Assembly (NCBI RefSeq): GCF_900143545.1
Contig: NZ_FREV01000001.1
Span: 372,001-436,000, forward strand
DNA length: 64,000 nt
DNA from: Loktanella sp. Alg231-35
GTDB lineage: Bacteria > Pseudomonadota > Alphaproteobacteria > Rhodobacterales > Rhodobacteraceae
Direction of reading: 5' to 3'
Shown: piece by piece, positions 1-64,000 of the stretch
How the letters are laid out: each line of letters begins with the position of its first letter
Position numbering within the stretch: the first letter of the stretch is position 1
The notes under the pieces: model-generated
What the model was told of the DNA's origin: nothing
Database searches by the model: none
The model's input: only the letters and a program-made list of their open reading frames with translations
Program-made: the position numbers and the translations under genes

Positions 1-347
<347 letters not shown>

Positions 348-363
348 GCACAACCGACCAAAC

Positions 364-393
364 AAGTAAGGTGGATCATGATCCACCTTACTT
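364..393. repeat. Perfect 30-bp palindrome, REP-like (copy 1)
   Basis: A perfect palindrome is centred at 378/379, with each arm reading AAGTAAGGTGGATCA inward. It lies 16 bp after the tuf stop. The inner 26 bp closely resemble the copy at 16354-16379 after rpmD, with the same GGTGGATC core and the same TTAC end. The GTAA foot and stem-loop shape recall REP elements. Confidence 0.75.
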
Positions 394-394
394 C

Positions 395-425
395 AAAGGC
401 CGCTCCGGAAACGGGGTGGCCTTTT
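395..425 (+). terminator. Rho-independent terminator after tuf
   Basis: AAAGGCC pairs with GGCCTTTT, and an inner CCG/CGG stem is closed by a GAAA tetraloop. The hairpin ends in a short T run. It should end the tuf transcript before the inserted DUF4062 gene. Confidence 0.8.
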
Positions 426-490
426 GCTTTGCTACTTTCGCAAATCCATGGTTAACACATTTCGACTTATAGTTGTGTTGGGGGTTTGGG

Positions 491-1360
491 ATGGCGTACA
501 GGGCGACGGTGATACCGGTAATGATCGCTTCACCCGGAGACGTACTTGAGGAACGAAACATCATTCGCGACGCTCTGCACGAATGGAATGATCTCAACTC
601 AGCCAACTTGAAGGCGGTATTACTCCCGGTAGGTTGGGAAACTCATTCCTCTCCCGAGTTGGGCGAACGTCCGCAATCACTCATTAACCGAAACGTACTA
701 GAGGACTGTGAACTGCTAGTCGGAGTATTTTGGACGCGGATAGGGACGCCAACTGGGGAAGCTGAAAGCGGCACGGCCGAAGAAATCAGAAAACATGTGG
801 ATGCTGGTAAACCAGCGATGGTCTATTTTTCAACTGCACCTGTAGCGCCACAGTCTCTCGAGGCCGAACAGTTCGAAAGCCTCGAAACGTTCAAGGATTG
901 GTGCAAATCAACTGGATTGATCGAGCAATATGACAATGTCGCAGATTTCTCTGAAAAGTTTCGAAGACAAGTTCAAATTATTGTACGCGACAACAAACAC
1001 CTCAATGGCTTGCTAAGCCAAGGTGAAGGCACTGAAAGCAGCTTTGGAACTCCCGATAGCGGTAACGGCGTCGTGCAGGCATTGCTAAACAGCCTAGGCG
1101 CTGAAGCCTCAAGGTTGTTGTCTGAAGCTGCCAAGGATCGCGGCGGCACTATCCTTTCACTCAGGACCCTTGGCGGACATGCGATTCAAACGAACGGAAT
1201 TAACTTCACTGACTCGGGCGACCGCAGGTCGGTTGCACGATGGGAAGCTGCGTTAGATCAATTAATGGAGCGAGGCTTTGTGAAATCAATTGGCTTCAAG
1301 AATGAAGTATTTGAGGTAACTGATCGGGGCTTCTCTTACCTAGATCGTCAGATCACCTAA
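491..1360 (+). CDS. DUF4062-type protein with C-terminal winged-helix-like segment
   Basis: The product has 289 residues. The N-terminal part (about residues 1-110) has the pattern VIPVMIASPGDVLEERN, then a segment ending in LVGVFWTRIGTPTG and SGTAEEI. This matches the DUF4062 type of Rossmann-like domain, often found at the N-terminus of STAND-type or effector-like proteins. The last 60 residues (RWEAALDQLMERGFV ... FEVTDRGFSYLD) look like a winged helix. I chose the ATG at 491 because it follows a G-rich stretch and begins just before the conserved domain; a TTG at 473 is in frame upstream. G+C looks lower than in the flanking ribosomal genes, which suggests acquisition. The function is unknown and a conflict or defence role is only inference. 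Confidence 0.75.
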   Translation: MAYRATVIPVMIASPGDVLEERNIIRDALHEWNDLNSANLKAVLLPVGWETHSSPELGERPQSLINRNVLEDCELLVGVFWTRIGTPTGEAESGTAEEIRKHVDAGKPAMVYFSTAPVAPQSLEAEQFESLETFKDWCKSTGLIEQYDNVADFSEKFRRQVQIIVRDNKHLNGLLSQGEGTESSFGTPDSGNGVVQALLNSLGAEASRLLSEAAKDRGGTILSLRTLGGHAIQTNGINFTDSGDRRSVARWEAALDQLMERGFVKSIGFKNEVFEVTDRGFSYLDRQIT

Positions 1361-1421
1361 GTTTCGACACTCCCGCCCCCTTTACACCTCCCCCTTTCCC
1401 CCCTATAGCACCCCAATCCAA

Positions 1422-1448
1422 CAAGGGTACGCGAACCGCGTGCCCTTT
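1422..1448 (+). promoter_or_regulatory. Hairpin in the rpsJ leader
   Basis: AAGGGTACGCG pairs with CGCGTGCCCTT around a short AAC loop, with one G-T pair. A second weaker pairing follows (TTGGAC near 1454 with GTCCAA near 1496). The gap 1361-1532 has no gene, so this probably lies in the 5' leader of the S10 transcript. In other bacteria such leaders mediate autoregulation; that role here is inference. I cannot pick a clear promoter in this gap. Confidence 0.4.
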
Positions 1449-1532
1449 ATACGTTGGACTAAAGACGCGACGAGGGTGGGGGATGAGCCTCTATCGTCCA
1501 ATCCGTTAAGACCCTAGTTAAAGGGTGATGAC

Positions 1533-1844
1533 ATGGCAGCGAGCCAAAACATCCGTATTCGCCTCAAGGCGTTTGATTTCCGGGTGCTTGATGCAAGCAC
1601 ACAGGAAATCGTTAGCACAGCCAAGCGCACAGGCGCTTCCGTGCGTGGACCGATCCCACTTCCAAACAAGATCGAAAAGTTCACCGTTCTGCGTGGGCCC
1701 CACGTTGACAAGAAATCCCGCGATCAGTTCGAGATCCGCACGCACAAGCGTCTGCTCGACATCATTGACCCAACACCACAAACAGTAGACGCGCTGATGA
1801 AGCTCGACCTGGCTGCCGGTGTTGACGTTCAGATCTCAGTATAA
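1533..1844 (+). CDS. rpsJ: 30S ribosomal protein S10
   Basis: S10 is a 3' head protein of the small subunit and also acts with NusB in antitermination. The 103-residue product has the usual length and the motifs [33 protein letters not shown] and RTHKRLLDI. The start follows AAAGGG with suitable spacing. It is the first gene of the S10 segment and lies 12 bp before rplC. The leader hairpin upstream suggests that the segment's own promoter lies before it. Confidence 0.98.
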
Positions 1845-1856
1845 GGGGTATCACAT

Positions 1857-2708
1857 ATGCTCCGTACTGGATTGATCGCAAAGAAAGTCGGCATGACCCG
1901 GCTTTTCATGGAAGACGGCAAGCAGATCCCTGTGACCGTTCTTTCCCTCGAAAACCTGCAGGTTGTTGCACAGCGTACTGCTGACACCAACGGCTACACA
2001 GCTGTTCAGCTGGGTGCAGGCAACGCCAAGGCGAAACGCACATCCAAAGCGATGCGCGGTCATTTTGCAGCGGCCAAAGTAGAACCCAAGCGCAAAGTTG
2101 CTGAGTTCCGCGTTGCCCCTGAGAACATGATCAACGTCGGCGAAACCATCACCGCCAACCACTACTTCGAAGGCCAATACGTTGACGTATGCGGCACATC
2201 GATTGGTAAGGGTTTTGCGGGTGCGATGAAGCGCCATAACTTTGGTGGTCTGCGCGCGACACACGGTGTGTCTATCTCTCACCGTTCGCATGGTTCCACT
2301 GGCCAGTGTCAGGATCCGGGCAAAGTCTTCAAAGGTAAGAAGATGGCCGGTCACATGGGTGCGGCGAAAGTCACCACTCAGAACCTGCAAGTCGTCAAGA
2401 CAGATGCCGACCGTGGCGTGATCATGGTTAAAGGCGCTGTTCCTGGTTCAAAAGGTGGCTGGGTCACAATCAAGGATGCGGTTAAGAAACCTACTCCTGA
2501 GAATGTGATTTACCCTGCTGGCCTGAAATCCATGGCTGAAGAAGCAGAGCGTCTGGCTGAAGAAGCCGCCGCCGCTGCTGCCGCTGAAGAGGAAGCCGCC
2601 GCAAAGGCCGCAGCCGAAGCAGAACAGGCTGCAGCAGATGCTGCAGAAGCTGAAATCGCAAACGAAGCCTCGGCAGATGATGCCGCGCCGACAGAAGGTG
2701 ATAAATAA
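1857..2708 (+). CDS. rplC: 50S ribosomal protein L3 with Ala/Glu-rich C-terminal tail
   Basis: L3 is a primary 23S rRNA binding protein near the peptidyl-transferase centre. Residues 1 to about 220 are standard L3, including GIGKGFAG-like [23 protein letters not shown] and HRSHGSTGQ. Residues from about 223 to 283 form a low-complexity tail of Ala, Glu and Lys that is predicted to be helical. The protein is therefore longer than the roughly 210 residues of E. coli L3. Such tails occur in related alphaproteobacteria as far as I recall. The stop overlaps the rplD start in TAATG, which implies translational coupling. Confidence 0.97.
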
Positions 2709-3328
2709 TGAAGGCTGATGCAATCAAACTGGACGGCAAGAAAGCTGGTTCCGTCGAACTGAACGACGAAATCTTCGGTCTTGAGCCGCGCAAGGACATC
2801 TTGCACCGCGTCGTTCGCTGGCAGCGTAACAAGGCAATGGCAGGTACACACGATGTGCTGGGTCGTTCCGAAGTGAGCTATTCCACCAAGAAGATCTATC
2901 GCCAAAAGGGCACCGGTGGCGCACGTCACGGCTCTCGCGGTGCGCCGATCTTCCGTTCCGGTGGTATCTACAAGGGCCCAACGCCCCGTAGCCACGCGCA
3001 TGATCTGCCAAAGAAGTTCCGCAAGCTTGGTCTGAAGCACGCCCTGTCCGCGAAAGTGGCCGCGGGTGAGCTGGTAATCGTTGAAGATATCAACGTCAAA
3101 GACGCCAAGACATCGGCACTGGCCAAAACGGTTGGTTCTTTGGGTTGGAAGCGCGCGCTGATCATTGACGGCTCCGAAGTCAACGCTGACTTCAAAAAGG
3201 CCGCCGCTAACATCACCACAATCAACGTTCTCCCGTCGCAAGGCGCGAACGTTTACGACATCCTGCGCAGCGACACACTTGTGTTGACCAAAGCAGGCGT
3301 CGAAGCTCTGGAGGCTCGTTTGTCATGA
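2708..3328 (+). CDS. rplD: 50S ribosomal protein L4
   Basis: L4 binds 23S rRNA and lines the exit tunnel with its extended loop. The 206-residue product has [19 protein letters not shown], the tunnel loop, followed by [10 protein letters not shown]. In E. coli, L4 also represses the S10 operon; whether it does so here is unknown. It starts within the rplC stop and overlaps rplW by four bases (ATGA). Confidence 0.98.
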
Positions 3329-3621
3329 ACGCCAAAGCAGAACATTACGATGTGATCCGCAAGCCGATCATCACCGAGAAAGCAACAATGGCCTCTGAAG
3401 CCAATGCCGTTGTTTTCGAAGTGGCAATCGACGCGAACAAACCGATGATCAAGGAAGCCGTTGAAAGCCTCTTTGGTGTGAAGGTCAAAGCGGTGAACAC
3501 ATCCATCACCAAAGGTAAAGTGAAGCGCTTCCGCGGCTCGCTGGGTACACGCAAAGACGTGAAAAAGGCCTATGTGACGCTGGAAGAAGGCAACACGATT
3601 GATGTATCGACTGGTCTTTAA
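3325..3621 (+). CDS. rplW: 50S ribosomal protein L23
   Basis: L23 sits at the tunnel exit and docks trigger factor and SRP. The 98-residue product has [13 protein letters not shown] at the start, then [15 protein letters not shown] [18 protein letters not shown]. Its start overlaps the rplD stop. It is the last gene of the first ribosomal segment. A strong terminator follows, so rplB downstream must have its own promoter. Confidence 0.98.
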
Positions 3622-3642
3622 TCAGACGTTGAATGATTAGGG

Positions 3643-3675
3643 AAAGGCCCACGGTGTAAACCGGGGGCCTTTTTC
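3643..3675 (+). terminator. Rho-independent terminator after rplW
   Basis: AAAGGCCC pairs with GGGGCCTTT, with an inner CGGT/ACCG stem and a T5 run at the end. It cuts the S10 segment between rplW and rplB, where these genes are normally joined. Confidence 0.85.
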
Positions 3676-3679
3676 GTTT

Positions 3680-3916
3680 TGCGTGTTTCGAACGCCAATC
3701 TCTCTTGGCCCAAGGAATTGGGGGCTATGCTGCTGGTCGCAGCGGCGGCGGGTTCTGAGGCCCCAGTGACCACCGCGGCACTGGGGCAGCTCCCGAAAGC
3801 GGCCGAGATGGAGCTTGGAGGAGAAAACGACGACGCCGTGGCGAAGGTCAATGCGGGCCAGGTTGGGGGTGAGGTTGCCGGGGAAGGGGTGAGTTTGGTT
3901 GTATGCGGGAGAAATA
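3680..3916. other. GC-rich gap without a convincing gene
   Basis: This strip separates the rplW terminator from the minus-strand ATPase remnant and is clearly richer in G+C than that remnant. Overlapping open frames exist on both strands: plus 3679-3924 (81 codons) and minus 3637-3984 (115 codons). Neither has a convincing start signal or a family I can name, and the minus frame runs into the ATPase gene. It may be a decayed sequence. Confidence 0.4.
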
Positions 3917-5116
3917 CTAGCTGATTTGATCAACCGAACTGACGATTCCGGTGAGATAGGGAAATTCGATGCCGAACTCGTCAATTGCGCGGTGAACTAT
4001 TTGGTTCACTACTACTGGCGTCTTGCACAACTCCTTTCTACTTAACCCGAAATCTTCAGTCAGGTTCAAGAACAGCTGCTCGTACTGAGCATCTCCTATT
4101 TGGGCCTTTAGATATTTCTCCAAATTGCAGGAAAACGCGGCGAAGTTCGGAAAGACACCATCAGGAAAATCCTGTGGTTGAGGAACGCCCAGCACTTCTT
4201 GAATGAGCCTATTTGTTTGTGGTCGTTGATTTTGCGCGTTCTTTGATTGGTCAGAGTCGAAAACTGGATATGTAGGTATCCCGAGTTTTGAAAAGATATG
4301 CAGTGGCTTGTCTATTTTGGATTTTCCGTCAACGGCGACTATCGCAATCCCCTCCTCAGCGACGTTTATGCCCTGACTCCTGTAGAGGCCTTCCATGACC
4401 GCTTTGTCCGTCACTCCTTCAACAAGTAGTACTTTGTCAGCAAAGAACCCTTCGCAGACTTCGCGCGAGAAGATGTGCATCTTTGCTTCGAAGGTTGCAT
4501 TGGGCATCGGCTCAATTCCTTGTAGCGAAGCAAAGAAAGCACTGCATTCTCCCAAAGATATACCCTTGGCAGTATGAGAAGAGTCGTTGAAGCCTTCCAT
4601 CCGACGAAGAACGCGGGCAGCTTGGAATTTGTGCAAGCCAACAAACTTCTCCGAATGTGTAGTGAAAATGATCTGGAACCTGATGCCTGTGGACTTGCTG
4701 AAATCCCGACAGATGGAGTGAAATGCTTCTGAGATCACTTGTTGTTTGTTCGGGTGCTGATAGATTTCAGGTTCTTCAACTAACAGAATAATGTCACTTT
4801 GTGCTTCATCGAAACTTGCTTCACTTTTGCTAGCCATAGCGCGCTCTGCAAGAAACTGGATGACAGCGAACAAGCTTGCTCGTTGGAGCCCATGTCCGAC
4901 GTTTTCCAACGTGGTTTGAAACCCTTGGTCCTCAACTCTTATTATGGGCTTTGGAAACTCAACGGAAATGCCATCTTGGAGTTGCCAATCCGCTAGCAAG
5001 CGAGAGTTCTGATAGTAGCGCTGAACTGAGGCCGTGAGCAGCTCACTCAACCCGCTTAACTCCGGTACGTTTGCGGGGTTCACCAAGTCGGCGAAACGCT
5101 TGCGGGACTGCTCCAA
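3917..5116 (-). CDS. C-terminal fragment of OLD-like nuclease: ATPase lobe plus TOPRIM
   Basis: The open frame has 399 codons and opens with a TTG that is probably not a real start. It has a signature-like ENVGHGLQRASL (71-82), Walker B DIILLVEEPE (108-117) and the switch His in TTHSE (152-156). The TOPRIM domain has VLLVEGVTD (229-237) with the catalytic Glu, and FDSDQSK (286-292) with the DxD acidic pair. All expected catalytic residues remain, so the gene may have decayed only recently. If the frameshift can be corrected or is an artefact, the enzyme would be complete. Confidence 0.7.
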   Translation of the reverse strand: MEQSRKRFADLVNPANVPELSGLSELLTASVQRYYQNSRLLADWQLQDGISVEFPKPIIRVEDQGFQTTLENVGHGLQRASLFAVIQFLAERAMASKSEASFDEAQSDIILLVEEPEIYQHPNKQQVISEAFHSICRDFSKSTGIRFQIIFTTHSEKFVGLHKFQAARVLRRMEGFNDSSHTAKGISLGECSAFFASLQGIEPMPNATFEAKMHIFSREVCEGFFADKVLLVEGVTDKAVMEGLYRSQGINVAEEGIAIVAVDGKSKIDKPLHIFSKLGIPTYPVFDSDQSKNAQNQRPQTNRLIQEVLGVPQPQDFPDGVFPNFAAFSCNLEKYLKAQIGDAQYEQLFLNLTEDFGLSRKELCKTPVVVNQIVHRAIDEFGIEFPYLTGIVSSVDQIS

Positions 5117-5819
5117 AAAACTCGGTCACGTCTCTCTTGTTTTCGTACATTTGTTTTGAGATCTGCGAGAGAAGCGAGATTATCGGACTTTTTTTCGCGT
5201 CGCTAGTTTCTTGGTGTGCATCGGCAACTGCCGGAACAAGTTGAAGAGCGGTCTTCTTCTTCAGTTTTCCGCTAGCTACGTTAGTCGCTCCAAAGAAATC
5301 TCTTCGAAATTCAAGTTCCAGTAGATCTGGGTTGGCTGCTTCCCATTCGTTCATTGCTGCGTCCGCTGCGTCAGCGCTCGCCACACGTTCGAGTCCATCG
5401 ATCTCGCCAACAAGGTTGTTGTAGGAGGTCCGCTTGTCGGTTTTGCCGGCAGCTTGTCTGACAGTCGAAAATGGAGGAAAGGCAAGTGCGAGCGCTTCAT
5501 AAGGAGGTTGTTTTTCACCATGTTTAGAGAAGACTCGTCGTATTGTTAGCCGATCGCCAACAACGGCTGATCCAAAGACAGAGACTTCTTCGGGAACCAA
5601 ACGATGGAATACGAGCGTGATCTCAATGTCGTCTTCCTCTCGATTATGGTAGTCGTCTAGGCTTATTTGGGGAGCCGCTTCAAAGAAGATGTCGATTGCA
5701 TGAAGGACCGTTGATTTTCCTGCGTTGTTGCCGCCAAGCAGCGCAGTGACCTCATCGAAGCTAACTGTCAGTTTCTTTACTGACCGCAGATTCCTGATGA
5801 TCAGTTTTTGTACTTGCAA
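5043..5819 (-). CDS. N-terminal fragment of OLD-like AAA ATPase
   Basis: The open frame has 258 codons. It begins QVQKLIIRNLRSVKKLTVSF and has a Walker A motif at residues 29-36 (GGNNAGKS). This is the typical start of RecF/SMC/OLD-type ATPases. The start is preceded on the minus strand by AGGAGGATCACACGTTGC, which contains a strong Shine-Dalgarno sequence. The last 20 or so codons, after VTEF, are probably frameshifted nonsense. By itself it lacks Walker B and the nuclease domain. Confidence 0.7.
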   Translation of the reverse strand: MQVQKLIIRNLRSVKKLTVSFDEVTALLGGNNAGKSTVLHAIDIFFEAAPQISLDDYHNREEDDIEITLVFHRLVPEEVSVFGSAVVGDRLTIRRVFSKHGEKQPPYEALALAFPPFSTVRQAAGKTDKRTSYNNLVGEIDGLERVASADAADAAMNEWEAANPDLLELEFRRDFFGATNVASGKLKKKTALQLVPAVADAHQETSDAKKSPIISLLSQISKQMYENKRDVTEFFGAVPQAFRRLGEPRKRTGVKRVE

Positions 5820-5903
5820 CGTGTGATCCTCCTATCGCTACGCAGCCATTGCGAGAAAATTGATTGAAGCCAAGTACTATTCTATCTGAGCAAACCGTTA
5901 CCC

Positions 5904-5932
5904 TTGCCACCTCCACCTCTCCCTGCTACATC
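5904..5932 (+). promoter_or_regulatory. Candidate promoter for rplB segment
   Basis: TTGCCA (5904-5909) and TACATC (5927-5932) are separated by 17 bp, upstream of rplB. A new promoter is expected here because the terminator after rplW and the minus-strand insertion cut rplB off from the S10 promoter. The match is moderate. Confidence 0.4.
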
Positions 5933-6011
5933 CCCGCAATCACCTGACCTCGGATTCGTTCCGGGGTCTTTGTGGTATTTCTACGGGCACCTACGGGGGC
6001 CTATAACATCA

Positions 6012-6030
6012 GGGTCCTCTTGCAGGACCC
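6012..6030 (+). promoter_or_regulatory. Leader hairpin before rplB
   Basis: GGGTCCT pairs perfectly with AGGACCC around the loop CTTGC, 24 bp before the rplB start. There is no T run, so it is not a simple terminator. It could be a regulatory leader structure; no ligand is evident. Confidence 0.4.
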
Positions 6031-6054
6031 GCCAAGCAAACGGAAGAAGCTAAC

Positions 6055-6897
6055 ATGGCACTCAAGTCGTACAAACCGACGACGCCGGGCCAGCGTGGGC
6101 TGGTGCTGATCGACCGTTCGGAGCTTTGGAAAGGACGTCCTGTTAAGTCTCTCACTGAGGGTCTTACGAAATCAGGCGGCCGGAACAACACCGGACGGAT
6201 CACTATGCGTCGTATTGGTGGGGGCGCAAAGCGTCTTTACCGCATCGTCGATTTCAAGCGGAACAAGCTGGACATGTCCGCTGTTGTCGCACGGATCGAA
6301 TATGACCCGAACCGCACCGCATTTATCGCGCTGATCCAGTACGAAGACGGTACACAGAATTACATCCTTGCCCCACAGCGTCTTGCTGTTGGTGACAAGG
6401 TGATCGCATCTGCCAAGGCTGACATTAAGCCCGGCAACGCAATGCCCTTCAGCGGCATGCCAATCGGTACGATCGTTCACAACATCGAAATGAAGCCAGG
6501 CAAAGGCGGCCAGATCGCCCGTGCAGCCGGCACCTACGCCCAGTTTGTTGGTCGTGATGGTGGTTATGCACAGGTTCGCCTGTCTTCCGGCGAATTGCGC
6601 CTGATCCGTCAGGAATGCATGGCCACTGTCGGTGCTGTGTCTAACCCCGACAACTCAAACCAGAACTTTGGTAAGGCTGGTCGTACCCGTCACAAGGGCA
6701 TCCGCCCAAGTGTCCGTGGTGTTGCCATGAACCCGATCGACCACCCGCACGGTGGTGGTGAAGGCCGCACATCTGGTGGTCGGACGCCTGTCACACCTTG
6801 GGGTAAAGACACCAAGGGCAAGCGCACCCGTAACAAAAACAAAGCATCGCAGCGCCTTATCGTGCGTTCGCGTCATGCCAAGAAGAAGGGTCGTTAA
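6055..6897 (+). CDS. rplB: 50S ribosomal protein L2
   Basis: L2 is an essential core protein of the large subunit needed for peptidyl transfer and subunit joining. The 280-residue product has normal length, with the conserved [27 protein letters not shown] (the catalytic-region His lies here) and the basic C-terminus KKGR. The start ATG follows GGAAGAAGC. It opens the second ribosomal segment, isolated from rplW by the ATPase remnant, and is followed by rpsS after 2 bp. Confidence 0.98.
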
Positions 6898-6899
6898 GT

Positions 6900-7178
6900 A
6901 TGGCTCGTTCCGTCTGGAAAGGTCCCTTTGTGGATGCATACGTCTTGAAAAAGGCAGAAGCATCCCGCGAAAGCGGCCGCAACGAAGTGATCAAGATCTG
7001 GTCACGCCGTTCAACAATCCTGCCTCAGTTCGTTGGCCTCACCTTTGGTGTGTACAACGGCAAGAAGCACGTCCCTGTCAACGTCAGCGAAGACATGATT
7101 GGTCAGAAGTTTGGTGAATATTCGCCAACTCGCACCTATTATGGCCACGCCGCTGATAAAAAAGCGAAGCGGAAATAA
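6900..7178 (+). CDS. rpsS: 30S ribosomal protein S19
   Basis: S19 is a head protein that contacts the A-site finger. The 92-residue product has [12 protein letters not shown] at the start, [16 protein letters not shown] and [13 protein letters not shown]. Length and motifs are those of the family. It lies 2 bp after rplB and 3 bp before rplV. Confidence 0.98.
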
Positions 7179-7181
7179 GCC

Positions 7182-7562
7182 ATGAGCAAGGATAAGAATC
7201 CCCGCCGCGTGGCCGATAACGAAGCAATGGCAAAACTGCGCATGCTTCGCACGTCTCCGCAAAAGCTGAACCTCGTTGCTGGCCTGATCCGCGGCAAGAA
7301 AGTCGAGCAGGCACTGACTGACCTGACTTTCTCCAAAAAGCGAATTTCGGACGACGTGAAGAAATGTCTTCAGTCGGCCATCGCCAACGCAGAAAACAAC
7401 CACAACCTTGACGTCGATGAACTGGTCGTCGCAGAGGCATATGTCGGTAAGAACCTGACCATGAAGCGCGGTCGCCCACGGGCACGTGGCCGTTTTGGGA
7501 AGATCATCAAGCCGTTTGCAGAGATCACCATCAAGGTGCGTCAAGTTGAGGAGCAATCATAA
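7182..7562 (+). CDS. rplV: 50S ribosomal protein L22
   Basis: L22 lines the exit tunnel with its beta hairpin, the part altered in some macrolide-resistant strains. The 126-residue product has [17 protein letters not shown] and the hairpin region around [15 protein letters not shown]. The stop overlaps the start of rpsC by one base (TAATG). Confidence 0.98.
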
Positions 7563-8263
7563 TGGGTAACAAAGTAAACCCGATCGGTATGCGTCTTCAG
7601 GTCAACCGCACCTGGGATAGCCGCTGGTATGCAGACACCAAAGACTACGGCGACCTTCTGTTGGAAGACCTTAAGATCAAGGACTTCATCAAGAAAGAAT
7701 GCGCACAGTCTGGCATCAGCCGCGTGATCATCGAACGTCCGCACAAAAAGTGCCGCGTCACGATCCACGCAGCCCGCCCTGGTGTGATCATCGGTAAGAA
7801 AGGTGCAGACATCGAAGGTCTGCGCAAGAAACTTGCCGCGCTTACAGACAGTGAACTGCACCTGAACATCGTTGAAGTCCGCAAGCCAGAACTTGACGCA
7901 GCCTTGGTTGCTGAAAGCATTGGTCAGCAGCTTGAGCGTCGTGTGTCCTTCCGTCGCGCGATGAAGCGTTCGGTTCAGAACGCGATGCGCATGGGCGCCC
8001 TTGGCATCCGTGTGAACCTTGCCGGCCGTCTGGGTGGTGCAGAGATTGCCCGCACAGAATGGTACCGTGAAGGTCGCGTGCCGCTGCACACATTGCGCGC
8101 CGACATCGACTATGCACTGTATGAGGCGATGACGCCTTATGGGATCATCGGCATCAAGGTCTTCATCTACAAAGGTGAGATCATGGAGCACGATCCATCA
8201 GCGCACGACCGCAAACATGCTGAGCTGCAAGAGGGCGCTGTCCCTCGCGGCCCACGTCGCTAA
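7562..8263 (+). CDS. rpsC: 30S ribosomal protein S3
   Basis: S3 is a head protein at the mRNA entry channel with helicase activity. The 233-residue product shows the KH domain motif [17 protein letters not shown] and the C-terminal domain [20 protein letters not shown]. It is coupled to rplV by a one-base overlap and lies 14 bp before rplP. Confidence 0.98.
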
Positions 8264-8277
8264 GGGGAGCTGATTAA

Positions 8278-8691
8278 ATGCTACAGCCAAAGCGTACAAA
8301 GCACCGGAAACTGCACAAAGGCCGTATCCGTGGTGAAGCCAAAGGCGGTTCTGATCTGAACTTCGGCACATATGGCCTGAAAGCCATTGAGCCTGAGCGG
8401 ATCACAGCCCGCCAAATCGAAGCCGCACGTCGTGCCATGACGCGTCACATGAAACGTCAGGGCCGTGTATGGATCCGTATCTTCCCAGATACTCCAGTGA
8501 CGTCCAAGCCCGTCGAAGTCCGTATGGGTAAGGGTAAAGGTTCCATCGATTTTTGGGCATGCAAGGTCAAACCCGGCCGCGTGATGTTCGAAATCGACGG
8601 CGTGAACGAGACGATTGCCCGCGAGGCCCTGCGCCTTGCTGCAATGAAGCTGCCGATCAAAACACGGACGATTGTTCGCGAAGATTGGTAA
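8278..8691 (+). CDS. rplP: 50S ribosomal protein L16
   Basis: L16 organises the A-site region and tRNA binding in the large subunit. The 137-residue product has [16 protein letters not shown], a stretch that includes FGTYGLKA, and [19 protein letters not shown]. The motif RVWIRIFPD, which is the usual site of L16 arginine hydroxylation in other bacteria, is present. It ends the second ribosomal segment. A degenerate palindrome and a terminator follow, and rpmC is displaced by about 3.3 kb. Confidence 0.98.
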
Positions 8692-8696
8692 GTGGT

Positions 8697-8718
8697 GTCG
8701 GGGTGAACCCCGACCTAC
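8697..8718. repeat. REP-like palindrome after rplP (degenerate left foot)
   Basis: GTCGGGGT pairs with ACCCCGAC around GA and is followed by CTAC, the complement of a GTAG foot. The left foot is altered. It begins 5 bp after the rplP stop and belongs to the same class of element as those at 364, 9898, 15440, 16354 and 23308. Confidence 0.55.
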
Positions 8719-8729
8719 GTGAGAGATAG

Positions 8730-8768
8730 AGAAGCCCCTGCTGAGTGATCGGTGGGGGCTTCTATTTT
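8730..8768 (+). terminator. Terminator after rplP
   Basis: AGAAGCCCC pairs with GGGGCTTCT around a 16-base loop, followed by ATTTTC. It should end the rplB-rplP transcript. Confidence 0.7.
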
Positions 8769-8830
8769 CATCTGTAGCGCATACATACTACGGGTTGAGG
8801 CGAAATAATTTTTGAACGGAGGGCCCTGAA

Positions 8831-9013
8831 TTGCCGAGAGTGAATTCGTCCGCGATTGGCCAAATTGAGTGGAGCAACGGCACACTGTCAATCTGGTTTC
8901 ATGACAGCGGAAAGTATGATTACTACGGAGTTCCCCAAAGTGTTTATGATGCATTTCTTAATTCGAGCTCCAAGGGTCAATTTTTTAATGATCATATTCG
9001 CGACCGCTACTAA
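8831..9013 (+). CDS. KTSC domain protein
   Basis: The 60-residue product is a single small KTSC-type domain. It has the typical VNSSAIGQIEW start, a beta-strand segment, YYGVPQSVYDAFLNSSSKG, then FFNDHIRDRY. Its role is unknown; the family is often found alone or next to nucleic-acid proteins. I use the TTG at 8831 because GGAGGG lies 7-10 bases upstream and the domain begins at once. Its stop overlaps a small convergent minus-strand ORF by four bases. Confidence 0.8.
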   Translation: MPRVNSSAIGQIEWSNGTLSIWFHDSGKYDYYGVPQSVYDAFLNSSSKGQFFNDHIRDRY

Positions 9014-9174
9014 TCCCGGTTCACGATGACCCATGCCGGTCCGCGCACGACCTGAAAAAGCTTATCTTCGGGCCCCAGAAAACAAGATTGAACGCCTTCG
9101 CGTTTCAACAACTCTCGATGCAGTTCGCACGTGGTGATGTTTGTAAGGTCGATTTTGATGACACTGTCCTGCAC
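9010..9174 (-). CDS. Small hypothetical protein (54 aa), convergent to KTSC gene
   Basis: This short minus-strand frame starts at a GTG (9174-9172) and stops at TAG (9012-9010), with an in-frame stop three codons before the start. The product reads VIKIDLTNITTCELHREL, then a C-terminal FLGPEDKLFQVV and PAWVIVNRD. The composition and alternating hydrophobic pattern look like a real protein rather than a chance frame. The first half faintly recalls the N-terminus of barstar-like inhibitors, but the rest does not, so I assign no function. The ribosome-binding site is weak (AGGG). It could also be a remnant of a longer gene. Confidence 0.4.
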   Translation of the reverse strand: MQDSVIKIDLTNITTCELHRELLKREGVQSCFLGPEDKLFQVVRGPAWVIVNRD

Positions 9175-9349
9175 AGGGCTACCCTATTTTGTCTGTTTGC
9201 AGATGATTTCCTGAATTCCCGATAAATGAGTTAACGCACAGCGCGCAGGCCTTTTGAGCACTTTTTCCTCGTGTCCAAATGATATCCCACATATCATTCT
9301 GCAAAATACGATTGGTTCGTATCAATTCATCGCGAAGGGACTCCACATC

Positions 9350-9901
9350 ATGTCACTCCTCAAACGCGGCCTCAAAGGCGCCCCCGTCAAACGTCTGCAA
9401 AAGAAACTCGGCGTCACCGATGACGGTGACTTTGGTCCCGGCACCGAAAAGGCCCTCAAAGAATGGCAGGCCGCCAATGGGCTGGCCGCTGATGGCATTG
9501 CCGGTCCTGACACCTTTGCCGCCATTGGCCTGCCAGAGCTGATCTTGCTGCGCAAAGGATCGCGCGGTGAGCAGGTCAAGAAAATGCAGCTGGGCCTTGG
9601 GATTGATGCCGACGGTATCTTTGGGTCGGGCACAGAGACGAAAGTAAAGCAGTTTCAGGCCTCATTCGGTCTGGCCGAGGACGGCATGGCCGGACCGGAA
9701 ACGCTGGCCAAGCTGAATACCTTTGCCGCGATCATCACGGACACTGTGATCCAACAGGCAGCTGTGCAGCCGGATGAAGAGCATTTTGAGGCCGAACCCC
9801 TTCCCCAAATCAAAGGCGTGGATGTGGTGCAGACCGCCGAAGCCGCCGCAGAAGAGCCACCAAAGTCGGCTTGGGGTCGTGTGAAAGGCTGGTTCGGGTA
9901 G
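9350..9901 (+). CDS. Peptidoglycan-binding protein with two PG_binding_1 repeats
   Basis: The 183-residue product has two tandem peptidoglycan-binding repeats at about residues 6-60 and 67-125. Each shows the pattern LKRGLKGAPVKRLQKKLG, DDGDFGPGT, then an ADGIAGPDT-like turn. An acidic linker and a Trp-rich end (KSAWGRVKGWFG) follow. No signal peptide is visible. I start at the ATG at 9350 because the 32 codons upstream lack protein character and GAAGGGA precedes this ATG. The stop codon lies inside a GTAG-headed palindrome. A role in wall binding is inferred from the domain only. Confidence 0.8.
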   Translation: MSLLKRGLKGAPVKRLQKKLGVTDDGDFGPGTEKALKEWQAANGLAADGIAGPDTFAAIGLPELILLRKGSRGEQVKKMQLGLGIDADGIFGSGTETKVKQFQASFGLAEDGMAGPETLAKLNTFAAIITDTVIQQAAVQPDEEHFEAEPLPQIKGVDVVQTAEAAAEEPPKSAWGRVKGWFG

Positions 9902-9950
9902 GGTGGGTGAAACCCACGCGTTTTTGGATGGTGGGTTTTGCCCACCCTAC
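9898..9950. repeat. Pair of inverted REP-like elements
   Basis: GTAGGGTGGG (9898-9907) faces CCCACCCTAC (9941-9950), and each arm also folds on itself (GTGGGT/ACCCAC and GTGGGTTTTGCCCAC). A GTAG tetranucleotide at the foot of a stem-loop, in head-to-head pairs, is the form known for REP/BIME elements. It overlaps the stop of the peptidoglycan-binding gene. Confidence 0.7.
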
Positions 9951-9961
9951 ATTCGCGAGGA

Positions 9962-10582
9962 TCAACCCCAGCTGTAGTTGAAACTCACCGAGACCCGGTC
10001 ATCCTCGGCCATGTTCATCGGCACCTCATGCCGCAGCCAGCTTTCCCAAAGCAGCACATCGCCAACCTTGGGTTTGGCGTAGATGAACGTCCGCAGCTCA
10101 TCGCGCGCGTCTTTTGTCCGCGTGGGCGCTGCCATCATCATCGGCAGACGTGGGTCCTCGAATTTGATGGCACTCGCCCCGTCAGGCATTGCCACATAGG
10201 TTGTGCCGCTGATCACGGAATGCGGGTGAATGTGGCCGGTGTGAATGCCCCCTTCGGGCAGGATGTTGATCCAGATGTCTTCCAGTTGCAGGGCCTTGTC
10301 GCCCAGATCAAACTGCACGTCCTTGGCAAAGGCCGCCACATGGGCGTCCAGCACCTTCACCAGATCGGCAAAGATCGGAAAGCGCCAGGGCAGATCGCTG
10401 AGCGAGGCGTAGGACGTGTAGCCAGGATAGCCATTCTCTTCGCACCAGTTTTGGCCAGCCTCATCGTCCTGCGCAATGGCATAGCAGGAGTTGTCTAACT
10501 CCTCAGCATCAATGGGTGCGCCATGGGCAGAGAGCTTGGCGTGGTAAAGGCGGGTCGCGAAGAGGGATGTGATATTGGGCAT
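9962..10582 (-). CDS. Putative 2-oxoglutarate/Fe(II) oxygenase, TIGR02466 family
   Basis: The 206-residue product matches the TIGR02466 family of putative 2OG-Fe(II) oxygenases. Residues 113-121 (IHTGHIHPH) and the later HEVPMN (His185) with DDRVSVSFNY (Arg196) supply the likely iron and 2-oxoglutarate ligands of a double-stranded beta-helix. Other features are WINILPEGG and GDVLLWESWLRH. The substrate is unknown. It lies convergent to the peptidoglycan-binding gene and divergent from the LysM gene. Confidence 0.8.
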   Translation of the reverse strand: MPNITSLFATRLYHAKLSAHGAPIDAEELDNSCYAIAQDDEAGQNWCEENGYPGYTSYASLSDLPWRFPIFADLVKVLDAHVAAFAKDVQFDLGDKALQLEDIWINILPEGGIHTGHIHPHSVISGTTYVAMPDGASAIKFEDPRLPMMMAAPTRTKDARDELRTFIYAKPKVGDVLLWESWLRHEVPMNMAEDDRVSVSFNYSWG

Positions 10583-10742
10583 GATGCCTTCATAGCGCGG
10601 CCCATCGTCGGGCGCGAGAGCGGTTTATCGCCTCGATCTTGGATTGGTGCCAACTAAGGGTCAACGATCCTGAATTGTCCTTATTGTTGCCATATAGCAA
10701 TCCTAGCGTCCGCCTCAGTTAATCAAATACAAGGAGATACCC

Positions 10743-11819
10743 ATGCGTATCCTCAACTCCCTCCTCATCACCACTGGTCTTTGCGTTGCCGCCTCTGCGG
10801 CTTCCGCGCAGGCAGTGACTTGCGGGCAGGACTACATCGTTGCACCCGGTGACTATCTGTCCACCATCGCCGAGCGTGCCTATGGCGAAACTGGTAGCTT
10901 CAACCTGATCTACAGCGCAAACGCCGATACGATTGGCCCGAACCCCGGTCTGATCAACGTGGGTGACCGGCTGTTCATCCCATGCTTGAACGGTGATCTG
11001 GGCGAATCTGCCGCCGACGCGGGTGCGATCCGCGACACATCAACCACCGAACAATTGCCCGCACCGGCCGAAGACCGTCCGATCCGCGTGCTGACTGCGA
11101 CCGGCTGGGCGCCGTTTATGGACGAGGATCAAGCGCAGGGCGGTTTGCTGACCGAGATCATCAACCTCGCGCTTGAGAACGCAGACAATGATCCGGTCTA
11201 TCAGATCGATTTTATCAACGATGACGGTGCGCACTTGAACCCGCTGATTGTCGATCACGCCTATGATATCAGCATCGGTTGGAGTCAGCCAAACTGTGAC
11301 ATCATGGACAAGCTGGAAGATGAATCACAGTTCCGCTGCAACAACCTCGACTTCAGCGATCCGCTTTATGAAGAAGTGCTGGGTTACTTCAGCGACGCTG
11401 CTGATCCGGTCATGAATGCTCACGTTGAGATGACAGGCAAGCGTATCTGCCGGGCAGAGGCCTATACGCTGGCCCCGCTGGAAGGGGTTGATCTGACAGA
11501 GCCTACAATCACGATTGTTCGTGCGCCGACTGCTGCCGATTGCATCAACTTCGTGCTGGAAGACAAGGCGGACATAGCCCTTGTCGCCGTAGACGTGGCT
11601 GATGGGCGTGTGAGCGAGTTGGGAGCAGGTGACCGGGTGCAGATGCATGAAGCGCTGACATTCGTCGACGTGCTGCATGCCGTGATCGCCAAGACCCACC
11701 CGCAGAATGAGGAAATCATGGCAGTGGTGAACAACGGTCTGGGCAACATTAAGGACAGCGGTCTGTGGTTCCAGACAGTACGTCGCCACATGACGGCCTT
11801 CCGCGCCGCGAACCAGTAG
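10743..11819 (+). CDS. Periplasmic LysM plus solute-binding-like fusion protein
   Basis: The 358-residue product has a signal peptide (about residues 1-22, ending ASAASAQA). A LysM-like domain with YIVAPGDYLSTIAERAYG and INVGDRLFIPC occupies about residues 28-77. From about residue 90 the rest resembles a family-3 extracellular solute-binding protein (IRVLTATGWAPFMDED, then FSDPLYEEVLGYF). The start follows AAGGAGATACCC. The LysM domain may tether the binding domain to peptidoglycan. No transporter subunits are adjacent, so a sensing or non-transport role is possible. A strong terminator follows. Confidence 0.75.
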   Translation: MRILNSLLITTGLCVAASAASAQAVTCGQDYIVAPGDYLSTIAERAYGETGSFNLIYSANADTIGPNPGLINVGDRLFIPCLNGDLGESAADAGAIRDTSTTEQLPAPAEDRPIRVLTATGWAPFMDEDQAQGGLLTEIINLALENADNDPVYQIDFINDDGAHLNPLIVDHAYDISIGWSQPNCDIMDKLEDESQFRCNNLDFSDPLYEEVLGYFSDAADPVMNAHVEMTGKRICRAEAYTLAPLEGVDLTEPTITIVRAPTAADCINFVLEDKADIALVAVDVADGRVSELGAGDRVQMHEALTFVDVLHAVIAKTHPQNEEIMAVVNNGLGNIKDSGLWFQTVRRHMTAFRAANQ

Positions 11820-11838
11820 GTTGATGGCTTTCTGACTT

Positions 11839-11868
11839 ACGCCCCCGCCAGAAAAGGCGGGGGCGTTT
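11839..11868 (+). terminator. Terminator after LysM gene
   Basis: CGCCCCCGCC pairs with GGCGGGGGCG around AGAAAA, followed by TTT. It isolates the inserted block from rpmC. Confidence 0.8.
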
Positions 11869-11920
11869 GTGTTGGGACGGACTGCTGTCCAACTCCCACT
11901 ACTCTTTATTCCGCAAGGGG

Positions 11921-11949
11921 TTGCTTTGCATGTCGATGGGGTCTAAACG
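11921..11949 (+). promoter_or_regulatory. Candidate promoter for rpmC segment
   Basis: TTGCTT and TAAACG are 17 bp apart, about 80 bp before rpmC. A promoter is required here because the upstream transcript ends at 11868. The match is weak. A long imperfect pairing (CGATGGGGT with ACCCC and CCATCG) spans the same leader. Confidence 0.3.
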
Positions 11950-12027
11950 GCCCACTTCTACCCCACTCCATCGGGAATCGGGTCACGCTTTTGCGGCCTG
12001 CCGATGATGTTGACAAAGGAATATGGC

Positions 12028-12234
12028 ATGAACGCCAACGAACTGCGGGATAAAACGCCCGATCAGCTCCGTGAAGAGCTGGTGAACCTGAAAAAAGAAT
12101 CCTTCAATCTGCGCTTTCAGCAGGCCACTGGTCAGCTTGAAAACACAGCAGGCATTCGTGCGGCACGCCGCAATGCCGCGAAGGTCAAAACAATTCTGAA
12201 CGAAAAGGCCGCTGCGGCCGCCAAGGAGGCTTAA
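12028..12234 (+). CDS. rpmC: 50S ribosomal protein L29
   Basis: L29 is a small helical protein at the tunnel exit. I start at the ATG at 12028, which gives [19 protein letters not shown] and follows AAAGGA by 7 bases; an in-frame ATG at 12004 lacks such a site. The 68-residue product ends in an Ala/Lys-rich helix. It opens the third ribosomal segment and lies 3 bp before rpsQ. Normally it would follow rplP directly. Confidence 0.96.
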
Positions 12235-12237
12235 CCT

Positions 12238-12468
12238 ATGCCTAAGCGTATCCTAGCCGGGGTTGTCACAAGCAACCAAAACGCCCAGACCGTCACTGTA
12301 TCGGTAGAGCGTCGTTACAAGCACCCGCTGCTTCAGAAAACTATTCGTAAGTCGAAGAAATATCGCGCTCACGACGAACAGAACGCATTCAACGTCGGTG
12401 ACCAAGTTCGCATTCAGGAATGCGCACCGAAGTCGAAAACGAAACGCTGGGAGGTTATTGCCTCTTAA
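12238..12468 (+). CDS. rpsQ: 30S ribosomal protein S17
   Basis: S17 is a 5'-domain primary assembly protein. The 76-residue product has [24 protein letters not shown] and a C-terminal [15 protein letters not shown]. It follows rpmC with AAGGAGG before the start. An 80-bp gap with GC-rich pairing precedes rplN. Confidence 0.98.
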
Positions 12469-12548
12469 GGCAGTAACACCCGGTTTAATCGAAACCCTGG
12501 GCCCCCGGACAGAAATCGGGACTTGCTCATAGGTCGGAAGGAAACCAA

Positions 12549-12917
12549 ATGATCCAGATGCAGACCAATCTGGATGTTGCTGACAACAGCGGCGCTCGCC
12601 GTGTTCAGTGCATCAAGGTTCTGGGTGGTTCTCACCGTCGTTACGCCAGTGTTGGAGACATCATTGTCGTTTCGGTGAAGGAAGCCATTCCACGTGGTCG
12701 CGTAAAGAAAGGTGACGTCCGCAAGGCCGTCGTCGTACGCACCGCCAAAGAAGTACGCCGCGAAGATGGCACCGCCATCCGCTTTGACAGCAACGCTGCT
12801 GTTATCCTCAACAACAACAACGAACCCATCGGTACACGTATCTTTGGCCCAGTTGTTCGCGAACTGCGCGCAAAGAACTTCATGAAAATCATCTCACTTG
12901 CTCCGGAGGTGCTGTAA
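12549..12917 (+). CDS. rplN: 50S ribosomal protein L14
   Basis: L14 forms part of inter-subunit bridges and binds the silencing factor RsfS in other bacteria. The 122-residue product begins [19 protein letters not shown] and has the conserved [13 protein letters not shown] and [13 protein letters not shown]. The start follows GGAAGGAAACCAA. rplX follows after 2 bp. Confidence 0.98.
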
Positions 12918-12919
12918 CT

Positions 12920-13225
12920 ATGGCTGCGAAACTCCGTAAAGGTGACAGTGTCATCGTTTTGGCCGGCAAGGACAAAGGCAAGACTGGTTCAATCACCAGC
13001 ATCGACCCCAAGTCTGGCAAAGCCATCGTTGACGGGATCAACATTTCGATCCGTCACACAAAGCAATCTCAGGCGACACAGGGTGGCCGCACGCCAAAGG
13101 CGATGCCGATCCAACTGTCAAACCTGGCAATCGTAGACGCCAAAGGCAAAGCAACCCGCGTCGGCTTCCGCATGGATGGCGACAACAAGGTGCGTTTCGC
13201 CAAGACAACAGGGGATGTAATCTGA
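12920..13225 (+). CDS. rplX: 50S ribosomal protein L24
   Basis: L24 initiates large-subunit assembly and has a KOW domain. The 101-residue product has the KOW motif [17 protein letters not shown] at residues 7-23 and later [10 protein letters not shown]. The stop and the rplE start overlap (TGATG). Confidence 0.98.
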
Positions 13226-13788
13226 TGCTTGATGCTGCAAACTATAGCCCCCGTCTGAAGGACCTTTATGCATCGACCGTTCGCGCGTCGATGAAAGAAG
13301 AGTTCAGCTACAAAAACGATATGCAGATCCCACGTTTGGACAAAATTGTTCTGAACATTGGCTGCGGTGCAGAAGCTGTCCGTGACAGCAAGAAAGCAAA
13401 AACCGCACAGGAAGATCTGACAACAATCGCCGGTCAGAAGGCAATGACAACGCGCGCCAAGAAATCCATCGCTGGTTTCCGTGTACGTGAAGACATGCCG
13501 CTGGGTGCAAAGGTGACTTTGCGTGGCGACCGTATGTTTGAATTCCTTGATCGTCTGATCACTGTTGCTATGCCACGTATCCGCGATTTCCGCGGCGTAT
13601 CTGGCAAATCCTTCGACGGCCGCGGCAACTATGCCACCGGCATCAAAGAGCACCTGATCTTCCCAGAGATCAACTTCGACAAGATCGATGAGAACTGGGG
13701 CATGGACATCGTGATCTGCACAACAGCGAACACTGACGCTGAAGCAAAGGCACTGTTGAAAGCGTTCAACATGCCGTTCAACAGCTGA
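13225..13788 (+). CDS. rplE: 50S ribosomal protein L5
   Basis: L5 contacts 5S rRNA and the P-site tRNA. The 187-residue product has [44 protein letters not shown] and the terminal [16 protein letters not shown]. It overlaps rplX by one base and precedes rpsN by 14 bp. Confidence 0.98.
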
Positions 13789-13802
13789 GGGGAAAATAAG
13801 AT

Positions 13803-14108
13803 ATGGCTAAGAAATCCATGATCGCACGCGAAGTTAAGCGTGAAAAGCTGGTCAAGCAGTATGCCGAAAAGCGTGCCGCCTTGAAGGCAATCATCAACGA
13901 CAAAGAGGTACCGGTAGAAGAGCGGTTCAAGGCAACACTTGAACTGGCGAAACTGCCGCGCAACTCCTCTGCGACCCGTTTGCATAACCGTTGCCAGCTC
14001 ACCGGGCGTCCACACGCCTATTACCGCAAACTCAAGATCAGCCGGATCGCGCTGCGGGACCTTGGTTCCAATGGCGAAATCCCCGGTATGGTCAAGTCAA
14101 GCTGGTAA
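13803..14108 (+). CDS. rpsN: 30S ribosomal protein S14 (long, zinc-independent form)
   Basis: S14 is a head protein of the small subunit. The 101-residue product is the long form without the CxxC-x-CxxC zinc site; it has [20 protein letters not shown] and [17 protein letters not shown]. The start follows GGGGAAAATAAGAT. rpsH follows after 12 bp. Confidence 0.98.
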
Positions 14109-14120
14109 GGAGCAGATATT

Positions 14121-14513
14121 ATGAACGATCCTATCGGTGATATGCTCACACGTATCCGCAACGGCCAGATGCGCGGCAAGGCGGCGGTGGAAACACCTGC
14201 GTCCAAACTGCGCGGTTGGGTGTTGGATGTGTTGTCCGACGAAGGCTACATCCGCGGTTATGAGAAGAAGGACGGCAAAGATGGCCATCCTGCTTTCAAC
14301 ATTGAGCTGAAGTATTACGAGGGTGACCCTGTCATTCGCGAAGTGAAGCGGGTTTCCAAGCCTGGCCGTCGCGTTTACCTGGGCGCCAATGACATCCCAA
14401 CCGTCCGTCAGGGCCTGGGTGTGTCGATTGTCTCCACCTCGCAAGGTGTGATGTCGGATGCAAAAGCACGTAGCGCCAATATCGGCGGCGAAGTGCTCTG
14501 CACTGTATTCTAA
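14121..14513 (+). CDS. rpsH: 30S ribosomal protein S8
   Basis: S8 binds the central domain of 16S rRNA and, in E. coli, its own spc mRNA. The 130-residue product has [14 protein letters not shown] and the C-terminal [14 protein letters not shown] ending in GGEVLCTVF. The start follows AAGGAG. Confidence 0.98.
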
Positions 14514-14522
14514 GGAGAAATC

Positions 14523-15056
14523 ATGTCTCGTATTGGTAAAAAACCGGTTGAGCTGCCCTCTGGCGTTACTGCCTCTGTGTCAGGTCAAACCGTTGAAGTG
14601 AAAGGCCCCAAAGGGACCCGTAGCTTCAAAGCAACCGACGATGTGACCATCAGCGTTGACGGCAATGTCGTCACCGTTGAACCACGCGGCAAATCCAAGC
14701 GCGCGCGCCAGCAGTGGGGCATGAGCCGCACAATGGTCGCAAACTTGGCCACCGGCGTGTCTGAGGGTTTCAAGAAAGAGCTTGAACTGTCGGGTGTTGG
14801 TTACCGTGCCCAAATGCAGGGCAACACGTTGAAGCTGTCGCTGGGTTATTCCCATGACGTGAATTTCGAAGTGCCTGAGGGTGTCACAGTGACAGCCCCC
14901 AAGCAGACTGAGATCACTGTTGAAGGGATCGACGAGCAGCAGGTTGGACAGGTTGCGGCGAATATTCGTGCTTGGCGTAAGCCTGAGCCCTACAAGGGCA
15001 AAGGTATCAAGTACAAAGGCGAATATGTCTTCCGCAAAGAAGGCAAGAAGAAGTAA
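14523..15056 (+). CDS. rplF: 50S ribosomal protein L6
   Basis: L6 stabilises the factor-binding region near the sarcin-ricin loop. The 177-residue product begins [15 protein letters not shown] and has [18 protein letters not shown] and, at the end, [18 protein letters not shown]. The start follows AAGGAG. rplR follows after 11 bp. Confidence 0.98.
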
Positions 15057-15067
15057 GGAACGCAAAA

Positions 15068-15433
15068 ATGGCAAACAGCAAAAGAACTCTGTTTCTGAAG
15101 CGCCGCATGCGCGTTCGGAACAAACTTCGCGGTGTCACAGCCAACCAAGGCCGTGCCCGTCTTTCGGTTCACCGTTCAAACAAGAACATCAGCGTCCAGC
15201 TGATCGACGACGTCAACGGCGTAACACTCGCCTCCGCGTCTTCGCTCGAAAAGGACCTTGGCGTTGTTGGCAAGAACAACATCGAAGCCGCTTCCAAGGT
15301 TGGTTCTGCGATTGCAGAGCGCGCCAAGAAGGCTGGTGTTGAGGTTGCTTACTTTGACCGTGGTGGGTTCCTCTTTCACGGCAAGATCAAGGCTTTGGCC
15401 GATGCTGCCCGTGAAGGCGGTCTGAAAATCTAA
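15068..15433 (+). CDS. rplR: 50S ribosomal protein L18
   Basis: L18 binds 5S rRNA. The 121-residue product has [30 protein letters not shown] and [19 protein letters not shown]. The start follows AAGGAACGCAAAA. REP-like palindromes begin directly after the stop and fill much of the 134-bp gap before rpsE. Confidence 0.98.
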
Positions 15434-15439
15434 TGGTGG

Positions 15440-15490
15440 GGGTGGGTTTCACCCACCCTTCCGACAACCTGTAGGGTGGGCGAAGCCCAC
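15440..15490. repeat. Two REP-like palindromes between rplR and rpsE
   Basis: GGGTGGGT/ACCCACCC (15440-15458) is followed by GTAGGGTGGGCGAAGCCCAC (15471-15490), which has the GTAG foot. Both lie between two genes that are usually only a few bases apart. They may act as an RNA stabiliser or partial terminator; that is inference. Confidence 0.7.
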
Positions 15491-15567
15491 GCTCGATGAT
15501 CCGGCGCATTGCGCGACCCGTGATTGGACAATGCCCATATTGGGCAGAAATACAAAGGACGCCATCA

Positions 15568-16146
15568 ATGGCAGAACGTGAAAACCGCGGCCGCGGCCGC
15601 AACCGTGAAGAGCAGACACCAGAGTTTGCCGACCGTCTGGTCGCAATCAACCGTGTTTCAAAAACAGTTAAAGGCGGTAAGCGCTTTGGCTTTGCAGCAC
15701 TTGTTGTTGTTGGCGACCAAAAAGGCCGTGTCGGCTTTGGCAAAGGTAAGGCGAAGGAAGTTCCTGAGGCGATCCGCAAAGCGACTGAGCAAGCCAAGCG
15801 CCAGATGATCCGCGTTGCATTGCGCGATGGCCGCACGCTGCACCACGATATCGAGGGCCGTCACGGCGCTGGTAAAGTGGTCATGCGCACGGCGCCAGTT
15901 GGTACTGGTATCATCGCTGGTGGTCCAATGCGTGCCGTGTTTGAAATGTTGGGTGTGCAGGACGTTGTGTCCAAGTCCATCGGGTCCCAGAACCCTTACA
16001 ACATGATCCGCGCCACCATGAATGGCCTGTCCAAAGAGCAATCACCACGCAACGTCGCACAGCGTCGTGGCAAGAAGGTTGCTGACATCCTGCCCAAGCG
16101 TGACGAGGCCCCAGCGGCCGAAGCACCTGCTGCAGCAGACGCGTAA
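15568..16146 (+). CDS. rpsE: 30S ribosomal protein S5
   Basis: S5 maintains decoding fidelity near the mRNA entrance. I start at the ATG at 15568 ([15 protein letters not shown]) because AAAGGA lies 9 bases upstream and the longer frame reads through the palindrome. The 192-residue product has [36 protein letters not shown] and an Ala/Glu-rich end. Confidence 0.97.
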
Positions 16147-16159
16147 GGAGACCTGACAG

Positions 16160-16348
16160 ATGGCTAAAACAATCGTCGTCAAGCAGATCGGTTCACCGAT
16201 CCGCCGCCCCGCCAAACAGCGTGCCACGCTGATCGGTTTGGGCCTGAACAAGATGAACCGCACCAAAGAACTGGAAGATACACCTTCCGTCCGCGGCATG
16301 GTCAACTCGATCAGTCACATGGTCGAGATCATCGAAGAAAAAGGGTAG
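16160..16348 (+). CDS. rpmD: 50S ribosomal protein L30
   Basis: L30 is a small large-subunit protein absent from some bacteria. The 62-residue product has the typical [27 protein letters not shown] and [15 protein letters not shown]. It follows rpsE after 13 bp and ends the third segment; a palindrome and terminator follow. Confidence 0.98.
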
Positions 16349-16353
16349 AATTT

Positions 16354-16379
16354 GTATGGTGGATCAAGATCCACCTTAC
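16354..16379. repeat. REP-like palindrome after rpmD (partner of copy 1)
   Basis: The arms GGTGGATC and GATCCACC surround AA, with a TTAC end and a GTAT foot. The element differs from the copy after tuf at only a few positions. It lies 5 bp after the rpmD stop and is followed by a terminator, the same arrangement as after tuf. Confidence 0.7.
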
Positions 16380-16384
16380 GGTTT

Positions 16385-16419
16385 GAAGCGCCTCGCTGGA
16401 AACAGCGGGGCGTTTTTTG
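16385..16419 (+). terminator. Terminator after rpmD
   Basis: AGCGCCTCGCTG pairs imperfectly with CAGCGGGGCGTT around a GAAA loop, followed by T6. It ends the rpmC-rpmD transcript. The remaining gap to 16546 holds only a small inverted repeat (GCAGAT/ATCTGC near 16451-16467). Confidence 0.8.
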
Positions 16420-16546
16420 TTTGAGGTTATGTCTTGCCCTCTGGTCCCGCGAGCAGATGTCGTATCTGCTGAAGTGAGCATCTGTTTGATGTACTGCCGC
16501 GGGATTTGATCCTCAGACGGCAATGTCCTGATGCAGACGGACTCCT

Positions 16547-17704
16547 CTACTTCGGCTTCAGAACCTTCTCGATTTCACGCTCCACGGTCTTGATCAGCTT
16601 GCGATTGTCGTAACAAGCCAGCGCTTTCGCCCTGTTTCTTTCGGCGAATTCGGGCAATCGCGACAGGTTGGCAGACACGGTGCCGATCGCGGCCTTGAAC
16701 CCGTCATAGTCACCTTCTTCAACCAGATGGCCGTTTTCACCCTCAATCACGGCCTCTGGGATGCCCGCGTGTCTTGTGGACACGATCGTCAGGCCGCACG
16801 ACATTGCCTCTTGGATGGCCGTTGGCAGGCCTTCTGTGTTGCCGTTTTTCGCCCTGACAGAGTGTTGGAGGAAGACTTCGGATGTACCAAGCATTTCACG
16901 CACAAAATCATGGGGGCGGGCACCGTGGAACGTGACTCGGTCCGTCATTCCAAAGTCCCGAACGATTGATTGGCACTGCTCTTGCATAGGCCCGTCACCG
17001 ACCACGTCCAGTGTGATACCTTGGGTATCTTTTGCGTTCATGCAGAAGGCTTTGACGGTGATATCAGGCCGCTTCTTTTCAACCAGCCTGCCAACCGCAA
17101 GAAAGCTTCCTTCCCGTTTTGCCGACGGCACAAAGAGATCTGTGTTAACGCCACTTGGAACGACATGACTGTTGGGGTGAGTTGCGCCAACTGATGCGAG
17201 TTCATCCAGCAGGAATTGTGACACAGAAAATACACCGTCAAGTCGTGCCATCATGCGGCGATATCCTGCAGCCCTGAGCGGTGCGCGTAGCTGTGACGAC
17301 GCGTCAGCTCCACGGAAATAGGTGAACACAGGAATGCCGAAATGGTTTGCAACCGGTGCGATGCGGAGCGCGACATTGCCAAATTCTGCCAGTATTGCGT
17401 CAGGTGCGGCATCGTGCAGAAACGCGCAGATGTCATCGCGTGTCTTGCCATAAGGCACGCGCGCGGTGCGATGTTTCGCAATGCTTCGTAATTTCGAACC
17501 CAAGAAAACTAACTTTTCGTATTTTGTTGTCCGCGCACTGCGCGGCACCACCCAAGAGTGATGCTCCAAGCCAAAGGGATCATCGTCCATGTCGTGTTCA
17601 TGCAAAACACAAGCATTGCCACCAAAGAGATTTTGGATGTGGAATGTAATCTGGGTTTCTTGTGGGTGAAAATAGCTACCGGTTGCAATGCAGATTTTCG
17701 TCAT
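16547..17704 (-). CDS. Glycosyltransferase family 4 (GT-B)
   Basis: The 385-residue product is a GT-B fold, family-4-type enzyme that transfers a sugar from a nucleotide donor. The acceptor half has FHIQNLFGG and DAILAEFGN; the donor half has SFLAVGRLVEKKRPD and the E-x7-E-like motif EGLPTAIQEAMSCG. I start at the ATG at 17704, which overlaps the stop of the upstream FkbM gene (ATGA); a TTG two codons upstream is less likely. The product is probably cytoplasmic or membrane-associated and may act on a surface polysaccharide. It interrupts rpmD-rplO on the opposite strand. Confidence 0.85.
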   Translation of the reverse strand: MTKICIATGSYFHPQETQITFHIQNLFGGNACVLHEHDMDDDPFGLEHHSWVVPRSARTTKYEKLVFLGSKLRSIAKHRTARVPYGKTRDDICAFLHDAAPDAILAEFGNVALRIAPVANHFGIPVFTYFRGADASSQLRAPLRAAGYRRMMARLDGVFSVSQFLLDELASVGATHPNSHVVPSGVNTDLFVPSAKREGSFLAVGRLVEKKRPDITVKAFCMNAKDTQGITLDVVGDGPMQEQCQSIVRDFGMTDRVTFHGARPHDFVREMLGTSEVFLQHSVRAKNGNTEGLPTAIQEAMSCGLTIVSTRHAGIPEAVIEGENGHLVEEGDYDGFKAAIGTVSANLSRLPEFAERNRAKALACYDNRKLIKTVEREIEKVLKPK

Positions 17705-18354
17705 GGCCAAGTAAAGTCCAATTTCTCTAAGATATTTAGGCGCTCAGCCTTCTCCATAACCAGCCTTTTCGGTTCGGCAAGCTCTGGTATGCGGTCCACA
17801 TGGCACTCAACATAGATTTTCTTGATCTTATCCAGGTGCCCCGATTCGAAAATTGCATCAAGTACGACGTATTCAGCACCTTCGATATCCATCTTGATCA
17901 CGATGTTATTTGAATCGATATCGCCCAGAACGTCAGCGATGGAGGCTGTTTCGACGTCGAAGTGCTTTGCATAGCTCACGTTGGCTTTCCCGCCAACGAT
18001 GGTAGAGCCTTCATAAAATCGTCCCGGCTTTGGGTCCTCGAAATACAATCGAGTTGTTCCGTTTTCAGAGCTGACCGCTTTCTGATAGATGCTGACATTC
18101 CGATACCGACGGGTCCGCTGCTTGAGTTCTTCGAAATTGACCGGGTTGGGCTCAAAGGCATAAACCTTGCCTACGCAGTGCGAGAACTCAATGACCGATT
18201 TGCCGATGTGCGCGCCCAGGTCAATCACCACATCGCTCTTGCCATAAAGTTCGGCCATGCGACGCATTCCGCGCATGTCGTCTTCCAACAATTTGTCGGG
18301 CAGACGGATGGCGAGATGTATCAACGCATTCCGCAGCACATGATTGAGTTTCAT
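17701..18354 (-). CDS. FkbM-family SAM-dependent methyltransferase
   Basis: The 217-residue product has the SAM-binding motif VVIDLGAHIGKSVIEF, the acidic YAFEPNPVNFEEL and the later VIKMDIEGAEYVVLDA, all typical of the FkbM family. I start at the ATG at 18354 because AGGAG lies 6-10 bases upstream; the longer frame lacks this. It is coupled to the downstream glycosyltransferase by ATGA. Together they probably decorate a glycan. The substrate is not visible. Confidence 0.85.
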   Translation of the reverse strand: MKLNHVLRNALIHLAIRLPDKLLEDDMRGMRRMAELYGKSDVVIDLGAHIGKSVIEFSHCVGKVYAFEPNPVNFEELKQRTRRYRNVSIYQKAVSSENGTTRLYFEDPKPGRFYEGSTIVGGKANVSYAKHFDVETASIADVLGDIDSNNIVIKMDIEGAEYVVLDAIFESGHLDKIKKIYVECHVDRIPELAEPKRLVMEKAERLNILEKLDFTWP

Positions 18355-18499
18355 TGTGGCTCCTGTTGTCGTTGGGGCTTGATAGAACGGATTGTTATTG
18401 AGGCCAACCGCCATCGACCGCCATGATCCTGCATCGTCAGCGGGATATGGCGCAAAACCTCACGGGTCAAAGCCCGCCTGCGTGCGATGATCACACTTC

Positions 18500-18528
18500 T
18501 TGACCCGCAACAGCCGCCCGTCTATACG
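18500..18528 (+). promoter_or_regulatory. Probable promoter of the rplO segment
   Basis: TTGACC and TATACG are separated by exactly 17 bp, about 100 bp before rplO. It is one of the best sigma-70-type matches in the window. It is needed because the plus-strand transcript stops after rpmD and two minus-strand genes intervene. Confidence 0.6.
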
Positions 18529-18624
18529 CCCCCAGTCGGACACTCGATTTCCGACTCAAAACTGTAACGCCGTGTTTGGCCACTCCCGTCGCTGGGGGCC
18601 AATTCCGGCAAAAGGAGAAGCGAC

Positions 18625-19098
18625 ATGAAACTGAATGAACTTTCCGACAACCCAGGTGCAACCCAGCGCAAAAAGCGTATTGGCCGTGGTCCGGGTTCCG
18701 GCATGGGTAAGACCGGTGGCCGTGGTATCAAAGGTCAGAAATCACGCTCCGGTGTAGCCATCAAAGGCTACGAGGGCGGCCAGATGCCACTCTACCAGCG
18801 TCTGCCAAAGCGTGGCTTTAACAAGCCGAACCGCAAGACATTTGCTGTCATCAACCTTGGTCTGATCCAAAAATTCATCGACGAAGGCAAGATCGACGTC
18901 AAAGCAGATATCACAGAGGACGCGCTTGTCGCATCCGGTCTGGTCCGCCGCAAAAAGGACGGTATCCGCGTTCTTGCTAAGGGCGATTTCAAAGCCAAAG
19001 CCAAGATTGCTGTCACTGGCGCCTCCAAAGGTGCTGTTGAAGCTGTCGAAAAGGCCGGCGGCTCACTGACTGTCACAACACCGGCAGCGGCTGAGTAA
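18625..19098 (+). CDS. rplO: 50S ribosomal protein L15
   Basis: L15 assists late assembly of the large subunit. The 157-residue product begins [12 protein letters not shown] and has [19 protein letters not shown] and [15 protein letters not shown]. The start follows AAAGGAGAAGCGAC. It opens the fourth segment, with secY downstream. Confidence 0.98.
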
Positions 19099-19149
19099 GA
19101 CCTTGTGAGCGGCGCAGCCGTCGCTTACATACCTCTTCAAGTTTTCCCA

Positions 19150-19181
19150 AACGCCGCTGATCGGGGAACCGCAGCGGCGTT
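19150..19181 (+). promoter_or_regulatory. Stable hairpin between rplO and secY
   Basis: AACGCCGCTG pairs with CAGCGGCGTT around a loop that contains CGGGGAACC, followed by only TTAT. It may be a partial terminator or an RNA-processing structure that lowers secY expression relative to rplO. Confidence 0.5.
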
Positions 19182-19202
19182 TATGCATGAAAAGAGACCC
19201 AT

Positions 19203-20564
19203 ATGGCTTCTGCAGCAGAGCAAATGGCAGCCAACGTCAGTTGGAGCGCCTTCGGCAAAGCAACTGAACTGCGCCAGCGCATTATGTTTACGATCGGCTT
19301 GCTGATCATTTACCGCCTTGGCACATTCATCCCGGTTCCGGGCATTGATGCTCTAGCATTGCAGCAGTTCATGGAAGACGCCCAAGCCGGCATTGGCGGC
19401 ATCCTGTCGATGTTCACAGGTGGTGCCTTGTCCCGGATGGCAATCTTTACCCTTGGGATTATGCCTTACATCTCTGCCTCCATCGTGATGCAGCTCTTGG
19501 GCTCTATGTGGGAGCCGCTCAAGAACCTCAAGAAAGAGGGTGAAGCAGGGCGGCGCAAGCTGAACCAATACACCCGCTACGGTACTGTCGTGCTGGCCAC
19601 TGCGCAGGCCTACGGCCTTGCTGTCAGCCTTGAGGCAGGTGGTCTGGCGGCCAACCCTGGCATGTTCTTCCAAGCTTCGACCGTGATCACCATTGTGGGT
19701 GGTACGATGTTCCTGATGTGGTTGGGTGAACAGATCACTGCACGCGGTATCGGCAACGGTATCTCGCTGATCATCTTTGTGGGCATCATTGCAGAAATCC
19801 CTGCCGCCATGGCCCAGTTTCTGTCACAAGGCCGCTCTGGCGCGATCAGCCCCTTGGTGGTGATCGGGATCATTGTCATGCTCGCCGTCGTCTTGACCTT
19901 CGTGGTCTTCATGGAGCGCAGCTTGCGCAAGATTCACATTCAGTATCCGCGCCAGCAACGCGGGATGAAGGTCTATGATGGCTCCACCAGCCATCTGCCG
20001 ATCAAAGTGAACCCAGCTGGTGTTATCCCCGCGATCTTTGCTTCTGCCTTGTTGCTGCTGCCAACAACGATCAGCACATTTAACGGCGGTTCGTCCGGCC
20101 CGGTGATGTCGACCATTCTGGCGCTCTTTGGCCCCGGCCAGCCGCTCTATCTGTTGTTCTTTGGTGGCATGATCATCTTCTTCACCTACTTTTACACCCG
20201 TGAAGTCGCGTTCAAGACCGAGGACGTGGCCGAGAACCTCAAGAACCAGAACGGCTTTGTGCCAGGCATTCGCCCCGGCAAAAAGACCGAAGAATATCTG
20301 GACTATGTGGTGACCCGCATTCTGGTGCTGGGCTCTGGCTATCTTGCACTGGTCGCATTGCTGCCCGAGATTATCCGCGCCGAACTGGCCATCCCGTTCT
20401 ACTTTGGCGGGACATCGATCCTGATTATTGTGTCGGTTGGTATGGACACCATCCAACAAATCCAGTCTCATCTGGTGGCACATCAATACGAAGGCCTGAT
20501 TGAGAAATCTCAGTTGCGTGGCAAACGTAATGGAAACAAACGTAAAGGGCCGTCGCGTCGATGA
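19203..20564 (+). CDS. secY: Protein translocase subunit SecY
   Basis: SecY is the channel of the Sec translocon in the inner membrane. The 453-residue product has the usual ten membrane segments and the motifs [25 protein letters not shown] and [19 protein letters not shown]. It begins at an ATG preceded by AAAGAGA. The stop overlaps the adk start by four bases (ATGA). Confidence 0.97.
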
Positions 20565-21139
20565 ATATTATTCTACTGGGGCCGCCGGGTGCGGGTAAGG
20601 GGACACAGGCGCAGAGGCTTGTTGAGGAACGCAACATGGTGCAGCTCAGCACTGGCGATATGTTGCGCGCAGCACGGACCAGTGGAACTGAAATGGGCAA
20701 CATGGTTGCCGGTGTCATGGACCGCGGAGAGCTGGTTACGGATGAGATTGTCATCGGTTTGATCCGCGAACAGCTTGAAGCCGACAATGGCGCAGACGGA
20801 TATATCTTTGATGGTTTTCCGCGGACGCTGGCCCAAGCGGATGCTTTGGGTAACTTGCTGCTTGAAATGGGTGAGAACCTTGATTGCGTGATTGAACTGC
20901 AAGTCAATGATGAGGTCTTGGTCGAACGGATTGTTGGACGGGCCAAAGATGCAGCCGCTGCAGGTGAGCCCGTACGTGCTGACGACAACGAAGAAAGCCT
21001 GAAGATCCGCCTGATGGCTTACTATAAACAGACCAGCCCATTGATTGGTTACTATTATGCCAACGATGACCTGAAATCCGTGGATGGTTTGGCCAGCATG
21101 GATGAAGTGGCGGCGAGCATTTCAGACGCCTTGGCCTGA
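20561..21139 (+). CDS. adk: Adenylate kinase (short form)
   Basis: It interconverts AMP, ADP and ATP in the cytoplasm. The 192-residue product has the P-loop [10 protein letters not shown] (residues 7-16), [11 protein letters not shown], and the catalytic Arg in IVGRAKD. The LID region is the short form without the zinc-type insertion. It is translationally coupled to secY. Two palindromes follow the stop. Confidence 0.96.
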
Positions 21140-21140
21140 A

Positions 21141-21169
21141 ACCAACAATTTTCGGCGAAAATTGTTGGT
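21141..21169. repeat. 29-bp palindrome after adk
   Basis: ACCAACAATTTTCG (21141-21154) and CGAAAATTGTTGGT (21156-21169) are exact complements around one base. It begins 2 bp after the adk stop. The sequence differs from the GTAG elements. Confidence 0.7.
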
Positions 21170-21174
21170 GCGTG

Positions 21175-21196
21175 AAGGATTTTCTAGAAAATCCTT
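21175..21196. repeat. 22-bp perfect palindrome after adk
   Basis: AAGGATTTTCT is followed by its exact complement AGAAAATCCTT. It lies 5 bp after the previous palindrome, and the two appear to be a paired element. No long T run follows, but the hairpins could end transcription partially. Confidence 0.7.
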
Positions 21197-21214
21197 TGCC
21201 CGGCTTAGGGTCTC

Positions 21215-21243
21215 TTGACGCCTTGGCAAATGCCCCCTAAACA
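21215..21243 (+). promoter_or_regulatory. Candidate promoter of the rpsM (alpha) segment
   Basis: TTGACG and TAAACA are separated by 17 bp, about 160 bp before the rpsM start. The leader after it contains GC-rich pairing (GCCCGG with CCGGGC near 21320-21345). Confidence 0.45.
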
Positions 21244-21401
21244 GCGCCATCCTGCAAAGGAATCAATTTGTGGTTAAGGGTCGCGCCCAGACATCACAAA
21301 ACACCTCGATATGACGCAGCCCGGCGCCCTTTAAGGTCCGGGCTTCCGTTGTGAAAAAAGGGTCTGGAATGACGGACCCGCAACGAAAAGGAATTGCACA
21401 C

Positions 21402-21770
21402 GTGGCACGTATTGCCGGCGTAAACATCCCGACTGCAAAGCGGGTTCCAATCGCCCTCACTTACATTACCGGTATTGGTTCTGCCAAAGCCGAAGAAATC
21501 TGCGAAGCGGTCAAGATCGACCGCGCGCGCCGTGTTAACCAGCTTTCTGACGCAGAAGTGCTGTCGATCCGTGAATACATCGACGCCAACCTTATGGTTG
21601 AAGGTGATCTTCGTCGCGAGACTCAGATGAACATCAAGCGTCTGATGGACCTTGGTTGCTACCGTGGCCTGCGTCACCGTCGTAACCTGCCGGTTCGTGG
21701 TCAGCGTACATCCACAAACGCACGTACACGCAAGGGCCCTGCAAAGGCCATTGCTGGTAAGAAGAAATAA
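21402..21770 (+). CDS. rpsM: 30S ribosomal protein S13
   Basis: S13 is a head protein that contacts the P-site tRNA. The GTG at 21402 gives the standard start [19 protein letters not shown] and a 122-residue product; AAAAGGA precedes it. The longer in-frame extension has no family support. The C-terminus has [19 protein letters not shown]. rpsK follows after 14 bp. Confidence 0.96.
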
Positions 21771-21784
21771 GGGAGGCTTGATCA

Positions 21785-22174
21785 ATGGCACGTGATACAA
21801 AACGCACCAAAAAGAAGGTTTCCAAGAACATCGCAGCTGGTGTTGCGCATGTGAACTCTTCTTTCAACAACACAAAGATCCTGATCTCTGACGTGCAAGG
21901 TAACGCCATTTCTTGGTCGTCTGCTGGCACTATGGGCTTTAAGGGTTCGCGGAAATCCACACCTTATGCCGCTCAGATGGCTGCTGAGGATGCGGGCAAG
22001 AAAGCACAAGATCACGGCGTGAAAACGCTTGAGGTCGAAGTGCAGGGTCCCGGTTCCGGTCGTGAAAGCGCGTTGCGCGCATTGGCCGCCGTTGGTTTCA
22101 ACATCACATCGATCCGTGACGTGACGCCAATGGCCCACAACGGTTGCCGCCCACCAAAGCGCCGCCGCGTCTAA
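21785..22174 (+). CDS. rpsK: 30S ribosomal protein S11
   Basis: S11 forms part of the platform near the mRNA exit. The 129-residue product has [35 protein letters not shown] and the end [13 protein letters not shown]. The start is preceded by GGGAGGCTTGATCA. Confidence 0.98.
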
Positions 22175-22189
22175 GACAATCCAAACGCC

Positions 22190-22218
22190 TTGGGGCCCGT
22201 GTTTCGGCACGGCCCCAA
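22190..22218 (+). promoter_or_regulatory. Hairpin between rpsK and rpoA
   Basis: TTGGGGCC pairs with GGCCCCAA, with an inner GTG/CAC stem and a TTTCGG loop. It has no T run. It probably stabilises or attenuates the transcript before rpoA. Confidence 0.45.
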
Positions 22219-22284
22219 TCCGTCATTTCAACCTCGGGCGTTTGCCTTTTTGGACCATGAAGGCAGACTAGTATGGAGGGACAT

Positions 22285-23301
22285 ATGATCCACAAAAACT
22301 GGGCTGAGTTGATCAAACCAACTCAATTGGAAGTAAAGCCGGGCAACGACCCCGCGCGTCAGGCAACCGTCATCGCAGAACCGCTTGAGCGTGGTTTTGG
22401 CCTGACATTGGGCAACGCCCTGCGCCGCATTTTGATGAGCTCCCTTCAGGGTGCTGCTATCACTGCCGTTCAGATCGACAACGTCCTGCACGAGTTTTCA
22501 TCCGTGTCTGGTGTGCGTGAAGACGTCACCGACATCGTGCTGAACCTCAAAGGTGTTGCGATCCGTATGGAAGTTGAAGGGCCAAAGCGTCTTTCTGTTC
22601 AGGCCAAAGGCCCGGGCGTTGTGACTGCTGCTGACATCTCCGAAACTGCAGGCATCGAGATCCTCAACAAGGATCACGTGCTTTGCCACCTTGATGATGG
22701 CGCTGACCTGTACATGGAACTGACTGTCAACACAGGGAACGGTTACGTTTCCGCTGACAAGAACAAGCCAGAAGATGCACCGATTGGCATGATGTCCATC
22801 GATGCGATCTACTCGCCCGTCAAAAAGGTCAGCTATGACGTGCAGCCGACCCGTGAAGGTCAGGTGCTGGATTATGACAAGCTGACCATGAAGGTTGAAA
22901 CCGATGGGTCGCTGACACCTGACGATGCTGTGGCTTACGCCGCTCGCATTTTGCAGGACCAGCTGTCGATCTTCGTCAACTTTGATGAACCTGAGTCCGC
23001 ACAAACTGGTGCTGATGATGACGGTCTTGAGTTCAACCCGCTTCTGCTGAAGAAAGTGGACGAGCTGGAACTGTCTGTCCGTTCGGCAAACTGCCTCAAG
23101 AACGACAACATCGTATACATTGGCGATCTGATCCAGAAGACCGAAGCAGAAATGCTGCGCACACCGAACTTTGGCCGCAAATCCTTGAACGAGATCAAGG
23201 AAGTGCTGTCAGGTATGGGTCTGCACCTTGGCATGGATGTAGAGGACTGGCCGCCGGACAACATCGAAGATCTGGCAAAAAAGTTTGAAGATCAGTTTTA
23301 A
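22285..23301 (+). CDS. rpoA: DNA-directed RNA polymerase subunit alpha
   Basis: RpoA nucleates core polymerase assembly. I start at the ATG at 22285 ([14 protein letters not shown]) because GGAGGG lies directly upstream; this gives 338 residues. The N-terminal domain has [19 protein letters not shown]. The C-terminal domain has [21 protein letters not shown] followed by [19 protein letters not shown] palindrome separates it from rplQ. Confidence 0.97.
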
Positions 23302-23307
23302 GAATAC

Positions 23308-23333
23308 GTAGGGCGGGGCTATCCCCGCCTTAC
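23308..23333. repeat. GTAG-headed palindrome after rpoA
   Basis: A 26-bp element starts GTAGGGCGGGG and ends CCCCGCCTTAC around CTAT. It has the same length and layout as the elements after tuf and rpmD. It starts 7 bp after the rpoA stop. Confidence 0.7.
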
Positions 23334-23442
23334 ACCAAATGCCCGTCTCTATACGGGGAACATCCTGGGCATGGTGCCCCACTAACGGAGCCAGCGACAC
23401 GCATCGCATCGGCCCATCCTAATACAAAATGGAGACTATCAC

Positions 23443-23862
23443 ATGCGTCACGCAAGAGGTTACCGCCGCCTAAACCGCACACATGAACACCGCAAAGCGC
23501 TGTTCGCGAACATGGCAGGCTCGCTCATTGAACATGAGCAGATCAAGACAACATTGCCCAAGGCAAAAGAACTGCGCCGGATCGTTGAAAAGCTGGTCAC
23601 ACTTGGCAAGCGCGGCGATCTGCACGCGCGCCGTCAGGTCAATGCACAGCTGAAGCAGGAAATGCACACAGCGAAACTGTTCGACACAATCGGCCCACGC
23701 TACAAAGAGCGTCAGGGTGGATATGTTCGCATCATCAAGGCGGGCTTCCGCTATGGTGACATGGCCCCAATGGCGATCATCGAATTCGTAGATCGCGACG
23801 TGGATGCCAAAGGTGCTGCCGACAAGGCACGTCTGGAAGAATACGAGAACGCCGAAGACTAA
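23443..23862 (+). CDS. rplQ: 50S ribosomal protein L17
   Basis: L17 lies near the tunnel exit. The 139-residue product begins [19 protein letters not shown] and has [20 protein letters not shown] and [14 protein letters not shown]. The start follows GGAGACTATCAC. It is the last ribosomal gene of the cluster. Confidence 0.98.
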
Positions 23863-23885
23863 ATCCTGGCCTTCGACTAAATTTG

Positions 23886-23922
23886 CAAAGCCCTGCCGGA
23901 CCGGCGGGGCTTTCGCTTTTTG
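23886..23922 (+). terminator. Terminator of the ribosomal superoperon
   Basis: AAAGCCCTGCCGG pairs with CCGGCGGGGCTTT around a single base, followed by CGCTTTTT. It separates rplQ from rarA. Confidence 0.85.
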
Positions 23923-23944
23923 ACATAAGGCATATGTTTCCCTC

Positions 23945-25255
23945 ATGGCCGATCTCTTCGACAGCACACCGACAGACACACCCGCAGGTCCGCGCCCGCT
24001 GGCGGATCGGTTGCGGCCCAAGACCTTGTCTGAGGTCATTGGCCAGCAACAGGTCCTTGGCCCGGAAGCGCCATTGGGCACGATGCTGGCCTCTGGATCG
24101 CTGTCTTCGCTGATCTTCTGGGGACCGCCGGGTGTGGGCAAGACCACGATTGCGCGCCTGTTGGCAGATGAGACTGACCTGCATTTCGTGCAGATCAGTG
24201 CGATTTTTACGGGTGTGCCGGACCTGCGCAAAGTGTTCGAAGCTGCCAAGATGCGCCGTCAGAATGGCAAGGGCACGCTGCTGTTTGTGGATGAGATTCA
24301 CCGCTTTAACAAAGCGCAGCAGGACGGGTTTCTACCCTATATGGAGGATGGCACGATCCTGTTGGTTGGTGCCACGACCGAAAACCCGAGTTTTGAGTTG
24401 AACGCTGCGGTTCTCAGCCGAAGCCAAGTGTTTATTCTGACCCGGCTGGGCTTCAAAGATCTCGAACTGCTGGCGCAACGTGCGGAGAAGGAATTGGCCA
24501 AAGCCCTGCCGCTGGACGGCCCGGCGCGCGATGCGTTGCTAGAGATGGCGGATGGGGATGGCCGTGCCTTGCTTAATTTGATTGAGCAGGTGAGTGCTTG
24601 GAAAACGGACAAGAAGCTATCCACCGATGATCTGACCAAGCGTTTGATGAAACGCGCCGTCAAATACGACAAGTCAGGTGACGAGCATTACAATCTGATT
24701 AGCGCTTTGCATAAATCCGTGCGCGGGTCTGACCCGGATGCGGCGCTTTATTGGTTTGCGCGAATGCTGGCCGGGGGCGAAGATCCGCGTTTCCTTGCCC
24801 GTCGCATCACCCGCATGGCGGTTGAGGATATCGGTTTGGCCGATCCCCAGGCGCAATCGGTCTGTCTGCAATCTTGGGAGACGTATGAACGGTTGGGCAG
24901 CCCTGAAGGGGAACTCGCTCTGGCGCAGGCCGTTACCTATCTCGCGCTCGCGCCCAAATCGAATGCGACTTATGTGGCGTACAAAGGCGCTGTCGCGGCG
25001 GCCAAACAAACTGGGTCAGAGCCTCCGCCTGCTCATATTCTGAACGCGCCGACCACGTTGATGAAAGAACAGGGGTTTGGTGCTGGCTACAATTATGACC
25101 ACGACGCCGAGGATGGGTTTAGTGGGCAGAACTATTTTCCTGAAACCATGAAGCGTGGGGTCTACTACGTTCCAGTGGATCGCGGATTTGAGCGTGAACT
25201 GAAAAAGCGTGTCGATTTCTTCGCGGGCCTGCGCGCCAAGCGTGGCAAGAATTGA
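23945..25255 (+). CDS. rarA: Replication-associated recombination protein A (AAA+ ATPase)
   Basis: RarA (MgsA) is a clamp-loader-like AAA+ protein at stalled replication forks. The 436-residue product has Walker A GPPGVGKTT, Walker B LLFVDEIHRFNKAQQD and sensor 1 GATTENPSFELN. A C-terminal oligomerisation region ends YYVPVDRGFERELKKR. It starts at the ATG at 23945. crcB follows after 31 bp, so the two may be co-transcribed. Confidence 0.95.
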   Translation: MADLFDSTPTDTPAGPRPLADRLRPKTLSEVIGQQQVLGPEAPLGTMLASGSLSSLIFWGPPGVGKTTIARLLADETDLHFVQISAIFTGVPDLRKVFEAAKMRRQNGKGTLLFVDEIHRFNKAQQDGFLPYMEDGTILLVGATTENPSFELNAAVLSRSQVFILTRLGFKDLELLAQRAEKELAKALPLDGPARDALLEMADGDGRALLNLIEQVSAWKTDKKLSTDDLTKRLMKRAVKYDKSGDEHYNLISALHKSVRGSDPDAALYWFARMLAGGEDPRFLARRITRMAVEDIGLADPQAQSVCLQSWETYERLGSPEGELALAQAVTYLALAPKSNATYVAYKGAVAAAKQTGSEPPPAHILNAPTTLMKEQGFGAGYNYDHDAEDGFSGQNYFPETMKRGVYYVPVDRGFERELKKRVDFFAGLRAKRGKN

Positions 25256-25286
25256 CAAACGACCAGCGAGCCGTCAGAGCAGCGCC

Positions 25287-25646
25287 ATGATGACACCTGT
25301 GATCTCTGTAGCCCTTGGCGGGGCGATTGGTTCTGTTCTGCGATACCTTGTGGGGTTGGTCGTGGCCTTTCCATTGGGGACGCTGGCGGTGAATGTAATC
25401 GGGTCTTTCGCGATTGGATTGGTCTGGGTGCATTTGGCCGATCGCGGATTGCAGCATTGGTTGCCGTTCTTGATGACCGGCGTTCTGGGTGGGTTCACGA
25501 CGTTTTCGGCCTTCACTTTGGATGCGCTACGTCTGGTCGAAGAAGGTCGCGTGACCGCTGCCGGGGCCTATGTGTTGGCCTCTTTCATTATGTCGATCCT
25601 CGCCTGTGCCGCGGGCCTTTGGATCGCAAGAGGAATGACGACATGA
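25287..25646 (+). CDS. crcB: Fluoride channel CrcB/Fluc
   Basis: CrcB exports fluoride passively across the inner membrane as a dual-topology dimer. The 119-residue product has four membrane segments and the motifs GGAIGSVLRY, VNVIGSFAIG and GVLGGFTTFSAFTLD. I start at the ATG at 25287, where the conserved domain begins; a second ATG follows at once. No fluoride riboswitch is evident upstream. The stop overlaps the next gene (ATGA). Confidence 0.93.
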   Translation: MMTPVISVALGGAIGSVLRYLVGLVVAFPLGTLAVNVIGSFAIGLVWVHLADRGLQHWLPFLMTGVLGGFTTFSAFTLDALRLVEEGRVTAAGAYVLASFIMSILACAAGLWIARGMTT

Positions 25647-26698
25647 GTGCTGTGCAGACACGGGTGATCGGCCCGGATGATGGCGACCAACGCCTTGACC
25701 GCTATTTGCGCCGCCTGTTCCCGCATCTGACCCAAGGGCGGATCGAGAAGATGTGTCGTAAGGGCGAGCTGCGTGTGGATGGTGGCCGGGTGAAATCCAA
25801 TTCCCGCGTGGAAGTGGGGCAGAGCGTTCGCATTCCACCGCTGCCGACTGAGGAAGAGGCGGCGGCTGCCGCCAACCTTGCCAAGCGTGGTGTGACGAAG
25901 GCGGACGCCAAGCTGATCCAGTCCTGTGTCATCTATAAGGACGCGCATATCATCGCGATCAACAAGCCGCCGGGTCTGGCGACCCAAGGTGGGTCAAAGA
26001 CGACCCGCCATGTTGATGGGTTGTCTGAGGCTTTGATGTTTGATTATGACGAAAAGCCCCGGTTGGTGCATCGTCTGGACAAGGATACCTCGGGGGTTCT
26101 GCTGTTGGCGCGGACGCGCATGATGGCCAAGCAGTTAACCGAGAATCTAAAGCATCGCGAGACCCGCAAGATTTATTGGGCCGCCGTTGCGGGTGTCCCG
26201 CATCCGCGAGCGGGGACGATCAAATACGGTCTCGTGAAAGCCCCCGGTCATGGCCGGAGTGGCGAGAACGAAAAGATGCGCTGCGTGCATCCGCGTGATC
26301 TCGATAGCGTTGAAGGTGCCAAGCGTGCGACCAGCGACTACGCCGTGATGGATACGCTGGCCAGCCGTGCGGCTTGGTGTGCTTTGGTCCCGATTACAGG
26401 GCGAACGCATCAGTTGCGCGCGCATATGGCCGAGATAGGGCATCCGATTGTCGGTGATGGGAAATATGGCGGTTCCGGCCAGGAGAACCTTGGCGATGGT
26501 TGGGGTGCCGGCATGGGCAGCGAGATCGGGCGCAAGCTGCATCTGCATGCGCGTAGCTTGACGATCGAGCATCCGGCGACAGGGGCGATGCTGCATCTGA
26601 CAGCGCCACTACCAGAGCATATGCAGAACACCTGGGATTTTGTGGGGTGGGTCGTGGGCCATGCCCCGGTTGATCCGTTCAATATGCCCGATGAGTGA
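25643..26698 (+). CDS. rluC: RluC/RluD-type 23S rRNA pseudouridine synthase
   Basis: It isomerises uridines in 23S rRNA. The 351-residue product has an N-terminal S4 RNA-binding domain (RLDRYLRRLFPHLTQGRIE). The catalytic Asp lies in RLVHRLDKDTSGVLLLAR. GRTHQLRAHMAEIGHPIVGD follows. RluC is the best guess within the RluA family. It is coupled to crcB by ATGA and overlaps the next gene by 8 bp. Confidence 0.88.
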   Translation: MSAVQTRVIGPDDGDQRLDRYLRRLFPHLTQGRIEKMCRKGELRVDGGRVKSNSRVEVGQSVRIPPLPTEEEAAAAANLAKRGVTKADAKLIQSCVIYKDAHIIAINKPPGLATQGGSKTTRHVDGLSEALMFDYDEKPRLVHRLDKDTSGVLLLARTRMMAKQLTENLKHRETRKIYWAAVAGVPHPRAGTIKYGLVKAPGHGRSGENEKMRCVHPRDLDSVEGAKRATSDYAVMDTLASRAAWCALVPITGRTHQLRAHMAEIGHPIVGDGKYGGSGQENLGDGWGAGMGSEIGRKLHLHARSLTIEHPATGAMLHLTAPLPEHMQNTWDFVGWVVGHAPVDPFNMPDE

Positions 26699-27356
26699 TC
26701 TGCGACTGGTGATCTTTGACGTTGATGGAACGCTCGTCGATAGTCAGGCCGAGATTGTCGCGGCGATGACGCTGGCGTTTCAGTCCGAGAACCTTCTGAT
26801 GCCTGATCGCGCAAGGGTCCTTTCGATTGTCGGACTGTCGCTGGCAGAGGCATTTGGCACGCTCTGCCCGCAGGTGACAGAGGCGCAGCGCGACCGGCTA
26901 GTGACAGCCTACAAGGATGCATTTGTCAGCTTGCGCAGCGATAACAAGGAAATGGGCCCGCTGTTCCCCGGCGCACAGGCCGCACTAGAGCGGTTACAAG
27001 GGCAGGATCATACCCTGCTGGCGGTGGCCACAGGAAAGTCCCGGCGCGGCTTGGACAAGGTGCTGGGCCGACATGGGCTGACAGGCGTCTTTCATAGTGA
27101 GCAGGTGGCCGATCACCACCCATCCAAACCACATCCATCGATGATCCTGACTGCGATGTCGGAAACCGGTGTCACATCAGAGCGCGCTGTGATGCTTGGT
27201 GACACGACCTATGACATGGATATGGCGCGCGCGGCTGGGATCGGCACGATTGGGGTCACTTGGGGCTACCACCCGGCCGAGAACTTGCACGCTGACATCA
27301 TGATTGACGATTTTGCGGCCCTCAGCGATGCCGTTGACCAACTCGTGGGACCTTGA
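26691..27356 (+). CDS. HAD-superfamily hydrolase, phosphoglycolate-phosphatase-like
   Basis: The 221-residue product has HAD motif I VIFDVDGTLVDSQ (nucleophile Asp), motif II AVATGKSRRGLD, the motif III Lys in SKPHPSM, and motif IV MLGDTTYDMDMA. The Gph-like layout with a helical cap suggests a small phosphomonoester substrate. The start at 26691 lies inside the end of rluC, which implies coupling. The exact substrate is unknown. Confidence 0.88.
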   Translation: MSDLRLVIFDVDGTLVDSQAEIVAAMTLAFQSENLLMPDRARVLSIVGLSLAEAFGTLCPQVTEAQRDRLVTAYKDAFVSLRSDNKEMGPLFPGAQAALERLQGQDHTLLAVATGKSRRGLDKVLGRHGLTGVFHSEQVADHHPSKPHPSMILTAMSETGVTSERAVMLGDTTYDMDMARAAGIGTIGVTWGYHPAENLHADIMIDDFAALSDAVDQLVGP

Positions 27357-27359
27357 AGA

Positions 27360-28070
27360 ATGAGTGACTGGAAACCAAAACGCTTCTGGAAGGCCGCAAC
27401 GGCGACAGAAATCGAAGGTGGCTTTACCGTCCTGTTAGATGACAGGACGGTGCGAACACCTGCGAAGGCCCAACTGACCGTGCCGACAATGGCGATGGCA
27501 GAGGCGATTGCGACCGAATGGGACGCGCAGGAAAAACTGCTTGATCCTGCGACCATGCCCGTGACGCGTGGGGCCAATGCCGCAATTGACAAAGTGCGGG
27601 CGCAGCGGCCTGAGGTGATCGCGCTTCTGGCAGAATATGGTGACAGCGATTTGCTGTGTTATCGGGCGGCGGGGCCGGAGGAGCTGCTTGCCAAGCAGGC
27701 CGAAGGGTGGGACCCGATGCTTGAGTGGGCCGCTAATACCTTGGGCGTGCGGCTTTCTGTGGGCGAGGGTGTGATGCACGTGACGCAAGACCCGGCTGCC
27801 TTGCAAATACTGGCGGACGAAGTCGCAACGTTTGACGATTTCGCCTTGGCTGCGGCCCACGATCTGATCAGCATTTCGGGGTCCTTGATCCTGGCGTTGG
27901 CTGTCACGAAATCGGCCATTCCGGTGGATGACGCATGGCTGTTGTCACGCATTGACGAGCACTGGCAGATCGCGCAATGGGGCGAAGACGAAGAGGCTGC
28001 CGCAACGGAAAGTAGCAAGCGCGACGCCTTTGTCGCGGCTGCCCGTTTCTACCAGCTTTCGGTCAAATAA
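27360..28070 (+). CDS. ATP12-family F1 ATP synthase assembly chaperone
   Basis: The 236-residue product matches the ATP12 chaperone family of alphaproteobacteria and mitochondria, which binds the F1 alpha subunit. Recognisable parts are GGFTVLLDDRTVRTPAK, WDAQEKLLDPATMPVTR and SGSLILALAV. It lies 3 bp after the HAD gene and closes the operon. Confidence 0.9.
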   Translation: MSDWKPKRFWKAATATEIEGGFTVLLDDRTVRTPAKAQLTVPTMAMAEAIATEWDAQEKLLDPATMPVTRGANAAIDKVRAQRPEVIALLAEYGDSDLLCYRAAGPEELLAKQAEGWDPMLEWAANTLGVRLSVGEGVMHVTQDPAALQILADEVATFDDFALAAAHDLISISGSLILALAVTKSAIPVDDAWLLSRIDEHWQIAQWGEDEEAAATESSKRDAFVAAARFYQLSVK

Positions 28071-28284
28071 TCGAAACAGTGCGTTTCCTGGCAAAGCCAA
28101 AAAATCATCCAAATTTGGAGCATTTTGGTCGAAGTCTAGAACAGTTGCCCTTGACTCTAGCCACGTTTGATCAAAGTCTGCGTGCATTGAGTTGGGAGAA
28201 CCCATCTCATTCATCATGACTGTCTATCGGGACGGGATAAAAATTGGCCACCCTAGCGGGGTGGAAACTCAGGAAGAGGTAAAA

Positions 28285-29304
28285 ATGAAAAAAACCGCAT
28301 TTTACGGCGCGCTCGCTGTTGCTGGTCTTGCTGCATCGACAGCATCTGCTGCGACACTTGACGACGTCAAAGCACGTGGTGTGCTCAACTGTGGCGTGAC
28401 AACTGGTCTGGTCGGCTTTGCATCGCCAGATGCGAACGGTGTCTGGAACGGTTTCGACGTTGGCGTATGCCGCGCAGTTGCTGCTGCTGTCTTGGGTGAC
28501 AGCGACGCGGTCGAGTTTGTCCCAACAACAGGTAAGACACGCTTTACTGCGCTGGCCTCTGGTGAGATCGACGTGCTGGCACGTAACACCACATGGACTT
28601 TCAGCCGCGACGTCGACCTGAAGTTCGAATTTGTTGGCATCAACTACTATGATGGCCAAGGCTTCATGGTTCCACGTGATCTGGGCGTTGCATCTGCAAA
28701 AGACCTTGATGGCGCGACTGTCTGCATCCAGACAGGCACAACAACAGAGCTGAACCTGGCGGACTTCTTCCGCTCCAACAGCATCAGCTATGAGCCAGTG
28801 CCAATCGAAACAAACGCCGAAGCACAGCAGCAGTACATTGCTGGCGCATGCGACGTTTACACAACTGACGCATCCGGCCTTGCCGCTACGCGTGCATCTT
28901 TCGAGAACCCTGGCGACCACGTTCTGCTGCCAGAGATCATCTCAAAAGAGCCACTCGGCCCGCTTGTTCGCCACGGCGACAACGACTGGGGTGACATTGT
29001 ACGTTGGTCCCTGAACGCGCTGATCGCAGCTGAAGAGCTGGGCGTGACATCGGCAAACGTCGAAGAGCTAGGCGCTGCACCAACTGGTAATCCAGAAGTG
29101 AACCGTCTGCTGGGCACCGAAGGTGAGCTGGGCGCGATGCTGGGTCTGGAAGCAGATTGGGCAAAGAGCGCGATTGCTGCTGGTGGTAACTACGGCGAGC
29201 TGTTCGAAAAGAACATCGGTGAGAACACACCAATCGGTCTGGCGCGCGGTCTGAACGCGCAGTGGACAGACGGTGGTCTGCTCTACTCTCCACCATTCCG
29301 CTAA
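28285..29304 (+). CDS. aapJ: Amino-acid ABC transporter, periplasmic binding protein (AapJ/BztA)
   Basis: It binds polar amino acids in the periplasm, in Rhodobacter mainly Glu, Gln, Asp and Asn (BztA). The 339-residue product has a signal peptide ending near TASAATLDDV, then RGVLNCGVTTGLVGFA and TGKTRFTALASGEID. I start at the ATG at 28285 because AGGAAGAGG lies 5-13 bases upstream. The gap 28071-28284 holds a CCACCC/GGGTGG hairpin and no gene. The first of four genes; a hairpin follows it. Confidence 0.93.
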   Translation: MKKTAFYGALAVAGLAASTASAATLDDVKARGVLNCGVTTGLVGFASPDANGVWNGFDVGVCRAVAAAVLGDSDAVEFVPTTGKTRFTALASGEIDVLARNTTWTFSRDVDLKFEFVGINYYDGQGFMVPRDLGVASAKDLDGATVCIQTGTTTELNLADFFRSNSISYEPVPIETNAEAQQQYIAGACDVYTTDASGLAATRASFENPGDHVLLPEIISKEPLGPLVRHGDNDWGDIVRWSLNALIAAEELGVTSANVEELGAAPTGNPEVNRLLGTEGELGAMLGLEADWAKSAIAAGGNYGELFEKNIGENTPIGLARGLNAQWTDGGLLYSPPFR

Positions 29305-29321
29305 GGACTGACTAAACGATC

Positions 29322-29349
29322 AAAGGGCGCGGTTTCGACCGCGCCCTTT
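29322..29349 (+). promoter_or_regulatory. Hairpin between aapJ and aapQ
   Basis: AAAGGGCGCGGT and ACCGCGCCCTTT form a perfect 12-bp stem with a TTCG tetraloop. The T run is too short for a full terminator. It probably raises the amount of binding-protein mRNA relative to the permease genes. Confidence 0.7.
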
Positions 29350-29432
29350 CAGCAAATACGACCAAAAAATTGGCGCACCGGAACTGCAACAAATGCAGTC
29401 GAAAACAAGCGCCAAATAAACGGGGAAAATTT

Positions 29433-30659
29433 ATGACGTCGATTACAGACCCGCCACGGGGGTCATTCCGCCCGTCGATGCTGATCAACGACACGCGCTA
29501 CCGATCCTATACGTTTCAGGCGATCGCGTTTGTTGTTCTGGCCTTGTCGATTGGCTATCTGATCAACAACCTGTTCACCAACCTGGCCGCGCAAGGTCTG
29601 GACATTGACTTTAGCTTTCTGGGTGCGCCCGCCGGCTATGACATCAACCAACGCCTGATAGAATACACCAGCCAGTCAACAAACTTGCAGGCCGCCTTTG
29701 TTGGTATCCTGAACACTTTGCTGGTTGCCTTTCTGGCCTGTGTGACCGCCACGATCTTTGGTGTGCTTGCCGGGGTCCTGCGACTGTCGAACAACTGGCT
29801 CGTGCGCAAACTGATGGCGATCTATGTTGAGATCTTCCGCAACATTCCGGTGCTGATCTGGGTTCTGATTATCTTTACGATCATGATCGCGGTGCTGCCC
29901 GGGCCACGGGAATTCCGCGGCGATGATCCATCCGCAACCATGTTCCTCGGCATATCTGCCTTCACTAACCGTGGCGTCTATATTCCCCTGCCATTCTTCG
30001 AGCGCGGCTTTGGCGGCGGTCTTGATTTTCTGATGGTGCTGGCTGTGCTGGTGGGGTCGTTCTTTGGTGCTCGCGCCGTGAACGCCCGCGCCACCCGCAT
30101 TCAGGAGGCAACGGGCGTTCGTCCTGCGACGCTGCTCACAAACCTTGGCATCTGGTTCGGTCCGTTGATCGTCATGTTCCTGGTCTTTGGCCTGCGCTTC
30201 GAAGTGCCAGAGCTGAAGGGGTTCAACTTTGCAGGCGGTATCAAGGTCGGTGGTCCACTGATCGCGATCTGGTTTGCGCTGTCGATCTACACCGGTGCCT
30301 TTATCGCGGAAAACGTGCGTGCCGGTATTCAGGCCGTGTCAAAAGGCCAGACAGAGGCCGCAGGCGCGCTGGGCATTCGTCCCGGCCGCATCATGAGCCT
30401 TGTGGTTCTGCCGCAGGCCCTGCGGGTGATCATTCCGCCGCTGATCTCAAATTATCTAAACATCACCAAGAACTCTTCCTTGGCGATTCTGGTGGGCTAT
30501 GCGGATGTGACTGCGACGCTGGGTGGTATTACGCTGAACCAGACGGGTCGCGCGATCGAATGTATTCTTTTGCTGATGTTGTTCTATCTCACGATCTCTT
30601 TGCTGATCTCAGCGGTGATCAACGTCTACAACAACGCAATCAAGTTGAAGGAGCGCTAG
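29433..30659 (+). CDS. aapQ: Amino-acid ABC transporter permease AapQ/BztB
   Basis: One of two inner-membrane permease subunits. The 408-residue product has the long N-terminal region typical of the Aap/Bzt class, many membrane helices, and the EAA loop QTEAAGALGIRPGRIMSLVV near residues 310-330. I start at the ATG at 29433 because GGGGAAAA precedes it. aapM follows after 3 bp. Confidence 0.93.
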   Translation: MTSITDPPRGSFRPSMLINDTRYRSYTFQAIAFVVLALSIGYLINNLFTNLAAQGLDIDFSFLGAPAGYDINQRLIEYTSQSTNLQAAFVGILNTLLVAFLACVTATIFGVLAGVLRLSNNWLVRKLMAIYVEIFRNIPVLIWVLIIFTIMIAVLPGPREFRGDDPSATMFLGISAFTNRGVYIPLPFFERGFGGGLDFLMVLAVLVGSFFGARAVNARATRIQEATGVRPATLLTNLGIWFGPLIVMFLVFGLRFEVPELKGFNFAGGIKVGGPLIAIWFALSIYTGAFIAENVRAGIQAVSKGQTEAAGALGIRPGRIMSLVVLPQALRVIIPPLISNYLNITKNSSLAILVGYADVTATLGGITLNQTGRAIECILLLMLFYLTISLLISAVINVYNNAIKLKER

Positions 30660-30662
30660 GAT

Positions 30663-31955
30663 ATGACGACTGATCGTACAATCGCCTTCGTCCGCACCGA
30701 AGACGTTCCTGCAATGCCACCGCCGCCCAATGCAGTGGGACCGGTAAGATGGATCAAGGACAACCTGTTTGCGACACCCGCAAATAGTGTGCTGACGATT
30801 CTTGCGATCCTGGCCATCTATATGATCCTCAACGGCACTGTGCCGTGGATGGTCAATGGTATCTGGGCATCACCAAGCCTCGCTGTGTGCCGCGAAATCC
30901 TTGATGGCGCATCGGGTGCCTGTTTTGCGGTGCTTGGCGAGCGTTGGAACCAGCTCTTGTTTGGGTTCCAGTATCCCGCAGACCTTTACTGGCGTCCGGG
31001 GCTGGCCTTTGTGTTGCTGTTTTTTGCAGCCGCACCGGTGCTGTTCTTTGACTTGCCGCGCAAGCTCTTGATCTTCACAGCGCTTTATCCCTTTATCGCC
31101 TACTGGCTGATCTGGGGTGGGTCCATCTTTGGACCATTGCTGGCACTTGTTGGCATCGTAGCGGGCGCGTTGTTCTACCAGCGGTTCGTGAAGAACAGCT
31201 TTGCTATTGGCTTCTTTGGCGCAATTGCTGTGGCCTTCGTGGTCTGGACCATCGGCGGGGCAATCCTTCCCGATGGGGGGATCACCGAAGGGGCCATGCG
31301 CTCTGTGCCAAGCCGAGACCTTGGTGGGTTCATGCTGAACATGATGCTGGGCGTCACCTGCGTGTCATTGTCGTTGCCAATTGGCATCGCTTTGGCGCTG
31401 GGGCGGCAATCCAGCATGCCAATCATCAAGCTGATCTGTGTGATCTTCATTGAGTTTGTGCGGGGTGTGCCGCTTATCACATTGCTCTTCGTGGCAAACG
31501 TGATGCTGGGGTACTTCTTCCCTCCGGGCTCTGGCGTTGATTTGTTCCTGCGCGTTGTGATCATGATCACGATGTTCTCGGCAGCCTACATCGCCGAGGT
31601 GATCCGGGGCGGCTTGGCGGCTTTGCCAAAGGGCCAGTACGAAGCTGGTGATAGCCTTGGGCTTGATTATGCGCAGGCGATGCGTCTGATCATCCTGCCG
31701 CAGGCGCTCAAGATCTCGATTCCGGGCATCGTGAACGTGTCGGTGGGTCTGTTCAAAGACACCACGCTTGTCTCGGTTATTTCGATGTTCGACCTTGTCG
31801 GAATGATCCGTGGTCCGATCCTCGCGTCTGTTGAATGGCAGGGTGTCTACTGGGAGCTATTCGGCTTTGCCGCGCTGCTTTTCTTCATCACCTGCTACGG
31901 CATTTCACAATACTCACAATGGTTGGAGCGTAGGCTCGCAACCGACCATCGCTAA
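30663..31955 (+). CDS. aapM: Amino-acid ABC transporter permease AapM/BztC
   Basis: The second permease subunit, with 430 residues and many membrane segments. The EAA-type loop [20 protein letters not shown] and the conserved [13 protein letters not shown] are present. The N-terminal region before the conserved permease domain is long, as in the Aap family. aapP follows after 14 bp with GGGAGG before its start. Confidence 0.93.
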
Positions 31956-31969
31956 GGGAGGCTGAACTA

Positions 31970-32737
31970 ATGGCCGAAGCAACACAAATGCAGGTATCCG
32001 ACGAACTTGCGATTACCATCGAGAACATGAACAAGTGGTACGGCGCGTTCCACGTGCTGCGCGACATTGATTTGTCCGTGTATCAGGGCGAGCGGATCGT
32101 GATCTGCGGTCCGTCGGGGTCTGGCAAATCGACGCTGATCCGCTGCATCAACGCATTGGAAGAACACCAGCAGGGCAAGATCGTGGTGGATGGCACAGTG
32201 CTGTCATCCGATCTCAAGAACATTGACAAGATCCGGTCAGAGGTCGGCATGTGCTTTCAGCACTTCAACCTCTTCCCGCATCTGACGATCCTTGAGAACT
32301 GCACGCTCGCTCCGATCTGGGTGCGCAAAACGCCCAAGAAGGAAGCCGAGGAAACCGCGATGCATTTCCTTGAGAAGGTGAAAATCCCTGATCAGGCGAT
32401 GAAGTATCCGGGCCAGTTGTCCGGTGGTCAGCAGCAGCGTGTGGCGATTGCCCGGTCGCTTTGCATGCGCCCACGCATCATGCTGTTTGACGAACCGACA
32501 TCGGCGCTTGACCCTGAGATGATCAAGGAAGTGCTCGACACGATGATCGAGCTGGCCGAAGAAGGTATGACCATGCTTTGCGTCACCCACGAGATGGGCT
32601 TTGCCCGTCAGGTGGCCAACCGCGTGATCTTTATGGACCAAGGCCAGATCGTGGAACAGAACGAACCGGAAGAGTTCTTTAACAACCCCAAGTCCGAGCG
32701 GACACAGTTGTTCCTGAGCCAGATTTTGGGTCACTGA
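31970..32737 (+). CDS. aapP: Amino-acid ABC transporter ATPase AapP/BztD
   Basis: The cytoplasmic ATPase that drives the importer. The 255-residue product has Walker [11 protein letters not shown], signature [15 protein letters not shown], Walker [15 protein letters not shown] and switch His in CVTHEMGFA. All motifs are canonical, which suggests a homodimer with two active sites. A terminator follows directly. Confidence 0.95.
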
Positions 32738-32755
32738 GATTGATCAAAGACAAAG

Positions 32756-32785
32756 AAAAAGCCCCGGTGAGAGCCGGGGCTTTTT
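32756..32785 (+). terminator. Terminator after aapP
   Basis: AAAAAGCCCCGG pairs with CCGGGGCTTTTT around TGAGAG and works in both directions. Confidence 0.88.
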
Positions 32786-33029
32786 CGTTTGAGTGGCTTC
32801 TTTGAGTCCAAGTGTCCAATGCATCGAAATGCATGTTGCTGCAGTCAAGGTGTAGAACGGAAGTTCGCAACACGCACGAAATGAAATTAAGCGGCTAGGC
32901 GCAGCGGACATTGGATGAACTGACTACCTGGGATTAGTGGCCTCTTTTTTGTGTAGATGTCATTCATAAATGACCGTTATCGCAATCCGCAAGGCGGTCT
33001 ACCCGATCGATGGAGCAAGATGAACCACA

Positions 33030-34055
33030 ATGAAAGTCTATATCGCTAACTTCGGTCGACAGAACTATGAATGGCCGATTTGTCGGGAGCGTGGAACAGT
33101 AGCGACTATGAACGCCGTCGACGCCCAGAAATATTGGGACGCGAATGACCGTGCGGGTTACGTGTCCAACCGGATGGCGAACGATACCACTTCGGCAGGA
33201 AAGAAACCGACCAAAGCTACAGCCTCCCGCTGGTTCAACCTGATGACTATTGTCGCTGAGACTTTGGGCGATGTTTGGGTTCACAAAGACGGGAACGAAC
33301 TTTGGTGGACGACCTCTCGCAGTGAAGTACCTTCTTTCGAAACGAAGAAGGAACCAATCGAGCGAGGTCGTGAGGTCGTAATTTGCCATAAGCCCTGTGA
33401 GCTCTGGTCAAACAAATCAAAGAAAGGCGTTCCACTGAGGTGGAGCGAACTACACCCTAAGGCGAAAGACTTCTTGTCTACCGAGGCTACGCTACAGTCT
33501 CTCAGCCCCTTGTACAAAGACTACACATTGGCGTTGATCGCCGGAGAAGATTTGAGCCAGTGGCACGCCAGTCCCCGTTGGGCGCAACGCGTCGAAACTG
33601 CCAAAAAGGGATATGCCCCGATCAAGTATGGGTCGCAAGCTGACAAGATTGCGTACCAGCGAGCTTCGGAACTCTTCGATGCTGCTGACGCTGCCGACCG
33701 CATGGCACGTACCGCAGTTAACACAACGAATTCAGCAAACGGCCAAACGGTGGAGCGCGTTGTGAAAAAGAAGGATCTCGGTTTCCCGTCAGCGGCAGCT
33801 CTTCAGGACTACATCACGGAACTTCTGGGGTCTCAGGAATATAACTGCGAACTGACGGGCCTTCCGCTGGAGCTGGATGAGGTGAATGGCGATCCTGCGA
33901 TGTTCGCTTCTTTGGACCGCATCGATAGCAGCGGGCATTATGCGTCCGGCAATCTTCAGGTCGTTTGTCGTTTTGCTAACTTCTGGAAAGGTGCTTCTAA
34001 TGATACGGAGTTTCGACGTTTGATCGATGTTATTCGATCATCTGTCAGTACTTAG
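33030..34055 (+). CDS. Stand-alone HNH-like endonuclease protein
   Basis: The 341-residue product has an N-terminal domain that I do not recognise by name. It includes YIANFGRQNYEWP, a Trp-rich DVWVHKDGNELWWT and LHPKAKDFLSTEATLQSL. The C-terminal part resembles an HNH/His-Me-finger nuclease: QEYNCELTGLPL, then SLDRIDSSGHYASGNLQVVC and FANFWKG. Such two-domain proteins occur alone in genomic islands; a DNA-restriction role is inference. No methyltransferase lies beside it. G+C is lower than in the flanks. The ribosome site is unclear: GGAG is 14 bases before 33030 and better spaced for a mini-ORF at 33019. An inverted repeat GTCATT/AATGAC lies at 32959-32974. The gap 34056-34214 shows nothing. 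Confidence 0.65.
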   Translation: MKVYIANFGRQNYEWPICRERGTVATMNAVDAQKYWDANDRAGYVSNRMANDTTSAGKKPTKATASRWFNLMTIVAETLGDVWVHKDGNELWWTTSRSEVPSFETKKEPIERGREVVICHKPCELWSNKSKKGVPLRWSELHPKAKDFLSTEATLQSLSPLYKDYTLALIAGEDLSQWHASPRWAQRVETAKKGYAPIKYGSQADKIAYQRASELFDAADAADRMARTAVNTTNSANGQTVERVVKKKDLGFPSAAALQDYITELLGSQEYNCELTGLPLELDEVNGDPAMFASLDRIDSSGHYASGNLQVVCRFANFWKGASNDTEFRRLIDVIRSSVST

Positions 34056-34214
34056 TCAGCAGGTTCTTAAGCTAGTGTCCCGATGTGGACCGCGATCCCT
34101 GCATTTTCGAACTTTGCTCAATGATTGTAGAGGGCCGAAATCGACAGTTTGGCAGATCAGAAGGAAGGTCGGGAAAGTCCGCAAAGCAGATATAGATATC
34201 CGCTAAATCTACAT

Positions 34215-34742
34215 TTACTCAATGTCGTGCGCCGAAGTTCCAATCAGATCACGTGGAACCACAAATGCCCGACACCGGCCAGTCTGTGGCTGAATATCCC
34301 GCCACCCACCAACCTCAAAATCAATTACCGTTGTCGCACAGGTGGGGTAGTCACTGAACCGGCGATGGTCTGCGGCTTTGTCGACCAACTCGTTGGCCAG
34401 CATCCCGATGCCGGGATTGTGTCCGATGACGCCAACCGTCTGCACTTCTTGCCGCCTGACCAGATCAAGGATCGTGTCGGGTGCCGCATGGTAGAGCCGC
34501 GCCGAAAGTTGCAGGCGCGGCGCGGGTGAGAGTGCCGGAATGATCAACCCCGCCGTTTCCTGCGTCCGCTCCGCGTCCGAGCAGAGGAGGACATCGGGCA
34601 CATATCCCTGCGCGGCCATCCACGTTCCGATTGCCGTGGCTGATGCTTGGCCGCGTTTGTTCAGGACACGTGCATGATCGTCGGCAAAGGGATCGCCCCA
34701 ACTGGATTTGGCGTGGCGGATCAGGATCAGGCGCAGGGTCAC
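34215..34742 (-). CDS. sixA: SixA-like phosphohistidine phosphatase
   Basis: The 175-residue product is a histidine phosphatase: RHAKSSWGD (catalytic RH), a later SDAERTQETA, and the second catalytic His in GVIGHNPGIGMLA. E. coli SixA acts on phospho-His of phosphotransfer proteins; the substrate here is not known. I start at the GTG at 34742, which overlaps the stop of the upstream gene (GTGA), because the fold begins 2-3 residues later. Confidence 0.85.
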   Translation of the reverse strand: MTLRLILIRHAKSSWGDPFADDHARVLNKRGQASATAIGTWMAAQGYVPDVLLCSDAERTQETAGLIIPALSPAPRLQLSARLYHAAPDTILDLVRRQEVQTVGVIGHNPGIGMLANELVDKAADHRRFSDYPTCATTVIDFEVGGWRDIQPQTGRCRAFVVPRDLIGTSAHDIE

Positions 34743-35353
34743 AGAAAGGCCTCCATATGGAACGCGGCTTGTGCGGGCAGGCGGTTGCCTTGGCCCACAG
34801 GGCAGGCCCGACGGGCCAGACATCCCGCCCTGCGGCAGTCATCGCCTGCGGCTGAGGCAACATGCGCTTTGCAGGTTGCCACGTCATAGCCGTCGTTGAA
34901 TGCGCCAACAGGGCAGGCGGTTGCACAGGGTTGGCCGGTGCAGGTCAGGCAGGGTTGTTCAGAGGTGCCCAATTGGGCGTCACCGTTCCAGCGCAATGCG
35001 CCACGGAAGGATGCAAAAAGCCCCGCCTCATCATGTACCAGAAACCCGATGGGCGAAGGCCAAAACCGCCCCGATTGCACTGCCCAGGTATAGAACGGGG
35101 CATAGGGCGGGCCACCAAAGGGAAAGAGCGGCTCTGCGTTCATTTGCATAGCCACCTTAGAGACAACACGATGCGACCAGCGATCCAACGGATCATCGTC
35201 ACCATCCTTGTATTCGGCGCTGTCGCAAAAGATGGGCCAAAAGCGGGGTTCATCCGGGCCGACTAGCGTGATCCTGCCTGCGCCATCAGGGCAGTCGCCC
35301 ATCTGTCGCAGCCCATATTGATGCAGTGTCGTGTCCAGATCGTCAGATACCAT
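34739..35353 (-). CDS. 4Fe-4S ferredoxin-like protein
   Basis: The 204-residue product has a C-terminal cysteine region with CLTCTGQPCATACPVGAF and a second set ending CRRAGCLARRACPVG, which could bind one or two 4Fe-4S clusters. The spacing (C-x2-C-x4-C-x3-CP) differs from the usual C-x2-C-x2-C-x3-CP. The N-terminal 120 residues have no domain I can name but recall epoxyqueuosine-reductase-like proteins. I use the ATG at 35353; a GTG three codons upstream is possible. It is coupled to sixA. Confidence 0.7.
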   Translation of the reverse strand: MVSDDLDTTLHQYGLRQMGDCPDGAGRITLVGPDEPRFWPIFCDSAEYKDGDDDPLDRWSHRVVSKVAMQMNAEPLFPFGGPPYAPFYTWAVQSGRFWPSPIGFLVHDEAGLFASFRGALRWNGDAQLGTSEQPCLTCTGQPCATACPVGAFNDGYDVATCKAHVASAAGDDCRRAGCLARRACPVGQGNRLPAQAAFHMEAFL

Positions 35354-35392
35354 TTGCGCCACCTTAAGTGGCTTTGATGCAATCGCAACCTC

Positions 35393-35911
35393 TTAGCGGC
35401 GGCGCCACATCCTTGGCATCCGGTTGGTGCTTGCCACGCCACCAACTGTCGCCTCAAAGCGGAGCGTATCGCCCGCACATTCAAACCAGCCAATACCGCC
35501 GCCACCCAAGCCAGTGTCGGATGAAAAGGGAATTTCCATTGTTTGGCCAAGGACGTCTGCCGACCCAACTAGGCTGTAGTCGTCGACCGCCGCCAGAAAT
35601 GTGTTGTCGGATGCATCCATCTGACCTGCGCTATACCCGACGACCTTAACATCCATGGCTGGTACATCCGGCATCTGGACATTGATGATCATATCGTCAG
35701 CCAACAGGGTAAAGCTGCCATCTGCAGCGATCTGCATCGACACCTCTCCATTCACTGGCGTTGCGGCACCTTGCATCTGGGCGGCCATCATAGCGGCGAT
35801 ATCGCCCATATCAGCGATCCAAGTGTCAACCATGCAGGCCTCCACATCGGCGTGGGCCTGGGCCGCGATTATCGAGGTTATCAGTGCAATCGCCGGTAGG
35901 GCAGGTTTCAT
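35393..35911 (-). CDS. Secreted hypothetical protein
   Basis: The 172-residue product begins MKPALPAIALITSIIAAQAHA, a clear signal peptide, and starts at the ATG that follows GGAGGCTCC. The mature part includes CMVDTWIADMGDIAAMMAAQ and later a beta-rich lipocalin-like pattern (VSMQIAADGSFTLLAD) ending in a basic RMPRMWRRR. Two Cys residues could pair. I recognise no family. It is probably periplasmic. Confidence 0.65.
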   Translation of the reverse strand: MKPALPAIALITSIIAAQAHADVEACMVDTWIADMGDIAAMMAAQMQGAATPVNGEVSMQIAADGSFTLLADDMIINVQMPDVPAMDVKVVGYSAGQMDASDNTFLAAVDDYSLVGSADVLGQTMEIPFSSDTGLGGGGIGWFECAGDTLRFEATVGGVASTNRMPRMWRRR

Positions 35912-35975
35912 CGGAGCCTCCACTGTGGTCCATCGAAACGCTAGCACAGGGCCCAAGTGGGCCAAAGTAAGGTTA

Positions 35976-36830
35976 TTATGACCTTGGTTCGCGGATCAGT
36001 GATCCGGCACCGTGATCCGTAAACAGCTCTAGCAGGCAGGCATTGGGCGCCCGCCCGTCGAGGATAACAACCGCACGCACACCGTCTTTCATCGCGGCAA
36101 GGGCTGTTTCGGTCTTGGGGATCATGCCCCCTGCGATGGTGCCATCGGCGATCAACTCGGGGATCTTGGCAGGTGCAATTTCGGTCAGGACTTCGCCTGA
36201 CTTGTCCTTCACCCCTTCCACATCCGTCAGCAGCAACAAGCGGTCCGCGTTCAACGCCCCGGCAATCGCCCCTGCGGCAGTGTCGCCGTTGATATTGAAT
36301 GTCTCGCCGTTGCGGCCCAACCCCAAGGGGGCAATCACGGGGATCGCATGGGCGGCGTGCAAGTCGCGCAGGATTGTTGGGTCAACGTCTGCGGGTGTGC
36401 CCACAAAACCAAGCGCGGGATCCGTCTGATCGCACACAATCAGGTTGGCGTCTTTGCCTGACAGGCCAACGGCCTTGCCGCCCTCATCGCTTATGGCTTG
36501 CACAAGGCGGTTGTTCACCTGACCGGACAAAACCATTTCGACAACATCCATGGTGGCCTGATCGGTAACCCGTTTGCCATTCACGAACTCGGAGTGGATA
36601 TCCAGCTTGCCCAGCAACTCATTGATCATCGGACCGCCGCCGTGAACAATCACCGGGTTCAGTCCAACCTGACGCATCAGCACCACGTCGCGCGCAAAGC
36701 TGCGCATTGCCGCATCGCTGCCCATGGCGTTTCCGCCCAGCTTGATCACAACCGTCGCGCCGGCATAACGCTGCATATAGGGCAGGGCCTGGCTTAGGGT
36801 TTGCGCGGTTGCGATCCAATCACGGTTCAT
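35976..36830 (-). CDS. argB: Acetylglutamate kinase
   Basis: It phosphorylates N-acetylglutamate in arginine synthesis. The 284-residue product has [35 protein letters not shown]-like [18 protein letters not shown] and [13 protein letters not shown] use the ATG at 36830, preceded by AAGGGA at good spacing; a GTG at 36851 overlaps the engB stop (GTGA) and would add seven residues. It is co-directional with engB, MOSC and yidC. Confidence 0.94.
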
Positions 36831-36847
36831 GTCCTGGTCCCTTGTCT

Positions 36848-37495
36848 TCACTGGATGCCTGCAATGATAGCGCGCAGGGTCGGGATGCCGTCGCCCTTCT
36901 CCGAGGATGTCAGGATGATCTCTGGGAAGGCCGCGGGGTGCTTGGCCAAGGCAGCCCTTGTCTTGTCGAGCGAGGCGTTCAGCGCGTCGCCTTTCAGCTT
37001 ATCCACTTTGGTCATGACAACCTGAAACGTCACTGCAGCACTGTCGAGCAGCGACATGATTTCTTCGTCAACGGCCTTGGCGCCGTGCCGCGCATCGATC
37101 AGCACAAAGACCCGGCGCAGTGTTTGGCGGCCCGAGAGGTACTGCTTGAGCAAGCGCTGCCATTTTTCCACAACGGCGACCGGCGCATTGGCAAAGCCAT
37201 AGCCGGGTAGATCGACAACGTAGATGTCGCCTGCGGTGAAAAAGTTGATCTCTTGTGTGCGTCCCGGCGTGTTGGACGCGCGGGCGAGGCCCTTGCGCCC
37301 TGTCAGCGCGTTGATCAGGGATGATTTGCCGACGTTTGACCGCCCGGCAAAGCAAATCTCGACCCGGTCCGCAGCGGGCAGGCCATCCATGGCCACAACG
37401 CCTTTGACGAAATCGGTCTCACCCGCGAACAGCAGGCGCCCTTTTTCGAGGGCCTGTGCGTCAGGCTCTGCCACCTCGGGGAACCGCATTTCCAT
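36848..37495 (-). CDS. engB: Ribosome-biogenesis GTPase EngB (YihA/YsxC)
   Basis: An essential GTPase for large-subunit assembly. The 215-residue product has G1 [17 protein letters not shown]2 [14 protein letters not shown]3 [10 protein letters not shown] and G4 TKVDKL. The N-terminal extension of about 45 residues is typical. The position next to yidC and argB is familiar in this group. Confidence 0.95.
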
Positions 37496-37497
37496 CG

Positions 37498-38253
37498 TCA
37501 GACTACCTTTGCCGTGTCGTTCGTGGCGATCTTACCGCCCTTGATCACCTTGGCATAGACGCCAAAGTCCTGATGGTTCCAGCCGTCGCGCAAGGCCGCC
37601 AGGGTGTCGGCGTCACGTTTGCCGGTGTGCGGGTTGGCCATGGTGTGCTTGCAGCGCTCAATGGGTTCGACGACGTGCAGGATGGCCTCTCCGATCTGGA
37701 CGTCTTTGCCCAGCCATTCCAGTTCTTCCCAAGGGCCTGCATCATCCAGCCAGATGTTCCCGCGCCAGCGCTCGATCTCAAGCGGGCGACCCAGTTTTTG
37801 CGACACGGCGTTGTGGCTCGCGTGGGTCATGATGGACACCGTTGGATAGTTGCTGTCGGTCATCCCGCGGTCGGGCGCCTTGGCTAACCCGGTGGGCTGG
37901 CGTTTGTCCGCCGGACAAAGCGGTTGCACCCACGCGATGAAACGGGCCACGTCGGTGGGATCATCGGGGCGAAAGCTGATCGCGCCCAAGGCGTCGTGCC
38001 GCAAGGCGATAGTCGCGTTCGTTTCGTCCAGTGTTGCCCAGATACCGGCAAGGTCCGGGGTGGCTGCGCCAATCATGAAGTTCCGACACATCACCCATGC
38101 TGGGTTGCTGTGGTCAAACTTTGTCGCGTCATGGGTCACAGCCCAATGCCTGTCCCAAGGCATCGTCTGCCCTGCGATAAGCGTGACCTGATCCAGCGCT
38201 TCGCGACCGTGACTTTTGATGGGGTGCCGCCACAGTGCTGCGACACTTGGCAT
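37498..38253 (-). CDS. MOSC-domain protein
   Basis: The 251-residue product has an N-terminal MOSC_N-type strand region (ALWRHPIKSHGREALD) and a C-terminal MOSC domain with RGNIWLDDAGPWEELEW and the conserved Cys in PIERCKHTMANPHTGKRD. The family handles sulfur bound to molybdenum cofactor or related sulfur transfer; the exact substrate is unknown. The start ATG abuts the yidC stop (TAGATG), which implies coupling. Confidence 0.88.
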   Translation of the reverse strand: MPSVAALWRHPIKSHGREALDQVTLIAGQTMPWDRHWAVTHDATKFDHSNPAWVMCRNFMIGAATPDLAGIWATLDETNATIALRHDALGAISFRPDDPTDVARFIAWVQPLCPADKRQPTGLAKAPDRGMTDSNYPTVSIMTHASHNAVSQKLGRPLEIERWRGNIWLDDAGPWEELEWLGKDVQIGEAILHVVEPIERCKHTMANPHTGKRDADTLAALRDGWNHQDFGVYAKVIKGGKIATNDTAKVV

Positions 38254-40077
38254 CTACTTGCCCTCTTTCTTGTCGGTCTCGGTGGCGGGCGCCTTTTTCT
38301 TGAGGCTGGATTTGATGTTGCCAAACACATCCGGTTTCGCCCCATGGCTGCGCATAATCGCATACTGCTGGGTGAAGGTGATGATGTTGTTGGCAATCCA
38401 GTACAGCACCAGACCGGATGCAAACGAGCCGAGCATGAACATGAAGACCCATGGCATCCAAGCAAAGATCATCTGCTGTGTAGGGTCGGTTGGCGCGGGG
38501 TTCAGCTTTTGCTGCAACCACATGGACACACCCAGAAGGATCGGCAGGATACCAATCATGATGACCGCAAGGATTGACCCCGGCTCTGGTCCGGCAAAGG
38601 GCAGCAAACCAAACAGGTTCAGGATCGAGGATGGATCAGGCGCGCTGAGATCCTCAATCCAGCCGATCCACGGTGCGTGGCGCAGCTCGATGGTGACAAA
38701 GATCACCTTGTAGAGCGAAAAGAAGATCGGAATTTGCAACAGGATGGGCAAACAGCCCGCAGCGGGGTTCACCTTGTTGTCCTTGTAGAGCTTCATCATG
38801 CCTTGCTGCATGGCTTGCTTGTCATCGCCCGCGCTCTCTTTGAGCTTTTCCATCTCTGGCTGTAGCTCTTTCATCTTGGCCATCGACACGTAGGATTTAT
38901 AGGCCAGCGGCAGCACGATGATCTTGAGGATCACGGTCAGCGCGAGGATCGACCAGCCCATGTTGCCGATAAAGATGTTGAGGTAGTGCAACAGCGCAAA
39001 GATCGGCTTGGTCAAGAAGAAGAACCAGCCCCAGTCGATACTATCAAGAAAGCCCGACACGCCACCTTCGTTTTCATAGCTGCGGATTGCTCCCCATTCT
39101 TTGGCACCGGCAAAAAGGCGGGTGGTTACGGTCGCTGTCGCACCCGCTTCCACGGTTTCAATTGGCATTACCGCTTCGGCCTGAAACAGGTCGCGGGTGT
39201 CGAAATATTTCGAGGTTGAGCGGAACGGCGTCGCCTGATCAGGGATCAGGGTCGTCATCCAATAGTGGTCGGTGTAGCCCAGCCAGCCAGAGCCGGTAAC
39301 ATCTAAACGCTCGGCTTGTGTGCGTTCGCGCGGATCAACGTCGTATTCCGTGATGTCGTCATAGTCGGTTTCCTCCAGCTCACCATCTGTCATCCGCACA
39401 AGGCCTTCGTGCAGGATAAAGAAGTTCTTGAGGTCATCGGGTTCGCCGTGACGGCGCAGCAAACCATAGGGCCGCGCGGACACCGCGCCGCTGCCAAGGT
39501 TTTCAACGCTTTGTGCGAAGGTGAACATGAAAGCATCATCAACCGCGATTTCGGTGCGGAAGATCTGACCAGCACCATTGTCCCAAGCCAAGGTAACCGG
39601 GTTTGACGGGGTCAGCGTATCGCCGCTTTCTAGCGACCAAATTGTTTCGGGGCCCGGCACGGCGCTGGCGTCGATGCCGTCAGTTGCCGTCCAACCGAAG
39701 GCCGCGAAGTAAGCACCGCTTTCGCCCACCGGGCGCAGCAAGCGTACGATGTCGGCGTCGTCATCGGTTGTTTCGCGGTACTGCGTCAAAGCCAGATCGT
39801 CGATCCGACCACCCTGCAACGAGATGGAGCCTGCAAATTGCGGCGTCTCAATTGCGATGCGGGGGGCCGCTGCGGCAGGTTCTGGCGCCGCGGACGGTGC
39901 CGTGGCCGCAGGGGCCACAGGATCAGCAGCGGGCAGTGTCGGGTCTTCCGCGACCTGCGCCGTTTCGGTGCCTGGTTCAACCGGCAATTCTTCGGGCGGA
40001 AACAGTGTGGTCCAGGCCACAATGACGGCAAAGCTCAACACCGTTGCCAAGATCAGGTTTCTATTCTGGTCGTCCAT
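38254..40077 (-). CDS. yidC: Membrane protein insertase YidC
   Basis: YidC inserts and folds inner-membrane proteins with or without SecYEG. The 607-residue product has the first membrane segment at about residues 7-25, an Ala/Pro-rich linker, a periplasmic beta domain, and the conserved core with AGCLPILLQIPIFFSLYKVI. A basic C-terminus follows. I start at the ATG at 40077 (MDDQNRNLILATVLSFAVI), the usual form in this group; an ATG at 40092 and a TTG at 40137 are in frame. A long inverted repeat lies at the start. rnpA and rpmH, often adjacent, are absent. Confidence 0.95.
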   Translation of the reverse strand: MDDQNRNLILATVLSFAVIVAWTTLFPPEELPVEPGTETAQVAEDPTLPAADPVAPAATAPSAAPEPAAAAPRIAIETPQFAGSISLQGGRIDDLALTQYRETTDDDADIVRLLRPVGESGAYFAAFGWTATDGIDASAVPGPETIWSLESGDTLTPSNPVTLAWDNGAGQIFRTEIAVDDAFMFTFAQSVENLGSGAVSARPYGLLRRHGEPDDLKNFFILHEGLVRMTDGELEETDYDDITEYDVDPRERTQAERLDVTGSGWLGYTDHYWMTTLIPDQATPFRSTSKYFDTRDLFQAEAVMPIETVEAGATATVTTRLFAGAKEWGAIRSYENEGGVSGFLDSIDWGWFFFLTKPIFALLHYLNIFIGNMGWSILALTVILKIIVLPLAYKSYVSMAKMKELQPEMEKLKESAGDDKQAMQQGMMKLYKDNKVNPAAGCLPILLQIPIFFSLYKVIFVTIELRHAPWIGWIEDLSAPDPSSILNLFGLLPFAGPEPGSILAVIMIGILPILLGVSMWLQQKLNPAPTDPTQQMIFAWMPWVFMFMLGSFASGLVLYWIANNIITFTQQYAIMRSHGAKPDVFGNIKSSLKKKAPATETDKKEGK

Positions 40078-40082
40078 CTGAA

Positions 40083-40172
40083 AATCGCCCATTTTCACTA
40101 AGAAAGTCTGGGGGTCGTTCAACCTGTCAGGGGCCAAAAGGTCAAGCTGTTTTCAGTGAAAATGGGGCGATT
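40083..40172 (-). promoter_or_regulatory. Long inverted repeat at the yidC start
   Basis: AATCGCCCATTTTCACT (40083-40099) pairs with AGTGAAAATGGGGCGATT (40155-40172) with one bulged base. In the yidC mRNA this forms a 17-bp stem that ends 6 bases before the start codon and includes the likely ribosome-binding sequence GGGCGA. A second hairpin (GGCAAC/GTTGCC, 40175-40198) lies upstream. Occlusion of translation is the likely consequence. Confidence 0.7.
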
Positions 40173-40230
40173 GCGGCAACAGGCGTCAGGCCGTTGCCAG
40201 CCTTGGCCATTCGCTGCAATTGTCAGGTGA

Positions 40231-40398
40231 TCAGTTTTTCGGGTCGTTGAACCGGCGTTTGACGGTTTGAAATACCTTCAGAAGACGTGGGTCTTGGCTT
40301 GCCAGCTTAGAAACCATCTCGGAAAAAGCGGCGTCGTCTTGCCCATAAAATGCTTGGGCTGCCTCTTGCGGGCTCATGGATTGAGATACTGACTTCAT
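40231..40398 (-). CDS. Small hypothetical protein (55 aa) upstream of yidC
   Basis: The frame begins at the ATG at 40398, six bases after AAAGGTGA, and ends at TGA (40233-40231). The product begins MKSVSQSMSPQEAAQAFYG and ends LLKVFQTVKRRFNDPKN. It is amphipathic, with an acidic middle and a basic end, and has no signal peptide. The strong ribosome site and even codon use support a real gene. I know no family for it. The 295-bp gap on its 5' side (40399-40693) is AT-rich and holds its promoter region and a TGTAACTC/GAGTTACA hairpin at the end of puuB. Confidence 0.55.
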   Translation of the reverse strand: MKSVSQSMSPQEAAQAFYGQDDAAFSEMVSKLASQDPRLLKVFQTVKRRFNDPKN

Positions 40399-40693
40399 AC
40401 GTGTTCACCTTTCGCACCTACTATCAGATCCACACTAATTGTGTATCTGGGTGAAAATGAGGCCGTATTGGGGCCATCTTCTTGATTTGCCCACGTGTAT
40501 GGAATGTCACGTGAAAGCCGGGTTGAGCGCTGTTTCGATAAAGCAAATAGCCTTTTGAGTCGCTCTATAAATTACGTTTACGTTAGTTGCCATATTGAAC
40601 CGACTCGCAACCACCATTTCAAGAGCGATCTTTCTTGAAGATTAACAATAAGTTAACGGAAAATTACATGCTTAAGTTGTGTAACTCGTTGAG

Positions 40694-41995
40694 TTACAAT
40701 CTATCCCTGAGGCTGTACCAGAGCATTGCGAGTACCAGAAGCGGTGCGCGCAGCGCGGGCCCGCCTGGGAATTTCAGTGTCGGAACCTGTGCCATGATGT
40801 CGAACCGTTCGGCCTGTCCGGCGATGGTTTCTGCCGCAATTTGACCGGATAACGTGGCAAGCGCGACACCAGCACCAGAAAACCCTGATGCGGTCAGGAT
40901 ATTCCCGCCGAGCCGCTCAAAGTGCGGCATCCGGTTCATCGTGATCCCCAGCGTCCCGCCCCATGCATGATCAATGCTGATATCATTGAGTTGCGGAAAG
41001 ATTTCGGCCAGCGGTCTGCGCACGGCAGAGGCGATATCGGTGGGAAACTTGTACCCATAACTTTCGGTGCCGCCAAAAAGCAGCCTGTGATCTTCGGAAA
41101 ACCGAAAGTAGTTCACCACGAATTTGCTGTCGGCAACGGCATGGTTGTTGCGCAGCACATCTTCCTGCGCCTCAGGCGACATAGGGCTGGTGGCAACAAT
41201 GTAGTTGTTGATCGGCATGACCCGCTGCGCCACATGCGGTTGAATGGTCCCTAGATAGCCATTGCACCCCAACACCACATGCGAGGCCTTGATCTGCGCC
41301 TGATCGGTGCTGATCGTGACGGGGTCGCCCTCTGCTAGACTGGTGACCTTGCTTTGCTCAAAGATGCGCGCGCCGGATTTTACCGCGAGCCGGGCCAGAC
41401 CCAGCGCCAGTTCCAGCGGGTTCACATGACCGCCGCCCATATCAAGGGTGCCACCATGATATGCAGGCGAATTGACCAGATGTCGGCATTCGTCAGGCTC
41501 AAGCACGCGCAGTTGGTCGTAGCCATATTTGCGCGACATATGATCGACATAGGCTTGGTTGTGATGGTGGTCGCGCTGGCGATGCACGGTGTGGATGATG
41601 CCGTCATTGAAATCAGTATGAACCTCGGCCATCTGGCAAAGCTCTCGCACGAGGCCTACGGCCTGACTGCCAATGGACCAGAGCTGGCGTGCGTGCGCGT
41701 CGCCGACCATATCCTCCAGCTCATCCTGATCGCGGCGCTGGCCCATGCTGACCTGACCGCCGTTGCGTCCCGATGCGCCAAAACCGACCCGCTGCGCCTC
41801 GACCAGGATCACGTCATAGCCGCGCTGGGCCAGATGATAGGCGGTGGACAGGCCAGTAAAGCCTCCACCCACCACGCAGACGTCACAGGTCAGCGCGCCC
41901 TTTGCGCTTGGAAAACGCGCCAGCTTGTCGGCACGCGCGGCATAGTAGGACGGCGGGTATTCCCCTTGTCGATCATTGACAGTCAGCAGATCCAT
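40694..41995 (-). CDS. puuB: FAD-dependent oxidase, PuuB-like
   Basis: The 433-residue product is a DAO-family flavoprotein. The FAD-binding motif CVVGGGFTGLSTAYHLA lies near residue 40, and SGRNGGQVSMG follows. It resembles gamma-glutamylputrescine oxidase, which oxidises the amine after glutamylation. No PuuA-type ligase is adjacent in the window, so another amine substrate is possible. It lies 5 bp after the spuC-like gene, with which it is likely co-transcribed. Confidence 0.82.
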   Translation of the reverse strand: MDLLTVNDRQGEYPPSYYAARADKLARFPSAKGALTCDVCVVGGGFTGLSTAYHLAQRGYDVILVEAQRVGFGASGRNGGQVSMGQRRDQDELEDMVGDAHARQLWSIGSQAVGLVRELCQMAEVHTDFNDGIIHTVHRQRDHHHNQAYVDHMSRKYGYDQLRVLEPDECRHLVNSPAYHGGTLDMGGGHVNPLELALGLARLAVKSGARIFEQSKVTSLAEGDPVTISTDQAQIKASHVVLGCNGYLGTIQPHVAQRVMPINNYIVATSPMSPEAQEDVLRNNHAVADSKFVVNYFRFSEDHRLLFGGTESYGYKFPTDIASAVRRPLAEIFPQLNDISIDHAWGGTLGITMNRMPHFERLGGNILTASGFSGAGVALATLSGQIAAETIAGQAERFDIMAQVPTLKFPGGPALRAPLLVLAMLWYSLRDRL

Positions 41996-42000
41996 GTCGG

Positions 42001-43392
42001 TCAGCCTGTTTTCATCAATCCATCAGCCAGCACTTGCTCGTAAGCCTCATCCAGTGACTTGCGCGCACGCGTGATCAGGATGTCGATCTCTTCGATGGAA
42101 ATCGTCAGCGGAGGCGAGATGATCAACCGATCCCCCACGCTACGCATGATGATGTTATTTGCAAAGCAACGGTCACGGCAGATAAACCCAACGGTGCCCG
42201 GATCAGGGAACGCGGCGCGAGTGGCCCTGTCGGGCGTCAGCGCGATGGAGGCCATCATGCCGACGATCTTGGCCTCGCCCACAAGAGGGTGATCCATCAG
42301 CCCTTCCCATTGTTCGCGCAGGTATGGGGCAGTCACGTCGCGCACAGTGTCGATGATTTTTTCTTCTTCCAGAATACGCAGGTTTTCAAGCGCAACCGCA
42401 CAGGCCACCGGATGGCCCGAATAGGTGTAGCCGTGGTTGAACTCCGTCTCGCGGAGCACCCCTGCAACCTTGTCTGATACAATCGACCCGCCAATCGGAA
42501 TGTAGCCAGAGCTAAGGCCTTTCGCGATGGTAATCACGTCAGGTTCAATCCCTACGGTTTGAGAGCCAAACCAGTTGCCAGTCCGCCCAAAGCCGCAAAT
42601 CACCTCATCGGCGATCAGCAGAATGTCGTAGGCTTTGCAGATGCGCTGAATTTCCGGCCAATAGGTCTCTGGCGGTACGATCACACCGCCTGCACCCTGA
42701 ATGGGTTCGGCGATGAAGGCCGCGACCTTGTCCGGCCCGACCTCCTTGATCTTTGCCTCTAGCTGTTGGGCACGTTCCAGCCCGAAGGCCTCTGGTGTCG
42801 TATCACCGCCTTCGGCCCACCAGTTTGGTTGATCGATGAACTCAATGCCAGGGATAGGCAGGCTGCCCTGGCCGTGCATCCCCTTCATGCCGCCCAGTGA
42901 TGCCCCGCCGATGGTGGAGCCGTGATAGGCGTTCCAGCGCGAAATGATCACATCACGATCTGGCTGGCCTTTTTCTGCCCAATAGGTGCGCACAAGGCGG
43001 ATATTGGTGTCATTGGCATCCGAACCACCGCTGGCAAAGAACACATGATTTAGATCACCCGGCGCCAGTTCCGCCAGTTTCTGGGCGAGCATGATCGCGG
43101 GCACGTGGGTCGTCTGAAAGAAGGTATTGTAATAGGGCAGTTCTTTCATCTGGCGGGCCGCGGCTTCGGCCAGTTCATCGCGGCCATAACCGATGTTCAC
43201 ACACCACAGGCCTGCCATACCGTCGATGATCTCTTCGCCTTCGCTGTCCTTCAGCCAGACGCCATTGGCGGCTGTGATGACGCGGGGGCCTTTGTCTGAC
43301 AGCTCGTTGGCATGGGTGAATGGATGCAGGTGATGGGCAGCGTCCATTTCCTGAAGCTCGGCTGTGGGCGGATAGTTGGCAAGGATATTCAT
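42001..43392 (-). CDS. spuC: Class III aminotransferase, putrescine:pyruvate type
   Basis: The 463-residue PLP enzyme has ASGGSDANDTNIRLVRTYW, ISRWNAYHGSTIGGASLGG, LIADEVICGFGRTGNWFG and the PLP Lys in ITIAKGLSSGYIPIGGS. The sequence fits the SpuC group that transfers the amino group of putrescine or cadaverine to pyruvate. The location between a PuuB-like oxidase and the putrescine importer supports this. The gap to potF (43393-43606) must hold divergent promoters; I see no clear consensus. Confidence 0.87.
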   Translation of the reverse strand: MNILANYPPTAELQEMDAAHHLHPFTHANELSDKGPRVITAANGVWLKDSEGEEIIDGMAGLWCVNIGYGRDELAEAAARQMKELPYYNTFFQTTHVPAIMLAQKLAELAPGDLNHVFFASGGSDANDTNIRLVRTYWAEKGQPDRDVIISRWNAYHGSTIGGASLGGMKGMHGQGSLPIPGIEFIDQPNWWAEGGDTTPEAFGLERAQQLEAKIKEVGPDKVAAFIAEPIQGAGGVIVPPETYWPEIQRICKAYDILLIADEVICGFGRTGNWFGSQTVGIEPDVITIAKGLSSGYIPIGGSIVSDKVAGVLRETEFNHGYTYSGHPVACAVALENLRILEEEKIIDTVRDVTAPYLREQWEGLMDHPLVGEAKIVGMMASIALTPDRATRAAFPDPGTVGFICRDRCFANNIIMRSVGDRLIISPPLTISIEEIDILITRARKSLDEAYEQVLADGLMKTG

Positions 43393-43606
43393 TGCGACCT
43401 CGGATCATGCAGTTGCTGGGAAGAACGTGACACCGATTTACGGTTTCGAAAAGGCCTGCAAAGCATCCACCATGGATTTTGCACGCTGCGGGCGCGTTTG
43501 ACCTGTCTCAGATGCCAAATCCGAGAAAATCAGGACATTCTATTTGCAAAATTGCCGTTCTTGTTAAAGACTTTGTCGATGAAGCGAAATCCTAGGGGAG
43601 ACATGG

Positions 43607-44695
43607 ATGCTTAAGATGAAAACCGGCGTCATTCTGGCTGCCGCCGTTGCAACTGCACAGGCAGGCTGGGCGGAAGAAGTGCGCGTTTACAACTGGTCCG
43701 ACTACATCGATGAAGACCTGCTAACCAAGTTTGAAGAAGAAACCGGGTACGAGCTGATCTACGATGTGTTTGACAGCAACGAAGTCCTGGAAACTAAACT
43801 TCTCGCTGGTGGATCTGGCTATGATGTTGTGGTGCCATCGGGTACATTCCTGCAACGCCAAATCACAGCGGGCGCGTTTCAGCCGCTAGATGCATCCATG
43901 CTGGAAAATACCGGCAACCTCTGGGACGTTGTTCAAGCGCGTACGGAAACATATGATCCCGGTGGTGCTTACTCCATCAACTATATGTGGGGCACCACCG
44001 GCATCGGCGTGAACGTCGATAAGGTGACAGAGCTTCTGGGCGAGGACGCGCCCATTGCATCGCTCGACCTGATCTTTGACCCTGCAAACATGGAAAAGCT
44101 GGCCGAATGTGGCGTGCATTTCCTTGATGCCCCGTCCGAGATTATCCCGGCGGCCTTGCAGTACATTGGCGAAGACCCTGACAGCAAAGACGAAGACGTG
44201 CTTGCCAAGGCAGAGCCGATCCTGACTGCTGTGCGTCCCTATGTGCAGAAGTATCACAGCTCTGAATATATCTCGGCGTTGGCCAATGGTGATATCTGTG
44301 TGGCTTTTGGCTGGTCCGGCGACATCCTGCAATCGCGCGACCGCGCATGGGAAGCCGACAATGGGGTTGAGGTCGCCTATAATGCGCCATCCGAGGGTGC
44401 ATTGATGTGGTTTGACCAAATGGCGATCCCAGTGGATGCGCCAAACCCCGCAGGCGCCCACGCCTTCCTTGATTTCATCATGAATGCGGAAAACATGGCT
44501 GCGGCCTCAAACTACGTCTACTACGCCAACGGCAACGTGGCATCGCAGCCGCTGTTGGAAGAGGACGTGATCGGAGATCCGGCGATCTATCCAGATGCCG
44601 AGACGCTTGAGACACTTTATACAACTACACCCTATGATGCGCGCGCGCAGCGCTTCGTGACACGGATGTGGACACGTATCAAATCCGGCACCTAA
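43607..44695 (+). CDS. potF: Putrescine ABC transporter binding protein (PotF/SpuD)
   Basis: The periplasmic receptor for putrescine or related polyamines. The 362-residue product has a signal peptide ending near AQAGWAEEV, then VRVYNWSDYIDEDLL, DVFDSNEVLETKLLAGGSGY and PSGTFLQRQ, all typical of PotF/SpuD. The start at 43607 is six bases after GGGGAG; an ATG at 43603 reads only three codons. A hairpin follows the stop. Confidence 0.93.
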   Translation: MLKMKTGVILAAAVATAQAGWAEEVRVYNWSDYIDEDLLTKFEEETGYELIYDVFDSNEVLETKLLAGGSGYDVVVPSGTFLQRQITAGAFQPLDASMLENTGNLWDVVQARTETYDPGGAYSINYMWGTTGIGVNVDKVTELLGEDAPIASLDLIFDPANMEKLAECGVHFLDAPSEIIPAALQYIGEDPDSKDEDVLAKAEPILTAVRPYVQKYHSSEYISALANGDICVAFGWSGDILQSRDRAWEADNGVEVAYNAPSEGALMWFDQMAIPVDAPNPAGAHAFLDFIMNAENMAAASNYVYYANGNVASQPLLEEDVIGDPAIYPDAETLETLYTTTPYDARAQRFVTRMWTRIKSGT

Positions 44696-44702
44696 GTGCC
44701 TT

Positions 44703-44730
44703 GTCCGGCCCGACAGATGTCGGGCCGGAC
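44703..44730 (+). promoter_or_regulatory. Hairpin between potF and potG
   Basis: GTCCGGCCCGACA pairs exactly with TGTCGGGCCGGAC around GA, with no T run. It probably protects or partly terminates the potF message so that the binding protein exceeds the membrane subunits. Confidence 0.7.
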
Positions 44731-44768
44731 TACCTTTCCCAGTGCCGGCCCCGGAGCCCTGACCGCAT

Positions 44769-45890
44769 ATGTCCCAAAACGAATTCGCGCCGTGGAACGA
44801 TTCTGCCGCAAAGCCGTTGATCCAGTTTCAGAATGTCACCAAGCAATTCGGGGATTTTACCGCCGTCGATGATCTGAGCATCGACATCTATGAACAAGAA
44901 TTCTTTGCCCTGCTTGGCCCGTCGGGCTGTGGCAAAACCACGATGATGCGCATGCTGGCCGGGTTTGAAAAACCCACAGGCGGGACGATCCTGCTGGACG
45001 GCAAAGACATCTCGCCGATCCCACCCAACAAACGCAGCGTGAACATGATGTTCCAATCCTACGCGCTGTTCCCGCATCTGACGGTCTATGACAACATCGC
45101 CTTTGGTCTGAAACGATCCGACATGCCAAGAGATCAGATCGACGACCGCGTTAACAAGATGCTCAAGCTGGTCCAGATCGAGAAATTCGCAAACCGCAAG
45201 CCCGAGCAGATTTCCGGAGGCCAACGCCAGCGCGTGGCTTTGGCCCGCGCCCTTGCGAAAGCACCCAAATTGCTGCTGCTGGATGAGCCGCTTTCTGCAC
45301 TGGATAAGAAACTCCGTCAGGACACCCAGTTTGAGCTGATGGATATTCAGGAAAAAACCGGCACCACCTTTGTGATCGTCACCCATGATCAGGAAGAAGC
45401 GATGACGGTGGCCAGCCGCGTGGCCGTGATGAATTTCGGCAAGCTCATTCAGGTCGATACGCCGACCCAGATTTATGAAGCGCCCAATAGCGCCTATGTG
45501 GCCGACTTTATTGGCGACGTGAACATCATCGAAGGCAATGCAACGAAGGACGGCGATAAGGTGTCGATTGCCTGGGCCGAGGGCCAGCCAGAGATCGTCG
45601 GCACCCCGTCGCAGCCCGTTGGCGAAGGGCGCGTCAGCTTTATCATCCGCCCTGAAAAGATCACGATTTCATCGGACAAGCCGACCGACCGGCGCAATGC
45701 GGTGCAGGGTAAGGTGCTCGACATTGCCTATCTAGGCAATTTGTCGACCTACCACGTGGAAATGCCCAATGGCATTGTGATCAAGGCGCAGGCCGCCAAC
45801 CAGCGCCGCCGCGATAGCCTGCCATTTACGTGGGAAGATCCGGTCTGGCTATCATGGAGCGATACCGCCGGTGTCGTGCTAGAGGGGTAG
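44769..45890 (+). CDS. potG: Putrescine ABC transporter ATPase
   Basis: The cytoplasmic ATPase of the putrescine importer. The 373-residue product has Walker [10 protein letters not shown], signature [15 protein letters not shown], Walker [15 protein letters not shown] and HDQEEAM with the switch His. The C-terminal regulatory TOBE-like domain runs from about residue 250. All motifs are canonical. potH starts 8 bp after the stop. Confidence 0.94.
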
Positions 45891-45898
45891 GGGCAGGT

Positions 45899-46795
45899 AT
45901 GAACTGGCGCCGCATCGCACTCATCTCTGTTCCGTATTTCTGGCTGCTGGGGTTGTTCCTTGTCCCGTTCTTTATCGTCCTCAAGATATCTCTGTCAGAC
46001 ATTGCGCTGGCCATCCCGCCCTATACGCCGACGCTAGAGCTATCCGAGGGATGGTCGGGCCTGCGCGATCTGGTTGCCCAGCTTGATTTTGAAAACTTCG
46101 CCTTTCTGGCAGATGATGATCTTTACTGGAAAAGCTATCTTTCCAGCGTGCAGATCGCGTTCATTTCGACGTTTATCTGCCTGCTGATTGGCTTTCCCAT
46201 CGCTTACGGCATGGCCAATGCGCCCACCGAATGGCAACCGACCCTCATGCTGCTGGTGATCCTGCCGTTCTGGACCAGTTTTCTGATCCGGGTCTATTCG
46301 CTGATCGGACTGCTGAGCCAGGAGGGGATGATCAATCAATTCCTGATGTGGATCGGGATTATTAATGAACCGCTGATGATCCTCAATACCAACTGGGCTG
46401 TCTATATCGGGATTGTTTACACCTATTGCCCGTTCATGATCCTGCCGATTTACGCCACGCTGATCAAACTCGATGCCTCGCTTTTGGAAGCCGCCGAGGA
46501 TCTGGGTTGTTCCCGAACAGAGGCGTTTTGGCGTATCACGATCCCCCTGTCCAAGGCGGGTATCATCGCCGGGTGTTTCCTTGTTTTCATCCCTGCGCTG
46601 GGCGAATTTGTGATCCCATCGCTGCTGGGCGGCTCTGGCACGCTGATGATCGGCAAGGTCCTGTTTGAGGAGTTCTTTGCCAACCGTGACTGGCCGGTGG
46701 CCAGCGCTGTGGCGGTGATCTTGCTGTTGATCCTGATCATCCCGATCGTGATGTATCAACGCAATGAGCAAAAAATGATGGAGGCCGACACATGA
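45899..46795 (+). CDS. potH: Putrescine ABC transporter permease
   Basis: The first permease subunit. The 298-residue product has about six membrane segments and the EAA motif ASLLEAAEDLGCSRTEAFW at about residues 200-218. I start at the ATG at 45899, after GGGGCAGGT; the longer frame overlaps potG. The stop overlaps potI in ATGA. Confidence 0.94.
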   Translation: MNWRRIALISVPYFWLLGLFLVPFFIVLKISLSDIALAIPPYTPTLELSEGWSGLRDLVAQLDFENFAFLADDDLYWKSYLSSVQIAFISTFICLLIGFPIAYGMANAPTEWQPTLMLLVILPFWTSFLIRVYSLIGLLSQEGMINQFLMWIGIINEPLMILNTNWAVYIGIVYTYCPFMILPIYATLIKLDASLLEAAEDLGCSRTEAFWRITIPLSKAGIIAGCFLVFIPALGEFVIPSLLGGSGTLMIGKVLFEEFFANRDWPVASAVAVILLLILIIPIVMYQRNEQKMMEADT

Positions 46796-47613
46796 GACGG
46801 CTGACATGGTTCAATGCAACGTCACTCACCCTGGGGTTTGCGTTTCTCTACATTCCGATGATCATTGTGATCATCTATAGCTTCAACGAAAGCCGTCTGG
46901 TGACAGTCTGGGGTGGGTTCTCGACCAAATGGTACGGGGAGCTTTTCCAGAATGAAGCGTTTCTGGATGCCGCATTGGTCACGTTTCAGGTTGGTCTGAT
47001 CTCATCCCTGATTGCCACTGTACTTGGCACCATGGGAGCCTATGTGCTGGTGCGCGGGGGGCGGTTCTTTGGGCGCACGCTGTTCTCTGGGATGATCTAC
47101 GCACCGCTTGTGATGCCCGAAGTGATCACGGGCCTGTCGCTGCTGCTGTTGTTCATCTCGATCGGGTTGGACCGTGGCATGACGACAATCGTGCTGGCGC
47201 ACGCAACATTTTCGATGTGCTACGTCTCAGTGGTGGTCAGTTCACGCTTGGTCAGTTTTGACCGTTCGGTAGAAGAGGCCGCTCTTGATCTGGGATGCAC
47301 GCCTTTTGACGCTTTCCGTTCTGTCACCCTGCCCATCATCGCACCGGCCGTGATTTCCGGCTGGTTGCTGGCGCTGACACTGTCGCTGGATGATCTGGTG
47401 ATTGCATCCTTCGTGGCGGGCCCGTCCTCAACCACACTGCCGATTAAGGTCTTCAGCTCGGTCCGGCTGGGCGTCAGTCCCGAGATCAACGCGCTTTCAA
47501 CAATCCTGATCGGGATCGTCACGATTGGCACGGTCGCCGCTTCCCTGACTACCAAACGGGCGGCACTGCGCCGCAAGCGCGAGCAACAGATGGCAGAACA
47601 GGCAAGCGGCTAA
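46792..47613 (+). CDS. potI: Putrescine ABC transporter permease
   Basis: The second permease subunit, 273 residues, with six membrane segments and the EAA motif SVEEAALDLGCTPFDAFRS. The basic C-terminus (TKRAALRRKREQQ) lies in the cytoplasm. It completes the potFGHI set and lies convergent to the methyltransferase-like gene, 2 bp away; no terminator is apparent between them. Confidence 0.94.
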   Translation: MRRLTWFNATSLTLGFAFLYIPMIIVIIYSFNESRLVTVWGGFSTKWYGELFQNEAFLDAALVTFQVGLISSLIATVLGTMGAYVLVRGGRFFGRTLFSGMIYAPLVMPEVITGLSLLLLFISIGLDRGMTTIVLAHATFSMCYVSVVVSSRLVSFDRSVEEAALDLGCTPFDAFRSVTLPIIAPAVISGWLLALTLSLDDLVIASFVAGPSSTTLPIKVFSSVRLGVSPEINALSTILIGIVTIGTVAASLTTKRAALRRKREQQMAEQASG

Positions 47614-47615
47614 GC

Positions 47616-48464
47616 CTAGCTATCGAGTGAAAGATCCATATCGACCTTGGTATCAATATAGGTGCCATAAGCGGGGTGCGCGAATGCATGCATCACGTAC
47701 ATCGCTTCGTTCCAGATCGCTGGAATGAACCGCTTCTGCGCCAGCCCATGGATGAGCGCGATTTTTTGGGTGTCGTGATTTGCGTTGAACTCATTGATTG
47801 CCAGCAGTTCGCCCACAAATTCGCAGTGCAATTCGTTGTCGGGACCGATCGTATCATCAAAGAAGCAATAGGTTCTGGGCAGCATTTTTGAGGAATCAGC
47901 GTCAAAAATCCGAAAGGCCGCCATGGTCGAAGTGTAGAAATCCAGATCGAAGGATACAAAACCGACCGGTGCGACGTCATCACGCTTGCAGAATTCAGGC
48001 ACGGTATCGGCGACATCCCCGATAACAAGCTGCGCTGTTGTTAGGCGCGCCCTCAGCTTGGGCACATCCATTTTGAACTGTTCCATCTTCCATGCATAAG
48101 GCAGGTCGCGGTAATCAAGCGGGCGCGGCAGGCCTTCACCAATATCGAAGCCGTAGACATCAACCCGAACGCCGACTTCCTTGCCGACGTCTGCTGCGAT
48201 TTGTTCCAGCGCCAAAAGCCCGTTGCCGCCGGCACAGCCAAACTCGATTGCGCTAATCGCATCAATGCCCAAGGCCTTTGCCTGCTCGGCTGCGCGGTGG
48301 ACGCCATAGGCGAAATGAGGGCGGCCATAAGCGTCAAAATCAACTTTTTCACTGACCGTCGCGGCGGCGCCTTGCTTCAATCGCTGTTGTTTGAATCGTG
48401 GCGGATCAAGCGCCAGAACTGCCTTATCACGTGCGGCGCGCACCGCCTTCTTTATCGCATTCAT
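47616..48464 (-). CDS. SAM-dependent methyltransferase-like protein
   Basis: The 282-residue product has a motif-I-like AIEFGCAGGNGLLALEQIA at about residues 70-90, and later RVDVYGFDIGEGLP and VGFVSFDLDFYTSTMAAF. It may be a methyltransferase or a related TylF-like protein. The N-terminus is basic and has no signal peptide. Its start follows GGGAAATGGTTC. A perfect palindrome lies 24 bp upstream, suggesting a repressor-controlled promoter. The substrate is unknown. Confidence 0.65.
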   Translation of the reverse strand: MNAIKKAVRAARDKAVLALDPPRFKQQRLKQGAAATVSEKVDFDAYGRPHFAYGVHRAAEQAKALGIDAISAIEFGCAGGNGLLALEQIAADVGKEVGVRVDVYGFDIGEGLPRPLDYRDLPYAWKMEQFKMDVPKLRARLTTAQLVIGDVADTVPEFCKRDDVAPVGFVSFDLDFYTSTMAAFRIFDADSSKMLPRTYCFFDDTIGPDNELHCEFVGELLAINEFNANHDTQKIALIHGLAQKRFIPAIWNEAMYVMHAFAHPAYGTYIDTKVDMDLSLDS

Positions 48465-48487
48465 GAACCATTTCCCAAATCACTTTG

Positions 48488-48504
48488 GTACCAATAATTG
48501 GTAC
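48488..48504. promoter_or_regulatory. Candidate operator palindrome
   Basis: GTACCAATAATTGGTAC is a perfect 17-bp palindrome, 24 bp before the methyltransferase-like start and 191 bp before the amidohydrolase start. Its half-site (ATTGGTAC) is similar to those bound by some GntR/FadR-type regulators. The regulator is not in the window, or at least not recognised. Confidence 0.5.
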
Positions 48505-48695
48505 ACCTAATCTCTTACAAACGCGTGCTTTGTCAGACCAACGCTTCAAACACACCTGTATTGTTTGCCAGTCCGGTACCAATCGCACAAGCCTCCTCGT
48601 GACGGACAGCCCCCGGCGACCGCCGTACCAGATTTGTCAAAGCGTGGTGCCTGCGCATAGACTGAATGCGTATTTGAGCAAATTTGGTAAATGAA

Positions 48696-50363
48696 ATGCA
48701 TTCCAGACGAGGCTTTCTTTTGGGCGGGACGGCCGCCGTGGCCATGCCGCTCAGCGCGTGTGACAGCCTCCCTGCGATCTTCTCACTCAGCCCCAAGGGC
48801 GCGGTTGATATCCACAATCACATCTTCAATGGCAGGGATGTGCCCGCAACAGGGTTCATTCGGCAGGTGGTGCTTAGGGATGCGGATGCCCCGGTGACAT
48901 CGGGCGGTTTGTTAGAGTCTCTGATCAAATTGCTGGCCCTGATCATGCTGTCAGGTACACCCACGCCAGAACAGGAGTTGAAAAGCCTGGGGCAACCACA
49001 GGCGCGTACACCAGAAGATTTGCTTGCGCAGGACGAGCGAAACACCGCACGCGGTATTGCCCGGTTTCAGCGCGAGAGCGGGGCAGAGACGTCGGGATTT
49101 CGTACGCAGCCCCGCGATGACCAAAACATTCTGGGACAGATAGAAGCCGAGCTTGGCATCGCATCAGGTCCGGGACGCACCTTCCAATTGCGCGCTGACT
49201 ATCCCGCCACATTGGCCCGCGAGATTTACCGTGAAGGCACTGGGGCTCCGGACAAGGTAGGGCGCTCGTTTCAGTCAAGTAGCCGCCTTTTGTCGACGAT
49301 CCGTTGGGCTGGTTTACTGACCCGCGCGCGCAATGACATTTTCGAAGAGTTGAAGCGGCTTTACGGTGGCGAGGGACAGATCAGGATATTCTCACCTTCA
49401 TTGGTTGATTTTCAGCGGTGGCTAAGGCCGCGTGACACGGTTAGCTCTGTGCGGTCCCAGATCGAAGTGACGTCCCGGATTGCGCAATTGCACAAGGATG
49501 ATCTGATCCTGCCCTTTGCTCCGTTTTGCCCGCTGCGCGCAGCGCTAGACGCCGAAGACAGCGAGGATCCCAATTTCGATACGCTGGCCGATCTCAAATA
49601 CGCCGTGGCAAGGGGTTTTGCTGGTGTAAAGCTTTACCCGCCCATGGGTTTTCTGCCGATGGGCAATGCCAATCTGCCGAACCGCCCCTTTGTCAGGCGC
49701 TGGCCTTTGGGCGGTGGTCAGGCATTGGATGACGAGCTTGAGAAATTGTATAATTGGTGTGTCGCCGAAGGCGTGCCGATCAAGGCACATGCCAATAACT
49801 CGCTTGCGGCACAGCCGTGCAGCAGCCTTTATGCTTCGCCAACCAATTGGGTGCCTGTTTTGGCGGATCCGCGTTATCGGGAACTGCGGCTGAACCTAGC
49901 GCATTTCGGAGGGTTTGAAGAAACGCTGGATCCACCAGAGCGGTGCCGCGATCCACAAGGACGAGATTGGGAACGCATCATCGCAGGCATGCTGGACCAA
50001 TATCCCAACCTCTATTTTGATATTGGGTATTGGTCAGAACTGCTCGGCCCTGGCAGCGAAGATTATGAGGATGTTATCAACAAGACGATCGCCTTGTCCC
50101 AATCGCAGCCCCTGATCGCAGAACGGATGATGTACGGTTCAGATTGGTCGATGCTGGGACGTGAACCCGCCCACAACACCTATAAGCTGCGCGTCGAAGA
50201 GGCGATGGCACGCATGTTCCCTGATCAGGACCAGCGCAATGCGATCCTTGGTGAGAATGCGCTGCGATATCTGGATTTGCGCCGCGGTACGCAGCAATGG
50301 GCGCGCTTGTCGGCCTTTTTTGCGGACAACAAGGTTTTTGCAGGATTGCTGCGCCGCGGCTGA
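48696..50363 (+). CDS. Exported amidohydrolase-family lipoprotein (Tat-type signal)
   Basis: The 555-residue product begins MHSRRGFLLGGTAAVAMPL and has a Cys at the lipobox-like LSAC, so it is likely a Tat-exported lipoprotein. The metal-dependent hydrolase fold is shown by DIHNHIFNG (HxH), then RGFAGVKLYPPMG, KAHANNS and MYGSDWSML (the last metal Asp). The C-terminus has the usual dimer helix. The substrate is unknown. The start at 48696 is chosen because the Tat motif begins there; a TTG four codons upstream is in frame. The gap 50364-50562 holds no convincing gene. Confidence 0.78.
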   Translation: MHSRRGFLLGGTAAVAMPLSACDSLPAIFSLSPKGAVDIHNHIFNGRDVPATGFIRQVVLRDADAPVTSGGLLESLIKLLALIMLSGTPTPEQELKSLGQPQARTPEDLLAQDERNTARGIARFQRESGAETSGFRTQPRDDQNILGQIEAELGIASGPGRTFQLRADYPATLAREIYREGTGAPDKVGRSFQSSSRLLSTIRWAGLLTRARNDIFEELKRLYGGEGQIRIFSPSLVDFQRWLRPRDTVSSVRSQIEVTSRIAQLHKDDLILPFAPFCPLRAALDAEDSEDPNFDTLADLKYAVARGFAGVKLYPPMGFLPMGNANLPNRPFVRRWPLGGGQALDDELEKLYNWCVAEGVPIKAHANNSLAAQPCSSLYASPTNWVPVLADPRYRELRLNLAHFGGFEETLDPPERCRDPQGRDWERIIAGMLDQYPNLYFDIGYWSELLGPGSEDYEDVINKTIALSQSQPLIAERMMYGSDWSMLGREPAHNTYKLRVEEAMARMFPDQDQRNAILGENALRYLDLRRGTQQWARLSAFFADNKVFAGLLRRG

Positions 50364-50562
50364 GAATATCAGAAAATCTGTTGATCTTGACCGATGGGCC
50401 ATGGTTCAAATGTATCATACCTTGGCAATAAAGGCATTGCGCGCTGCTGCTTGGGTGGGCGGAGCCTTTCTGCTCATAAGCTGGGTCTGATCGGCCCAAA
50501 GCGTGCAGCCGGCTCCATTCAACATCACAAGGCGGCGCGCCGCCAAAGCTGAAGGGTAAGCC

Positions 50563-51936
50563 ATGCTTCACAATGATATGCTCGCGCAATGGGATCGCGA
50601 TAACTTCTTTCACCCCTCCACACATCTGGCAGAATTTGCGCGGGGCAATGTGCCCCAGCGTGTCGTTACCGGTGGTCAGGGCTGCTATATCGAAGATCGC
50701 GACGGCAACCGATTGCTGGATGCCTTTGCGGGGCTCTATTGCGTCAATGTGGGCTACGGGCGGCCCGAGATTGCTCAAGCCATCGCCGATCAGGCCAGCG
50801 AGCTGGCCTATTATCACTCTTACGTCGGTCACGGCACCGAGGCCTCGATCACCCTAGCAAAGATGGTGATGGACCGCGCGCCGGATCACATGTCCAAGGT
50901 CTATTTCGGCTTGTCGGGATCAGATGCCAATGAAACCAACATCAAACTGGTCTGGTACTACAACAACATCCTTGGCCGCCCGCAGAAGAAAAAGATTATC
51001 TCGCGGTGGCGGGGCTACCACGGGTCCGGCCTGATGACTGGCTCGCTGACCGGGTTGGAGCTGTTTCACAAGAAATTCGACCTGCCATTGGCACAGGTGT
51101 TGCATACCCAAGCGCCCGACTATTTCCGGCGCAGCGATCTGGGCCAGAGCGAGGCGGCGTTTGTTGCGCATTGCGTGGCAGACCTAGAGGAGCTGATCGA
51201 CCGCGAGGGGGCCGATACAATTGCGGCATTCATCGGTGAACCCGTGCTGGGCACTGGGGGGATTGTGCCGCCTCCGACGGGGTATTGGCCCGCCATTCAG
51301 GCCGTTCTGGATAGGCACGACATCCTGTTGATTGCGGATGAGGTTGTCACCGGATTTGGCCGATTAGGCACAATGTTTGGCGCAGATCACTATGGCATGC
51401 ACCCGGACCTGATCACTATCGCAAAGGGACTGACATCGGCCTATGCGCCGCTGTCTGGGTCCATCGTATCGGACAAAATGTGGGCAGTGCTGGAACAGGG
51501 CACCGATGAAAATGGCCCCATCGGGCATGGATGGACCTATTCCGCCCATCCGATTGGTGCTGCTGCAGGTGTGGCGAATCTTGCGTTGATCGACACGCTG
51601 GGCTTGGTCGAGAATGCAGGCAGTGTTGGCGCTTACCTGAATGCAAAGATGCACGCGGCGCTGGGCGATCACCCACATGTGGGCGATGTGCGCGGCGAGG
51701 GCATGCTTTGCGCTGTCGAATTTGTAGCCGACAAGGACAGTCGACAATTTTACGATCCAAGCGCCAAGATCGGGCCGCAGATTGCGGCCAATCTGCTGGA
51801 ACAAAGCAACGTCATCGGGCGGGCCATGCCGCAGGGTGATATCTTGGGCTTTGCCCCACCATTCTGCCTGACCCGGTCAGAGGCCGATCACATCGTCGCC
51901 GCGGCCCATCGGGCCGTCACATCCGTGCTTGGGTAA
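50563..51936 (+). CDS. Class III aminotransferase next to ectoine-hydrolase gene
   Basis: The 457-residue PLP enzyme has GLSGSDANETNIKLVWYY, ISRWRGYHGSGLMTGSLTG, LIADEVVTGFGRLGTMFG and the PLP Lys in ITIAKGLTSAYAPLSG. It is clearly distinct from the spuC-like enzyme in this window. Its position just before a DoeA-like gene suggests a role as diaminobutyrate aminotransferase (DoeD), but the sequence alone does not settle this; a beta-alanine or polyamine substrate is possible. Confidence 0.8.
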   Translation: MLHNDMLAQWDRDNFFHPSTHLAEFARGNVPQRVVTGGQGCYIEDRDGNRLLDAFAGLYCVNVGYGRPEIAQAIADQASELAYYHSYVGHGTEASITLAKMVMDRAPDHMSKVYFGLSGSDANETNIKLVWYYNNILGRPQKKKIISRWRGYHGSGLMTGSLTGLELFHKKFDLPLAQVLHTQAPDYFRRSDLGQSEAAFVAHCVADLEELIDREGADTIAAFIGEPVLGTGGIVPPPTGYWPAIQAVLDRHDILLIADEVVTGFGRLGTMFGADHYGMHPDLITIAKGLTSAYAPLSGSIVSDKMWAVLEQGTDENGPIGHGWTYSAHPIGAAAGVANLALIDTLGLVENAGSVGAYLNAKMHAALGDHPHVGDVRGEGMLCAVEFVADKDSRQFYDPSAKIGPQIAANLLEQSNVIGRAMPQGDILGFAPPFCLTRSEADHIVAAAHRAVTSVLG

Positions 51937-51956
51937 TTCAGCGAAAGGACCATACG

Positions 51957-53141
51957 ATGACCACACATAATGCTGCCTTCGCGACATCCGAATATGACCG
52001 TCGTATCGCTAAGACGCGCAGTGCCATGGCCGCTGTTGGGCTGGATGCGATCTTTGTCACCGACCCGTCCAATCAGGCATGGCTCACCGGGTATGACGGG
52101 TGGTCGTTCTATGTGCATCAGGGCGTGCTGTTAACCATGGAGGGAGAACCCATCTGGTGGGGTCGCCACATGGACATGCTGGGCGGACGCCGGACCTGCT
52201 GGATGCACCACGACAATATCATCGGTTATGGCGATCACTATGTGCAATCCACTGTGATCCACCCGATGCAGGACCTTGCTACACAGATCAAGGCGCGCGG
52301 GCTGGCGCAGGCCCGCATCGGCGTTGAGATGGAAAACTACTATTACTCCGCCAAGGCCCATGCGGTTTTGACCGAAGCGCTGCCCAACGCCACGCTGGTG
52401 GATGCCACGGCGTTGGTCAACTGGCAGCGGTTGGTCAAATCCGATCCCGAACTTGCCTTTATCCGCAAAGCGGCCCGCATCTCTGAAAAGGTGATCAACA
52501 CGGCGATTGAACGCGCAGCGCCCGGCGTGCGCAAGAATGACCTTGTGGCGGACATTATGCACGCAGGCATTTCTGGCGTGGACGATGATTGGGGTGACTA
52601 TCCCGCAATTGTGCCACTCACCCCATCAGGGCTGGACGCCACCGCAGCCCATCTAACGTGGGATGGGGCACCCATGCGGGCGGGCGAGGCTACGTTCTTT
52701 GAATTGTCCGGGTGCTACCGCCGCTACCACGCCCCGCTGTGTCGCACTGTTTTTCTTGGCACACCACCGGATGAGATGCGGCGCGCAGAGGCGGCCCAGC
52801 TTGAAGGCATCGCCGCTGGGTTAGAGATGGCAAGGGCAGGCAACCGCACCTGCGACATCGCCAACGCCTTCATGCAGGTCATGGCCATGCACGGTATCGA
52901 ACGATCCGGGCGCATGGGCTATCCCATCGGGTTGAGCTATCCGCCCGATTGGGGCGAGCGCACGGCCTCGATCAGGAGCGAAGATGAAACCGTGCTCGAA
53001 CCGGGGATGACCTTCCATTTCATGCCCGCACTTTGGATGGATACATGGGGGCTGGAGACAACCGAGACGATCCTGATCCGCGCTGATGGTCCGGCTGAGA
53101 CCCTCTGCGATATCGACCGCAAACTCTTTGTGAAAGACTGA
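51957..53141 (+). CDS. doeA: Ectoine hydrolase (DoeA/EutD), M24 fold
   Basis: The 394-residue product has the creatinase/M24 two-domain fold. It matches what I know of ectoine hydrolase: TDPSNQAWLTGYDGWSFYVH, GYGDHYVQSTVIHPM, GYPIGLSYPPDWGERT and the end DRKLFVKD. The metal ligands of true M24 peptidases are not kept in FFELSGCYRRYH, as expected of the non-peptidase members. The enzyme opens the ectoine ring to N-acetyl-diaminobutyrate. It starts after GAAAGGACC and lies 20 bp after the aminotransferase. Confidence 0.83.
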   Translation: MTTHNAAFATSEYDRRIAKTRSAMAAVGLDAIFVTDPSNQAWLTGYDGWSFYVHQGVLLTMEGEPIWWGRHMDMLGGRRTCWMHHDNIIGYGDHYVQSTVIHPMQDLATQIKARGLAQARIGVEMENYYYSAKAHAVLTEALPNATLVDATALVNWQRLVKSDPELAFIRKAARISEKVINTAIERAAPGVRKNDLVADIMHAGISGVDDDWGDYPAIVPLTPSGLDATAAHLTWDGAPMRAGEATFFELSGCYRRYHAPLCRTVFLGTPPDEMRRAEAAQLEGIAAGLEMARAGNRTCDIANAFMQVMAMHGIERSGRMGYPIGLSYPPDWGERTASIRSEDETVLEPGMTFHFMPALWMDTWGLETTETILIRADGPAETLCDIDRKLFVKD

Positions 53142-53145
53142 TTCA

Positions 53146-54315
53146 ATGATTGCAGAGACCAAGCGTATTCTGGCGGATCTGATCGCCTTTCAGACTGTCT
53201 CGGCGGATAGCAACTTGCAGATGATCGCCTATCTTGCTCAGCGGTTGGAGGCTTGCGGTGCAAGCGTCGATGTTTTCCAAGACAAAAGCGGCAAGAAGGC
53301 CAACCTCTTTGCCGCGTTGGGGCCTGCATGCGACGGGGGCATTGTGCTTTCTGGTCATTGCGATGTTGTTCCGGTTACCGATCAGGACTGGACCAGTGAC
53401 CCTTTCGAGATGGTGGAACAAGACGGCAAGCTATACGGGCGCGGCACCTGCGACATGAAGGGGTTCATTGCGGCAACGCTCGCCATGGCCCCGCATCTGG
53501 CGCAAAGCGTGCGCGAACGTCCACTACATTTCGCCTTCACCTATGACGAGGAAACCGGCTGCATCGGGGCCGGGCATCTGGCGCAATCCCTGACTGATCG
53601 TGCGATCAAACCGTCGCTGGCGATTATCGGTGAGCCGACAAACATGCAGATCATCGAAGGGCACAAAGGGTGCTATGAATACACGACCCGGTTTCAAGGG
53701 CTTGAGGGCCACGGCTCGGCCCCTGATCTGGGAGTGAACGCCGTGGAATTTGCGGTGCGTTACGTTAGCCGGTTGCTGGCCCTGCGCGCTGCGCTGAAAA
53801 CCATGGCACCAGACAGCAGCCGCTTCGATCCCCCGTGGACCACGCTCAATATTGGGGCGCTAAAAGGGGGCAGTGTGCATAATGTCATTGCGCCTAAGGC
53901 ACAGGTGGATTGGGAAATGCGCCCGGTTCAGGTCAGCGACGCGGATTTCGTCAAATCCTCTATCGCGGCCTACTGCAACGACGTGCTTTTGCCGCAAATG
54001 CGTGCGGTCCACCCGGCGGCATCGATTGAGACGGAAGTGATCGGCGAAGTCGCGGGGTTGGTTCCAGTGGACAACAACGAGGCGCTGCGCATCGTCATGG
54101 AGCTAACCGGGGCCAATGGCGCTGACGTGGTGCCCTTTGGAACCGAGGCGGGTATTTTTCAGTCCCTTGGTATGGATGTTGTCGTTTGCGGGCCGGGGTC
54201 GATTGAACAGGCCCATAAAGCAGATGAATTCATAAAGGTTGATCAACTAAGCCAGTGCCTGACGATGCTGGAGAAACTGGGTGGCAAGCTATCCGATACG
54301 ATGAACAGGTTGTGA
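53146..54315 (+). CDS. argE: Acetylornithine-deacetylase-like M20 enzyme
   Basis: The 389-residue product is an M20 metallohydrolase of the ArgE type: VLSGHCDVVPV, YGRGTCDMKGF (bridging Asp), the catalytic Glu in TYDEETGC, and GEPTNMQIIEGHKG. Such enzymes remove the acetyl group from N2-acetylornithine. The gene begins 4 bp after doeA, so it is likely co-transcribed; it may act on N-alpha-acetyl-diaminobutyrate, one carbon shorter, in place of DoeB. Arginine biosynthesis is the other possibility. Confidence 0.85.
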   Translation: MIAETKRILADLIAFQTVSADSNLQMIAYLAQRLEACGASVDVFQDKSGKKANLFAALGPACDGGIVLSGHCDVVPVTDQDWTSDPFEMVEQDGKLYGRGTCDMKGFIAATLAMAPHLAQSVRERPLHFAFTYDEETGCIGAGHLAQSLTDRAIKPSLAIIGEPTNMQIIEGHKGCYEYTTRFQGLEGHGSAPDLGVNAVEFAVRYVSRLLALRAALKTMAPDSSRFDPPWTTLNIGALKGGSVHNVIAPKAQVDWEMRPVQVSDADFVKSSIAAYCNDVLLPQMRAVHPAASIETEVIGEVAGLVPVDNNEALRIVMELTGANGADVVPFGTEAGIFQSLGMDVVVCGPGSIEQAHKADEFIKVDQLSQCLTMLEKLGGKLSDTMNRL

Positions 54316-54411
54316 ATTTCGGTGGTAGAACGGACTTTCCCCTTCGCCCCAAGAGGTGGCTAAGAATGACATAAGTATATGTAAATATTGTATTTAAATA
54401 CTGCTCCAGCA

Positions 54412-54426
54412 CATGAATAATTCATG
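54412..54426. promoter_or_regulatory. 15-bp palindrome in the gap before the two-component region
   Basis: CATGAATAATTCATG is a perfect palindrome in the AT-rich gap 54316-54531. It could bind a regulator of the following genes; no promoter is confidently seen. Confidence 0.35.
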
Positions 54427-54531
54427 AACGCAGCGTTTCGAAGTGGTTCACTGGGCCTGTGGCATCAAAGCAGAGGAACTTGAGCGCTCACGTATCTTGC
54501 GATTCGTTGATGCGCAGAAGAGAGAGAAGAG

Positions 54532-54714
54532 ATGCTAGTGGTCAACTTTGGTTTGCTGAAAGAAGCCGACGCGAAAGAAGTTCGTCATGAAGAGATTGAT
54601 ATCATGACCGGGGCGATTGACGCGATCGCGACAGAGTCGTCACGTTTTCCTAGCGTGGACAGCGTTGTCAGTGACATCGAAGAAAGATGGGACACATCTG
54701 CCCTCGTGGCGTAG
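54532..54714 (+). CDS. Small hypothetical protein (60 aa)
   Basis: The frame begins MLVVNFGLLKEADAKEV after a purine-rich AGAGAGAAGAG and continues with a Glu/Asp-rich middle and IEERWDTSALVA at the end. It is soluble, without a signal or membrane segment. It lies 36 bp before the secreted repeat protein and in the same direction. I recognise no family. Codon use is plausible, but the length makes it uncertain. Confidence 0.4.
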   Translation: MLVVNFGLLKEADAKEVRHEEIDIMTGAIDAIATESSRFPSVDSVVSDIEERWDTSALVA

Positions 54715-54750
54715 ATGCATCGTTAGATAGTGTGAAAGTTCATCGCTGAA

Positions 54751-55221
54751 ATGCATAGAAAATTGGGAAGAATTCTGTTGGCCGCTATCCTGGGGCTGCT
54801 GCCTAAGGTGGCGATGGCTGACATGCTTGAGCTGTCTCAGGAACAGATGCGACAGCTTGTCGCCCAACAGCAAGTTCTGGGTACCGAGGCGATCTTAACA
54901 GACGCTTCCGCCACGTTTGGTGGCGATGTGATGGACATCCGCGGTTTTCTGTCAGAAGGCCGAATGACCTACCGTTTGCTGTTGAAACGTGGTGATGGGT
55001 CGGTTGTCGAATTACTCTATAACGGCGTCAACGGACAGCGCGTTTCGCACAACAGCGAGATGGGTCAGAGCGTTTCAAAGGTAGCACAAAGCAGCAACGG
55101 TAACTCGGGCGGCAACGGCAACTCTGGCAACAACGGCAATGGCAACGGGAACTCCGGTAACAACGGCAATGGCAACGGCAACTCCGGTAACAACGGCAAT
55201 GGCAACGGCCGCGGAAACTAA
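54751..55221 (+). CDS. Secreted protein with PepSY-like core and Gly/Asn repeats
   Basis: The 156-residue product has a signal peptide (to about residue 23, ending KVAMA), then a 75-residue region with VLGTEAILTDASATFGGDVM and RMTYRLLLKRGDGSVVELLY. This resembles small periplasmic PepSY-type domains that modulate sensor kinases. The C-terminus (residues about 93-156) is a low-complexity Gly/Asn/Ser tail with three 10-residue repeats. The gene immediately precedes a response regulator and sensor, and a periplasmic modulating role like that of FeuN in rhizobia is inferred. Confidence 0.65.
   Translation: MHRKLGRILLAAILGLLPKVAMADMLELSQEQMRQLVAQQQVLGTEAILTDASATFGGDVMDIRGFLSEGRMTYRLLLKRGDGSVVELLYNGVNGQRVSHNSEMGQSVSKVAQSSNGNSGGNGNSGNNGNGNGNSGNNGNGNGNSGNNGNGNGRGN
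55117..55206 (+). repeat. Three tandem 30-bp repeats inside the secreted protein gene
   Basis: Three near-identical 30-bp units (55117, 55147 and 55177) each encode GNSGNNGNGN. The DNA differs at only a few third positions, so copy number could change by slippage. Confidence 0.85.
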
Positions 55222-55274
55222 GGCAATGCGCATTTTTCTGGCAATTCAGGGCACATCTCACTAGCAATTGATGC

Positions 55275-55937
55275 ATGCGTATTCTTGTTGCTGAAGATGA
55301 TATCGAACTCGCCGAACAAGTAAGACTGTCCCTGTCTCGGGAAGGGCATGCTGTTGATCTTGCCCCGGACGGCGACGAAGCAAAGTTTCTTGGTGAAACG
55401 GAACCCTATGACCTCATCGTGCTGGACCTCGGCTTGCCGAAACTGGACGGGATCACCGTTCTCAAGGCTTTGCGTGAGGCTGGCATCGACATTCCCGTTC
55501 TCATTCTGACGGCCCGTGATGGCTGGGCAGACCGGGTTGATGGGCTTGATGCAGGCGCCGATGACTATCTGACAAAACCGTTTCATGTGCTTGAATTGCT
55601 GGCGCGTTCGCGCGCCTTGCTGCGTCGAAATGCAACGCAGCGGAGCCCGGTCTTTAAAAAGGACGGCGTAAGCTATGACAGCAGGAACGGGCGGGTGACG
55701 CTTGACCAGATTCAAATCACATTGACGGCACAGGAAACCGCTGTGTTGTCCTATCTCTTCCATAATGCCAATCGGCCCATTTCGCGGACAGAGCTGTCCG
55801 AGCATATCTATCAATATGGCGATGATCGCGATTCTAATACGATTGCGGTCTTTATTACGCGTCTACGCAAGAAATTGGGCAATGAGCTGATCCAGACAGA
55901 ACACGGTCGAGGTTATTCGATCCAGCTTGGGACGTGA
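55275..55937 (+). CDS. OmpR-family response regulator (FeuP/PhoP-like)
   Basis: The 220-residue product has a receiver domain with the acidic pair in VAEDD, phospho-acceptor Asp51 in LIVLDLGLPKLDG, and the Lys in DYLTKPFHV. The C-terminal winged helix has ISRTELSEHIYQ and the end VFITRLRKKLGNELIQT followed by GRGYSI. It is cytoplasmic and binds DNA. Its stop overlaps the kinase start (GTGA). The closest match I can suggest is FeuP/PhoP; targets are unknown. Confidence 0.9.
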   Translation: MRILVAEDDIELAEQVRLSLSREGHAVDLAPDGDEAKFLGETEPYDLIVLDLGLPKLDGITVLKALREAGIDIPVLILTARDGWADRVDGLDAGADDYLTKPFHVLELLARSRALLRRNATQRSPVFKKDGVSYDSRNGRVTLDQIQITLTAQETAVLSYLFHNANRPISRTELSEHIYQYGDDRDSNTIAVFITRLRKKLGNELIQTEHGRGYSIQLGT

Positions 55938-57268
55938 AGTCGCTTCGCAGCCGTGCTGTTGCTGGGGGTGCCGTTTGGGCAACGATCGTGGCCTTGGCCG
56001 GAACGTCTGCTGTTGGCAACTACCTTGATCGCCTCACGCTATCGCGGTTTGATGAATTCCTGACCGCCCGGCATGCGCAGGTTGTTGTCGCCCTTGCAAA
56101 CAGCCACGGAGAGGCTGAGGCAATGCCGCGCCAGATCGGTGATCCCGTGTACCAGCGGCCATTTTCGGGCAACTACTGGCAAGTCGAAAGCGATGACGGG
56201 CGCATACTCGTATCTCGGTCCATGGCGGATTCACTCCTGCCAACAATGCCGTCAGCCAGCACTGATGTTACCGTGCAGAACGTCGCTGGCCCCGCAAGTC
56301 AGGAATTGCGCGTGCTCGCGCAAGAAGTGACGCTTGATGATGGAGCGGTCTGGCTTGTCAGAGTCGCCTCATCGACCCAAACAATTGATGCGGATCAGGC
56401 CGAACTCCGACGTCGTTTGAATATCTCTTTTGCTTTTGTCGGTGTGCTGGCGATTGCCGGTGCATTGCTGATCGTCTGGTTCACACTCAGGCCTCTGTCG
56501 CAATTGCGCCGGGACGTGATTGACCGCGAGACATATGAAGGCGAACTGCCCGTCGATGATTATCCGTTGGAAGTTCGCCCTCTTGTGACCGAAATCAACA
56601 ATCTGCTGGACCGGAACCGGGATATCGTTGACCGGTCTCGCAGGCAAACTGCCGATCTGGCCCATGCGATCAAGACCCCATCCTCTGTGCTGCGCAATGA
56701 ACTGTTTGAACTGCAACTGGGTGGCGTGTCGGTGCAAAGCGGCATCAATGCGCTTGACCGATTGGATGCTCAGCTCAACCGATCCTTTGCCCGGATGAAG
56801 GCCTCGCAGGATGGCGCGTCGGAAAAAGAAACGACAAGTCTGGATATCTGTCTGGCCCGTTTGGGGCGGGCATTCACGGCACTGGCCAAGAACAAGGATC
56901 GCGATGTGATCCTTGATGCCCCACCGGATTTGCATGCAAAGATCAACCAGATCGATTTTGAAGAAATTCTCGGCAATCTGTTGGACAACGCGCTCAAGTG
57001 GTCACGGTCTGCAATTGGCCTGAGTGTGTCGTCGTCGGACGATTGGGTTCATTTCAGCGTCGAGGACGACGGCGATGGCATTGCGGCTCATGCCGAGAAA
57101 CGCGCGTTGATCAGCGGCCAGCGTCTGGACGAAACCAAACCGGGCACGGGCTTGGGGCTGGCCATCGCCTCTGATCTGGTAGCAGCCTATCAGGGCACAA
57201 TTGATGTTGGCCGGTCCGAGGCGATGGGCGGCGCTAGGATTGTCGTGAATTTGCCTCGTGCGCATTAG
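55934..57268 (+). CDS. Two-component sensor histidine kinase (FeuQ/PhoQ-like)
   Basis: The 444-residue product starts at a GTG that overlaps the regulator stop. It has membrane segments at about residues 8-28 and 163-185 with a periplasmic sensor domain between them, then HAMP-like RPLSQLRRDV. The phospho-acceptor His244 lies in DLAHAIKTP. The ATPase domain has NLLDNALKW and VEDDGDGIA, and GTGLGLAIASDLV. The spacing suggests one operon from 54751 to here. Confidence 0.9.
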   Translation: MKSLRSRAVAGGAVWATIVALAGTSAVGNYLDRLTLSRFDEFLTARHAQVVVALANSHGEAEAMPRQIGDPVYQRPFSGNYWQVESDDGRILVSRSMADSLLPTMPSASTDVTVQNVAGPASQELRVLAQEVTLDDGAVWLVRVASSTQTIDADQAELRRRLNISFAFVGVLAIAGALLIVWFTLRPLSQLRRDVIDRETYEGELPVDDYPLEVRPLVTEINNLLDRNRDIVDRSRRQTADLAHAIKTPSSVLRNELFELQLGGVSVQSGINALDRLDAQLNRSFARMKASQDGASEKETTSLDICLARLGRAFTALAKNKDRDVILDAPPDLHAKINQIDFEEILGNLLDNALKWSRSAIGLSVSSSDDWVHFSVEDDGDGIAAHAEKRALISGQRLDETKPGTGLGLAIASDLVAAYQGTIDVGRSEAMGGARIVVNLPRAH

Positions 57269-57475
57269 CCCAAACTGAAGCCGAAAACTATGAAATCCAA
57301 AAGTGCGGATAATCTAGCCCCGCGCGGTGATACTTTGGGTGGCACGGCACAAACGCGCGAACTCTCATTATTGAGTCGGCTGGGGCTATTGCTGAGCGAA
57401 TGCTTGTTTCTCCGCGAGTAAAGCTATCCAAAAATTACTTTGAAAAATAGATACTTATGACATTCACGCCTTTCT

Positions 57476-57518
57476 ACTAAAATTTTAGTTTGACAGATCC
57501 AGCATTCCGCGCTCACAT
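57476..57518 (+). promoter_or_regulatory. Promoter and operator of the glycerol-transport operon
   Basis: ACTAAAATTTTAGT (57476-57489) is a perfect 14-bp palindrome that directly abuts TTGACA (57490-57495). A weak TCACAT lies 17 bp further (57513-57518). A repressor bound to the palindrome could block the polymerase. The preceding gap from 57269 shows no gene. Confidence 0.45.
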
Positions 57519-57567
57519 TAGCGTGTCGGCGAAAACCGGCACAAAACATCTCAAGGGAGGAGAAAAG

Positions 57568-59304
57568 ATGCGCAAGTATCTGCTCTCCGCAGTTGCGGTT
57601 TCTGCCGTGGTTGCGGGGTCCAATAGTGCTTTGGCTGATGAAGCGGCAGCACAGCGTTGGATTGATCAAGAATTCCAGCCGTCGACACTGTCCAAGGACG
57701 AACAGATGGCTGAAATGCAGTGGTTCATTGAAGCCGCACAACCCTATGCCGGGATGGAGATTAACGTGCTCTCCGAAGGCATTCCAACCCATTCCTACGA
57801 AAGCGAAGTGCTGACACGCGCCTTCGAGGAAATCACCGGCATCAAGGTGAACCACCAGATTTTGGGCGAAGGCGAGGTCGTTCAGGCCGTGCAGACCCAG
57901 ATGCAAACCGGCCGGAACCTTTATGACGCTTACGTCAACGATAGTGACCTGATCGGGACACACTCGCGTTTGCAGTTGGCGCGCAACCTGACCGACTTTA
58001 TGGCCGGTGAAGGTGCGGCGGTGACGAACCCCGATCTTGATCTGGATGACTTCATGGGTATCCAGTTCACGACGGGTCCAGATGGTGATCTCTATCAGAT
58101 GCCGGATCAGCAGTTTGCGAACCTTTATTGGTTCCGCAAGGACTGGTTCGACGATGAAGAAAACAAAGCTGCGTTCGAAGCCAAATATGGCTACGAGTTG
58201 GGCGTGCCGGTGAACTGGTCCGCTTATGAGGACATCGCCGAATTCTTCAGCAATGACGTGCAGGAAATCGACGGTGTGCGCATCTACGGTCACATGGATT
58301 ACGGCAAACGCGCGCCTGACCTTGGCTGGCGGATGACCGATGCCTGGCTGTCGATGGCCGGTGCAGGGTCTGTTGGCGAACCCAATGGTATCCCCATCGA
58401 TGAATGGGGCATCCGCATGGAAGCGGGCACATGTAACCCCGTTGGTGCATCTGTCACACGCGGTGGTGCGGCGAACGGTCCGGCTGCGGTCTATGCGATC
58501 CGCAAATGGGACGAATGGTTGCGTGCTTATGCGCCTCCAGGTGCCGCAAGCTATGACTTCTATCAGTCACTGCCTGCATTGGCCCAAGGCAACGTGGCCC
58601 AGCAAATCTTCTGGTACACGGCCTTTACCGCCGACATGGTCGCCCCTCAGTCTGCGGGCAACAACACTGTGGATGCCGATGGCAACCCACTGTGGCGCAT
58701 GGCCCCATCCCCGCATGGGCCGTACTGGGAAGAAGGCCAGAAGGTCGGCTATCAGGACGTGGGTTCCTGGACGATCCTGAACTCCACACCACTGGATCGT
58801 GCGCAAGCGGCTTGGCTTTATGCACAGTTCGTCGTGTCTAAAACGGTTGATGTGAAAAAATCCCATGTGGGTCTGACTTTCATCCGTGACAGCACAGTGA
58901 ACCACGAGTCGTTCTCTGAGCGTGCGCCGCAACTGGGTGGTTTGGTGGAATTCTACCGCTCGCCTGACCGTGTTGCATGGTCGCCAACGGGCATCAATGT
59001 GCCTGACTATCCAAAGCTGGCCCAGATTTGGTGGCAGCAGATTGGTGACGTGAATTCTGGTGCGTTTACCCCGCAAGAGGCGATGGATCGTCTGGCTGAG
59101 GAAATGGACATCACCATGTCACGGATGCAGGCCGCTGATGAAGCTGCCAACGTCTATGGCGGCTGTGGCCCACGTCTGAACGACGAACAAACTGCGGAGT
59201 ACTGGTTCGCAAACGGCGGCGCCAAGCCACCGCTTGAGAACGAAAAGCCGCAGGGCGAAACCGTCAACTACGACGAATTGGTTGCCCGGTGGGCAACTGA
59301 GTAA
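57568..59304 (+). CDS. glpV: Glycerol-type ABC transporter binding protein
   Basis: The 578-residue product is a family-1 extracellular binding protein with a signal peptide (to about residue 24, VAGSNSALADE). Typical parts are MEINVLSEGIPTHSYESEVL and, at the end, LNDEQTAEYWFANGGAKPP and ETVNYDELVARW. It is longer than most sugar-binding proteins, as is usual for the glycerol (GlpV) group. I use the ATG at 57568 because AAGGGAGGAGAA precedes it. Substrate assignment to glycerol rests on the operon content, including the DUF2160 gene. Confidence 0.87.
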   Translation: MRKYLLSAVAVSAVVAGSNSALADEAAAQRWIDQEFQPSTLSKDEQMAEMQWFIEAAQPYAGMEINVLSEGIPTHSYESEVLTRAFEEITGIKVNHQILGEGEVVQAVQTQMQTGRNLYDAYVNDSDLIGTHSRLQLARNLTDFMAGEGAAVTNPDLDLDDFMGIQFTTGPDGDLYQMPDQQFANLYWFRKDWFDDEENKAAFEAKYGYELGVPVNWSAYEDIAEFFSNDVQEIDGVRIYGHMDYGKRAPDLGWRMTDAWLSMAGAGSVGEPNGIPIDEWGIRMEAGTCNPVGASVTRGGAANGPAAVYAIRKWDEWLRAYAPPGAASYDFYQSLPALAQGNVAQQIFWYTAFTADMVAPQSAGNNTVDADGNPLWRMAPSPHGPYWEEGQKVGYQDVGSWTILNSTPLDRAQAAWLYAQFVVSKTVDVKKSHVGLTFIRDSTVNHESFSERAPQLGGLVEFYRSPDRVAWSPTGINVPDYPKLAQIWWQQIGDVNSGAFTPQEAMDRLAEEMDITMSRMQAADEAANVYGGCGPRLNDEQTAEYWFANGGAKPPLENEKPQGETVNYDELVARWATE

Positions 59305-59336
59305 CCTCCCTGTCTGGCGCTCTTTGCGCCGACGTC

Positions 59337-59363
59337 TGCCGGGGCCTGTGATGGGCCTCGGCA
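59337..59363 (+). promoter_or_regulatory. Hairpin between glpV and glpS
   Basis: TGCCGGGGCC pairs with GGGCCTCGGCA around TGTGAT with one mismatch. It has no T run and lies just after the binding-protein gene, as in the other two ABC operons here. Confidence 0.5.
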
Positions 59364-59391
59364 ATTCACTCTGACGCAGCGAAGAGCCTTT

Positions 59392-60465
59392 ATGACACTG
59401 CAAGTTAAGAATATTACCAAGGTCGTCGATGGCCGGACCCATATCAAGTCCACGTCGCTGACACTTGAGACCGGGCACTTCAACGTGCTGTTGGGCCAGA
59501 CCGGATCGGGCAAGACATCCCTGATCAAGATGATGGCGGGGTTGGAACCGATTGCCAGCGGCGCAGTCATTTTGGATGGCCAGGATGTCACCAAATTGAG
59601 CACCCAAAGGCGCAACATCTCTTTGGTCCACCAGTTCTTTGTCAATTATCCCCATATGACGGTCTACGATAACATCGCTTCGCCGTTGAAAGTGGCCGGT
59701 ATGGCGAAATCTGAAATCCAAGGCCGGGTCGAAGAAGCCGCCGATATCCTGCAGCTGCGCCCCATGCTGCTCCGCCGCCCGCATGAATTGTCCGGTGGTC
59801 AGCAGCAACGCACCGCCCTGGCCCGAGCCATTGCTAAAGAAAGCCGCGCTGTGTTCCTTGATGAACCGCTGGCCAACCTCGACTATAAGCTCCGCGAGGA
59901 ATTGCGCGAACAGCTGCCGGAACTATTTGCCGGACGGGGCGCGGTTGTTGTCTATGCCACGTCAGAGCCGGAAGAAGCCCTGTTGCTGGGTGGTCAGACG
60001 GGTTTGATGGATGATGGCCAGGTTGTGCAGTTCGGACGCACAGCGGATCTTTATCGCACACCGACGTCACTGACTGCGGCTGCAGTATTCTCTGACCCGC
60101 CGATCAACCAAGCGTCAGTGACAAAAACTGGCGATCAGATCAAAATGGGCGATACCGTTTGGCCTGCCGAGGGCGAGGCCAAGGGGTTGGCAGATGGTGA
60201 CTATGTCGTTGCCATTCGTCCCCACCACGTTACCCCGACGGCCACAGACAAGAACACCGTGCCGCTTTCTGGCCGCGTGCTTGTGATGGAATTGTCAGGC
60301 TCTGAAAGCTCTGCCCACTTTCGTCTACCCGTAGGGGATTGGGTGTCGCTGTCGCATGGCACTCATCCCTATCAGGTTGGTGTGGATCACCCGTTCTATC
60401 TTGATCCCTCAGCTTGTTTTTACTTCGCACCTGATGGTGCCACTGTAGCAGGAGCAGCCATCTAA
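59392..60465 (+). CDS. glpS: Glycerol ABC transporter ATPase GlpS (altered switch His)
   Basis: The 357-residue ATPase has Walker A GQTGSGKT (35-42), Gln81 of the Q-loop, the canonical signature LSGGQ (133-137) and Walker B AVFLDE (153-158). Where the switch His normally sits (VTHDQ) it has VVYATSEPEEAL, so His is replaced by Ser191. A regulatory domain follows from about residue 240. The start of glpT overlaps the stop (TAATG). Pairing with GlpT is discussed in the findings. Confidence 0.9.
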   Translation: MTLQVKNITKVVDGRTHIKSTSLTLETGHFNVLLGQTGSGKTSLIKMMAGLEPIASGAVILDGQDVTKLSTQRRNISLVHQFFVNYPHMTVYDNIASPLKVAGMAKSEIQGRVEEAADILQLRPMLLRRPHELSGGQQQRTALARAIAKESRAVFLDEPLANLDYKLREELREQLPELFAGRGAVVVYATSEPEEALLLGGQTGLMDDGQVVQFGRTADLYRTPTSLTAAAVFSDPPINQASVTKTGDQIKMGDTVWPAEGEAKGLADGDYVVAIRPHHVTPTATDKNTVPLSGRVLVMELSGSESSAHFRLPVGDWVSLSHGTHPYQVGVDHPFYLDPSACFYFAPDGATVAGAAI

Positions 60466-61541
60466 TGGCCAAGATTACCCTGTCGAAGCTGCGGCATAGC
60501 TATTTGCCCAATCCGACATCGCCTGCTGATTATGCGCTCAAGGAAGTCGACCTTGATTGGTCCGATGGCGGCGCATACGCCTTGCTGGGCCCGTCCGGCT
60601 GTGGCAAGTCAACGTTGCTGAACATCATTTCCGGCTTGCTGACGCCATCGGAGGGGCAGATCCTGTTTGATGACCAGGACGTCACTGCGTTGCCACCTGA
60701 CAGACGCAATATCGCGCAAGTTTTCCAGTTTCCTGTCATCTACGACACGATGACAGTCTACGACAATCTGGCCTTTCCCTTGCGCAATCGCGGTATGAAT
60801 GAGGCAATGGTCAGCGCACGTGTTGCAGAGATCGCTACCATGCTCGAAGTCACTGATTTGCTAAGCGCCAAGGCCGCAGGCCTGTCCCCTGATAACAAGC
60901 AAAAGATATCCATGGGACGTGGGTTAGTCCGAGACGACGTAAATGTCGTGATGTTTGATGAACCGCTCACCGTGATTGACCCGCATCTGAAGTGGAAGCT
61001 GCGTTCCAAGCTGAAGGAACTGCACCAGAAGGTGCAGGCAACGATGATCTATGTGACCCATGACCAGACCGAGGCACTCACCTTTGCCGATCAGGTTGTG
61101 GTGATGCAGGACGGTGAAGTTGTGCAGATCGGCACGCCAGAAGAATTGTTCGAACGGCCCGCGCATACATTTGTCGGCCACTTTATCGGATCGCCCGGCA
61201 TGAACGTTCTTTCTGCAGAAATGCGTGACGGCGGCGCGTTCCTTGGCGAGCATAATGTTGCCCTAGAAGGTGCGGTCACGGCAAAGGAGGGCACACCACA
61301 GATTGGCATCCGACCCGAGTTTGTACAGATCGGCGATGTGGGCCTGCCCGCGACGGTGCGCAAAGTGTCCGATATTGGCCGCCACAGCGTGGTCGAGGCG
61401 ATGATCGGTGACACATCCGTCAAAGCGATCACCGATGGTGCTGTGCCAGAACAGGGTGCCGCCGTTCATCTGCAATTTCAACAAGACCAGACCCGGCTTT
61501 ACCGCGATGGCTGGCTTGCGACGACAGGGGCAGCATCATGA
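60465..61541 (+). CDS. glpT: Glycerol ABC transporter ATPase GlpT (degenerate signature)
   Basis: The 358-residue ATPase has Walker A GPSGCGKST (42-50), Gln88, Walker B VVMFDE (161-166) and the canonical switch His199 in VTHDQTEAL. The LSGGQ signature is replaced by LSPDN (140-144). A regulatory domain with PQIGIRPEFVQIGD follows. It is coupled to glpS and overlaps glpP (ATGA). Confidence 0.9.
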   Translation: MAKITLSKLRHSYLPNPTSPADYALKEVDLDWSDGGAYALLGPSGCGKSTLLNIISGLLTPSEGQILFDDQDVTALPPDRRNIAQVFQFPVIYDTMTVYDNLAFPLRNRGMNEAMVSARVAEIATMLEVTDLLSAKAAGLSPDNKQKISMGRGLVRDDVNVVMFDEPLTVIDPHLKWKLRSKLKELHQKVQATMIYVTHDQTEALTFADQVVVMQDGEVVQIGTPEELFERPAHTFVGHFIGSPGMNVLSAEMRDGGAFLGEHNVALEGAVTAKEGTPQIGIRPEFVQIGDVGLPATVRKVSDIGRHSVVEAMIGDTSVKAITDGAVPEQGAAVHLQFQQDQTRLYRDGWLATTGAAS

Positions 61542-62401
61542 AAACCCAAAATCACAAGGCGTGGTTCTTTGTTTTGCCGGTCCTTTTGCTGGTCGCGTTC
61601 AATGCGTTGATTCCGATGATGACGGTGGTCAATTATTCGGTGCAGGAAACATTTGGTAACAACGTGTTCTTCTGGGAAGGGCTGCGTTGGTTCGAAGAAT
61701 TGCTGAATTCCGACCGGTTTCATGCGGCATTGGGCCGTCAGTTCCTTTTCACAGGGTTGATCCTTTTGATCGAGGTTCCGTTGGGTGTGATCATCGCCTT
61801 GTCGATGCCGCGCAAGGGCCCTTGGGTGCCAGTTTGTCTAGTGCTGATGGCGTTGCCGATGCTGATCCCGTGGAACGTCGTGGGGGCGATGTGGAACATC
61901 TTTACCCTGCCTGACATTGGCCTTCTGGGCTATCTGATGAACACCACGTTGGGCATTGACTATGACATGACGCAAAGCCCCTTTGCGGCCTGGGCGACCA
62001 TCATCACGATGGATGTCTGGCATTGGACGTCGCTTGTTGTGCTCTTGTCCTACGCAGGCCTCGTGTCGATCCCAGATGCCTATTATCAGGCGGCCAAGAT
62101 TGACGGGGCGTCGCCTTTCAAAGTGTTCCGCTACATTCAATTGCCCAAAATGAAACAGGTCCTGACCATCGCGATCCTGCTAAGATTCATGGACAGCTTT
62201 AACATCTACACCGAGGTCTTTGTGCTGACCGGTGGTGGCCCCGGCAACTCAACCACATTGTTGTCAATCGACCTTGTCAAAATCGCCCTTGGGCAGTTTG
62301 ACCTAGGCCCGGCGGCGGCGATGTCACTGATCTACTTTGCCATCACATTGCTGGTCAGCTGGCTGTTCTACACACTTATGACGAAAGACGACGCGAAATG
62401 A
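61538..62401 (+). CDS. glpP: Glycerol ABC transporter permease GlpP
   Basis: The first permease subunit, 287 residues, with about six membrane segments and the EAA-type loop PDAYYQAAKIDGASPFKVFR. It starts within the glpT stop (ATGA) and overlaps glpQ in the same way. The N-terminal segment FFVLPVLLLVAFNALIPM is the first helix. Confidence 0.92.
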   Translation: MKTQNHKAWFFVLPVLLLVAFNALIPMMTVVNYSVQETFGNNVFFWEGLRWFEELLNSDRFHAALGRQFLFTGLILLIEVPLGVIIALSMPRKGPWVPVCLVLMALPMLIPWNVVGAMWNIFTLPDIGLLGYLMNTTLGIDYDMTQSPFAAWATIITMDVWHWTSLVVLLSYAGLVSIPDAYYQAAKIDGASPFKVFRYIQLPKMKQVLTIAILLRFMDSFNIYTEVFVLTGGGPGNSTTLLSIDLVKIALGQFDLGPAAAMSLIYFAITLLVSWLFYTLMTKDDAK

Positions 62402-63195
62402 AAAAGCGGTCCCTCATCCCGATCATCTACATCGCGTTCCTGATGCTGCCGATCTATTGGCTGGTGGCGATGTCGTTCAAAACCACGAATGAGATCTTGG
62501 CAGGGTTCAGCCTGTTCCCCCAAAGTTTCACGCTGGAAAACTATGTCACCATCTTTACCGACCCGACTTGGTACTGGGGTTACATCAACTCGATCATCTA
62601 TGTTTCGCTGAACACGGCCATATCGCTGGCTGTGGCTTTGCCTGCGGCCTATGCGTTCAGCCGCTATCGCTTCTTAGGTGACAAGACGCTGTTTTTCTGG
62701 CTTTTGACCAACCGAATGGCCCCCGCGGCGGTCTTTGCTTTGCCGTTCTTTCAGCTTTATTCAGCGGTTGAGCTTTTCGACACGCATATCGCGGTCGCGC
62801 TGGCGCATTGCCTGTTCAATATCCCGCTGGCGGTCTGGATTTTGGAAGGGTTCATGAGCGGGGTACCTAAGGAGTTGGACGAAACCGCCTATGTTGATGG
62901 CTATTCCTTCCCCCGGTTCTTCACCACGATCTTTCTGCCTTCCATCAAAGCTGGCGTGGGCGTTGCCGCTTTCTTCTGCTTCATGTTCTCATGGGTGGAG
63001 TTGCTGCTCGCTAAGACACTCACGGCAGTCGAGGCCAAACCAATTGCCGCAACGATGACCAAAACGGCCTCATCGGCGGGCTATGAACTGGGGCTGTTGG
63101 CAGCAGCAGGCACATTGACCATCATACCGGGCGCCATCGTGATTTATTTCGTGCGCAACTACATTGCCAAGGGCTTTGCCCTGGGGAGGGTCTGA
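62398..63195 (+). CDS. glpQ: Glycerol ABC transporter permease GlpQ
   Basis: The second permease subunit, 265 residues, MalG-like, with about six membrane segments and the EAA motif PKELDETAYVDGYSFPRFF. The start overlaps glpP. The DUF2160 gene starts 1 bp after the stop. Confidence 0.92.
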   Translation: MKKRSLIPIIYIAFLMLPIYWLVAMSFKTTNEILAGFSLFPQSFTLENYVTIFTDPTWYWGYINSIIYVSLNTAISLAVALPAAYAFSRYRFLGDKTLFFWLLTNRMAPAAVFALPFFQLYSAVELFDTHIAVALAHCLFNIPLAVWILEGFMSGVPKELDETAYVDGYSFPRFFTTIFLPSIKAGVGVAAFFCFMFSWVELLLAKTLTAVEAKPIAATMTKTASSAGYELGLLAAAGTLTIIPGAIVIYFVRNYIAKGFALGRV

Positions 63196-63196
63196 T

Positions 63197-63475
63197 ATGT
63201 TTGGCTGGATGGCATGGACTTGGCCTACGGGGCTGTTTTTCATCGGGTTGTTCACCGCAATGGGGATCATCACCTTCATCGAAATCCGCTACCCCGGCAC
63301 GTCCGAGCGCAAGGGCATTTTGGGGTTAACGACGACGCGGGGCGATAGATTGTTTCTGTCGTTGTTGGGTACGGCTTACATCTTTCTGGCTTGGATATTC
63401 TTCTTTGGCATGCCGCTTTGGGGCCCGCTGGCGATCAGCATTGGCTGGGGGCTGATTTGTTTTTGGAAGGTCTGA
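63197..63475 (+). CDS. glpU: DUF2160 small membrane protein of the glycerol operon
   Basis: The 92-residue product begins MFGWMAWTWPTGLFFIGLF and has about three membrane segments, with the conserved GLTTTRGDRLFLSLLG in the loop. This is the DUF2160 family that accompanies glycerol ABC importers in rhizobia (GlpU). Its role is unknown. I start at the ATG at 63197, after GGGGAGGG, rather than the longer frame that overlaps glpQ. Confidence 0.87.
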   Translation: MFGWMAWTWPTGLFFIGLFTAMGIITFIEIRYPGTSERKGILGLTTTRGDRLFLSLLGTAYIFLAWIFFFGMPLWGPLAISIGWGLICFWKV

Positions 63476-63486
63476 TGCGAAATTTC

Positions 63487-63531
63487 TTGGACATACGAAG
63501 GTCTTAGTATCTACTCTGCTCTGGGGAGCAG
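63487..63531 (+). promoter_or_regulatory. Candidate blaI promoter and operator
   Basis: TTGGAC and TCTACT are 17 bp apart. Immediately after lies CTGCTC/GAGCAG, an inverted repeat around TGGG (63516-63531). BlaI-type repressors usually bind their own promoters, and this repeat is the only candidate seen. Confidence 0.4.
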
Positions 63532-63539
63532 TTCAGACG

Positions 63540-63950
63540 ATGGCGGTGTGCAGTATGCGGCAAAAGAAAAAAGTTGAGTTCCTGACCGAGGTCGAGCTTG
63601 AGTTCATGACAGAGCTTTGGGCGTTGGGCGAGGGGAGCGTGCGCGATGTGCTTGCGCAACTCGCCCCGGAACGCAATCTGGCCTATACATCTGCCGCCAC
63701 AATCCTGCGGATCATGGAACAAAAGAACTTCGTGACCAGCGAAAAGCGGGGCAAGACATTCGTCTACAAACCCATGCTGGCCAAGGATGCATATCAGTCA
63801 AAGACCCTGCGCGATCTGTCAGACAAACTGTTTGATGGCACACCAGCAACCATGGTGGCGCGTCTGGTCAGCGATCAAGGCATGTCTGAGGAAGCACTGG
63901 AAGAAATACGGGCACTTTTGGATAGGAGGTTGAAAGAAAATGACAACTGA
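63540..63950 (+). CDS. BlaI/MecI/CopY-family transcriptional repressor
   Basis: The 136-residue product has the winged helix of the penicillinase-repressor family: VEFLTEVELEFMTELW, SVRDVLAQLAP, AYTSAATILRIMEQKNFV and the C-terminal dimer helix. In such systems the sensor protease inactivates the repressor by cleavage. The start is either the ATG at 63540 or that at 63555; the second begins near the conserved domain. It overlaps the next gene by 10 bp. Confidence 0.88.
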   Translation: MAVCSMRQKKKVEFLTEVELEFMTELWALGEGSVRDVLAQLAPERNLAYTSAATILRIMEQKNFVTSEKRGKTFVYKPMLAKDAYQSKTLRDLSDKLFDGTPATMVARLVSDQGMSEEALEEIRALLDRRLKENDN

Positions 63951-64000
63951 ACACCTACTAAGCGCCTACATCGACACGAATGTGGTCCTGATCACCGCAG
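63941..64000 (+). CDS. BlaR1-like M56 peptidase, N-terminal part (cut by window end)
   Basis: Only 20 codons are present, beginning MTTEHLLSAYIDTNVVLIT, which look like the first membrane helix of an M56/BlaR1-type protein. GGAGG precedes the start. Overlap with the repressor gene and the usual gene pair support the call. The protease domain lies outside the window. Confidence 0.6.

Follow-up and report, generated by a model that had tools for sequence, protein, structure and literature searches.

The window, a stretch of 64,000 nucleotides from Loktanella sp. Alg231-35, carries on its plus strand an ABC importer operon that encodes a solute-binding protein, the ATPases GlpS and GlpT, two permeases and a small membrane protein of the PF09928/DUF2160 family, in the order V-S-T-P-Q-U:

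57568..59304, + strand, glpV-like periplasmic solute-binding protein (PF01547), with an internal ATG as the putative start
59392..60465, + strand, glpS, ABC ATPase of 357 aa, nucleotide-binding domain plus MalK-type regulatory domain
60465..61541, + strand, glpT, ABC ATPase of 358 aa, with the architecture of glpS
61538..62401, + strand, glpP-like permease (PF00528)
62398..63195, + strand, glpQ-like permease (PF00528)
63197..63475, + strand, small membrane protein in the glpU position (PF09928/DUF2160), the operon marker in the survey

The glpS and glpT genes overlap by one base, and to our knowledge no function has been assigned to the DUF2160 (PF09928) protein. Gene names were taken from Rhizobium leguminosarum glpSTPQUV, as presented in an excerpt of PMC7912956, and from the annotation 'glycerol transport system ATP-binding protein' that some close homologues carry; the set of two MalK-like ATPases, two permeases, a DUF2160 protein and a solute-binding protein fits GlpSTPQUV. 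Directly upstream of the transporter lie genes for a response regulator and a sensor kinase (55275-57268), and a BLAST search (E up to 1e-20) found no homologue of the kinase in the other 164 fetched loci. An ORF of 156 aa with C-terminal Gly/Asn/Ser repeats (GNGNSGNNG) and no Pfam match occupies 54751-55221. Just downstream of the operon, a BlaI/MecI-like repressor gene (PF03965, 63540-63950) is followed by a BlaR1-type M56 peptidase gene (L212:11941-13065).

GlpS and GlpT each consist of an ABC domain followed by an OB-type regulatory domain, the architecture of MalK-type (CUT1) ATPases, and the folds predicted for the two single chains are likewise MalK-like. The MalK of MalFGK2 forms a homodimer whose two sites are identical and complete, the one-gene arrangement with two canonical ATP sites that marks the MalK-type (CUT1) class, whereas GlpST is encoded by two different genes, neither of which holds a full motif set, and has one complete site. 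The D-loop goes with the signature side of a composite site. As for the remaining elements, part of PMC7756269 sets out that one subunit of an ABC dimer supplies the A-loop, Walker A/B, Q-loop and H-loop of a site and its partner the signature. The corresponding elements of the window are the following:

59425..59427, + strand, GlpS Val12 at the A-loop aromatic position, deviant site
59494..59517, + strand, GlpS Walker A GQTGSGKT, canonical in the window
59788..59802, + strand, GlpS signature LSGGQ, residues 133-137, part of the complete site
59863..59865, + strand, GlpS Walker B Glu158, kept in the deviant site
59869..59883, + strand, GlpS D-loop LANLD, complete site
59962..59964, + strand, GlpS Ser191 (TCA) at the switch (H-loop) His position, deviant site
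60501..60503, + strand, GlpT A-loop Tyr13, complete site
60588..60611, + strand, GlpT Walker A GPSGCGKS, complete site
60882..60896, + strand, GlpT LSPDN, residues 140-144, where LSGGQ is expected, deviant site
60960..60962, + strand, GlpT Walker B Glu166, complete site
60966..60980, + strand, GlpT D-loop LTVID (LSNLD in six sister ATPases), deviant site
61059..61061, + strand, GlpT switch His199 (CAT), complete site

A preliminary description of this DNA had paired LSGGQ with Ser191 in place of the switch His in GlpS, and His199 with LSPDN in place of LSGGQ in GlpT. All four are in frame in the DNA and are confirmed by alignment, in which Ser191 (context YATSEP, against YVTHDQ in relatives with known structure) falls on the switch His, and LSPDN on the LSGGQ, of solved MalK-type ATPases. 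That list of defects was right as far as it went and missed the changes in the A-loop and D-loop, a Walker A change in most relatives and the Walker B Glu retained by GlpS. Site 1, composed of the nucleotide side of GlpS and the signature of GlpT, deviates at the A-loop, often at Walker A, and at the H-loop, signature and D-loop, and still keeps the Walker A Lys, the Walker B Asp-Glu and the Q-loop Gln. Site 2, composed of the nucleotide side of GlpT and the signature of GlpS, is canonical at the A-loop, Walker A/B, Q-loop, His and signature; it is imperfect in the D-loop supplied by GlpS, which reads [AV]NLD against SNLD in the six sister ATPases. Homodimers of GlpS or of GlpT have no complete site, and the heterodimer is therefore the only pairing of the two that gives one.

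The DUF2160 family served as an independent marker for a survey in which loci were chosen without reference to the ATPase motifs. A DUF2160 match was present in 85 of 398 sampled Pseudomonadota genomes, including that of the window, and the first set accordingly comprises 85 pairs, from the window and from one locus in each of the 84 other genomes. The second set was obtained by scanning named genomes with the GlpT alignment and taking the best 80 loci among the matches listed, which by name are mostly alphaproteobacterial (Roseobacter types, SAR11, rhizobia), with some gammaproteobacterial loci and one betaproteobacterial locus (a Rubrivivax MAG). N-terminal protein extensions were trimmed by BLAST coordinates ahead of alignment. 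Pooling gave 165 GlpT rows (the best 80 named loci, 84 and 1) and 162 readable GlpS rows (77 of the best 80 named loci, 84 and the window), the excluded rows being L155 and L166, with no GlpS, and L204, with a 142-residue fragment. Some genomes may be represented in both collections (L100 and L132 seem to be the same), and locus counts are not independent events because all loci share one ancestral state. The third set takes from the database the 120 best homologues of each subunit, GlpS and GlpT, with the protein of the window itself in the GlpS list.

The claim that the two defects fall in one composite site and leave the other complete holds throughout, in 85/85 pairs and across the pooled 162 GlpS and 165 GlpT rows. 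Among the 85 pairs alone, GlpS has LSGGQ in 85/85 and a switch residue that is Thr in 79 and Ser in 6, and GlpT has the switch His in 85/85 and never LSGGQ. In the pooled Pseudomonadota rows, which include the best 80 named loci listed, the GlpS signature is LSGGQ in 162/162 and its switch position is Thr in 116, Ser in 46 and His in none. GlpT in the same rows has the switch His in 165/165 and LSGGQ in 0/165, so that a non-canonical signature always faces the deviant site; the pattern L-[TSAG]-[AP]-D-x describes 164/165, with Ala or Pro at position 3 in all 165, Asp at position 4 in 164/165, and Lys-Gln directly after the signature in 165/165. The altered D-loop is equally constant, TVID being found in all 165 GlpT rows. 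On the GlpS side, the A-loop position is Val in 145/162 and non-aromatic in 160/162, an aromatic residue (Phe) occurring in 2/162. The fourth position of the GlpS Walker A, drawn from Leu, Gly, Gln, Asn, Ser and His, is Gly in only 34/162 rows and another residue in 128/162 (Leu 109, Gln 10), with the Lys kept. The Walker A Lys, Q-loop Gln and Walker B Asp-Glu of GlpS are present in 162/162. The complete site, in the 85/85 pairs and the pooled rows, keeps the Tyr A-loop (165/165 GlpT rows), the Walker A motif (fourth Gly 165/165), the Walker B Glu (Asp-Glu 165/165), the Q-loop Gln, the His and LSGGQ, and family-wide it carries Ala or Val for the first Ser of SNLD in the GlpS D-loop. No intermediate, whether a GlpS with His or a GlpT with LSGGQ, occurs in the Pseudomonadota rows examined.

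Conservation of Ser191 and LSPDN had been named as a check: the deviant states are conserved, and the exact letters are typical of the window's own subclade, the family as a whole having Thr/Ser and L-[TSAG]-[AP]-D-x. Within the third set, Ser is found in 120/120 of the best GlpS homologues, and the best GlpT homologues have LxPDN in 120/120 and a D-loop of LTVID in 119 or LTAID in 1. We discounted a sequencing or frame artefact, as the states recur in these 120 + 120 close homologues and in the pooled loci.

To gauge how far each loss is diagnostic, we compared 27 ABC ATPases chosen from the 86 same-genome matches (a figure that includes GlpT and GlpS), leaving out GlpS, GlpT and some fused and weaker matches; two of the controls (L221, L230) have stops inside the match, and some distant ones seem to be misaligned in the D-loop columns. 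The switch His and the fourth Gly of Walker A are present in 27/27 controls, as is the Gly at signature position 4; the Gly at position 3 is present in 26/27, exact LSGGQ in only 13/27, and an A-loop aromatic in 20/27, with 7/27 lacking one. Because of these counts, loss of the His and of the signature Gly is strongly diagnostic and loss of the A-loop aromatic less so. A second comparison comes from L123-L128, a group with a binding protein, two permeases, a short or partial DUF2160 match and one MalK-type ATPase gene, which is possibly a sister system of GlpST. The six ATPases of this group are all canonical (GPSGCGKS, LSGGQ, LSNLD, His, Tyr A-loop). All six systems occur in genomes that carry a GlpST locus too.

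The preliminary description had further held that the complementarity of the two defects argues for selection and not decay. Selection is supported; complementarity itself is weak evidence for it, because one defect in each subunit will share a composite site half the time by chance. The main case for selection instead lies in conservation, in the additional A-loop and D-loop changes gathered in one site, and in codon turnover. The Thr, Val and Ile of the GlpT D-loop are encoded by four, four and three codons, respectively, the signature Asp of GlpT by GAC (111) and GAT (53), and the Thr/Ser at the GlpS switch position by ten codons; residues of the deviant site thus stay fixed while their codons turn over, which indicates that purifying selection acts on them. 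No examined row shows erosion of the GlpS LSGGQ or the GlpT His, both of which serve site 2 alone. Site 1 is relaxed in part, as seen from its variable positions, which changed on the pair tree 6 times (GlpS Walker A position 4) and 16 and 17 times (GlpT signature positions 2 and 5). Co-change between deviant residues of GlpS and GlpT, scored over 161 distinct pairs on a quick tree with the motif columns removed, yielded only 1 to 3 independent pairs per test. The random substitutions in homologues that had been proposed as a counter-indication were looked for and did not appear: the deviations stay within a narrow set of residues, and no readable pair has lost the matching canonical motifs.

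We consider it probable that GlpS and GlpT form the obligate heterodimer of a MalK-type importer with one hydrolytic site and one conserved site that hydrolyses ATP slowly or not at all. Heterodimerization is inferred because the genes adjoin and homodimers lack any complete site. The GlpS-GlpT heterodimer would power uptake of glycerol or a close relative, with the A-loop, Walker A/B, Q-loop and His199 of GlpT and the LSGGQ of GlpS forming the complete site at which hydrolysis would occur. The Val A-loop, Walker A/B and Ser/Thr 'switch' of GlpS would form the other site with the L-x-x-D-x signature and TVID D-loop of GlpT; keeping its phosphate- and Mg-binding residues, this deviant site would bind nucleotide differently, hydrolyse little or none, and most likely be the fixed hinge or the allosteric half of the dimer, at a cost of roughly one ATP per cycle. 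We also put forward, tentatively and as a rather unlikely extension, a single-stroke importer in which the GlpS-side site would be a conserved nucleotide-sensing or even empty hinge and exactly one ATP would drive transport. Such a site would have no adenine-stacking aromatic, no switch His and a re-made D-loop, an Asp would stand where the signature Gly should meet the gamma-phosphate, and the catalytic Glu would have been kept for another role. If true, the degenerate site would follow a design that differs from the Glu-less type of exporters and is stable across the sampled Pseudomonadota lineages.

The retained catalytic residues bear on the alternative that both sites hydrolyse ATP, with the GlpS site only slower or acting at a different time. 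An excerpt of PMC7544095 calls loss of the Walker B Glu the hallmark of a degenerate site, and with Asp-Glu, Walker A Lys and Q-loop Gln intact in 162/162 GlpS rows, slow or residual hydrolysis at the deviant site is possible. Nevertheless, we judge turnover at both sites improbable, given a GlpS that lacks the switch His in 162/162 and the aromatic A-loop in 160/162, a GlpT that opposes it with no LSGGQ and an altered D-loop in 165/165, and the presence of signature changes in all human degenerate sites as described in part of PMC7756269. The variability of GlpS Walker A position 4 and of GlpT signature positions 2 and 5 would fit a relaxed decay in which the deviant site suffered an ancestral loss and has since drifted with no role. 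This account is very hard to reconcile with a TVID (165/165) and a signature Asp (164/165) followed by Lys-Gln (165/165) that stay fixed despite codon turnover, or with a GlpS switch position confined to Thr/Ser and a Walker B Glu present in 162/162, and random decay as the main reading was set aside with the deviant residues restricted and conserved. Finally, GlpS and GlpT might not be partners and might instead form homodimers or pair with other MalK-type ATPases, in which case a complete composite site would not be required. Some MalK-type ATPases do serve several importers, as is reported for MsmK, and this genome has many GlpT-related ABC ATPases (86 matches, GlpT and GlpS included); yet separate partners are scarcely credible when homodimers would have no complete site and when glpS and glpT adjoin, with a single P and a single Q permease gene after them, in 84/84 of the other main PF09928 loci.

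GlpST belongs to the 'degenerate site' class by its signature, which is non-canonical opposite the GlpS nucleotide side, and departs from that class in the Walker B catalytic Glu, the loss of which is called the hallmark in PMC7544095 and which GlpS keeps in 162/162 rows. Because the Walker A Lys, Q-loop Gln and Walker B Glu are retained, site 1 is not of the Glu-less kind. Degenerate sites are well documented in exporters. According to an excerpt of PMC7756269, the exporters TAP1/2, CFTR, ABCB11, Pdr5 and ABCG5/G8 resemble GlpST in having one consensus and one deviant composite site, with the signature changed on one side and other motifs on the other; the same source gives change of the Walker B Glu as the second most frequent deviation in human exporters, and this change is absent in GlpS. 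The pattern of ABCG5/G8, a signature and a Walker A change, is nearer to that of GlpST. Canonical residues placed in the deviant site of TAP (ABCB2/B3) or Pdr5 are reported in part of PMC7756269 to lower transport or coupling. The remark that such asymmetry is less well known in importers is fair, but RbsA and NupO of Bacillus subtilis are described, in part of PMC11466899, as importers with one site judged degenerate from sequence. These resemble GlpST in that respect and differ in being classed as type II importers with fused NBDs, in a second Walker A without the Lys that GlpS keeps and, for NupO, in a second Walker B without the Asp and Glu, both of which GlpS keeps. The dipeptide importer ATPases DppD and DppF are, like GlpS and GlpT, products of two genes serving one importer; unlike them, both are described with functional binding-and-hydrolysis motifs (excerpt of PMC12136057).

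GlpST should operate as an asymmetric ABC machine. We found no report of ATP-site asymmetry in GlpST in searches of an open-access library, and the excerpt of PMC7912956 on the Rhizobium and Cupriavidus systems does not take up the subject. The number of ATP hydrolysed in each cycle, one or two, was called not entirely clear in 2015 (part of PMC4707154), and the two sites of MalK are reported not to be independent (part of PMC2896483). A natural MalK-type importer with one complete site makes the ATP-per-cycle question directly testable, GlpST provides a naturally occurring case in which to ask whether a single ATP site suffices for uptake, and the retained Walker B Glu makes the effects of signature, A-loop and His loss separable from those of Glu loss.

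The origin of the two subunits was examined in a tree of 73 rows, drawn from 28/163 S, 28/165 T, 4/6 sister and 13/27 own-genome ATPases. GlpS and GlpT each form one clade with 100/100 support among the MalK-type ATPases, and the asymmetry thus predates diversification of the sampled systems. Both clades sit on very long stems (2.38 and 2.25 changes per column); the best tree does not group S with T, and the AU test does not reject a clade that unites them (p 0.40). The two may have arisen by duplication within the system or by separate recruitment.

GlpSTPQ(U)V of R. leguminosarum VF39 and its Cupriavidus metallidurans homologue have the same gene set as the window, according to part of PMC7912956. 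They are also alike in that glpR/glpD/glpK lie nearby in many loci, and the window differs from them in having the binding-protein gene first and glpR/D/K elsewhere: glpR-, glpD- and glpK-like genes lie together on another contig of this genome. Two gene orders recur among the 164 loci (the best 80 named loci listed included), V-S-T-P-Q-U in 71 and S-T-P-Q-U-V in 88, with neither assigned in 5. A glpK or glpD homologue, sought by BLAST with the proteins of this genome (E up to 1e-20), is present in the fetched locus for 35/71 V-first and 71/88 V-last loci. Glycerol is the likely substrate in this genome. A Ralstonia strain on glycerol had increased glpSTPQV transcripts together with those of the glycerol cluster (part of PMC11223650). 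C. metallidurans could grow on glycerol without the homologous transporter, and became more resistant to zinc and cadmium when the transporter was upregulated (part of PMC7912956). Among the best 80 listed, twelve loci are from SAR11 (Pelagibacteraceae/Pelagibacterales by title; L173-L176, L178, L182, L187, L188, L190, L193, L194 and L206), with the order V-S-T-P-Q-U and the same ATP-site asymmetry as in the window, and 11 of these 12 have a GlpK homologue within the fetched stretch.
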